Shown here piece by piece: positions 1 to 31,770 of a stretch of 31,770 bases of DNA. Made by a program: the position numbers and the translations under genes. The first letter of the stretch is position 1. Each line of letters opens with the position of its first letter. The notes beneath the pieces are model-generated. The model ran no database searches. It was not told the DNA's origin and saw only the letters and a program-made list of their open reading frames with translations. This stretch comes from a virus, in the IMG/VR virus record IMGVR_UViG_3300024433_000030, positions 1 to 31,770 of that record; one strand, 5' to 3'.

Positions 1-36
1 GGAACAGTTCGTGTTGTAGTTATGAAAAGAATATAA
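1..36 (+). CDS. C-terminal end of an upstream gene (partial)
   Basis: The first 36 bases read as eleven open codons (GTVRVVVMKRI) ending in TAA, ten bases before the next start and directly before its AAGGAG ribosome site. It is the tail of a gene that begins outside the window. The position ahead of small virion genes fits a capsid or other head protein, but eleven residues cannot identify it. Confidence 0.55.
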   Translation, partial: GTVRVVVMKRI

Positions 37-46
37 GGAGTAAATA

Positions 47-376
47 ATGGCGAATAAATATTCTAATACAAGTTTAGATATTGTATCTACTGGTGGTGGT
101 TCAAATCAAGTAACTATACCAGCAGGTACAACAATAAGGGGTGGCACTGGTACTGGTGGGGCTACAAGCGTACCGTGTAAAGAAGCATACTTACAACTTA
201 CATCTGGTACTGGCGTTAGGGTAAATATTGGGGTAGCAGCATCGGCGACCGCAGGAATAGATGTACCAAAGTTTGGAACAAATCATAATGTATTGCGAAT
301 ACCTATAGATGATTTGAATAAGCTTTATTTTATTGGTACCAGTGGTGATAAAGTAGATATTTTATATAGGACTTAA
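47..376 (+). CDS. Small Gly/Thr-rich putative virion protein
   Basis: A 109-residue protein starting at an ATG with AAGGAG eight bases upstream. It is rich in Gly, Thr, Ser and Val, has no Cys beyond one residue, no membrane segment and no signal peptide, and looks like an all-beta protein. It is the first complete gene of the rightward virion module and ends three bases before the homing endonuclease gene. A head decoration or head-tail connector role would fit position and composition, but I recognise no family. The virion assignment is inference from context. Confidence 0.7.
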   Translation: MANKYSNTSLDIVSTGGGSNQVTIPAGTTIRGGTGTGGATSVPCKEAYLQLTSGTGVRVNIGVAASATAGIDVPKFGTNHNVLRIPIDDLNKLYFIGTSGDKVDILYRT

Positions 377-379
377 ATT

Positions 380-826
380 ATGGCTTTGAGGAAAACTGAT
401 ATAGCTTATATTGCTGGTTTGGTCGATGGTGAGGGGAGTATATTGATTGCTAAATCATACCAAACTAAGTATGGTAATTGTTATAGGGTTAGTACAACTA
501 TAGCAAATAATAATTTAGCTGTATTGGAATGGGTTAATGACAAATTTGGTGGTTGCATATATAAATCTAATAATTGTTATATGTGGCAATTAAATGGGAA
601 GAAGTGTCATAAGCTTTTAATATTATTAACTCCTTACTTAAAAATTAAAAGCGAACAAGCAGAATTAGCTTTACAATACATCAGTACTATCAAACATACT
701 GGTTCTAAAAGGCTTTCTAAAGTTATTATTAAACAAAGGGAAAAGCTTAGAAAAGAAATGCAAAAGTTAAACGGCGGAAGATTTATAACACAAGGGAAAA
801 AAGAAAATGTCACTTTTCAAACGTAA
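380..826 (+). CDS. LAGLIDADG homing endonuclease
   Basis: A 148-residue protein whose residues 9-20 (IAYIAGLVDGEG) match the LAGLIDADG helix, ending in the metal-binding acidic residue region, followed by the beta-strand pattern typical of the family. One motif is visible, so it would act as a homodimer making a site-specific double-strand break. It is free-standing, squeezed between two small virion genes, and its 3' end overlaps the next gene by 20 bases. It is probably a selfish gene with no virion role. The target is probably an allele lacking the insertion near this junction. Confidence 0.85.
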   Translation: MALRKTDIAYIAGLVDGEGSILIAKSYQTKYGNCYRVSTTIANNNLAVLEWVNDKFGGCIYKSNNCYMWQLNGKKCHKLLILLTPYLKIKSEQAELALQYISTIKHTGSKRLSKVIIKQREKLRKEMQKLNGGRFITQGKKENVTFQT

Positions 827-1028
827 AAAGAAAAAAATTGTTAAACCTACGGCTAAAGAGCAAAAAATAATTACTGCTCGATTACAGAAAAAGTATCCTC
901 AGATGTACACACCTATTGGGTTTAGTAAACAAGAACAAAAAGCATTTGAGGGGTTATCACCTGCTGATAAAAAAGCATTGATGAAAATGACTGGTCGTAA
1001 GATGAAGAAAGTTTATAGGAAAAAGTGA
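807..1028 (+). CDS. Small highly basic protein
   Basis: A 73-residue protein whose first dozen residues are almost entirely Lys/Arg (SLFKRKKKKIVKP) and whose C-terminus is again basic. No Cys, no membrane segment. The start at 807 has AAGGGA upstream, inside the 3' end of the endonuclease gene. Strong positive charge suggests nucleic acid binding or packing with DNA in the head, but I do not recognise a family. It belongs to the virion operon by position. Confidence 0.65.
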   Translation: MSLFKRKKKKIVKPTAKEQKIITARLQKKYPQMYTPIGFSKQEQKAFEGLSPADKKALMKMTGRKMKKVYRKK

Positions 1029-1038
1029 GGTAACTAAA

Positions 1039-1269
1039 ATCGCAAATATAGATATGTCAAGTCCAATAAAAGGTGTAAGTGAATCACTTGACCCATCTAA
1101 GCAAGTTCCTCTTACCTCTGGGTATATGAATAATGTAAGAGCAACAGATGTATTGGAAAAGCAAATTCGTATTGGTCAGAGACCGGGATTAGATAAAGTA
1201 TTTGATGAGCAGATTGGTGGTGGGACTCATCCTATAATTGCAATTTGCGTTGTGACTACGGTGGATTAA
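1039..1269 (+). CDS. Small putative virion protein, probable AUC start
   Basis: From the first ATG (1054) this is a 71-residue protein ending at the TAA that abuts the ATG of the 754-aa gene. That ATG lies 23 bases from the only ribosome site, GAGG at 1027-1030. The in-frame ATC at 1039-1041 lies eight bases from the GAGG and would add five residues, giving M-A-N-I-D at the N-terminus, similar to the MANK start of the first gene here. I therefore place the start at the ATC as the better model, with ATG 1054 as fallback. Function unknown; it lies in the virion operon. Confidence 0.55.
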   Translation: MANIDMSSPIKGVSESLDPSKQVPLTSGYMNNVRATDVLEKQIRIGQRPGLDKVFDEQIGGGTHPIIAICVVTTVD

Positions 1270-3534
1270 ATGGCTACTAAAATTGATTCATATATTGTTA
1301 ATGATGATTCAAACGGTACTGTAATTTCAGGCAATGCTTGGGAGTCTCAAACTTTTACAACATCTCAAGCTTATAATATCAGTGCTGTAAAATTAAAACT
1401 TCTTAGAACAGTAGGGTCAACCCCAGGCACAGTAACAGTAAGTATTAAAGCTACTGTTAGTGATAAACCTTCTGGAGCAGATTTAGTGGTTGGTACTACA
1501 AGTGGAAATACTTTACCAGAATTAGGTTCTACACCAGAATGGAGAACAATTACATTTACATCTGTTGCTGCTTTAACAAATAATACGAAGTATGCAATTG
1601 TTGTTCGTGCTGCTGCTAATTATATAGCGTGGAGAGTAGATGTTTCAAGTCCCACTTATGCAGATGGTTCAAGAGCATTTTCCACAAATGGGGGGACAAG
1701 CTGGACTCTTGATTCTGGTGATGACTTCATGTTTGAAACCTATGATGATAGTGGTGCCGGAGCCTCATCTCCATCATCTGATAAAACATATAGTAAAAAA
1801 CTTGTTGCTATTGGTAATAATGAAGTGTGGCATCAAACAGATACTACTACAATGTCTGATTTTACAAATGCTACTGGTGGTGTAAATACTGCTAATCCAT
1901 TAACAGTTTGTGATGCATTTCAAAAACTGTTTATCGCTAATCAAACCAATCTTAAAGTTGTCGATTTTATTAATACAAAACTTACTACTGCTACAGCACC
2001 TACAAATAATCCTAATCCTGGAACTGTTTTAACTGCTGATGTTTCAAAAGCTTCAATGATAGTAGATTATGTTGCTCCTGATGCCAAAACTATATATGGT
2101 AAAAGAACTACTGTTGCAACTTTTGGAGCCGAAGTAATATCAGGCACAGATGACGATGGTAATGATATTGATTTTACTACAAGTATTGTTGAAACTGCTC
2201 CCCCACATTGGTATAACTGGACTGTGTTTGGTAATGTAGCCGATGCAGATAAGTATGGTACAATGCCCACTTCTGCTTATTTGGTTTGTAGATATAGAGG
2301 TCGCCTCGTTTTATCAGGTGACCCTAACTATCCTCACCAATGGTATATGTCTAAGATTGGATTTCCATTTAATTTCTTATATGGTACAAGTGACCCTATG
2401 AGTGCTGTTGCTGGAACTAATGCAGATGCAGGAGAACTGGGTGATATTGTTAGAGCTTTAATTCCGTTTGGCGATGATTTCTTAGTTTTTGCTTGTGCTA
2501 ACTCTATTCATTTGTTAAACGGTGACCCTGTAGCTGGTGGAAGTATTGATGAATTAGATAATAAAACTGGAATCTTTGGCCCTTGGGCTTGGTGCATAGA
2601 TGGAGTAGGGGATTTATGGTTTTACGGTACTGGTGGTTTATACAAAATGGCAGGTGGCCGTTTTAAACCTATAAATATTAGTCAATCACATTTACCACAA
2701 TTAGTTGATACTTGGGCTGCTGTACCTGGGACTCATCGAGTAGTTCTTACTTATGACCCGTTTAGAAATGGTGTACTTATTTCAAGAACTACATTGGCTG
2801 ATGGAACAAATCTTAATTATTGGTATGACTTAAAGACAGAGGGGTTCTATCCTGAAACTTACCCAACTGCTTGTGGAGTATTTTCCTCTACATATTATGA
2901 TTCTGACACAGCAGCTACAAAAGGGTTGGTGTTAGGTTGTAACGATGGGTATATAAGAAACTTTTATGACGCAGATAAGAATGATGATGTTGGTACAACT
3001 AATAGACAAATTTCAAGTTATGTTACTTGGCCTATACAGCATTTAACAGAAGATAATGATAAAGAAGGTAAGTTAACTTCTCTTACTATTGAATTAGCAG
3101 GTGGTGGAGCAAGTGGTGATTTTGGCGATACAGATGAAGTAGATTATGAAATTCATGTTGCTGATGATGCGGAGACTTGTTTAGAAAAAATTAAAGATAG
3201 CGATACCCCCTTTACTTCGGGTACACTAACAGGAACAGGGCGTAAAGCAAGAATAAGAACCCGTGTTCGTGGGGCTTACTTAGGGTTAAAGTTTTATAAT
3301 GTAATTACCACAACTGATTGGGCAACTGCTACTGTATATGCAGTTGATAATTTGGTGGTGTATAGTAACATAGAGTATGTGTGTATTGTTGCACATACTT
3401 CTGATGTAGGTGGGGGTGATGGAACAGGCGGAACACCGGATGGTAATCCAACTGATTGGACAGCTACTACTGCTCAGACTTGGGCCATAAACCGTGTATT
3501 TGGTGAGATAAAACCTGCGGGCAAAATAAAGTAA
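1270..3534 (+). CDS. Large tail/neck-type virion protein with C-terminal carbohydrate-binding-like segment
   Basis: A 754-residue protein. Residues 1-140 look like a beta-sandwich of the sort added to secreted and virion proteins. The centre (about 180-620) has repeated aromatic beta motifs such as RLVLSGDPNYPHQW and GDLWFYGTGGLYKM, which resemble tail-associated or stopper proteins of podoviruses. Near residues 690-735 the pattern of a tryptophan, an NLVVYSNIEYVC strand and HTS recalls chitin-binding modules (CBM5/12-like), suggesting contact with a surface glycan. GGTGG precedes the ATG by seven bases. Family assignment is from pattern memory only. Confidence 0.65.
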   Translation: MATKIDSYIVNDDSNGTVISGNAWESQTFTTSQAYNISAVKLKLLRTVGSTPGTVTVSIKATVSDKPSGADLVVGTTSGNTLPELGSTPEWRTITFTSVAALTNNTKYAIVVRAAANYIAWRVDVSSPTYADGSRAFSTNGGTSWTLDSGDDFMFETYDDSGAGASSPSSDKTYSKKLVAIGNNEVWHQTDTTTMSDFTNATGGVNTANPLTVCDAFQKLFIANQTNLKVVDFINTKLTTATAPTNNPNPGTVLTADVSKASMIVDYVAPDAKTIYGKRTTVATFGAEVISGTDDDGNDIDFTTSIVETAPPHWYNWTVFGNVADADKYGTMPTSAYLVCRYRGRLVLSGDPNYPHQWYMSKIGFPFNFLYGTSDPMSAVAGTNADAGELGDIVRALIPFGDDFLVFACANSIHLLNGDPVAGGSIDELDNKTGIFGPWAWCIDGVGDLWFYGTGGLYKMAGGRFKPINISQSHLPQLVDTWAAVPGTHRVVLTYDPFRNGVLISRTTLADGTNLNYWYDLKTEGFYPETYPTACGVFSSTYYDSDTAATKGLVLGCNDGYIRNFYDADKNDDVGTTNRQISSYVTWPIQHLTEDNDKEGKLTSLTIELAGGGASGDFGDTDEVDYEIHVADDAETCLEKIKDSDTPFTSGTLTGTGRKARIRTRVRGAYLGLKFYNVITTTDWATATVYAVDNLVVYSNIEYVCIVAHTSDVGGGDGTGGTPDGNPTDWTATTAQTWAINRVFGEIKPAGKIK

Positions 3535-3543
3535 AGGATTAAA

Positions 3544-4335
3544 ATGGCTATTGAACAAGAATATATGTCAGCAAAGCGTGCTAATGAATTACGCTATGCT
3601 CAGGCTATGCAAATTTATGATGAAATAATTAGGCGTTATCAGCCTGGTGGAACGTTTGGACAGGCAGCATTAGGCCAATTAGAAAAACAAAAGGTCAGAG
3701 ATGTTGGTAGAGAAACTCAACAAATGATTTCTTCTGGTTTATATGGTACTACGACTACTGCTGGATTACCTGGGAAATGGGAAGCAGAAGTTGGTGCTCC
3801 TACTCGATTAAGGCTTGAAGATATTATGATGGAAAGGTTATCTCAAGCTCAAATTGGTAAAGCGGGCTTTATTGAACGTAGAGAAGATGTTTACCCTGAT
3901 GTTGGTGCTTATGCTGAGCAAACCGCTGTTGATGCTCCAACTTTTACAAGAACATACGAAGAAGGCCCATCTCCCTGGGAGGCTGGTTTTATGGGAGGTG
4001 GATTTACGTTAAGTGGGGCTGACCCATTTGCTGGCGGTACTACTCCAAGAACTGGTGGTACTGGTGGAGCAGTTTATGGCTCAGGTACAAGAGAGGCTAC
4101 AATGGCTGAAAGAGAACGTAGGAAAAAAGCTGCTGCAACAGTAGGTCAAGCTACTACGACACCTACTTATGGGCAAGCTCAACCATCACAACAAATAGGT
4201 ATGACAGGAGGAACGGGAGTTCAAACAATATACAAACAAGAAACAAAGGGTGGAGAACAGGTAATGGGAATATATAAAGGCAACAGACGTGTTGGTTCTT
4301 ACACAATGGCACAATACGCAGCTTTGGGAAAATAA
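3544..4335 (+). CDS. Putative internal virion protein, helical N-terminus and Gly/Thr-rich C-terminus
   Basis: A 263-residue protein. Residues 1-120 are charged and helical (for example KANELRYAQAMQIYDEIIRR-like content), and residues 125-215 are low-complexity Gly/Thr/Ala. The last 40 residues form a small basic unit (MGIYKGNRRVGSY). AAGGA lies eight bases before the ATG. It sits between the tail/neck protein and the fibre gene. I recognise no named family. A minor virion or DNA-ejection component is the likely role, inferred from position and composition. Confidence 0.6.
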   Translation: MAIEQEYMSAKRANELRYAQAMQIYDEIIRRYQPGGTFGQAALGQLEKQKVRDVGRETQQMISSGLYGTTTTAGLPGKWEAEVGAPTRLRLEDIMMERLSQAQIGKAGFIERREDVYPDVGAYAEQTAVDAPTFTRTYEEGPSPWEAGFMGGGFTLSGADPFAGGTTPRTGGTGGAVYGSGTREATMAERERRKKAAATVGQATTTPTYGQAQPSQQIGMTGGTGVQTIYKQETKGGEQVMGIYKGNRRVGSYTMAQYAALGK

Positions 4336-4338
4336 ATT

Positions 4339-6309
4339 ATGGCTCTTGTGCCCTCACCCAAAAACTGTGACCCAAGTGTAAAAAAAGCAATCCAACTCTT
4401 ATCGTCTAAGTTGGATTATGATTCTCGGCGTACATTTGAAAACATTACCCTAACAGATTTAACAGCCTCGTCTTTAATTGGTACTAATGCGAGCAAACTA
4501 CTTGAATCAGTAACCATAGGTACTGGTCTTGATTATACCAGACCAACTCTATCACTATCCCATCTTGGCATTGAAGTCCTTACTGACCCTGGTGTAGACA
4601 AGATAATGTTCTGGGATAACTCCGCAACTGCCTGTAATTGGTTGGGTATGGGCAACTCTGTGGCAATTACAGATGTTACATTAGATACAATTCAGGATAT
4701 TCGCACAACTGCGTGGCCACAATTTGTACATACTAATACTGCATTATCCTCTCAAATTTTAACAGGCGGTGTAATATCAGCAGGAACTAATGCTGGTACA
4801 ATCAAAGTAGCTGCCTTGACTGCTTTATTACGAACTGGTGCAGGAGCAACAGACCCATTAGTTAAGATTACATTAGCAGAACAAGATAATATAACACTTG
4901 CAGCAGTTGATACATTTTATAATGTTCGATTAACTTATGGTAGTCCTTGTACAATAGCTACTTCTACAAGCAGTGGAAACGGTGCTAATATAATTGGGAT
5001 AGGTCATTGTCTCAAAGAAACAGATGGTACAAGGCATTATGCAAATGCGGGGTTACGTTTAAGTGATGGAGTTAGAAAACTTCATAATCGAGCCTCAACA
5101 TTACGCCGAATTGAAAAGGGTTCGGGAGGAGCTTTAGTAAGTGACCCCAGCACAAGAAATCTTTATATTACTGCTGGTACATTTCATCGTGGTGTTAATA
5201 GTTATAGTTTTGCAGCAAAAGACACTTCTGCTGCACCTACTCCTGATACATTTGATTACTATTATTATAATCCTACAACATCTGCCTGGGTGAAAGATGA
5301 TAATACTGGTAATCATTATACACAAATAGATAATGTTCAATATAATAATGTAGCTGCTGGCACGGGACTTGCAAACCTTACAACAAATAAATATACTACT
5401 AATTGGGTATTTGTTCATCCCGACGATGAACATATTTTAGTTGTTTATGGTCAAATTAATGGAACACTTACTGCTGCTCAGAATGAAAGCATCCCTGCTT
5501 CACTACCGGATATTATCGATAAAATGGCTGTGTTTTTATGTAAGGTTATCATTCAAGAAGGTTCTGATACTTTAATATTTGAGAATGTAGAATACTTTAC
5601 TTTTACACCTGATATAACTGTTGACCATAATGAACTACAGGGGTTACAAGGTGGGACTGCTAACGAATATTATCATCTTACTTCTGCAGAGCATACTTTA
5701 ATTTCAGCCGTTGGTGGATTAATTCCAACTGATAGTAACTTTATAGTTGGTAACGGAACTACTTGGGTAGCTGAATCAGGTGCTACTGCACGAACATCAT
5801 TAGGACTTGGTACTGGAGATAATCCTACATTTAATTCTCTTTATATAAATGGGCCGAATGCAGATGATGTACATATTCATAGTTCTTCTGGAGATGGGCC
5901 TTCTAAAATAAAAATAAGTTGGGCTGACGTTACAGAACAAGGAGAATTTATTTTTTATGAAGGTGCTACTTTTATGGGTAGTTTCGGAGTATTTGGAAGC
6001 AATTATGCTGATGTATCTTGGCGAAATGCTCTTTTGTTCTCAGCAACAAATAATAATTTAGGAAAGATGGTTTTTCGGACAAAAACAAACAATGCCTATA
6101 AAAATAGAATGATAGTTTCAAATGCGGGTTTAGTTGGTATTCCAATCATAACAAATTCAATGCTTACAGCAGATGGTTCTTTATCATTAAAAGAACAAGC
6201 ATCCGCAAATGCTGATACAGCAGCTTACGGACAAATATGGGTTAAGAATGATGCACCGAATACTCTTTGGTTTACAAGAGATGATGGAACAGATGTACAA
6301 ATTGCATAA
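4339..6309 (+). CDS. Tail fibre protein
   Basis: A 656-residue protein with fibre hallmarks: long Thr/Ser/Gly/Asn-rich beta stretches, a segment near residue 435 (HNELQGLQGG followed by EYYHLTSAEH) that recurs widely in phage fibre and collar proteins, a TSLGLGTGDNPTFNSLY linker near 490, and a C-terminus ending WFTRDDGTDVQIA, typical of fibre shaft or tip ends. Its last base is shared with the next start (TAATG). It would bind the host surface. No peptidase-like chaperone motif is evident at the C-terminus. Confidence 0.8.
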   Translation: MALVPSPKNCDPSVKKAIQLLSSKLDYDSRRTFENITLTDLTASSLIGTNASKLLESVTIGTGLDYTRPTLSLSHLGIEVLTDPGVDKIMFWDNSATACNWLGMGNSVAITDVTLDTIQDIRTTAWPQFVHTNTALSSQILTGGVISAGTNAGTIKVAALTALLRTGAGATDPLVKITLAEQDNITLAAVDTFYNVRLTYGSPCTIATSTSSGNGANIIGIGHCLKETDGTRHYANAGLRLSDGVRKLHNRASTLRRIEKGSGGALVSDPSTRNLYITAGTFHRGVNSYSFAAKDTSAAPTPDTFDYYYYNPTTSAWVKDDNTGNHYTQIDNVQYNNVAAGTGLANLTTNKYTTNWVFVHPDDEHILVVYGQINGTLTAAQNESIPASLPDIIDKMAVFLCKVIIQEGSDTLIFENVEYFTFTPDITVDHNELQGLQGGTANEYYHLTSAEHTLISAVGGLIPTDSNFIVGNGTTWVAESGATARTSLGLGTGDNPTFNSLYINGPNADDVHIHSSSGDGPSKIKISWADVTEQGEFIFYEGATFMGSFGVFGSNYADVSWRNALLFSATNNNLGKMVFRTKTNNAYKNRMIVSNAGLVGIPIITNSMLTADGSLSLKEQASANADTAAYGQIWVKNDAPNTLWFTRDDGTDVQIA

Positions 6310-6695
6310 TGAAAACTAAAGGCAGACAGACGCCGGAAGCATGTAAAGAAAGTCTTAGAAAATATAGGCAATCTGAAAAGGGCAAAGCTTGTCAAGCCCG
6401 ATGGTCAAAAACAGAAAAAGGTAAATTGGCTAACGTGAAGAAAACTCTTAAATATCGTAAAACAGAAAAGGGTCGGGAAGCTCATTTGAAAAGTGAAAAT
6501 AAACGCAAAAGAACTCTTGGTTTCATTAAACTATTTCCTAATCCATTTTCAAAAAATATAAAAATTCATTGGCATCACATAACTGATAATTATGTAATTG
6601 CTTTGCCAGCAAATATTCATATTATGTGTATATGTAATAATAGAGAAACTCATAGAGAAAATTGTTGGCGTTATGTTGAACAATTTTATATATAG
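6309..6695 (+). CDS. Small HNH-like endonuclease, likely selfish
   Basis: A 128-residue very basic protein. Residues 18-60 hold three imperfect repeats of the form Y/W-R/S-x-S/T-E-K-G-K/R, followed by a C-terminal unit with HWHHI near residue 90, then VIALPANIH and a histidine-containing tail. This matches a common phage group in which a Lys-rich repeat region precedes a degenerate HNH fold (xHH, valine-isoleucine-x-x-P, H). It starts by TAATG coupling to the fibre gene and has no good SD of its own. Its position between fibre and coiled-coil genes suggests a mobile passenger rather than a virion component. Confidence 0.65.
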   Translation: MKTKGRQTPEACKESLRKYRQSEKGKACQARWSKTEKGKLANVKKTLKYRKTEKGREAHLKSENKRKRTLGFIKLFPNPFSKNIKIHWHHITDNYVIALPANIHIMCICNNRETHRENCWRYVEQFYI

Positions 6696-6704
6696 GATAA
6701 TAAA

Positions 6705-7403
6705 ATGCCAATTAGAGTAGAACATGGAAAACCAAGTACGTTAATAGCTGCTGCTAAACGTGCTGGAGAAGCTCAAGCTGCTTTAAGAGCACAGGAACAA
6801 GCTGAGAAATTACAAGCTCAACAAATGGAGTTTGATTATAGAACTGCTCTTAGACAACAGGATATGGCTATAGATTTGCAAATGCAAGAGAGAGCTAAGC
6901 AATGGGAAATAGAGAAGATGGAACTTCGCTCACGTATGGATTTTGAAAGAGAAGAGAAACGTAGGCGGCAAAAGTTGGACGAGAAACAAGCAAGATTAGA
7001 TGCGTTAGAGAAAGCCCAAGAAGCTGGTACAATAAGTAAAGAAGATTATGAAGCAGCTTATTTGCGAGTAATTACAGGAGTGCCGTTTGGTCTTGAAAAA
7101 CAATTAACGGAAAAACAAAAGTTTGAAGAGGCTATGGCTAAAAGAATGAGAGAAGCATTAACTGGCACTGCTCCTACTGGTACTGTTGGGATGGGAACAA
7201 TAAGGGTAAAAAGTCCTACTGGAAGAATAGGTACAATTCCTTCCGAAGATTTGAAGGAAGCCTTAGCATCTGGTTATACAATAATTCCTGAGTCAACAGC
7301 AGTAAGACCTGAAGTAAGACATAAACATAGTCCTACTGGATTTAAGTATGAGCAAGAAACAAAACCAAGACCGTATGGTACAGTTTATAGGGAGTGGTTA
7401 TAA
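6705..7403 (+). CDS. Coiled-coil putative internal virion protein
   Basis: A 232-residue protein. Residues 15-110 form a long, nearly uninterrupted charged helix rich in Glu, Gln, Lys, Arg and Ala, a strong coiled-coil prediction. The C-terminal third is Thr/Gly/Pro-rich and includes KSPTGRIGTIPSEDL, a short motif I associate with phage internal or ejection proteins. AGGA lies before the ATG at 6705. The stop shares a base with the start of the 1024-aa gene, which points to co-translation and joint function in DNA ejection. Function is inferred. Confidence 0.65.
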   Translation: MPIRVEHGKPSTLIAAAKRAGEAQAALRAQEQAEKLQAQQMEFDYRTALRQQDMAIDLQMQERAKQWEIEKMELRSRMDFEREEKRRRQKLDEKQARLDALEKAQEAGTISKEDYEAAYLRVITGVPFGLEKQLTEKQKFEEAMAKRMREALTGTAPTGTVGMGTIRVKSPTGRIGTIPSEDLKEALASGYTIIPESTAVRPEVRHKHSPTGFKYEQETKPRPYGTVYREWL

Positions 7404-10400
7404 TGGCTGTACGATTCACTCCAATTGAAAAGCCTACTAACGGTGTAAGATTTACTCCTTTAGTAGATGATACTGATTATGAACCTATAGATGTAGAATT
7501 GCCTACGGGTGGTTTCTTTCCTGAACTTGGTAAGGGTATAGTTAGAGGAGCATTGAATGTTGGTGCTACTACTGTAGGTACATTAAAAGCCGCTACTAAA
7601 TTGCAACGTATGAGTCCACTTTGGGATGTACTTTATAGTGGTGTTGAATCAATAACAGGCAGAACTTTTGAAGAAGAACAAAAAGAGGCTAAGAAAAGAA
7701 TTAAGTTAGCACAAGAGAAATTTCCAATGACTCACAAAGGAGGGTCTGCTTGGGCTGGTAGAGTTATTGGAGAAGCTATCCCATATATGGGAGCAGCATT
7801 AGCTGGTGGTTATATGGTTGGCCCAGTTGGTGCAGCTATGGTAGGTTTCAGTGTTGAAGGAGATATGGCCTATGATAATGCTATAGCTAAAGGTGCATCA
7901 GAAAAGGAAGCTCAAATAGAACGAGTTGTAATAGGCTCTATTAATGCCTATATTGAATCATTACAAATTAAGAAACTAATGAAATTTCATAAGACTGGTA
8001 AACATTCAATAAAGAATTTTGTCCGTCTTGTTAGAAGTAAATCTTTGAAGTTAGCTGGTAAAGATGCCATTGGATTTAGTGGTGATGTTTTGAAGATAGC
8101 TACAGCCGAGGCAGCAGAAGAACTTGCACAGGAGGGTGTGTCTATCTCTGTTCCTGCTATATTTAGAGGAGACTATCCTAAGAAACCTGATGGTAATATT
8201 GATTTAATAGCTATAGGAGAAAGACTTATTGAGGCTACATTAGGTGGTTTTGTTGCTGGTGGTGTTCTTGGTGGTGCGGGTGCTATGATGGCTGCTACTC
8301 CTGGGATTGCTGCACCTACAAAAGTTGAATTAGAAAATACTGTTAAGCGAGTACAAGAAAGTAACCTATCTGAAGATGAAAAAAAGGCTGTATTAAGAGA
8401 TATTGAAACTATATCTGAAGAAGGTATAGAGGAAGTAGAAGTTCCTGCTGTAGAACCAGATGAGTTAGCTAATAAATTAAGGTCTGCCATTGAAGAGGTA
8501 GAAACTTTTAGACCTGCTGAAGCAGCAGCAATATCTAAGGAAAGAGGAAAGAGATTTGCATCATTTGAAGATGTACTACAGAATGAACCTAACCCTATTT
8601 TAGCTTCTCGTATAGCACGTAGAGCTTTGGCTGGTACACTAAAAATGGAGATTGGTTCTATTAATATAACTGACCAAGAAGTTGCCAGTATGTTTGATAG
8701 AGTTCGTCAATCTACTTTGTTATCAGGACGAAAGCTTAATGTATTTGAAGGATTAGAGAAGTTAGCGTTTAGACATGAAATTCCTGCACGAAATGAAATA
8801 GAAGCTATGGGTGATGTGTTTGGTAAAGATGTAGTTACTGCTTTAATGGAAAAAAGAAAAGCAGCAGGTAAAGCAGGGTGGGATAAGATAGTTGCTGGTA
8901 TTAATTTACCAAGAGCTATCATTGCTTCTTATGACTTGTCTGCTCCTGGCAGGCAGGGATTATTGTTGTTACCAATAGCTCCTAAGCAATGGATTAAAGC
9001 TGTAGGCCAAGGTTACAGAGCATTTGCAAGCCCAGATTATGCTGATTATACAGACCTCCAAATAAAAACTGACCCATATTATAAGAGTGCTATGAAATCA
9101 GGATTAGACATAACTAAAATTGGTGGTATGTGGTCAACTGAGGAAGTATTTATAAGTGATTTTTCTCATAAGATTCCAGGTATCCCCGCATCTGAAAGAG
9201 CTTATGTAACTACACTTAATTCTCTTAGATTTCATACATTCAAACAATTTGCCCAGCAATGGGAAGGTAGTGGTAAATCCTCACAGGATTATAAATCATT
9301 AGCTGGTTTCATTAATCATGCCACTGGTAGAGGTGATGTTAAAGCTCTAAAGAAATATTATCCAATATTAAATGCAGCGTTCTTTGCACCAAGATTACAG
9401 ATGGGTAGAATACAAGCTATTACTGATTTGTTTAAGACTACTTCATCTGTAAGAAAACTTGTGGCTGCTGACTTACTATCCTTTGTTGGTGGTGGAATAT
9501 TAATTCTTACATTACTTAATATGCTTAAAGGTGTAGATGTAGAACCTGACCCACGCTCTACTGATTTTGGTAAGATAAGAATAGGTAATACAAGAATAGA
9601 TTTTTGGGCTGGTTATCAACCCATAGCTCGTTATACTACTCAGTTTTTGTTAGGAAAAGCTAAAACCACAGAAACAAAACGAATAGTAGATATTGATAGA
9701 GGAGAAATAATTTGGAGATTTATTCAAAGTAAATTATCTCCTCCTGCTGGTATGACAGTGGATTTAATTAGAGGAGAAACCTTTAGAGGTAAGCAATTAG
9801 ATTTAACACCAGAAGGGATTACTGAACAAAGTTTTGAGAGATTCACTCCATTATTTATACAAGATGTAGTAGATGCTATAAAATTTCAGGGATTAGATGT
9901 TGCTACACTTGTAGCACCATTAGCTTTACACGGTGTGGGGGCTATGACTTATCCTGTTAGGGCATCTTCAGAATCAGCAAGATTAAAAGATGTGTATGCT
10001 CAACAAGCTTTTGGTAAAAAGTGGGATGAACTTAGTCCTGAATTTCAAAATGCTCTTAGGGAGTATCAACCCCAAATAGATTTGATGGATGATAAAGCTA
10101 AATCTGAACGAGAAAACTTTAGTTTTATGGAACGTATGGCTAAAGAACAAAGAGCAGCAGCAAATAAAGTTATGAAAGCTTTACCTAATGATGTGAGAAA
10201 AGAGTTACTTAATCTTACTGTAGATGTTACGGGGTTATCAAGGCATATATCATCTAATTGGTATCTGAATGATAAGAGATATAGACAATATCAAATGGAT
10301 ACAGCTACAATGCTTAGTGTTGTACTGCCTAAATTTACACGTGGGCCTAATTGGAATAGGTTAGACTTTGAAACTAAGAGAGAGATACTCAAGACTATTA

Positions 10401-10477
10401 TTGATGAAGTTAAGGAAGTGGCAAGAAATAATATTATAATGAATGCTAATATTAAGGATTTGGAAGAGCTTGAATAA
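7403..10477 (+). CDS. Very large ejection-type internal virion protein
   Basis: A 1024-residue protein. I choose ATG 7403 (GGAG eight bases upstream, TAATG coupling) over the GTG three codons earlier. The N-terminus repeats the peptide VRFTP. Residues about 30-145 hold Gly/Ala-rich amphipathic or membrane-like helices (AGRVIGEAIPYMGAALAGG), a second set lies near 265-305, and a hydrophobic helix (LSFVGGGILILTLLNML) lies near 690-710. The C-terminal third is charged and helical. Size and design match podovirus internal proteins ejected with the DNA to span the envelope, and phage polyvalent proteins. No lytic transglycosylase or protease signature was found. It is the last gene of the rightward module. 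Confidence 0.7.
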   Translation: MAVRFTPIEKPTNGVRFTPLVDDTDYEPIDVELPTGGFFPELGKGIVRGALNVGATTVGTLKAATKLQRMSPLWDVLYSGVESITGRTFEEEQKEAKKRIKLAQEKFPMTHKGGSAWAGRVIGEAIPYMGAALAGGYMVGPVGAAMVGFSVEGDMAYDNAIAKGASEKEAQIERVVIGSINAYIESLQIKKLMKFHKTGKHSIKNFVRLVRSKSLKLAGKDAIGFSGDVLKIATAEAAEELAQEGVSISVPAIFRGDYPKKPDGNIDLIAIGERLIEATLGGFVAGGVLGGAGAMMAATPGIAAPTKVELENTVKRVQESNLSEDEKKAVLRDIETISEEGIEEVEVPAVEPDELANKLRSAIEEVETFRPAEAAAISKERGKRFASFEDVLQNEPNPILASRIARRALAGTLKMEIGSINITDQEVASMFDRVRQSTLLSGRKLNVFEGLEKLAFRHEIPARNEIEAMGDVFGKDVVTALMEKRKAAGKAGWDKIVAGINLPRAIIASYDLSAPGRQGLLLLPIAPKQWIKAVGQGYRAFASPDYADYTDLQIKTDPYYKSAMKSGLDITKIGGMWSTEEVFISDFSHKIPGIPASERAYVTTLNSLRFHTFKQFAQQWEGSGKSSQDYKSLAGFINHATGRGDVKALKKYYPILNAAFFAPRLQMGRIQAITDLFKTTSSVRKLVAADLLSFVGGGILILTLLNMLKGVDVEPDPRSTDFGKIRIGNTRIDFWAGYQPIARYTTQFLLGKAKTTETKRIVDIDRGEIIWRFIQSKLSPPAGMTVDLIRGETFRGKQLDLTPEGITEQSFERFTPLFIQDVVDAIKFQGLDVATLVAPLALHGVGAMTYPVRASSESARLKDVYAQQAFGKKWDELSPEFQNALREYQPQIDLMDDKAKSERENFSFMERMAKEQRAAANKVMKALPNDVRKELLNLTVDVTGLSRHISSNWYLNDKRYRQYQMDTATMLSVVLPKFTRGPNWNRLDFETKREILKTIIDEVKEVARNNIIMNANIKDLEELE

Positions 10478-10483
10478 AGAGAG

Positions 10484-10513
10484 TGGGGGTAAACCTGCCT
10501 TAGTCTACCCCCA
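10484..10513. terminator. Stem-loop between convergent transcription units
   Basis: TGGGGGTA (10484-10491) pairs perfectly with TACCCCCA (10506-10513) around a 14-base loop. It lies seven bases after the stop of the last rightward gene and 27 bases before the stop of the leftward methyltransferase gene. Neither side has a long T-run, so it may work as a weak bidirectional terminator or as a 3'-end stabiliser. Confidence 0.7.
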
Positions 10514-10540
10514 TAATAAAAAGGTGAGAGAGGTAAATAA

Positions 10541-11143
10541 CTAAATTAAATCAATTCGTTTTCTTGCGGTTATACATTGTTCTTCTGATATATCAATATC
10601 TATATAATTACGTCCTAATTGTTTAGCAGCAATACAAGTTGTTCCTGAACCTACATTAGGGTCAAGAATAATATCATCTTTATTAGAATAAGCATTAATA
10701 AAAAATATTGCTCGTTCCACTGGTTGTTCCCAATTATCTTTTCTATGTGATTTTTCTGGTTTAGTATAAGGAACAACATTATTAACCCATTTTATGGGAT
10801 TAGGTTTACCTTTAGAAAATACTAAAAGAGACTTAGCTGCTGCAAATATTTTTCGTGGGAATATGGAAGCCGTTGCACCACTATTAAGATGGTGGAATAA
10901 ATAAAAGTAATCAAGGTATTTACAACAAGGAATAAATGTTTCTGGCATCCAATAATCAGAAGCATAAAATATAGCAAACTTCCCAGGTTTTAATATTCTT
11001 GCTGCTTCTTTAGCAATTACTTCATAAAGATAAATTCCCTGCTTACCATAAGGTGGGTCAACAAATATCATATCAATTGATTCATCTGGAAATTTAGCCA
11101 TTTCTTTCTCACAATTACCACAAATAATTGTATTTATATTCAT
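10541..11143 (-). CDS. DNA methyltransferase (N6-adenine or N4-cytosine)
   Basis: A 200-residue protein with the catalytic motif IV DPPYGK at residues 29-34 and the AdoMet-binding motif I late in the chain (DPNVGSGTT, residues 161-169, where DPFxGSGTT is usual). Motif IV before motif I is the beta-class order. The length is short but complete, and no separate target-recognition domain is seen. No restriction partner is visible, so it is an orphan enzyme that could protect phage DNA from host nucleases. It overlaps the upstream small zinc-knuckle gene by ATGA. The sequence specificity cannot be read. Confidence 0.88.
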   Translation of the reverse strand: MNINTIICGNCEKEMAKFPDESIDMIFVDPPYGKQGIYLYEVIAKEAARILKPGKFAIFYASDYWMPETFIPCCKYLDYFYLFHHLNSGATASIFPRKIFAAAKSLLVFSKGKPNPIKWVNNVVPYTKPEKSHRKDNWEQPVERAIFFINAYSNKDDIILDPNVGSGTTCIAAKQLGRNYIDIDISEEQCITARKRIDLI

Positions 11144-11319
11144 ATTTTTAACCTTTTTTCAACACAACTGGCACATATCTTAATACTTATTGGACGTACC
11201 TTAACCATAGTATGTAGGTAGTTATCAGTATAGAAACGTTCTATGGTTTCTCCTCGGTATTTACGCCACCAAGGCACACGTCTTTTACCACAAATTTTAC
11301 AGGTTATTCTTTTATACAT
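11140..11319 (-). CDS. Small basic zinc-knuckle protein
   Basis: A 59-residue protein with GGAG six bases before its ATG (11317-11319) and ATGA overlap with the methyltransferase start. It has CKIC at residues 7-10 and CASC at 49-52, enough for one zinc site, with a basic Arg/Lys/Trp-rich stretch in between. A nucleic acid-binding role is plausible. Translational coupling suggests it serves with the methyltransferase. No family recognised. Confidence 0.65.
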   Translation of the reverse strand: MYKRITCKICGKRRVPWWRKYRGETIERFYTDNYLHTMVKVRPISIKICASCVEKRLKI

Positions 11320-11378
11320 TTTATCTCCTTAACTATCTATAAAATACTTTTAGTAGTATAGTGCTAATTTATTTTTAT

Positions 11379-11404
11379 CCCCCAGTATACTGTACTCTAA
11401 GGGG
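11379..11404. repeat. Hairpin containing a 10-bp palindrome
   Basis: In the 122-base gap between two small genes, CCCC and GGGG flank AGTA-TACTG-TACT, and CAGTATACTG (11383-11392) is a perfect palindrome. It could be an operator or an RNA stem. No convincing promoter is seen beside it. Confidence 0.4.
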
Positions 11405-11441
11405 TGTTTCAGGCTATTCTGTAAACTTAACTGTATTAGAA

Positions 11442-11681
11442 TCAACTACGATGTTTTTTATAGTATTTCCTTTGATACTCTCGATTAGTTTTTTGCCTGC
11501 GTTTCTTAACACAACTATCACAATATCGTTGTCTCGACCTTAATTTTGGTAAACCACAATCAGGACATTCTCTTAATAAATAACGCTTATTGCTTATTCT
11601 AATGTCCCAAAAAGGCTTACGAGTATAATGACTTTGTTCTGCACCATCGCCCATTCCTATTATTATATCATTTTTATTCAT
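11442..11681 (-). CDS. Small zinc-knuckle, Arg/Lys-rich protein
   Basis: A 79-residue protein with CPDC near residue 39 and CDSC near residue 55, forming one likely zinc ribbon, then a strongly basic tail (KKRRQKTNREYQRKYYKK). The tail resembles the DNA-binding arm seen in phage HNH-like and zinc-finger proteins, but no catalytic His or Asn pattern is complete. Its ATG lies within the last codons of the upstream 50-aa gene, with GGAA upstream. Probably nucleic acid-binding. Confidence 0.65.
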   Translation of the reverse strand: MNKNDIIIGMGDGAEQSHYTRKPFWDIRISNKRYLLRECPDCGLPKLRSRQRYCDSCVKKRRQKTNREYQRKYYKKHRS

Positions 11682-11826
11682 TTAAGTTTTCCAATATCTT
11701 CTTTGCTCTGTTTTTAATTTCATCTCTAACCAACAGTTTAATAATCCCTCTATTATTTTCTCGTGATATTGTTTTACAGTATATTAGTATTGCTTTTAAT
11801 TCATAAATTATTTCTTCATTAGTCAT
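11674..11826 (-). CDS. Small helical protein
   Basis: A 50-residue acidic/basic helical protein (MTNEEIIYELKAILIYC...). GGAGAG lies eight bases before the ATG, the start overlaps the stop of the DUF4326 gene, and the end overlaps the next gene by eight bases. Overlaps at both ends and a good SD argue that it is real. Function unknown. Confidence 0.6.
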   Translation of the reverse strand: MTNEEIIYELKAILIYCKTISRENNRGIIKLLVRDEIKNRAKKILENLNE

Positions 11827-12124
11827 TATCTAAACTCTCCAAATATTCAATAATAATATCACCGTGACACGGTAAAGGTGTACACCAACAACCTAAAGTT
11901 TTACCTTTTAGGCCTTGAACAGCTTTTCTAAAATCTGAATCAATTTCTATACAAATATAAAACCACTCTTTATAGGCTGCTACAACCTCTTCTCTTGTGC
12001 CGTGTTCTACACCTATATGAAATGGATTACCAAATATACTTCTCCTATCAATAGGTATAACTTTTGACCTATCAAGATTATATGTTCTATAGTTAACTAA
12101 TTTAGTTTTCTTGGTTACACTCAT
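11819..12124 (-). CDS. DUF4326 family protein
   Basis: A 101-residue protein matching DUF4326 by its two signature parts: SIFGNPFHIG near residues 29-38 and GCWCTPLPCHGD near 78-89. The family is common in phages and may have a nucleotide- or sugar-related fold, and its biochemical role is not established as far as I know. The start overlaps the stop of the polymerase C-terminal fragment (ATGA) with GAGG seven bases upstream, so it is translated from the same message. Confidence 0.85.
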   Translation of the reverse strand: MSVTKKTKLVNYRTYNLDRSKVIPIDRRSIFGNPFHIGVEHGTREEVVAAYKEWFYICIEIDSDFRKAVQGLKGKTLGCWCTPLPCHGDIIIEYLESLDND

Positions 12125-12885
12125 ATCTTTGCCTCTGCATAATTTTGTCCGATTCCAATATCAACTATTACTGGTATATCTAACGTAACTGCAGCTTCCA
12201 TAACTTCTTTAAGTTCTTTTGCTATATCTTCTGCATACTTCTCTTCAACCTCATATACAAGCTCATCGTGTACAGATAATATTAACTTACAAACCCATTC
12301 AGGATGCTGTAGTATAATCTTTCTAAAGTTACCTGCTGCTGCCTTCATCATATCGGCTGACGGACTTTGAATTAAAAAATTAAATGCTTGCCTTATAGCT
12401 CTATGAGTAACATAATCAAACCTACGTATTCTACCTAAGATAGTTCTTACTTGTTTATGATGTTGTAACTCATTAGTACATTTATTTATAGCTTCTTTTA
12501 TCTTAGGAAATCTATTGAAGTAATCATCAATAAACTTTTGAGCTTCATCCTGACTTATATTCCAATCCTTAGAAAACCCATAAGCTGTCTTACCATAAGC
12601 CAACCCAAAGTTAACTGTCTTAATCTTATCTCTCTCAGCCTTAAACTTCTTCCTATACATCTTAAAGTCTGGATGAGTTGTAAGCAACGCCTCTTGTGGA
12701 ATACCTAAGTCAAAGAATATATTAGCAATCATAAAATGTACATCTAACTTATCCTTAAACGCTTGTATCATATCAGGGTCTTTAGATACGTGAGCTAACA
12801 CACGAAGCTCCTGTCCCGAATAGTCAGCACATATTAACTTTCTTCCAGGTGGTGCTATAATACAACTTCTTATGTCTATGTCCAT
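12121..12885 (-). CDS. DNA polymerase family A, C-terminal (palm/fingers) fragment
   Basis: This 254-residue fragment carries all three polymerase motifs: A (DYSGQELR, residues 21-28, with the metal-binding Asp), B (R85...K89...FGLAYG, fingers helix) and C (VHDE near 205-208, second catalytic Asp). It lacks the thumb and exonuclease, which are in the separate frame at 13382-14458. The start is uncertain. ATG 12885, with GGAA six bases upstream, makes the protein begin exactly at the first native codon after the insertion; an in-frame ATG at 12897 adds four residues but has a poorer SD. It must associate with the N-terminal fragment, or be joined at RNA level, to work. Confidence 0.85.
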   Translation of the reverse strand: MDIDIRSCIIAPPGRKLICADYSGQELRVLAHVSKDPDMIQAFKDKLDVHFMIANIFFDLGIPQEALLTTHPDFKMYRKKFKAERDKIKTVNFGLAYGKTAYGFSKDWNISQDEAQKFIDDYFNRFPKIKEAINKCTNELQHHKQVRTILGRIRRFDYVTHRAIRQAFNFLIQSPSADMMKAAAGNFRKIILQHPEWVCKLILSVHDELVYEVEEKYAEDIAKELKEVMEAAVTLDIPVIVDIGIGQNYAEAKI

Positions 12886-13418
12886 AAATGTTTCCATACT
12901 TTCTTATTTATTATAAATCCTATTGTTCTACGAGATATATTATAAATATCTGCTATTTTTTGTTGGGTAAATAACTTAGTTCTATACATATAAATAATCA
13001 TTCGTACATCAACTTCAGTTAGTTTAGCTCTACCATGTTGTTCGCCTTTAACATGTTTATAAGCAAATGGTGTATAAAATGTACCATGATTTATAGCATC
13101 ACGTCTATTAGAACTACGTGTATCCCACCTTAAATTTTCAATCTTATTATCTGTTTTAATCCCATTATTATGACAGGCTTCCATTCCTTTAGGACAATCA
13201 CCAATAAAGGTTTCTAAAATTAATCTATGAACTAACCTACGGTATCTTTTTTTATTTTCCCATAAAGAAATATCATAATAACCATGACTGCCTATAGTTG
13301 GTTTAAGAAAACGCTTACTTAAATATGACCATATTTTCCCATCTATAGTAGCTGCATAATTACTAAATTGTGGTATAACTTTTATTTTGGGAGCTGCTGA
13401 AGGTTGGGATGTGAACAT
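12876..13418 (-). CDS. HNH homing endonuclease (NUMOD4-HNH) inside the polymerase gene
   Basis: A 180-residue protein. Residues from about 13 (KVIPQFSNYAATIDGKIWS) fit the NUMOD4 DNA-binding motif. The HNH core follows (VHRLILETF, then EACHNNGIKTDN and IENLRW), and the C-terminal 40 residues hold a helix-turn-helix-like unit (TQQKIADIYNISRRTIGFI). The same layout is found in I-HmuI, encoded in the polA intron of phage SPO1. The start is at ATG 13418 because AGGGAG lies seven bases upstream, inside polymerase codons. The first eleven codons overlap the polymerase in another frame, and the stop lies in the downstream polymerase sequence. Confidence 0.88.
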   Translation of the reverse strand: MFTSQPSAAPKIKVIPQFSNYAATIDGKIWSYLSKRFLKPTIGSHGYYDISLWENKKRYRRLVHRLILETFIGDCPKGMEACHNNGIKTDNKIENLRWDTRSSNRRDAINHGTFYTPFAYKHVKGEQHGRAKLTEVDVRMIIYMYRTKLFTQQKIADIYNISRRTIGFIINKKVWKHLWT

Positions 13419-14458
13419 GATAATCTCCCTGTTACACAAACGGTATTATGAAAATTTGCTCTTATACGACCATCACTTTGTACATATTCAGGTAATGGTT
13501 TAAGAAACTTGTTCATTAAAGAAATAGCTTTACGGTAATCCAAAAGTAATACTACAAATTCATGTTGGTTTTTAACACTATTAAGTACAGCTTCTTTAGT
13601 ACTATATTGCCCTTTAGGATGTAACTTAGATGATTTAGTTTTTTCTGTGAGCTTAACTCCTAAACTTAATAACAACTCTGAAAGTTGGGCAGGACTATTT
13701 AAGTTAATATTAGATACCATATTGTGGGTTTGTCCATCAACATCACCACAAATATATGAAATACCACCAGCCTCATACATAGCTATCTCAAGTTTATCAA
13801 TTATAGCTTGAAGCTTTGCCCTTAATCCTTTGATAGCATTTTGGTCTATCAACGCACCATTAATTTTCATATCCATTAAGCAGAACTGAAAGGGACGCTC
13901 TATATTGTACCATAAATCCCATAATTCTTGTTCTTTTAATTTTGGTACTTGTATTTTATAAAGTAAATATGTCCACACACTATCACTGGTTGCATAATTA
14001 TAAAATCTGTTAGAGTGAAAGCCATTCTCAACAGCATATTCAAATGACATTATTTCACTATTATCAATATGTAAATGTTTTTCTGCTAAATGTTTTAACC
14101 CCTTTTTACCAGACTCGTTCAATAAGTGCTCCGCCGTCATAGTACAAAATATATTGTCCGTATGAAAGACATCTAACTGACGTAAGATTCTACCATCAAA
14201 AGAAAAGTTATGAGCTATTAAGGTTTCAATATTATTCTTACATATATCTTTTAAGATGTATATTAATTCACTATATTGTGGGTTGTCTAATACATCAACG
14301 TAACAAACAGAACTACCGTTGTATAAACTCCAACCAGCTATCTGTAAGGTTAAATAGTTTATATCTACACATTCAAAATCTATTGCACAAGTAGATAAAT
14401 CATTAGATTTAACCCACGTTCTAAAATCTTCAGCCTTTAATATTATACTTACTTTCAT
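13382..14458 (-). CDS. DNA polymerase family A, N-terminal (3'-5' exonuclease and thumb) fragment
   Basis: This 358-residue fragment opens with a DnaQ-type proofreading domain: exo I IDFE (about 26-29), exo II AHNFSFDGRIL near 100, exo III around YNYATSDSVW near 158. A helical thumb follows, and the frame ends at GRLSCSHPNLQQLPK, the conserved segment directly before motif A. TAA follows the last Lys codon. The next native residues (DIDIRSC) resume 502 bases later in the other fragment. I prefer ATG 14458 over an upstream TTG, though AAGG is rather far (12 bases). It works only together with the C-terminal fragment. Confidence 0.87.
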   Translation of the reverse strand: MKVSIILKAEDFRTWVKSNDLSTCAIDFECVDINYLTLQIAGWSLYNGSSVCYVDVLDNPQYSELIYILKDICKNNIETLIAHNFSFDGRILRQLDVFHTDNIFCTMTAEHLLNESGKKGLKHLAEKHLHIDNSEIMSFEYAVENGFHSNRFYNYATSDSVWTYLLYKIQVPKLKEQELWDLWYNIERPFQFCLMDMKINGALIDQNAIKGLRAKLQAIIDKLEIAMYEAGGISYICGDVDGQTHNMVSNINLNSPAQLSELLLSLGVKLTEKTKSSKLHPKGQYSTKEAVLNSVKNQHEFVVLLLDYRKAISLMNKFLKPLPEYVQSDGRIRANFHNTVCVTGRLSCSHPNLQQLPK

Positions 14459-14506
14459 ATTTACGTAACGCCTTAAAATTACTTTCAACCCATCCAAATT
14501 AACCCC

Positions 14507-15220
14507 CTAAATACTGGTTCTTCTTTCTGTTACAAATGGTTTTAGAGCTAAATAATTACCATCTAACTGTATTACATCTTTTTCATTATGGTCAAGTATA
14601 TATTCAAGAGCTTTTTTTCTTTCTAACTTACTACCAAATTGTACAGCCAACCATTTATCAGGATGTATTCGAGTTTTAATATCATAATGTTGTACTGCTG
14701 CTGCAACATTACCTTGACGATTACTATTAAGACATAGTTTACTTCTTGCCCATAACCACGTATCACTGTGCCATATCATACCCATAGTTGGAAATGGTAA
14801 GTCCCATCTAATAGCTCTTGTTCTAATAAATGGAATATCAAATCGACAAGAATAATGGCCTACAAGCCTATCATATTTCCACATAGTATTAATCAATGTT
14901 TCGGTTAACCTACGGTCATAACCACCAGTTTGTAAATCTTTAGTAGTAAGACAATCATAGTAGATTTCTTTTGTCCCTGATGTTTTAATACACCAAGAAA
15001 GCATTATACCAAAATTAGCTTTAAGATTGCTGGCTTCAATATCAATACAACCTACTCTTTCAGTTATACCAAAATGTTTATTATAACAGTTTTGATGCCC
15101 TGCACCTATACCTAAATGTCTATGCTCAGGACATCGCCACATAGAGCGTCTTGCTACCTCTTGTTTAGACCATCTAAGAGGGTTAACTTGACTAAATTTA
15201 TATTTTTCAGTATTAGTCAT
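14507..15220 (-). CDS. RNase H-like 3'-5' exonuclease
   Basis: A 237-residue protein with the DEDD exonuclease pattern: CIDIEAS near 58-64 (exo I Asp and Glu), GHYSCRFDIPFI near 123-134 (exo II Asp), and HNEKDVIQLDGN near 212-223 (exo III Asp). A Cys/His-containing N-terminus (WRCPEHRHL) could bind zinc. It differs from the proofreading domain of the neighbouring polymerase, so the phage carries two such nucleases. AGGA lies before the ATG. Likely roles are repair or end-processing during replication. It overlaps the upstream gene by eight bases. Confidence 0.8.
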   Translation of the reverse strand: MTNTEKYKFSQVNPLRWSKQEVARRSMWRCPEHRHLGIGAGHQNCYNKHFGITERVGCIDIEASNLKANFGIMLSWCIKTSGTKEIYYDCLTTKDLQTGGYDRRLTETLINTMWKYDRLVGHYSCRFDIPFIRTRAIRWDLPFPTMGMIWHSDTWLWARSKLCLNSNRQGNVAAAVQHYDIKTRIHPDKWLAVQFGSKLERKKALEYILDHNEKDVIQLDGNYLALKPFVTERRTSI

Positions 15221-15647
15221 TATTATTTTCCTTTAATTTTTCCTCAAGAATTTCTTTAATAACACTTTCTATTCTAAATAAAGTTTCATCACTCAAAGAT
15301 GTAACTGTTATACCTGGAATATTAACTGTTTTAGCAAATTTCTCTTCTGTTTTCATACCATCGCTAAAACCTCTTTGGTGGTCATAATATATAACAAAAT
15401 CACAATCATATATAATATGACAATCTACATCTAAAATTTGGTTTATACTAAGATGTTTTAATTTATACGCTCTATGTACAAATGCTTCCATATCAGCAGG
15501 AACGTGTAAATCTAACTCTGGAAATGCAAATCTTAGAGTCTTACCAAAAAATACAGCTTTATTATTATTCTTATCTATATCTTCTTCGGTAGATTCTTTA
15601 CCTTTTATACCCATTATTGGATGGCTTAAATAAGCTTTAACTTTCAT
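15213..15647 (-). CDS. Nucleoside deoxyribosyltransferase-like protein (DUF4406-like)
   Basis: A 144-residue protein. The N-terminus KAYLSHPIMG matches the first strand and loop of nucleoside 2-deoxyribosyltransferase-like folds. The segment CDFVIYYDHQRGFSDGMKTE near residues 81-100 matches the second half, where a Gly-x-x-x-Glu turn contacts the sugar. Such phage proteins are thought to act on nucleotides or nucleosides, but activity here is not proven. GGAG precedes the ATG. It follows directly after the DUF1599-like gene and shares the leader RNA candidate at 16083-16199. Confidence 0.6.
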   Translation of the reverse strand: MKVKAYLSHPIMGIKGKESTEEDIDKNNNKAVFFGKTLRFAFPELDLHVPADMEAFVHRAYKLKHLSINQILDVDCHIIYDCDFVIYYDHQRGFSDGMKTEEKFAKTVNIPGITVTSLSDETLFRIESVIKEILEEKLKENNND

Positions 15648-15648
15648 C

Positions 15649-16056
15649 TTAAAATTCTCCTGAATATAACATTGCTAACATTAAAATTTCATAGTTAATA
15701 TCATCTATTGCTTTTTCATGCCACCATTCCCAAGGGCGTACTTTACCTTTTTGCATTTCATCCAACCCTTGACGTATAGAAGTTCTATGTTTAAGCCACA
15801 TTCCTCTTAAAGCTTCCATTGGTGTAATACCTTCCATCTCTGCTGACAGTTTGAAGTTAAATAATTTATCACCACCACTACTATAGTCAGCAGATTTACT
15901 ACTTAACACAGCTTTAATTTTTTCTAATATTTCTTTATCAAGAAAATCATTGAATTTTTCATGAGTCATATTTTTCTCCTTAGAACCAAATATTAAGTCA
16001 TAGTTTTTATCATACTGTTTTTTATTAACCGGTCTATACCAATCACCTTTACCCAT
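15649..16056 (-). CDS. Fusion: short MGKG phage motif plus DUF1599-like domain
   Basis: A 135-residue protein. Residues 1-24 (MGKGDWYRPVN, then YDKNYDLIFG) form a motif usually seen as its own tiny phage protein. From residue 30 it resembles the DUF1599/nucleotide-modification-associated family: KSADYSSGGDKLFNF, then GITPMEALRGMWLKH and DDINYEILMLAML. An internal ATG at 15967-15969 has AAGGAG at 15976-15981, as if a separate gene had been joined in frame, so both long and short products are possible. ATG 16056 (GGAG nine bases upstream) is preferred over an upstream TTG. A MazG-like nucleotide role is inferred. Confidence 0.7.
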   Translation of the reverse strand: MGKGDWYRPVNKKQYDKNYDLIFGSKEKNMTHEKFNDFLDKEILEKIKAVLSSKSADYSSGGDKLFNFKLSAEMEGITPMEALRGMWLKHRTSIRQGLDEMQKGKVRPWEWWHEKAIDDINYEILMLAMLYSGEF

Positions 16057-16082
16057 TATATATGTCTCCAACCTTAGAATAA

Positions 16083-16199
16083 ATGCTGATGGGTAGGGTT
16101 ACCTACATTATTGGCATCAGATACTTGATGGTATCCCAATAATGGACGATGTCGACTCGCCATTAGCCACTATCGGCATACCCAAACCCCCACCAGCAT
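16083..16199 (-). ncRNA. Structured leader RNA, candidate riboswitch
   Basis: Read on the minus strand, 16189-16199 and 16083-16093 form an 11-bp outer stem (one G-U). Inside, a 9-bp stem (16136-16144 with 16106-16114) carries a smaller hairpin. An alternative stem pairs 16157-16165 with 16140-16149 and uses the same bases, so the two hairpins exclude each other. The element fills the otherwise empty gap before the ribosome site of the DUF1599-like gene. It is not a tRNA and I do not recognise a known riboswitch class. Confidence 0.55.
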
Positions 16200-16214
16200 A
16201 TCTCTACTATCTCC

Positions 16215-16298
16215 TTATATTTTTAGATACTTTCGCACTATCGGGAAAGTTAATCCGCCGAGTAGGTAGATAAATAAATATACTACAATAGTTCCCAT
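16215..16298 (-). CDS. 27-residue single-pass membrane peptide
   Basis: ATG 16296-16298 follows AAAGGA with suitable spacing. The peptide MGTIVVYLFIYLLGG... is one hydrophobic helix followed by a short basic tail (VRKYLKI), predicting an inner-membrane peptide with the C-terminus inside. It lies just after the lipoprotein gene and ends just before the structured RNA. Function unknown; a role in lysis control or membrane modulation is possible. Confidence 0.55.
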   Translation of the reverse strand: MGTIVVYLFIYLLGGLTFPIVRKYLKI

Positions 16299-16316
16299 AT
16301 TATTTCCTTTCATAAA

Positions 16317-16844
16317 TTACATTTTACCCTGTAACTTTAGGGCATTTTTTATTTTATTTACAATTTTCCTTGTACTTACTGACTGAACATCAAACAGAAC
16401 TTTACTACCAAGTTTAGAGTTACCATTAATTTCTTTTAACTCTTGAGCACCAGTAATTAACTCTTTAACAGCACGGTTCTTAATAAGTATCGAGTAAACA
16501 AAAATACACACCACACTTATTAACGAACCTATTGCAAGAAATCCTGCATACTCCATCACTGCCAGAGAAACACCAAGGGATGCTACGCAACCAGCGAAGA
16601 TTGGCATAGCTAAACGAGAGCTATTTACTGTTGCAGCAGCAATCGCAATCCCAACGATGGAAGCAATGCTTAACCAATTCAATCGTGAATGCAACGCAAC
16701 CTTCGATGTTTCTTCTGGCGTTAAACTTTCATCTGTGGGTGGTGTACCACAGACAATATCAATAGCGGATTGGGCAAGGCCACATCCGGTTAAGCCAATA
16801 GTTAATATACTAAATATACATATAAATACAAACCATTTATTCAT
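16317..16844 (-). CDS. Predicted lipoprotein with further membrane segments
   Basis: A 175-residue protein with a signal peptide ending in a lipobox (LTGC, Cys at residue 21), a short Pro/Glu linker, then hydrophobic helices near 55-75 and 78-121 and a basic cytoplasmic-like tail. Its codon composition is less AT-rich than that of its neighbours, which hints at separate ancestry. AAGGAG lies seven bases before the ATG, inside the upstream gene. Lipoproteins in phages can be spanins, superinfection-exclusion or envelope factors; this one matches no family I know. Confidence 0.6.
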   Translation of the reverse strand: MNKWFVFICIFSILTIGLTGCGLAQSAIDIVCGTPPTDESLTPEETSKVALHSRLNWLSIASIVGIAIAAATVNSSRLAMPIFAGCVASLGVSLAVMEYAGFLAIGSLISVVCIFVYSILIKNRAVKELITGAQELKEINGNSKLGSKVLFDVQSVSTRKIVNKIKNALKLQGKM

Positions 16845-17070
16845 CTTCTAACTCCTTATTAATGTCTTTTTTAATAGCCATAAGAATATCATCAGCAGAA
16901 TAAGCAACACCAAAACCAAATTTTAATTTTGATTGTATACACTCTAAAGCTGCTTTCCAAGCAGTTTTATACAAGCCTATTATTGCTTTTCTGGATGTAT
17001 CTCCATATTCCATTAAAGCAAATTGTTGTTTGCCAATAAACTTATCAAATTCTTTCAGGCTTTCGCTCAT
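16837..17070 (-). CDS. Small phage protein with AWKAALE motif
   Basis: A 77-residue protein starting at ATG 17068-17070, preceded by AGGAG. A central motif TAWKAALE near residue 35 and a charged C-terminus (AIKKDINKELEDE) are shared with the 56-aa gene at 18692-18862, so the two look like paralogues. Such small proteins are frequent in phage replication regions. Function unknown. It overlaps the lipoprotein start by eight bases. Confidence 0.6.
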   Translation of the reverse strand: MSESLKEFDKFIGKQQFALMEYGDTSRKAIIGLYKTAWKAALECIQSKLKFGFGVAYSADDILMAIKKDINKELEDE

Positions 17071-17080
17071 TTTATTTCTC

Positions 17081-17167
17081 CTAAAACTCAATTACTACAC
17101 AAGTAAATATAAGTCCAAGAACTGCACATATACCAAGCACGAATAACCAATCAATTTTAGTTTTCAT
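17081..17167 (-). CDS. 28-residue single-pass membrane peptide
   Basis: ATG 17165-17167 overlaps the previous stop as ATGA, with GGAG nine bases upstream. The peptide (MKTKIDWLFVLGICAVLGL...) is a basic N-terminus followed by one hydrophobic helix. Together with the lipoprotein and the 27-aa peptide nearby it makes a small cluster of membrane proteins. Function unknown. Confidence 0.55.
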   Translation of the reverse strand: MKTKIDWLFVLGICAVLGLIFTCVVIEF

Positions 17168-17376
17168 TCTTCAAATCTCCTTTTCATTTCTGCTTCGAGC
17201 TTTATAGTTTCTATTTCCTCTGGCGTAAGATATTTGTATCTACGAATTATAGTCAACGCCCAATGTACACCTTTTCTAACCTTTCGTGTTAATTCTTTAT
17301 TCTTTCCGTTCTCATAGATACAATGGTGCGTTTGAACACATCCCGTACCTGACTTTTTCCTTGTTTTTCTACCCAT
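17164..17376 (-). CDS. Small basic HNH-like or zinc-binding phage protein
   Basis: A 70-residue protein with a very basic N-terminus (GRKTRKKSGTG), then CVQTHHCIYENG near 13-24, and KGVHWALTIIRRY near 36-48. The HH...H spacing resembles a family of small phage HNH-like proteins, though a full catalytic triad is not clear. AAAGGA nine bases before the ATG supports the start, even though the first 88 bases overlap the 3' end of the primase gene in another frame. Confidence 0.5.
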   Translation of the reverse strand: MGRKTRKKSGTGCVQTHHCIYENGKNKELTRKVRKGVHWALTIIRRYKYLTPEEIETIKLEAEMKRRFEE

Positions 17377-18131
17377 AGTGCTGCGTCCTTTTCACCATTA
17401 AAGTTTTCTACATTCATTACACTAATTCTTGATACTTTTTCTAACTTTTTAGCTAACTTGTTCGCACCATCTATTCCAACTTTATCATTGTCTGGAATAA
17501 TCAAAACAGTACAGCCTTCTAATAATTTAACTGTGGTGGACACAACAGCGTTAGCTCCTGGACGTGCTATACTTTGGAATCCTAAATCATATACCACCGC
17601 AGCATCGTGTACCCCCTCACATACAATAACAACCTGGTTAAAATCTATATCATTAGGTATTACTAACCCAAGCTTACTGCCATTAACAGCCTTTTTACTA
17701 CCATTTAAGAACTGCCTTTGTATTCCAATTATTTCAAAGTTTTCATTACGTAAGGGAAATGTAAATGCTTCGCCTGACCATCCCAACTGGATTGCCTTCA
17801 ATGTTTTAATGGACACGTCCCATTTATTCTGCATAATATTATAACGAAACTCATTGATAACTCTTTGTTCATACGAGTAACTAAGACGCTTCCAATCTAT
17901 GGGATTAGGATACTTATGTTCTTTTTTGTATGCTTTAGATGTTATATCTAATCCTAAGTCTTTGGCTGGGCCAAAAGCTCCACAGCCGAAGCATTTATAA
18001 AAACCACTAAATTCCCCTGTTTTAGATATAAGTAACGAAGCATCTTTATCTGGGTAGTGAAAACAACAACGACACCATATTTCATCTTTATTTTCTGATA
18101 CTATTTGCAACTTTTGCAGCATCTTCTTCAT
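17289..18131 (-). CDS. DNA primase (zinc-binding plus TOPRIM)
   Basis: A 280-residue protein. An N-terminal zinc domain (CRCCFHYPDKDASLL near 20-34, KCFGCG near 46-51) reads the template as in T7 gp4 and DnaG. The TOPRIM core follows, with CEGVHDAAV near 170 (catalytic Glu) and IIPDNDKVG (DxD metal site). There is no helicase domain; the helicase is a separate gene downstream of the right-hand cluster. The start is ATG 18131, with GGAG nine bases upstream; the frame is open further, but that part is only endonuclease sequence in another frame. The first codons overlap the AP2-HNH gene. Confidence 0.85.
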   Translation of the reverse strand: MKKMLQKLQIVSENKDEIWCRCCFHYPDKDASLLISKTGEFSGFYKCFGCGAFGPAKDLGLDITSKAYKKEHKYPNPIDWKRLSYSYEQRVINEFRYNIMQNKWDVSIKTLKAIQLGWSGEAFTFPLRNENFEIIGIQRQFLNGSKKAVNGSKLGLVIPNDIDFNQVVIVCEGVHDAAVVYDLGFQSIARPGANAVVSTTVKLLEGCTVLIIPDNDKVGIDGANKLAKKLEKVSRISVMNVENFNGEKDAALWVEKQGKSQVRDVFKRTIVSMRTERIKN

Positions 18132-18519
18132 TGTTAAACTCTCCGTAAAATTTACCTCGCCATCTAACTCGCCATTTACTTCTATTTTTATCCCACTGAA
18201 CTCCCATAATACGAGATTTGCCCCAACCCCTGCGATTATTATTATTTTCAATACGAGTACAATTCCGCAAGTTTTCTTTTTTATTATCTAATCCATAATG
18301 ATTTATATGGTCAACTTCTAAATTTGCAGGAGTTTCCATAATTTCACGAGCCATGCTTATAATATAACGCTTACCATTTACAGCTTTTGACCAGCGTACA
18401 GCATAAAAAGTCTTATCTTTGCTTCCTCGCACAGCGTGCCAATTATATTTAGACAATTTATTATAATCTTCATCATCTATTATAGTAACTAATCCTTGTG
18501 TGAGATAAATAACTTTCAT
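18088..18519 (-). CDS. AP2-HNH homing endonuclease
   Basis: A 143-residue protein. Residues 1-60 form the N-terminal strand region (ITLTQGLVTIIDD-like, then KYNWHAV). The HNH core is MAREIM, then LEVDHINHYGLDNKKENLRNCT near 68-89. The C-terminal AP2 DNA-binding domain runs from IMGVQWDKNRSKWRVRW near 104 to FNNEEDAAKVA. This is a classic free-standing phage homing endonuclease. It is placed exactly upstream of the primase, and its last 43 bases overlap the primase start, so the primase ribosome site (GGAG) lies inside this gene. Confidence 0.9.
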   Translation of the reverse strand: MKVIYLTQGLVTIIDDEDYNKLSKYNWHAVRGSKDKTFYAVRWSKAVNGKRYIISMAREIMETPANLEVDHINHYGLDNKKENLRNCTRIENNNNRRGWGKSRIMGVQWDKNRSKWRVRWRGKFYGEFNNEEDAAKVANSIRK

Positions 18520-18692
18520 TCTTGCAACCCCTGTTCCTCTTGCATTTCACTGCACCAATCATTATATCCTACATCAAATGCTATCGTGTCAACTTCTCTC
18601 AATACCATACCAGCAGGATAACTCCACTCACAAACATCTATATCACCATATATGTCATTAAGATAAATCTCATAATCATCTTCTGTATACAT
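18516..18692 (-). CDS. Small acidic phage protein
   Basis: A 58-residue strongly acidic protein (MYTEDDYEIYLNDIYG..., then LREVDTIAFDVGYNDW). Starts by TAATG coupling with AAGGGAG upstream, and ends by ATGA overlap with the AP2-HNH gene. The pattern of a Tyr-Leu-Asn start and an L-x-E-x-D-x-I-A-F core recurs in small proteins of phage replication operons. Exact role unknown; a replication accessory is plausible. Confidence 0.65.
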   Translation of the reverse strand: MYTEDDYEIYLNDIYGDIDVCEWSYPAGMVLREVDTIAFDVGYNDWCSEMQEEQGLQE

Positions 18693-18862
18693 TATTTCTC
18701 CCTTAATTCTTTTTTAATAATCTCATAAATTACACCATCTGGGTAGTTACCTAACACCCACTCTAAAGTTGCTTTCCACGCAAGTTCACAATCCGTTATA
18801 TCGTGTGGATAATAAGGCCAATCAACTTTATTCTCATTAAACCATTTTTCAAATTCTTTCAT
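18692..18862 (-). CDS. Small phage protein with AWKATLE motif
   Basis: A 56-residue protein (MKEFEKWFNENKVDWPYY..., then LAWKATLEWV). It starts by TAATG overlap with the helicase stop, with GGAGG upstream. The AWKATLE core and the charged C-terminus (IIKKELREK) parallel the 77-aa protein at 16837-17070. Function unknown. Confidence 0.65.
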   Translation of the reverse strand: MKEFEKWFNENKVDWPYYPHDITDCELAWKATLEWVLGNYPDGVIYEIIKKELREK

Positions 18863-19761
18863 TATATATCATCCTCCAACCCTATATCAGTATTAACCCC
18901 AATATTTCTATTTCCAAATGACATTTTAGCACCATCCCACATTGTATGTACTACACACGTTGGCCCATTTCTCTGCTTAGCTATTATAATCTCAGCAGCA
19001 CCATCATCAGTAGCGTTCTGACTATTCATAGTGGCATAATACCCTGGCCTATGAAGTAAAAATACAGCATCGGCGTCTTGTTCTATAGCACCAGAGTCTC
19101 TTAAATCACAAAGCTGTGGCCTTCTGCTTTCTCTATACTCTACATTTCTATTTAACTGAGACAGTACAACAAATGGTATGTTAAAATGTCTTGCTAATCC
19201 TTTTAAGTTAGCACTTATAGAAGCTAAATCTTGGTTACGATTATTAGGACTGTTACTCATACCCATTAACTGTAAATAATCTACAAACACACAATCTATA
19301 ACCTGTTCTTTAACTGATGTTATTGTTTTAATATTCTCTTTAATATTTCCAACTGTTATCCAAGGTGAATCATTAATATATATATTACGTCTAAATAATT
19401 CTTTAGCTGCTACATCTAATCTTTTAAGTTCTATTGAATATAACATAGCATCTTTCATCTTTGAATAACTAACATTACCAAGATTAGCAAGCATACGTTC
19501 TATTAATAACCGAGCACACATTTCTATGCTAAATACAAACACATTTTTAGTTTTACTTGCACTCAATATCATATCAGTCATTAGAGAGGACTTTCCCATT
19601 GATGGGCGACCAGCTATGATAGTTAATTCCCCAGGTTTTAACCCCTTTGTTTTAACATCTAACTTAGGAAAGCCAGTAGGTATTCCCATAGATTCACCAG
19701 ACATTTTATCTAAAACTTCATGAAGAACATCGGATACCTTGATTATTTTAGCTTCACTCAT
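18862..19761 (-). CDS. Replicative DNA helicase, DnaB/RecA-fold domain only
   Basis: A 299-residue RecA-fold ATPase. Walker A is GRPSMGKS at residues 51-58, Walker B is CVFVDYLQLM near 146-155, then LSQLNRNVEYR and the DLRDSGAIEQDAD signature of DnaB family helicases, with an arginine-finger-like KQRNGPT near 265. The N-terminal DnaB domain that usually binds primase is absent: only a short linker helix (VSDVLHEVLDKM) precedes the motor domain. It should form a hexamer unwinding DNA 5'-3', working with the separate primase. Confidence 0.9.
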   Translation of the reverse strand: MSEAKIIKVSDVLHEVLDKMSGESMGIPTGFPKLDVKTKGLKPGELTIIAGRPSMGKSSLMTDMILSASKTKNVFVFSIEMCARLLIERMLANLGNVSYSKMKDAMLYSIELKRLDVAAKELFRRNIYINDSPWITVGNIKENIKTITSVKEQVIDCVFVDYLQLMGMSNSPNNRNQDLASISANLKGLARHFNIPFVVLSQLNRNVEYRESRRPQLCDLRDSGAIEQDADAVFLLHRPGYYATMNSQNATDDGAAEIIIAKQRNGPTCVVHTMWDGAKMSFGNRNIGVNTDIGLEDDI

Positions 19762-19924
19762 CTATAATTTCCAATATTTGTTTACCAATTTGATTAACAA
19801 ATTTTCGTGCAAGAAAGGGTAGAGATGTAAAACCACCAGTTATAAACTCATCATAAAACTCTGTTGCTACTTTACATTTGTTCCCTAATTTTTTAAGTTT
19901 GGTAAGTTTTTCTTTATCGGTCAT
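19754..19924 (-). CDS. Small basic helical protein ahead of the helicase
   Basis: A 56-residue protein (MTDKEKLTKLKKLGNK...). GAGGG lies eight bases before the ATG, which overlaps the stop of the nucleotidyltransferase gene (ATGA), and the end overlaps the helicase start by eight bases. Predicted mostly helical, no Cys pair. Coupled translation with the helicase makes a replication accessory or loader role possible. No family recognised. Confidence 0.6.
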   Translation of the reverse strand: MTDKEKLTKLKKLGNKCKVATEFYDEFITGGFTSLPFLARKFVNQIGKQILEIIDE

Positions 19925-20925
19925 AATCTACGCCCTCTAAATAATTCATAGAATGATGTTTTATTTTCCTCATCTAAAACTTTGCCGCCCCTTATTTGTT
20001 TCACATAATCTAATAACTCTGACTTAGACTCAATCTGTATATTATCCCATTCTTCATATAGTTTAGTAGCTTCGGTTGGAGTTACCCAGTAACCTTTAGT
20101 TGTATACTTAAAACACCTTAACAAACTTGACAATGGGTGGTGTATATTTTTAAGCCTAAGTATATTATGAGTCTCATCGTGTATGAAATCCTTATCTACC
20201 ATAACCTCAGAAGGAGATTCTATAGCTGCTCGTATTATAGTGAAATCAAAGTTACTTAATACAACTTCCTTAGAACCCTGTGATATTACCTTACCTTCCT
20301 TGACTGGTTTTATAACATTTATTGGTGGCATATAGTGAAACTCACCGCTTAATGGGTGCTCATAGGTTATTGACATATTATTTTCAAATTTTATTTCCAA
20401 GCCCTTCTTTTTTAATTTATTTATTAACTTACTATATACACCCTTAGTTTGACTATATATATCTATATCACTGGCCTTAACAACTTTATACTTAGGTGAA
20501 GCACAGTATCTTGCATATCCACCACATATAAAACAATCCTTTTTAGTAGATAATATTATACCATCCAATATTCTCCATAGTGGTATAATTTCAGAGAACC
20601 CTCTATGTAATTGTACTATCTCAAAACCATCTTGAGATTTATAATCTTTTTTAGTTAAGTTCTTTATTTTTGTAAAGTAGCTACAACCACTATTAGGATA
20701 GGGATGAAAAGGTCTATTACCATTAGAATATATATTCTCTGGATTGCTACACTCATTATTATCATAAATATATTGTGAACAATTAAAGCAACTTCTTTCA
20801 CCTCTACTTTGGTAGTCTGGGCACCGGTATCTTCTCGTTCGATTATTAGTGGTATAATGACACGACGAACCACCATAGGCCCTGCACCGTCCGCCCATAT
20901 AATAATTACCACATTCTCCTGGCAT
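19921..20925 (-). CDS. Nucleotidyltransferase-fold protein with Cys-rich N-terminus
   Basis: A 334-residue protein starting at ATG 20925, with a near-perfect SD (GAGGAGGT). Residues 1-85 contain about nine Cys (CGNYY, CRAYGGSSC, CPDY, CFNC, C...C), suggesting metal binding. From about 135 the pattern FICGGYARYCAS, then KASDIDIYSQ with a D-x-D pair and later NFDFTIIRAA, fits a polymerase-beta/poly(A)-polymerase-type nucleotidyltransferase (GG, DxD, third Asp). Similar proteins occur in other phages; the substrate is unknown. It lies between SSB and helicase. Confidence 0.65.
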   Translation of the reverse strand: MPGECGNYYMGGRCRAYGGSSCHYTTNNRTRRYRCPDYQSRGERSCFNCSQYIYDNNECSNPENIYSNGNRPFHPYPNSGCSYFTKIKNLTKKDYKSQDGFEIVQLHRGFSEIIPLWRILDGIILSTKKDCFICGGYARYCASPKYKVVKASDIDIYSQTKGVYSKLINKLKKKGLEIKFENNMSITYEHPLSGEFHYMPPINVIKPVKEGKVISQGSKEVVLSNFDFTIIRAAIESPSEVMVDKDFIHDETHNILRLKNIHHPLSSLLRCFKYTTKGYWVTPTEATKLYEEWDNIQIESKSELLDYVKQIRGGKVLDEENKTSFYELFRGRRL

Positions 20926-20957
20926 TTTGACCTCCTCATCCAATACTAAATATTAAA

Positions 20958-21329
20958 TTATATATCACTATCGGTAATATTATCAACTTTAGCACTACCA
21001 TTACCAGTAACAATACCCCCTAACAACTGCATAGCAGATACATATAATTTAATCTTTGAACGCTTTGCACCTTCATCAGTAGTCCAAGATTCAAGGACTA
21101 ATCTACCACTTACTAAGATGTTTTTACCTTTTGTTGTATATTCTGTTATAACTTCTGCTAATTTACCAAAAGCTACGCACTCAATAAACAATACCTCATC
21201 TTTAGTTGACACTGGGTTGTTAACTGCAAGACTAAAATTAACTACAGGTGTCCCGCTACCAGTGTACTTCATTTCAGGGTCTCTTGTTAGATTCCCTGCA
21301 CCTATAAATTGATTGTAATTTGCACTCAT
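20958..21329 (-). CDS. ssb: Single-stranded DNA-binding protein
   Basis: A 123-residue OB-fold protein of the bacterial SSB type: NQFIGAGNLTRDPEMKYT at the start, VVNFSLAVN near 29-37, FIECVAFGKLAE near 48-59, KGKNILVSGRL near 67-77. It has a short linker and an acidic tip (DNITDSDI) that differs from the DDDIPF end of host SSBs, so it may recruit phage rather than host partners. AAGGAG precedes the ATG. It coats single-stranded DNA at the fork and during annealing. Confidence 0.93.
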   Translation of the reverse strand: MSANYNQFIGAGNLTRDPEMKYTGSGTPVVNFSLAVNNPVSTKDEVLFIECVAFGKLAEVITEYTTKGKNILVSGRLVLESWTTDEGAKRSKIKLYVSAMQLLGGIVTGNGSAKVDNITDSDI

Positions 21330-21393
21330 TTCTAATCTCCTTTAATTTTATATTAATTTTTAGTTTCAATTAACTTTTCTTGACAACTATTTT

Positions 21394-21534
21394 TCAATCT
21401 TTCTTTACTCCACACACGGTGCAAGTCCATGCAATTTTACCAACTATCCTACTTTTTGATTTATTATGCACTCTATTACCAACACCATATTTGTTATCTT
21501 GGTAACGACTAATACAACTACATTTCCGTATCAT
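21394..21534 (-). CDS. Small zinc-ribbon phage protein
   Basis: A 46-residue protein starting at ATG 21534 (AAGGAG upstream). It has CSC near the start, then the segment YQDNKYGVGNRVHN and a final CTVCG, together giving one zinc ribbon. This layout is common among small proteins in many unrelated phages. Function unknown; perhaps RNA or protein binding. It lies between SSB and the annealing protein. Confidence 0.7.
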   Translation of the reverse strand: MIRKCSCISRYQDNKYGVGNRVHNKSKSRIVGKIAWTCTVCGVKKD

Positions 21535-21535
21535 T

Positions 21536-22237
21536 TTATTTCTCCTTTTTAACACTAACATCTTTAGCTTCAATTTCATTTACAATCTTATCAACTGCAC
21601 TTTCTTTGCTTGGGTACTTTCCATATTTATTAAAGACAGCAGCTTTAAGTTTATCCATATCTACCTTATGGTCTTGGAAATAAATACCATCAACCTCTAC
21701 ATATGCAAATGCAATTCTTTCTAATAATTCCATTGCCACACTGTTTGGTGTAAACACCTTAACATCAGAAACAGTATCAGAATACTTGGCTTTCATTTCT
21801 GCTACATATTTATTATCATCAAACTTACCTTCAAATACATCAGAGTTAAATCCTAATCTTGATAGTGCTTTAGTTAAGACATCAGTAGATAACTTCTTAT
21901 AACAGTCGTTTCCAGGCTTGTAAGTCATATCAGAACTGGTAGGAAATTTAACCTCAATAGAATTAATTGGATAAAAGAATGTAGCTACTAAAGCTATACC
22001 TATAGGCTTATCACCATCATAAGTAAATGTATAACATAAATCACGTAACCCCCATTTATGCCCAAATGACCCCCACAATTTAGTAGCTTCTTTTATTTGA
22101 CTATAAGCATCTATTGCCGTAAACCCACCCCTTGTTTCTACGTGCTTAGTAATAGCTGGATTAGTCTCTGACACAGAATCCCACAACTTTAAGTTATCAT
22201 TTTTCTTACTTTTTCCACTTACTTTTTTTACTGGCAT
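21536..22237 (-). CDS. Single-strand annealing protein (Rad52/Erf-like)
   Basis: A 233-residue protein. The core LWDSVSETNPAITKHV, then GGFTAIDAYSQIKEATKLWG and GHKWGLRDL near residues 18-70, matches phage annealing recombinases (DUF1071/Erf-type, Rad52-like fold). The later segment LTKALSRLGFNSDVFEG near 118-134 fits the same families. The SD AGGAGG is strong. With the SSB and the nuclease at 22582-23415 it forms an annealing-type recombination module. The exact subfamily would need a profile search. Confidence 0.75.
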   Translation of the reverse strand: MPVKKVSGKSKKNDNLKLWDSVSETNPAITKHVETRGGFTAIDAYSQIKEATKLWGSFGHKWGLRDLCYTFTYDGDKPIGIALVATFFYPINSIEVKFPTSSDMTYKPGNDCYKKLSTDVLTKALSRLGFNSDVFEGKFDDNKYVAEMKAKYSDTVSDVKVFTPNSVAMELLERIAFAYVEVDGIYFQDHKVDMDKLKAAVFNKYGKYPSKESAVDKIVNEIEAKDVSVKKEK

Positions 22238-22252
22238 ATTTTGCCTCCTAAT

Positions 22253-22543
22253 TTAATTAACTATTGTATATTTACATACTAATTCTTTTAACTTACCTAA
22301 AGCCTCAGCTTCCTTTGATACTATTGATTTAGTTGAAAATCCCATACTATTTGTAGCTTTGGTATTAGCAACCTTATAAGCATATCCTTCATGACTATTA
22401 TTAGAATTATACTTAACAATATTATTAGTAGATTTAGAAGAACACTCACTACATATATATTTACAATCTTTGTAGTCTTTATGGTCATCAATTTCTACTA
22501 TAACAGTATTACTACAATTGCAACAACCCGTAATAAGTATAAT
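22253..22543 (-). CDS. Zinc-ribbon protein, probable AUU start
   Basis: A protein of 96 residues if read from ATT 22541-22543, starting M-I-L-I-T-G-C-C-N-C. The only ATG in frame, 22571-22573, has no ribosome site, while the ATT has AAGGTGG six bases upstream. Cys pairs CCNC and CSEC make one zinc ribbon in the first third, and the remainder is helical and Ser/Lys-rich. Function unknown. It lies between the nuclease and the annealing protein, and may help either of them. Confidence 0.55.
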   Translation of the reverse strand: MILITGCCNCSNTVIVEIDDHKDYKDCKYICSECSSKSTNNIVKYNSNNSHEGYAYKVANTKATNSMGFSTKSIVSKEAEALGKLKELVCKYTIVN

Positions 22544-22581
22544 ATTACACCACCTTCCTATGCAACTTTCCATGTGTCAAT

Positions 22582-23415
22582 TTAATTTTTTGCATTGCAC
22601 ACTGTCCTCACTGGGCAGTAAAACTCACATCGGGTACAGTTACCCTTTCGTTCCTCAATAAATATATCTCCTTTAGGTTTCTTATCTACAATCCATTTCT
22701 CTGCTGCTTCTTTAGTGTTTAATACACGTTTTGCTTTTTTAACTCCCTTCTTTTTCACAGCCCAAGTAGTTTCCTTTTGCCACCTCTCTTCTGGTGAACA
22801 TACATAATCAGCACCGTTTAAGTGTAGCTGTATTCTACTATTAAGGAAAGCCTCACGCCTATCTCTACTCCAAAGAGGAATCTTTACCCTATGAAATTTA
22901 TGTTTTGGATACTTAGTATTATGTCCTTTCATAGCTTCATATTTTGACCAATCTCTTAGAAAAGCATTTATAAATAACTTCTTTGCTGGATAACCACTTT
23001 GTTCTATCAACGTAGCATATATATTAAGCTGTTCTGTCCAGTGTATATTACCAAATACCCAAGCAAATGCACTTGTAACTTTATTGTCCTCAATAATTCC
23101 ATCAGACATTTTATATATATCTGTTTGTCCAGTAATGGGAATTTCATTAAACACTATGTTCCATCGGTTCTCAATCATAGCTTCTACTTCCCATTTACTG
23201 AGAAACTTATGCCAAGCTGTACCAAACAATGAACTATATACATAATCGTCCACATCTACTTCAATATCGTCCCAATGCTTAACTAATAATCTTTTTACTA
23301 ATGGAGAATCAATTAACTCGGTAGCTCTCCATATATCCATATTAGGTTTATACAATTCATTTTCCACGGCCTTAACTACGGCTTCAGGATATTTATATTG
23401 ATTTTTTATATTCAT
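22582..23415 (-). CDS. PD-(D/E)XK nuclease, Cas4/RecB-like
   Basis: A 277-residue protein. GTAWHKFL near residue 66 (motif with His), ITGQTDIY near 95-102 (Asp) and IEDNKVTSAFAW near 107-118 (D/E-x-K) form the PD-(D/E)XK core. The last 20 residues contain four Cys (CTRCEFYCPVRTVC), like the Fe-S or zinc cluster of Cas4 and AddB-type nucleases. It should degrade one strand from a DNA end, producing substrate for the annealing protein downstream. GAGGA precedes the ATG. Confidence 0.8.
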   Translation of the reverse strand: MNIKNQYKYPEAVVKAVENELYKPNMDIWRATELIDSPLVKRLLVKHWDDIEVDVDDYVYSSLFGTAWHKFLSKWEVEAMIENRWNIVFNEIPITGQTDIYKMSDGIIEDNKVTSAFAWVFGNIHWTEQLNIYATLIEQSGYPAKKLFINAFLRDWSKYEAMKGHNTKYPKHKFHRVKIPLWSRDRREAFLNSRIQLHLNGADYVCSPEERWQKETTWAVKKKGVKKAKRVLNTKEAAEKWIVDKKPKGDIFIEERKGNCTRCEFYCPVRTVCNAKN

Positions 23416-23456
23416 TCATTTTCCTCTTGTGTAATATTTGTAGGAGAAATATCCGT

Positions 23457-23849
23457 TTAAGAAGCATCCGTAAAAACATCCGTAAGGGTTCTATATTCAA
23501 TTTCTCTTGAAATCGGAATAGGTAAAGTAACAGTAAAATCAATGTCTGCTTGTCCATAACTATATTTTATTCGTTCTCTGATAAAGGGGGACAGAGTAGT
23601 GGGTTCTAACTTTTCTTTTAACATTAACTCAGCTTTAATTATTTCTTCTTTAGTTTCTTTAATACTACTACTAAATATTCTTAAAATATCACATCGTTTA
23701 TCCATAAGTATAATTATAGATGATTTATGTCCTAAAACTAATGCTTTTGTGTTTAAGTATGTATGTACAAAAAGATTAGCAAATTCTTTATTATTGAACC
23801 AACGTTCTTTTATAATTAACTTTTTTAATCTTTCTATTGGTAGGCTCAT
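23457..23849 (-). CDS. Unknown protein, possibly shortened by a stop
   Basis: A 130-residue protein without Cys pairs or membrane segment, mixed alpha/beta (HTYLNTKALVLGHKSS..., then SPFIRERIKYSYGQ). AGAGG lies six bases before the ATG. The C-terminus has a TDVF-TDAS pattern, and after the TAA the same frame continues with TDISPTNITQEENE and ends in an ATGA overlap with the nuclease gene, as if the stop were new or read through. No family recognised. Confidence 0.6.
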   Translation of the reverse strand: MSLPIERLKKLIIKERWFNNKEFANLFVHTYLNTKALVLGHKSSIIILMDKRCDILRIFSSSIKETKEEIIKAELMLKEKLEPTTLSPFIRERIKYSYGQADIDFTVTLPIPISREIEYRTLTDVFTDAS

Positions 23850-24022
23850 ATTAAACCTCTTTCTTGACGTAAAGCATCCCTTTGTTGTATTTGTTGACTT
23901 ATAAGAAGCCTGCGAAAAAAATCAGGGTAGTATCCTCGTCGTATCATTAAACGAGAATGAGCGATTGAGCCAGCTAATCTCATTCTCTTTTTAGTAAGAT
24001 AACCTGTATTATACATTTTCAT
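23846..24022 (-). CDS. Small Arg-rich protein
   Basis: A 58-residue basic protein (MKMYNTGYLTKKRMRLAG..., with RRGYYPDFFRRLL). Both ends overlap neighbours as ATGA, typical for a real coupled gene. It follows the amidotransferase gene and precedes an unknown gene. Its charge suggests nucleic acid or membrane contact. Function unknown. Confidence 0.6.
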   Translation of the reverse strand: MKMYNTGYLTKKRMRLAGSIAHSRLMIRRGYYPDFFRRLLISQQIQQRDALRQERGLI

Positions 24023-25077
24023 ATTACATTTTCCAAATAATCATTTTTACTTAGATAAATTCCACACTTAGGACATGCCCAATTATCTTTTTCTACAGCA
24101 GTAACAGTCATACAACATATAGGACATACACCAGTTATAGACTCACCCTGATATTCGTCATGGATTTCAGCTTCTTTTAAGTACTGTTTCTCTGCATCCC
24201 AATTTTCAATAACACTATCACCATTCATAAGCGTACAAATATCACACACAAATTCTCCATAAACATTTCTGTACAGTTTAGAACGTGGTTTTAATTCTCC
24301 ACAAGTTGAACACTCATGTCTATTAGCCATAAAATCTCTACAAAATGTACAAACCCAACCAGTTTGTTTTTTACTCTCAAATACAATATCTTCCCACTCT
24401 ACATCAGCTAAACTTGTCCAACACGAACAAACTATACATTGTTTTTTAACAGTTGTATAAGAAATACCAGGGGTAGTATAACCACCATAATAATCACGTG
24501 TAGAAAAGTCTGATATATTATATTCATAACCAGTGTTAGAAAACCAAACTCCTTTATCATTCCAAATTCCAGCAGATTCATTCATAATAGTATAACTACC
24601 AATATTATCCATAAATACTACTTTAGATAGACTGGTAGTAACATATTCATCTACCATATTTTTAGCTTTTTCAATATCTAAGAAATTCTTAGGTAATCTG
24701 CGTAGTATAGTTCTATTAAACTCTTGAGTATCTGATTCTGTACGTGAACCCATCTTGGAAAAAATACCGTTGTGTGCAAATGCTAAATTATCGTGTATCA
24801 TAAATGGATGACAAGCATTAGAACTTACATAACCACTTGTAGCAATTCTAAAATGTAATACAAACGGACTATTTGGATACAAAGATTCCATTTTACGAAA
24901 ATGCTTATAAAATTTTCTAAATCCAAAATACCCTTTATCTATACATAATACATCTTCATATCCTTTTACACTTTCAATATACATCATCCCTGCACCATTA
25001 CTATTGTTTGAGAAACAATTTCTCAATTCCTTCCTTGTGATAACCTTACCAACTGGCTTAAGTACTATAACACAGAT
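24019..25077 (-). CDS. Class II glutamine amidotransferase with zinc ribbons
   Basis: An Ntn-hydrolase of the YafJ/class II type. These enzymes use an N-terminal Cys to release ammonia from glutamine. The sequence CVIVLKPVGK then NSNGAGMMY matches the family start, with LHFRIATSG and NLAFAHNGIF later. The matching Cys is preceded by ATC (25075-25077), with GGGG six bases upstream, so I place the start there (352 residues). The only standard start, GTG 25089, would put that Cys at residue 6. The C-terminal half has six CxxC pairs. It lies directly downstream of two amidoligase genes and probably supplies ammonia or hydrolyses an amide for them. Confidence 0.75.
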   Translation of the reverse strand: MCVIVLKPVGKVITRKELRNCFSNNSNGAGMMYIESVKGYEDVLCIDKGYFGFRKFYKHFRKMESLYPNSPFVLHFRIATSGYVSSNACHPFMIHDNLAFAHNGIFSKMGSRTESDTQEFNRTILRRLPKNFLDIEKAKNMVDEYVTTSLSKVVFMDNIGSYTIMNESAGIWNDKGVWFSNTGYEYNISDFSTRDYYGGYTTPGISYTTVKKQCIVCSCWTSLADVEWEDIVFESKKQTGWVCTFCRDFMANRHECSTCGELKPRSKLYRNVYGEFVCDICTLMNGDSVIENWDAEKQYLKEAEIHDEYQGESITGVCPICCMTVTAVEKDNWACPKCGIYLSKNDYLENVI

Positions 25078-25095
25078 TGTACACCCCACTTTCTC

Positions 25096-26271
25096 TTAAC
25101 ACCCTTCACTTAAATTAACACCAACATATTGTTCGCTATATAGAAACCTATATAATTCTGGAAATTCATTTTTGTTAGTCTTTATATAATGCCTAAACCC
25201 AATTTCTGTCATATCATTAACTTTACCTTTGTAAGAGTATTCAAAAGCAGCTTTAACAAACATTACATTTTTCCAAAAAGATTCTGGGAATAATGTACCT
25301 CTAAAAATTCTTATTTCTACTGTGTGTTCTCTACCTATATTAACAGCAGTATATCTTTCTTCATAATCATAAGTCCGTTTTTCTTTAGCTTTATTCTTTA
25401 TATGACGCTCACTGTCAGAAATAGAAGCCCACCTATTTAGGTTAGTATTACTTATTCTTTGGCTTATTTTTGTAATAAACTTTGGGTTATCATAAAACAA
25501 TCTCATAAACTTGTATAAATGATAATTACCAAATGCTATTTTACTCAAATGAATGTGCATACCACAAGTTTTAGTCTGGTAACTACGCCAACCTTTATAC
25601 CTTATTTTTAATATCTCATTCCACGCTTCTTTGTTACTCATTAACCATCTATAACTTGTAGGGTGAGATACAATCTCAAACCCATCATATAAACTACCAT
25701 CAGCTTTTGCGTATACAAAATCAGGTAAAGAATTTGCAAGCTCATATTTATCATTCCCACAACTTTCAATTTCTAATTCTATACCAAAATACAATAAGTT
25801 TCTTGATTCAAGTTTATCATTATAAAATTTAATGGAGTTTGGGACATAATTATAATCATGTATTAAAAATCGTCTTGTATAGTTATCATAGCAACCATTA
25901 CACAAACTTGCATTTCTATTAGGTGCATCTTCAGGATAATCTTCATGCGTATATATCATTGGTATTGAATCAGCACGTCTATAAGTATGACCACAACATG
26001 CACACATCCAATAATGTTCATGATAACAACTATTACATATCCACTTAGATTCAATTTCCACACGTATAAAATTTATTATATCGGTATAATTATTACATAT
26101 AGGACATTTCCCATTTATTATTTTATTTTCACCATACTCAGAGGACAGTTTATTATAACAATCAAGACATACTTCCCCTACTATATCCCTTTCTGGGTGA
26201 TATACCACATAAGCTCCATAGTTGCAAAGATTTCTATCACACATTATACATATATAATTTGGTCGAGGCAT
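25096..26271 (-). CDS. Amidoligase (COOH-NH2 ligase) with N-terminal zinc ribbons, copy 1
   Basis: A 391-residue protein. Residues 1-130 have six CxxC pairs (CIMC, CLDC, CPIC, CNSC, CACC, CNGC), predicting three zinc ribbons. From about 160 it matches the amidoligase family (PF12224-like, glutamine-synthetase/GCS fold): FGIELE (162-167, metal-binding Glu), DGSL and FEIVSHP near 191-203, CGMHIHLSK (236-244), and VEIRIFRGTL (318-327). Such enzymes use ATP to make amide or peptide bonds. Three bases separate it from its paralogue upstream. The target, whether protein, cell wall, metabolite or DNA base, is unknown. Confidence 0.8.
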   Translation of the reverse strand: MPRPNYICIMCDRNLCNYGAYVVYHPERDIVGEVCLDCYNKLSSEYGENKIINGKCPICNNYTDIINFIRVEIESKWICNSCYHEHYWMCACCGHTYRRADSIPMIYTHEDYPEDAPNRNASLCNGCYDNYTRRFLIHDYNYVPNSIKFYNDKLESRNLLYFGIELEIESCGNDKYELANSLPDFVYAKADGSLYDGFEIVSHPTSYRWLMSNKEAWNEILKIRYKGWRSYQTKTCGMHIHLSKIAFGNYHLYKFMRLFYDNPKFITKISQRISNTNLNRWASISDSERHIKNKAKEKRTYDYEERYTAVNIGREHTVEIRIFRGTLFPESFWKNVMFVKAAFEYSYKGKVNDMTEIGFRHYIKTNKNEFPELYRFLYSEQYVGVNLSEGC

Positions 26272-26273
26272 TA

Positions 26274-27431
26274 TTACTCTCTACTATCTTCAAATAAACT
26301 AATTTCACGTTTATTTCCTACAAGAACATTTGGTATCTGCCTTTTCAACTTCAAGAAATTATACAAATCCGAAAATCTATTTTTGTTGATAGAAACATAT
26401 TTTATGTAATTCTCAACTGTTAAACTACTCTGTTCAATATGTTCAGTAAACTCAAATAATGCTTGAAGATATTCTATATTCTTATAAAAACTACCTTCGT
26501 GTAGCGTACCTCTAAATATTCTTACTTCAATAGTATCAGAATGAACTAAATTCACAGCAGTATATTTATCGTGGCTATATTTTCTATCAGCCTTACGTTT
26601 TATTATTTCATCACTACTTTCATTAGTTATGCTTGACCATCTTGATAAACCCATTGAGCCACGTTGACTAATCAATAAGGTAAAATCAGGATTAGCATAT
26701 ACCATCTTTAAGAAGTTATATAAGTGTGATGTAGTAAACACATTTTTAGATAAATGAATATGTATCCCGCAACTTCCAGTTTTATAACTCCATATACCAT
26801 TCTCTTTAAGTGTTTTTAATATACCACTCCATATATCTCTGTTAGTCATAAACCAATTATAAGTAGCAGGGTTAGCTACTAACTCACAACCCGAATATAT
26901 ATCACAATTATCTAAAATACTACAATCATCGGTTAAATGTATAACCCTATCCCGACTATTTGTATAATCACTAAGTATATCTCCATAATGTACATTACGT
27001 TCAGTAGAACCAACTTCTAATTCTATTCCAAAATATAATATATTCCCATTTACTCTGGTTTCATTATTAGTAGATAAAAACTCAAAATCAAAATTATCAC
27101 AATACCCTTCTTCATTACATTCACAATTTTCACAGTAACCATCACATAAATCATCTATATAATAAAGATAATCACAACCCCTACAATTACTAAAGTTATT
27201 TTCATAACAATCATCACAAACATAATCACTTAAAGTATCAATATAATTTACAGTATCGTTATGAAAGTATTTATCACAATCCCAACAGTGTGTGTAATCA
27301 CCAAAACAATCAATACATACCTTTATATTACCACCATCAATGGAGCAAACATAATGTAAACTTAAATGGTCTGATACAATTTTACCACAATCTTCACACA
27401 CTGAATCTATTTCAGTTTTATTTTCAAACAT
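26274..27431 (-). CDS. Amidoligase (COOH-NH2 ligase) with N-terminal zinc ribbons, copy 2
   Basis: A 385-residue protein with the same plan as its neighbour: six CxxC pairs in residues 1-105 (CEDC, CIDC, CWDC, CDDC, CRGC, CENC), then the ligase core with FGIELEV (134-140), CELVANPAT (182-190), CGIHIHLSK (221-229) and IEVRIFRGTL (301-310). The catalytic landmarks are conserved while the rest has diverged widely, so this is an old tandem duplication with two specificities or a heteromer. AGGA lies before the ATG. It is first of the trio to be transcribed, after a small gap. Confidence 0.8.
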   Translation of the reverse strand: MFENKTEIDSVCEDCGKIVSDHLSLHYVCSIDGGNIKVCIDCFGDYTHCWDCDKYFHNDTVNYIDTLSDYVCDDCYENNFSNCRGCDYLYYIDDLCDGYCENCECNEEGYCDNFDFEFLSTNNETRVNGNILYFGIELEVGSTERNVHYGDILSDYTNSRDRVIHLTDDCSILDNCDIYSGCELVANPATYNWFMTNRDIWSGILKTLKENGIWSYKTGSCGIHIHLSKNVFTTSHLYNFLKMVYANPDFTLLISQRGSMGLSRWSSITNESSDEIIKRKADRKYSHDKYTAVNLVHSDTIEVRIFRGTLHEGSFYKNIEYLQALFEFTEHIEQSSLTVENYIKYVSINKNRFSDLYNFLKLKRQIPNVLVGNKREISLFEDSRE

Positions 27432-27524
27432 TGTACTATCCTATTAAGTTAATTAAAAGCCCTCCCAGATTTCTCTGCCTTATAGTAAAGGTTGGCTTAC
27501 AATCTATCCATAGAATATATTATA

Positions 27525-27725
27525 TTAAGCACACCACCGAGGAAAACTAATTCTTTTAGTTTTCAATATAACTTGAGCAAACTTACCAATTTTATCTTTT
27601 CGTTGAGCTACAAATTTAACAAAATCAAAATATAAATTATCCTCCAGACTGTGTGCAGTTTCAGGGTCATCGGCGGCCTGTCTTTTAATTGCACTTATTT
27701 CCTCTTTTATTTTTTCCAAATTCAT
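27525..27725 (-). CDS. Small acidic helical protein
   Basis: A 66-residue protein (MNLEKIKEEISAIKRQAADD..., ending ISFPRWCA). The N-terminal charged helix followed by an Ala-His-Ser-Glu-Glu-like turn and the RWCA end form a pattern seen in small proteins from phages and bacteria; the function is unknown. GGGGG lies before the ATG. Downstream, 27432-27524 contains no gene. Confidence 0.65.
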   Translation of the reverse strand: MNLEKIKEEISAIKRQAADDPETAHSLEDNLYFDFVKFVAQRKDKIGKFAQVILKTKRISFPRWCA

Positions 27726-27763
27726 TTTAACCCCCTAATTATACCATTTTCTACTTGTAACAT
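27722..27763 (-). CDS. Possible 13-residue leader peptide
   Basis: ATG 27761-27763 follows one of the strongest ribosome sites here (GAGGAGG at 27773-27779, nine bases upstream) and reads MLQVENGIIRGLK, stopping with an ATGA overlap on the 66-aa gene. It may be a leader or coupling peptide. An overlapping frame discussed under findings could instead own this ribosome site. Confidence 0.35.
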   Translation of the reverse strand: MLQVENGIIRGLK

Positions 27764-27929
27764 ATTTAACTGCCTCCTCAATTATATTATAATGGCAATC
27801 AGGATAGGCTTGTCTATGTTTATTTTATTTAGTGTAAACATACACATAATTAGGCAGGAGTAACTAATAGCTTTTGCTATGAGTTTGATTTGCTTTATCC
27901 TGGACGTCCAGTCAACCTACCCTGATATT
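27764..27929. other. Gene-poor gap with palindromes
   Basis: No convincing gene. It contains the perfect 12-bp palindrome CTGGACGTCCAG (27900-27911) and the small hairpin ATAGC-TTTT-GCTAT (27867-27880). These are candidates for operators or weak RNA stems between the small early genes and the amidoligase operon. A frameshifted remnant frame also lies here. Confidence 0.4.
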
Positions 27930-28067
27930 TTACCTAAACAATAACTTGATAATTCTCACTATTACTAAAGTTATAAGACCAGTAACAAAAGAGCATAAGC
28001 CAATACCAATAGCAAGGTAGAAACCTGTAACTATCGGATTAGCTATCGTCATTACTGTTGTTTCCAT
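27930..28067 (-). CDS. 45-residue membrane peptide
   Basis: ATG 28065-28067 has AAAGGGA upstream. The peptide (METTVMTIANPIVTGFYLAI..., then SFVTGLITLVIVRIIKLLFR) has one long or two short hydrophobic helices and a basic end, predicting an inner-membrane peptide. Function unknown. Confidence 0.6.
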   Translation of the reverse strand: METTVMTIANPIVTGFYLAIGIGLCSFVTGLITLVIVRIIKLLFR

Positions 28068-28082
28068 TTTATTCCCTTTAAT

Positions 28083-28271
28083 TTAGCGTCCTCTGTATTT
28101 AGGACAGTGTGTGTAACTACTAAGACAATCAATATCAAAGGATATTATTTTGTTCAAACTATCTATTGTCTCACGTTGCAGCTTATTTTCAGCTTTACAT
28201 AATTCTAAAGCTCTTTTAAGTTTTTCAATATCTTTGCGATACTCTCTTATATCATCACCTATTCCATACAT
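28083..28271 (-). CDS. Small coiled-coil protein
   Basis: A 62-residue protein, largely one charged helix (DDIREYRKDIEKLKRALELC...), with two further Cys near the C-terminus. AGGAG precedes the ATG. Probably a dimeric coiled coil; function unknown. Confidence 0.6.
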   Translation of the reverse strand: MYGIGDDIREYRKDIEKLKRALELCKAENKLQRETIDSLNKIISFDIDCLSSYTHCPKYRGR

Positions 28272-28272
28272 T

Positions 28273-28392
28273 TCAGTCTCCTAATTGTTCTTTGTGGTAA
28301 TCATAATTGCAATCATCACAACAAAAATCAGGGTTATTTTGGCTTCCTTGCCCAGTCTTAAATTGTTTTTTACATTGTTTACATTTTTTCAT
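28273..28392 (-). CDS. Small zinc-knuckle protein
   Basis: A 39-residue protein starting at ATG 28392 (GGGTG upstream) with CKQC at residues 4-7 and CDDC at 26-29, one zinc site, like a treble-clef knuckle. The frame is open upstream but lacks a ribosome site there. Function unknown. Confidence 0.6.
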   Translation of the reverse strand: MKKCKQCKKQFKTGQGSQNNPDFCCDDCNYDYHKEQLGD

Positions 28393-28393
28393 T

Positions 28394-28585
28394 TTACACC
28401 CTATATATAGACTTTGATTTACAACCAAGTTTAGTAATTGCTGAAAGTTTAGCATGCGTTAAGTTTTTAGCATAGACAACACACCGTTTGTTATTTATGC
28501 CTATTGCTCTATACTTTTTTATATCCATAAATTGAAAACAGTTTTTAATATACTTAGGCACTATATCAAGGCTTATTGTTCTCAT
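28394..28585 (-). CDS. Small basic protein
   Basis: A 63-residue protein (MRTISLDIVPKYIKNCFQF..., with a basic alpha-helical centre and end KSKSIYRV). GAGGT lies five bases before ATG 28583-28585, which is a better start than the ATG four codons earlier. Function unknown. Confidence 0.6.
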   Translation of the reverse strand: MRTISLDIVPKYIKNCFQFMDIKKYRAIGINNKRCVVYAKNLTHAKLSAITKLGCKSKSIYRV

Positions 28586-28586
28586 C

Positions 28587-28766
28587 TTATACCTCACTTA
28601 CTTTACCACTTACCGTTTGATTTCCGTCTAAAACTTTAATAATTTCAAAACTTCCGCAAACATATTCACCAGGTAATTCAATTTCTTGTGCTTGTTCTTC
28701 TGCTTCTTTATCAGTTGCTACATTGAAAGCATATTCCAAATTGACGTTGACAATTACTGTTTTCAT
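28587..28766 (-). CDS. Small acidic alpha/beta protein
   Basis: A 59-residue protein (MKTVIVNVNLEYAFNVATDK..., acidic centre EAEEQAQEIE). The start overlaps the previous stop as ATGA. The beta-alpha-beta pattern resembles small ferredoxin-like folds. Function unknown. Confidence 0.6.
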   Translation of the reverse strand: MKTVIVNVNLEYAFNVATDKEAEEQAQEIELPGEYVCGSFEIIKVLDGNQTVSGKVSEV

Positions 28767-28978
28767 TCTATTTTCCTCTGCTTAAACTTAGATATTGCAG
28801 ATAAATAATTCAACATGGATTTAGGATGTATATTAGTATCAAATATCATCATATCAATTAGCTCATCAATGCCACCATATTTATTTATCTCAAGCAGTAT
28901 GGCCTGGGCAAACTTAATAGCATTTTGCTGGCTATCTTGTTTACCTACATCTAAAGTCATTTTTATTTCAACATACAT
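28763..28978 (-). CDS. Small helical protein
   Basis: A 71-residue protein (MYVEIKMTLDVGKQDSQQNA..., then GIDELIDMMIFDTNIHPKS). AAGGA is seven bases before the ATG, and it overlaps the next gene by ATGA. Function unknown. Confidence 0.6.
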   Translation of the reverse strand: MYVEIKMTLDVGKQDSQQNAIKFAQAILLEINKYGGIDELIDMMIFDTNIHPKSMLNYLSAISKFKQRKIE

Positions 28979-28980
28979 AA

Positions 28981-29118
28981 TTATTTTCCTTGTCTAAACT
29001 TATAAACAGGACACTTTTTGTCTTTACAGATTTTGTTTTTGGAACATTCTTTACATAAATTACCATTTACCACATTGCCGCTGTAATTATATTGTATTTC
29101 TTTATCTTTATTTGTCAT
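28981..29118 (-). CDS. Small Cys-rich protein
   Basis: A 45-residue protein with CKEC (22-25), then Cys at 31 and 36, a compact zinc-knuckle arrangement, and many Lys residues. AGGA precedes the ATG. It follows the large inverted repeat at 29143-29220. Function unknown. Confidence 0.55.
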   Translation of the reverse strand: MTNKDKEIQYNYSGNVVNGNLCKECSKNKICKDKKCPVYKFRQGK

Positions 29119-29142
29119 TCTATGTCCTTTCAGTTATTTGTT

Positions 29143-29220
29143 ATATTCTGTTAGTCTGTACTATACGGTTGTTATAACCATTACCCAGTATCGACCATAT
29201 AGTACAGTATAATAGAATAT
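29143..29220. repeat. Long imperfect inverted repeat (26-base arms)
   Basis: Arms 29143-29168 and 29195-29220 match at about 22 of 26 positions around a 26-base centre, which itself holds a small palindrome (GGTTGTTATAACC). It fills the gap between the 89-aa gene and the next gene, so it would form a long RNA hairpin in the early transcript. It could be a processing site, attenuator or operator. Confidence 0.6.
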
Positions 29221-29228
29221 AAACTTTG

Positions 29229-29498
29229 TTAAGCAGTAGCAAGTGATATACCTGCCACTGCTACGGCTGAACCTGCTCGCAATTGACTCATTGCTTTTTC
29301 GACAGCGTTAAGCAATTCAGCTTCGGCAATTTCCAGTTGCTCATCAGCCCAGTTGTAATTAGCACCGTAGCACTGTCCGAAAACTCGGATGGAGTTCACG
29401 GCTTTGTTAAGACGACTGCAAGCAAATACTGTTACATTTGCCTTCTTATCGTCCGATAGCTTGATTTTTCTTGCTCTTGTTGTTTTGGTTTCACTCAT
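29229..29498 (-). CDS. Ala-rich early protein, less AT-rich than neighbours
   Basis: An 89-residue protein (MSETKTTRARKIKLSDDKKA..., helical acidic centre, ending in an Ala/Val-rich stretch AGSAVAVAGISLATA). GAGGTG lies before the ATG. It is the first gene after promoter copy 1, so probably the most highly made early product. Its codons are visibly richer in G and C than those of adjacent genes, which suggests different selection or recent acquisition. Function unknown. Confidence 0.65.
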   Translation of the reverse strand: MSETKTTRARKIKLSDDKKANVTVFACSRLNKAVNSIRVFGQCYGANYNWADEQLEIAEAELLNAVEKAMSQLRAGSAVAVAGISLATA

Positions 29499-29569
29499 TT
29501 TTCACCTCTCTATCAAATCATCAAATAACTATTTGTCGGCTTATCCTTGCCGTCTTGCTCTATACTTAA

Positions 29570-29597
29570 AGTATAACACATATTTTCGATAATGCAA
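29570..29597 (-). promoter_or_regulatory. Early promoter copy 1 (sigma70-type)
   Basis: On the minus strand, TTGCAT (29592-29597) and TATACT (29570-29575) are 16 bases apart within a block (AAAGATTTTATTTGCATTAT, then ATATGTGTTATACTT) repeated twice more in this window. It lies about 70 bases before the 89-aa gene. Confidence 0.75.
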
Positions 29598-29607
29598 ATA
29601 AAATCTT

Positions 29608-29694
29608 TTATTTTCTTGATTTTCTTTTATCGGACGCTACCAACAAAATCCAAATTACAGTAAGCATTAACGTTATTATTGCTATTATTAGCAT
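29608..29694 (-). CDS. 28-residue single-pass membrane peptide
   Basis: ATG 29692-29694 follows AAAGGGA. The peptide is one hydrophobic helix (MLIIAIITLMLTVIWILLVA) and a basic tail (DKRKSRK), so it should be inserted with its C-terminus in the cytoplasm. It ends directly before promoter copy 1. Function unknown. Confidence 0.55.
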   Translation of the reverse strand: MLIIAIITLMLTVIWILLVASDKRKSRK

Positions 29695-29706
29695 TATTCT
29701 ATCCCT

Positions 29707-29877
29707 TTACCTAACTCCGTCAAGTTTACGCTTTTTATAGTTTGTTGAAAATGGTTTACCGTCCACAAAGTATAGCTTTTTAATCTGATGGTTTTTAGGC
29801 CGTATCTCATTATGCCGTTTTATTGCTATACCTTCTTGTTCGGCTTGTATATCAAGATTATCAAGATTTTTGTTCAT
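29707..29877 (-). CDS. Small basic protein
   Basis: A 56-residue protein (MNKNLDNLDIQAEQEGIAIK..., then KLYFVDGKPFSTNYKKR). It begins inside the end of the previous gene, a 17-base overlap. Charged and partly beta. Function unknown. Confidence 0.55.
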   Translation of the reverse strand: MNKNLDNLDIQAEQEGIAIKRHNEIRPKNHQIKKLYFVDGKPFSTNYKKRKLDGVR

Positions 29878-30064
29878 TTGACTTCTTTAGCTCCCTAAGC
29901 ATATTTGTTTTTGTATTAGAAGCAAGCAAATATACACAAAATACCATTAGGTTAGCCATACCAGCAGGAGTAAAATTACAATGCTTATTAGCTAATTTAT
30001 AAGCACTTTTCATTATAATAATCAATCTATCCACATCTATTGTTTTGCTTAATTGCTTATTCAT
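29861..30064 (-). CDS. Small helical protein
   Basis: A 67-residue protein with a central motif KSAYKLANKHCNFTPAGMAN and a hydrophobic helix (LMVFCVYLLA) followed by a charged tail. Its ATG overlaps the previous peptide's stop. It could be soluble helical or membrane-associated. Function unknown. Confidence 0.6.
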   Translation of the reverse strand: MNKQLSKTIDVDRLIIIMKSAYKLANKHCNFTPAGMANLMVFCVYLLASNTKTNMLRELKKSNEQKS

Positions 30065-30128
30065 TTCCTATCCTACCTGCAAGAATAAATATAAACCCAA
30101 CAATTATTATAGACCGTAGATATATCAT
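30057..30128 (-). CDS. 23-residue single-pass membrane peptide
   Basis: ATG 30126-30128 comes immediately after the TAG of the previous gene. The peptide (MIYLRSIIIVGFIFILAGR...) is one hydrophobic helix, and it overlaps the next gene by eight bases. Small and with only weak ribosome-site support, so moderate confidence. Confidence 0.45.
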   Translation of the reverse strand: MIYLRSIIIVGFIFILAGRIGNE

Positions 30129-30305
30129 CTACTTAGTCCTATTTGCAAAGGTGCTTGGGTGTTTGCTTTCATAAGACTCAACAGTTATCTTGTTTGTCTC
30201 ATCACACATAGGACAACCATTGTTTTCGCAATCAATCCAGACAAAACCACAAACACACTCAAACTCATATTGTTTTGGCTCAATGCCAATTTTAGTTGTT
30301 TTCAT
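30129..30305 (-). CDS. Small zinc-ribbon protein
   Basis: A 58-residue protein with CVCG at 17-20 and CPMC at 31-34, a clean zinc ribbon with Trp/Asp in between, then a polar tail. AAGGTG precedes the ATG, which overlaps the previous stop. Function unknown; early zinc ribbons often bind host RNA polymerase or RNA. Confidence 0.65.
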   Translation of the reverse strand: MKTTKIGIEPKQYEFECVCGFVWIDCENNGCPMCDETNKITVESYESKHPSTFANRTK

Positions 30306-30475
30306 TTTTTCACCTTAATACCAGAAGGAAAGTGAGCTGAAATCATATTGTTATATAACCTACAATAATCAGCATATAGTTTGTCGGCAGTGGTTTTTGA
30401 TATACTGCCTTGTTTGACCAACATATCAAGTCTTGCACGTTTGTCTGTCTTATTGTTTGGTAATGATATTGACAT
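30302..30475 (-). CDS. Small basic early protein
   Basis: A 57-residue basic protein (MSISLPNNKTDKRARLDMLV..., then KTTADKLYADYCRLYNNM). AGGAG lies nine bases before the ATG. Helical, possibly DNA-binding (ISKTTADKLYADY could be a helix-turn-helix segment). Function unknown. Confidence 0.6.
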   Translation of the reverse strand: MSISLPNNKTDKRARLDMLVKQGSISKTTADKLYADYCRLYNNMISAHFPSGIKVKK

Positions 30476-30485
30476 AATCAAACTC

Positions 30486-30569
30486 CTAACATAAACTCAA
30501 ATATGCCCATACAGCTAACACAGCTATTGTATAGTCAAACCCAATACTATCACATATTTGCTTAATCAT
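30486..30569 (-). CDS. 27-residue membrane peptide
   Basis: ATG 30567-30569 follows AAAGGA. The peptide (MIKQICDSIGFDYTIAVLAV...) has one hydrophobic helix in its C-terminal half. First gene after promoter copy 2. Function unknown. Confidence 0.5.
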   Translation of the reverse strand: MIKQICDSIGFDYTIAVLAVWAYLSLC

Positions 30570-30608
30570 TTTAGTTATCCTTTAATCAATTTTTCCTTGG
30601 CTACCTAA

Positions 30609-30636
30609 AGTATAACACATATAAAGGATAATGCAA
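30609..30636 (-). promoter_or_regulatory. Early promoter copy 2 (sigma70-type)
   Basis: Minus strand TTGCAT (30631-30636) and TATACT (30609-30614), 16-base spacing, same flanks as the other two copies. Upstream lies the 15-base palindrome TAACTTGTCAAGTTA (30662-30676), a possible operator. Confidence 0.75.
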
Positions 30637-30684
30637 GTAAAATCTTTAATTTATTTTTGCTTAACTTGTCAAGTTATTAAGTGG

Positions 30685-30807
30685 TTATCTAACAGCATAA
30701 TATATTTTTAAGAATAAGTAAATAAGTGCAAATAAATAAACCAACACAATTACATCGTATAAAATAAATAGCAAATGAGATAATATATAATCAAAGTATT
30801 TTCTCAT
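30685..30807 (-). CDS. 40-residue membrane peptide
   Basis: ATG 30805-30807 has AAGGGA upstream. The peptide has a short basic start (MRKYF) and a long hydrophobic stretch (LLFILYDVIVLVYLFALIYL) with several Tyr, one or two membrane passes. It lies downstream of promoter copy 3 and its leader hairpin. Function unknown. Confidence 0.55.
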   Translation of the reverse strand: MRKYFDYILSHLLFILYDVIVLVYLFALIYLFLKIYYAVR

Positions 30808-30838
30808 TTTCTCATCCCTTACTATAATATCAATTATC

Positions 30839-30881
30839 CTATGGTACAACAGTACCTACACCCGATACTGCTGTACCATAG
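30839..30881 (-). ncRNA. Leader hairpin downstream of promoter copy 3
   Basis: A 16-bp stem (30839-30854 with 30866-30881, one G-U) with an 11-base loop lies at the start of the transcript from promoter copy 3. The 9-base sequence ACACCCGAT occurs both in the loop (30858-30866) and just 5' of the hairpin in the RNA (30883-30891). Confidence 0.6.
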
Positions 30882-30901
30882 AACACCCGATTGCTATATA
30901 A

Positions 30902-30929
30902 AGTATAACACATATAAAGGATAATACAA
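30902..30929 (-). promoter_or_regulatory. Early promoter copy 3 (sigma70-type)
   Basis: Minus strand TTGTAT (30924-30929) and TATACT (30902-30907), 16-base spacing, in the same conserved block as copies 1 and 2. It is the most upstream of the three and drives transcription leftward through the early genes. Confidence 0.75.
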
Positions 30930-31375
30930 ATAAAATCTTTAGATATTATTCAGAATAGTTATAAATCCTTATACAATAAGGACTTATAGATGATAATTTA
31001 TTTTCCTTAATATAATTGTTACAGTGGATGTAACTTTTATAATAAGCATAATGAATATAATTGATATAGTTGATATAATAAGGAATGTAGTATAATCATT
31101 ACAGTTGACAAGACTATTATAGCTAACACAATAAGTGTATTATATGTAACTAATAAACCTGTTACCACTCCCACAAGCCCACATATACTCACGCACGCTT
31201 AGGTTATAGGACTATATAACTACATTGAGCGTAGCCACTGACAGGACAGGTATAAACTTTACCAGGCTTTAGTCCGTATGTCGCTTACGCTCCGATAAGG
31301 GGGTAGGTAGCAGTATGGTAAGGACAGGCTGTGGGTGTCTGGTACAGGACTTGAGAAAAATTATAAATATTATAC
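30930..31375. other. Non-coding region with hairpins and possible pseudoknot
   Basis: About 450 bases without a supportable gene. It is very AT-rich to about 31140, with a stem at 30960-30988 (TATAA and TCCTTAT arms, one mismatch, ACA loop) and near-repeated TTGATAT units around 31059-31080. From about 31150 it is less AT-rich and structured: 31209-31214 can pair with 31270-31275, and 31227-31233 with 31286-31292. It could be an origin, a small RNA gene or a regulatory zone. Confidence 0.4.
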
Positions 31376-31462
31376 CTATGAAAATATAACAAAGATAAAC
31401 CAGCCAATTAAAGCAATAAAAACAATTGATATATAAAAGTATGCTTCCCAATCAAATTTCAT
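31376..31462 (-). CDS. 28-residue single-pass membrane peptide
   Basis: ATG 31460-31462 follows GAGGA and overlaps the previous stop as ATGA. The peptide (MKFDWEAYFYISIVFIALIG...) is one hydrophobic helix after an acidic/aromatic start. A longer frame over the same bases on this strand has no ribosome site. Function unknown. Confidence 0.55.
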   Translation of the reverse strand: MKFDWEAYFYISIVFIALIGWFIFVIFS

Positions 31463-31626
31463 TTTATATTCCTCATTGCTTCTCTAATCAAATCATTGCT
31501 CGGATTTTTAATTCCGCTTAAAATTAAAATATTTTTATGTATTTTTTCATCCTCAGTTAATGGCATACCTATATTATTTATAGCTGCTTTGATTAAATCT
31601 TTGTGCTTTGTATATTTCTTAGCCAT
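31459..31626 (-). CDS. Small basic helical protein
   Basis: A 55-residue protein starting at ATG 31624-31626 (AAGGA upstream), MAKKYTKHKDLIKAAINNIG then a charged helical C-terminus (NDLIREAMRNIK). Function unknown. Confidence 0.6.
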   Translation of the reverse strand: MAKKYTKHKDLIKAAINNIGMPLTEDEKIHKNILILSGIKNPSNDLIREAMRNIK

Positions 31627-31770
31627 TTTGTTCATCCTTAAAGAACTCACCAAACAAATCGCCCGCATCATCTAACTTCTTTAATTGCCTTAACTGTGCA
31701 TTAGCCTTTGCTATAGGTAATATCCCTAATATATCTTTACTAAACATTCTTTTGCATAAAAAACATTTAA
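31619..31770 (-). CDS. Small protein, may continue beyond the window
   Basis: From ATG 31745-31747 it reads 42 residues (MFSKDILGILPIAKANAQLR..., end FFKDEQNG). The frame stays open to the window edge and includes a CxxC (CFLC) directly before the ATG, so the gene probably starts outside the window and carries a zinc knuckle. Overlaps the next gene by eight bases. Function unknown. Confidence 0.5.
   Translation of the reverse strand, partial: KCFLCKRMFSKDILGILPIAKANAQLRQLKKLDDAGDLFGEFFKDEQNG

Follow-up and report, generated by a model that had tools for sequence, protein, structure and literature searches.

A family A DNA polymerase encoded in two pieces around an HNH endonuclease gene in a viral genome fragment

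The window analysed here is the whole of IMG/VR record IMGVR_UViG_3300024433_000030, a linear fragment of viral DNA of 31,770 bases. ORF calling found three consecutive frames on its minus strand (14458-13382, 13418-12876 and 12897-12121), of which Pfam and PHROG assign the first and third to parts of one family A DNA polymerase. The N-terminal polymerase gene (13382..14458, minus strand; 358 aa) starts at ATG 14458, has no stop down to 13385, and covers the 3'-5' exonuclease, the thumb and the first part of the palm; it ends with ...PNLQQLPK (...TGRLSCSHPNLQQLPK) and TAA at 13384-13382, and matches DNA_pol_A_exo1 together with profile positions 21-132 of DNA_pol_A. The C-terminal polymerase gene (12121..12897, minus strand; 258 aa) begins METFMDIDIRSC..., is free of stops from 12897 to 12124, has an alternative start at ATG 12885, and carries the remaining palm and the fingers with motifs A, B and C; it matches DNA_pol_A positions 139-381 (E=1e-62). 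In PHROG 17, the N-terminal frame matches at positions 659-987 and the C-terminal frame at 995-1233. Between the two lies an HNH homing endonuclease gene (12876..13418, minus strand; 180 aa), open from its ATG at 13418 to 12879 with a stop at 12878-12876, which overlaps the N and C polymerase frames by 37 and 22 bases. Relative to L042, L148 and other intact relatives, the insert occupies 12883..13384 on the minus strand (502 bases, GC 0.28), and all of it falls within the HNH frame. A sequence-only reading had described the polymerase frames with their coordinates and strand, the N-terminal ending NLQQLPK plus TAA, and an endonuclease frame that spans the entire insert and runs into both flanks, and the ORF, Pfam and PHROG results bear out all of these. 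Judged from its reading frames, the family A DNA polymerase of the window is encoded as two proteins with an HNH gene between them. The split is far beyond chance, because both halves are strongly homologous to one family and an uninterrupted relative exists.

The HNH gene appears intact. Its frame contains a complete HNH_3 domain (Pfam, E=1e-12) with weak matches to NUMOD4 and to a C-terminal helix-turn-helix, and its protein matches PHROG 59, HNH endonuclease (E=5e-38). The sole relative with a solved structure is 1u3e, an HNH homing endonuclease (E=4e-9, residues 20-119), which is I-HmuI of Bacillus phage SPO1. Homology to free-standing HNH genes spans approximately residue 15 to residue 179 of the 180. 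The start of the gene is written into polymerase codons: a Shine-Dalgarno-like GGGAG (13425..13429, minus strand), 6 nt upstream of the HNH ATG, sits within the codons of the conserved polymerase motif TGR, just as the earlier reading had placed the endonuclease ribosome site, and the ATG itself falls in polymerase Ser-Cys codons. None of 18 relatives has both the GGGAG and the ATG at this position. At the other end, the HNH stop overlaps the start of the C fragment. With such overlaps, the cistrons of the N fragment, the endonuclease and the C fragment are likely to be translationally coupled.

The overlap between the N-terminal frame and the HNH frame raises another possibility, namely that ribosomes slip by -1 at C CCA AAA before the stop and produce a fusion of the N-terminal polymerase and the HNH protein. 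CCCAAAA (13385..13391, minus strand) lies immediately before the TAA in the register that fits -1 slippage into the HNH frame, CCCAAAATAA has one match in the window against 0.21 expected, and both HNH/polymerase overlaps are offset by an equal amount. However, CCA AAA codes for the Pro-Lys conserved in the family, so the presence of CCCAAAA needs no explanation; a canonical slip site was not seen at the HNH/C junction, and the fusion product would not restore the polymerase chain. The heptamer is probably incidental as a slip site, and we consider such a frameshift extremely improbable.

The uninterrupted state of the gene can be read from relatives, whose comparison the sequence-only reading had proposed. 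A search of phage-record nucleotide sequences with the region gave no match; therefore the insert boundaries were taken from IMG/VR protein relatives. The closest uninterrupted one is L042 (IMGVR_UViG_3300027901_000015), whose N part is 56% and whose C part is 71% identical to that of the window; its empty site reads NLQQLPK-DNTGPLPL-RQVII, and L148 is likewise uninterrupted (HQLPK-DDTGPVPL-RQCFI). The window thus has, as in other genes in pieces, an endonuclease gene within a host gene that relatives (L042 and L148) have in one piece. Its N frame stops after LPK and its C frame resumes with METFM-DIDI-RSCII. In relatives, 7-10 residues separate the K of LPK from the next conserved R; the window has only DIDI in this interval, or ETFMDIDI if counted from the first ATG of the C fragment. 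DIDI alone is too short, because relatives have 7-10 residues there. The ATGGAAACATTTATGG stretch (12882..12897, minus strand) gives METFM in the polymerase frame, where it forms the new N-terminus of the C fragment, and WKHLW in the HNH frame. The HNH protein ends in WKHLWT, and WKH[LI]W also closes the free-standing HNH relatives L016, L017, L018, L019 and L025. Because ATGGAAACATTTATGG is HNH coding sequence conserved in these relatives, approximately four native codons of the polymerase loop are gone on this alignment, and the rejoining is not exact. The 12883-13384 boundary proposed earlier is kept, while the view that DIDIRSC supplies exactly the next expected residues does not stand, as native loop codons are missing. 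An insert end at GAA (12894) was considered because the loop would then have the length of that in L042; it was ruled out by the conservation of WKHLW, which marks ATGGAAACATTTATGG as HNH-derived. From the shape of the junction, I conclude that a bare HNH coding sequence was inserted and that the C fragment would now begin with HNH-derived codons.

In the fold, the split follows the position equivalent to E. coli residue 681, in the coil between PNLQQLP and motif A. It lies just inside the palm and not between thumb and palm, where the first reading had put it. In a structural model of L042 (23 sequences, mean pLDDT 92), the split site corresponds to residue 345, within a 10-residue coil at 343-352. 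The same loop carries a different insertion in L051, where an in-frame, zinc-ribbon-like sequence with four cysteines follows LPK at approximately 4934-5001 (LPKPKCYSCGSPKVKEGMCESCNKK).

Endonucleases of this kind are known from introns. I-HmuI, I-HmuII, I-BasI and I-PfoP3I reside in group I introns in polA of SPO1, SP82, Bastille and Pf-WMP3 (PMC3428280), in the same conserved stretch of phage polA in which the HNH gene of the window, itself homologous to I-HmuI (1u3e), is located. Considering this homology, the insert might be a self-splicing intron of degenerate or unusual form whose core overlaps the HNH frame, so that the mature mRNA would be continuous. In E. coli numbering, polA introns with related endonucleases, that of I-HmuI among them, are inserted at residue 674, and in the Pf-WMP3 intron the HNH frame extends over parts of the core (PMC3428280). 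Moreover, one can sketch an excision of 502 bases that has a U preceding the 5' site and a G as its 3' end; the product would read PK-Y-IDIRSC. Against this, Rfam found no family in the whole window at the gathering score; a search of 12700-13700 at E<=10 yielded no group I core either, its single match being to an unrelated sRNA family (E=2.1). The HNH-bearing 672-nt polA intron of Pf-WMP3, used as a positive control, was found by the same method at E=6.4e-6; the core search proposed earlier has therefore been done and found no core. The Pf-WMP3 intron has 672 bases and a 486-base frame (PMC3428280), which leaves 186 bases outside the frame, whereas the insert of the window has 502 bases against a 543-base HNH frame that reaches both flanks and is protein-coding by homology in its entirety. 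Since almost the entire insert is covered by HNH homology (approximately residues 15-179 of 180), no space is left for a ribozyme, in agreement with the earlier remark that almost no sequence for such a core remained outside the frame. The position differs as well: the 674 intron site was confirmed on the Pf-WMP3 sequence, and the split of the window lies seven codons downstream of it, after the 681 equivalent, and coincides with none of the positions known for polA introns (E. coli 674, 676 or 881). Exact rejoining would also leave a 4-residue loop, compared with 7-10 residues in relatives. Taken together, a group I intron at the insert is very unlikely, and we regard the degenerate-intron explanation as highly improbable.

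A split intein would be another way to restore one chain. No intein-like continuation from either polymerase half was found in the frames of the window; the N half stops after LPK and the C half begins METFM-DIDIR, with no split intein blocks on either. No intron or intein that would remove the insert was thus detected by sequence, as is the case for genes in pieces.

Relatives cut at the same codon also bear on this question. In L126 (contig JAHPYZ010000033.1, binned as a Lokiarchaeota genome), the N part ends ...NPNLQNLPRPGEF with its last codon ending at 4517; a 462-base gap with three small ORFs follows, and the C part starts at ATG 4980 or at ATG 4992, of which the latter shares a stop/start ATGA with the last small ORF. 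In L128 (IMGVR 3300024262_000176) and L129 (3300009149_000116), whose polymerase DNA differs at two positions, the N part stops after LPK and the junction reads CCT AAA TAG GAAATTAAAT ATG GCT AAG; the C part lies in a different frame and starts 10 bases past the stop codon. Without its +1 frame offset, which the removal of one A would cancel, L128 would not be split; the two assemblies agree on this offset. Rfam found no family in L126, L128 or L145, so the same-site splits of L126 and L128/L129 also lack an Rfam intron. As far as these junctions can be read, they show that the two-piece state persists without an intron or endonuclease, and because of them splicing is an unnecessary assumption. 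The earlier proposal of a two-piece polymerase without an intron is supported by these splits without an HNH, by the missing group I core and by the intact L042 and L148. A separate observation concerns the binning: two polymerase relatives, L125 and L126, are on contigs binned as Aenigmarchaeum and Lokiarchaeota, respectively, which are either archaeal viruses or binning errors.

A two-piece gene could also be a broken gene. It is conceivable that the insertion is recent and damaging, that the polymerase is inactivated or decaying, and that the virus uses another polymerase. The HNH is at this site in one contig only, loop residues are lost, and the contig is a 31.8-kb fragment, outside which a second polymerase could lie. 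The halves themselves argue otherwise. The exonuclease residues D27, E29, N84, D88, Y155 and D159 are kept and are common to the window and L042, and motif A (ADYSGQE), motif B (R..K...F...YG) and motif C (HDE) in the C fragment are conserved with relatives. In Tajima relative-rate tests of the window against intact L042 with eight outgroups, no significant difference in rate emerged for either half in 15 of 16; the lone significant one (p=0.04, C half, outgroup L047) had fewer changes in the window. Against L042, dN/dS was 0.41/1.50 in the N half and 0.23/1.39 in the C half (NG86; YN00 was unusable for most pairs owing to saturation). These values include time before as well as after the split, and because of this pre-split time they alone cannot show post-split selection. 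Further, relatives split at the same codon retain both halves, and the clade with a split exonuclease domain, described below, has kept both fragments with dS near or above 1 and dN of only ~0.10-0.25. On this comparative evidence, neither half has lost its catalytic residues or outpaces the intact enzyme in its rate of change, so that both fragments show the retained catalytic residues and the constraint expected of genes in pieces. We thus consider a decaying polymerase improbable.

How the split arose can be put as two possibilities. First, the polymerase may have been split already by another event, with the HNH gene settling later in the gap, comparable to seg43 of Aeromonas phage 25. L128/L129 and L126 are cut at the same codon without an HNH, and the whole-protein tree pairs the window with L128 and leaves the intact L042 outside (96/94). 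Second, the HNH gene itself may have made the cut. HNH-derived DNA is fused to the C-fragment frame and loop codons are missing, as if the junction had been produced by the HNH insertion; in the C-part tree, the window groups with the intact L042 (94/87); and the HNH has homologues whose target in polA lies seven codons upstream. We therefore hold a pre-existing split to be unlikely. The other trees do not agree on one history either: the exonuclease-domain tree again places the window with L128 (98/95), and the tree of thumb plus polymerase supports neither pairing among the window, L128 and L042. A single ancestral split of the window and L128, as the whole-protein tree would have it, was dropped owing to this mixed signal from the part-wise trees. 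Judging from these trees, the split may have been inherited from one event, or a homing gene may have split the gene repeatedly while flanking DNA was exchanged. Because L126 lies elsewhere in the tree, the same site was probably cut at least twice. No second HNH at the same site was found in the plasmid (C-part query), genome-contig and viral collections searched, so that one contig carries it there, although records very near the window may be missing from these collections.

Our preferred reading, in which the HNH gene made the cut, runs as follows. An intronless I-HmuI-type HNH gene would have inserted as a bare coding sequence into a phage-type family A polymerase gene, in the loop that leads from PNLQQLP to motif A, with the loss of approximately four loop codons. 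The gene would then yield two polypeptides from overlapping, probably translationally coupled cistrons, and the N and C fragments would be expected to associate without covalent joining to form one active polymerase. We infer mobility of the HNH by homing, its role as the cause of the split, and the assembly and polymerisation of the fragments. Overall, we are quite confident that this is a gene fragmented by an intronless homing endonuclease, the enzyme working as two associating chains.

Other parts of the family show further cuts. In a sister clade, which comprises L058, L061, L063, L066, L068/L069 and L145 (support 100/100), the polymerase is cut between exonuclease motifs II and III; the first part ends ...KEGIEI and the second starts MPKIFDTLT, a position that corresponds to the coil 95-102 in the L042 model. 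The genes in the gap differ: an N6/N4 DNA methylase in L058, a methylase-like ORF with an MT-A70 methylase in L063, a small zinc-ribbon-like ORF in L069, a methylase in L145, and zinc-ribbon or membrane ORFs elsewhere. Both fragments are under purifying selection (dN ~0.10-0.25; dS ~1-3 or saturated), and the whole of the time compared within this clade may postdate the split. In L145 (1540-5533), one polymerase is interrupted at three places: the exonuclease domain by a methylase and a zinc-ribbon ORF, the thumb by an EndoVII/HNH-like ORF (3210-3671), and motif A by an intein-like insert (ADY|C...GN|CGQE). The cargo frame of L063 (2981-3055) begins MFKRIKDFPNYLVCDDGIVKRG, which resembles the NUMOD4 start of HNH endonucleases; it scores 12.5 bits, above 2000 shuffles, but E=0.16 among ~30,000 frames. 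As a possible remnant of a homing gene behind the exonuclease split, it is suggestive only. A broader reading is that the lineage has been cut repeatedly and independently at solvent-exposed loops by homing genes, that the splits outlast the endonuclease as multi-chain polymerases, and that the gap serves as a slot for methyltransferases and zinc-ribbon proteins; we see the chances of this as evenly balanced. If true, a selfish insertion would be the first of several steps by which a replication enzyme becomes a stable complex of multiple subunits.

It is already known that phage genes can exist in pieces and that family A polymerases can be split. nrdA/mobE in Aeromonas phage Aeh1, the T4 topoisomerase/mobA and the T4-like gene 43/seg43 are intronless splits by homing genes, and the fragments of nrdA and of gene 43 of phage 25 have been reported as active or as co-purifying with activity (PMC2988022). 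Like the window, these systems have an endonuclease gene in an essential phage gene, no intron and two polypeptides; they differ in belonging to T4-like phages, the polymerase among them being of family B, while in the window the divided enzyme is of family A and the gene between its parts is an I-HmuI-like HNH. A split family A DNA polymerase has been published for the OM43 phages MEP401 and MEP402 (Zobellviridae, OP830906/OP830907), whose authors left open whether the gap gene is an intron (PMC10580990). There, too, the polymerase lies in two ORFs, is cut between PNLQ and motif A, and has a gene in the gap. However, the cut is ~20 alignment columns further on than in the window, right before motif A, and the inserted 77-aa ORF has no Pfam match, whereas the insert of the window is an HNH gene. 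Compared with the introns that house I-HmuI-type enzymes, the window has no intron, an insertion seven codons past 674, and a polymerase that stays in two pieces. What is new is a family A polymerase apparently split by an intact I-HmuI-like HNH without an intron, with relatives that are split without an HNH and further split sites.

If the fragments cooperate, this would be a family A polymerase that naturally consists of two chains and whose gene still contains the homing gene that probably caused the split, alongside relatives whose split has outlasted such a gene, making it testable how selfish endonucleases turn single-chain enzymes into obligate complexes. The engineering of split Klenow- or Taq-like polymerases would also gain split points taken from nature. 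In automatic annotation, genes divided in this way will be wrongly called pseudogenes or intron-bearing.

Three further genes of the window deserve mention. A second HNH gene, with an AP2 domain, is located at 18088-18519 and overlaps the start of the primase frame (17289-18251), and a LAGLIDADG-type endonuclease gene lies amid structural genes at 380-826. Directly upstream of the polymerase, at 14510-15220, is a separate DnaQ/RNase H-like exonuclease gene, which is kept beside or near the polymerase in relatives, with 72% identity in L042.
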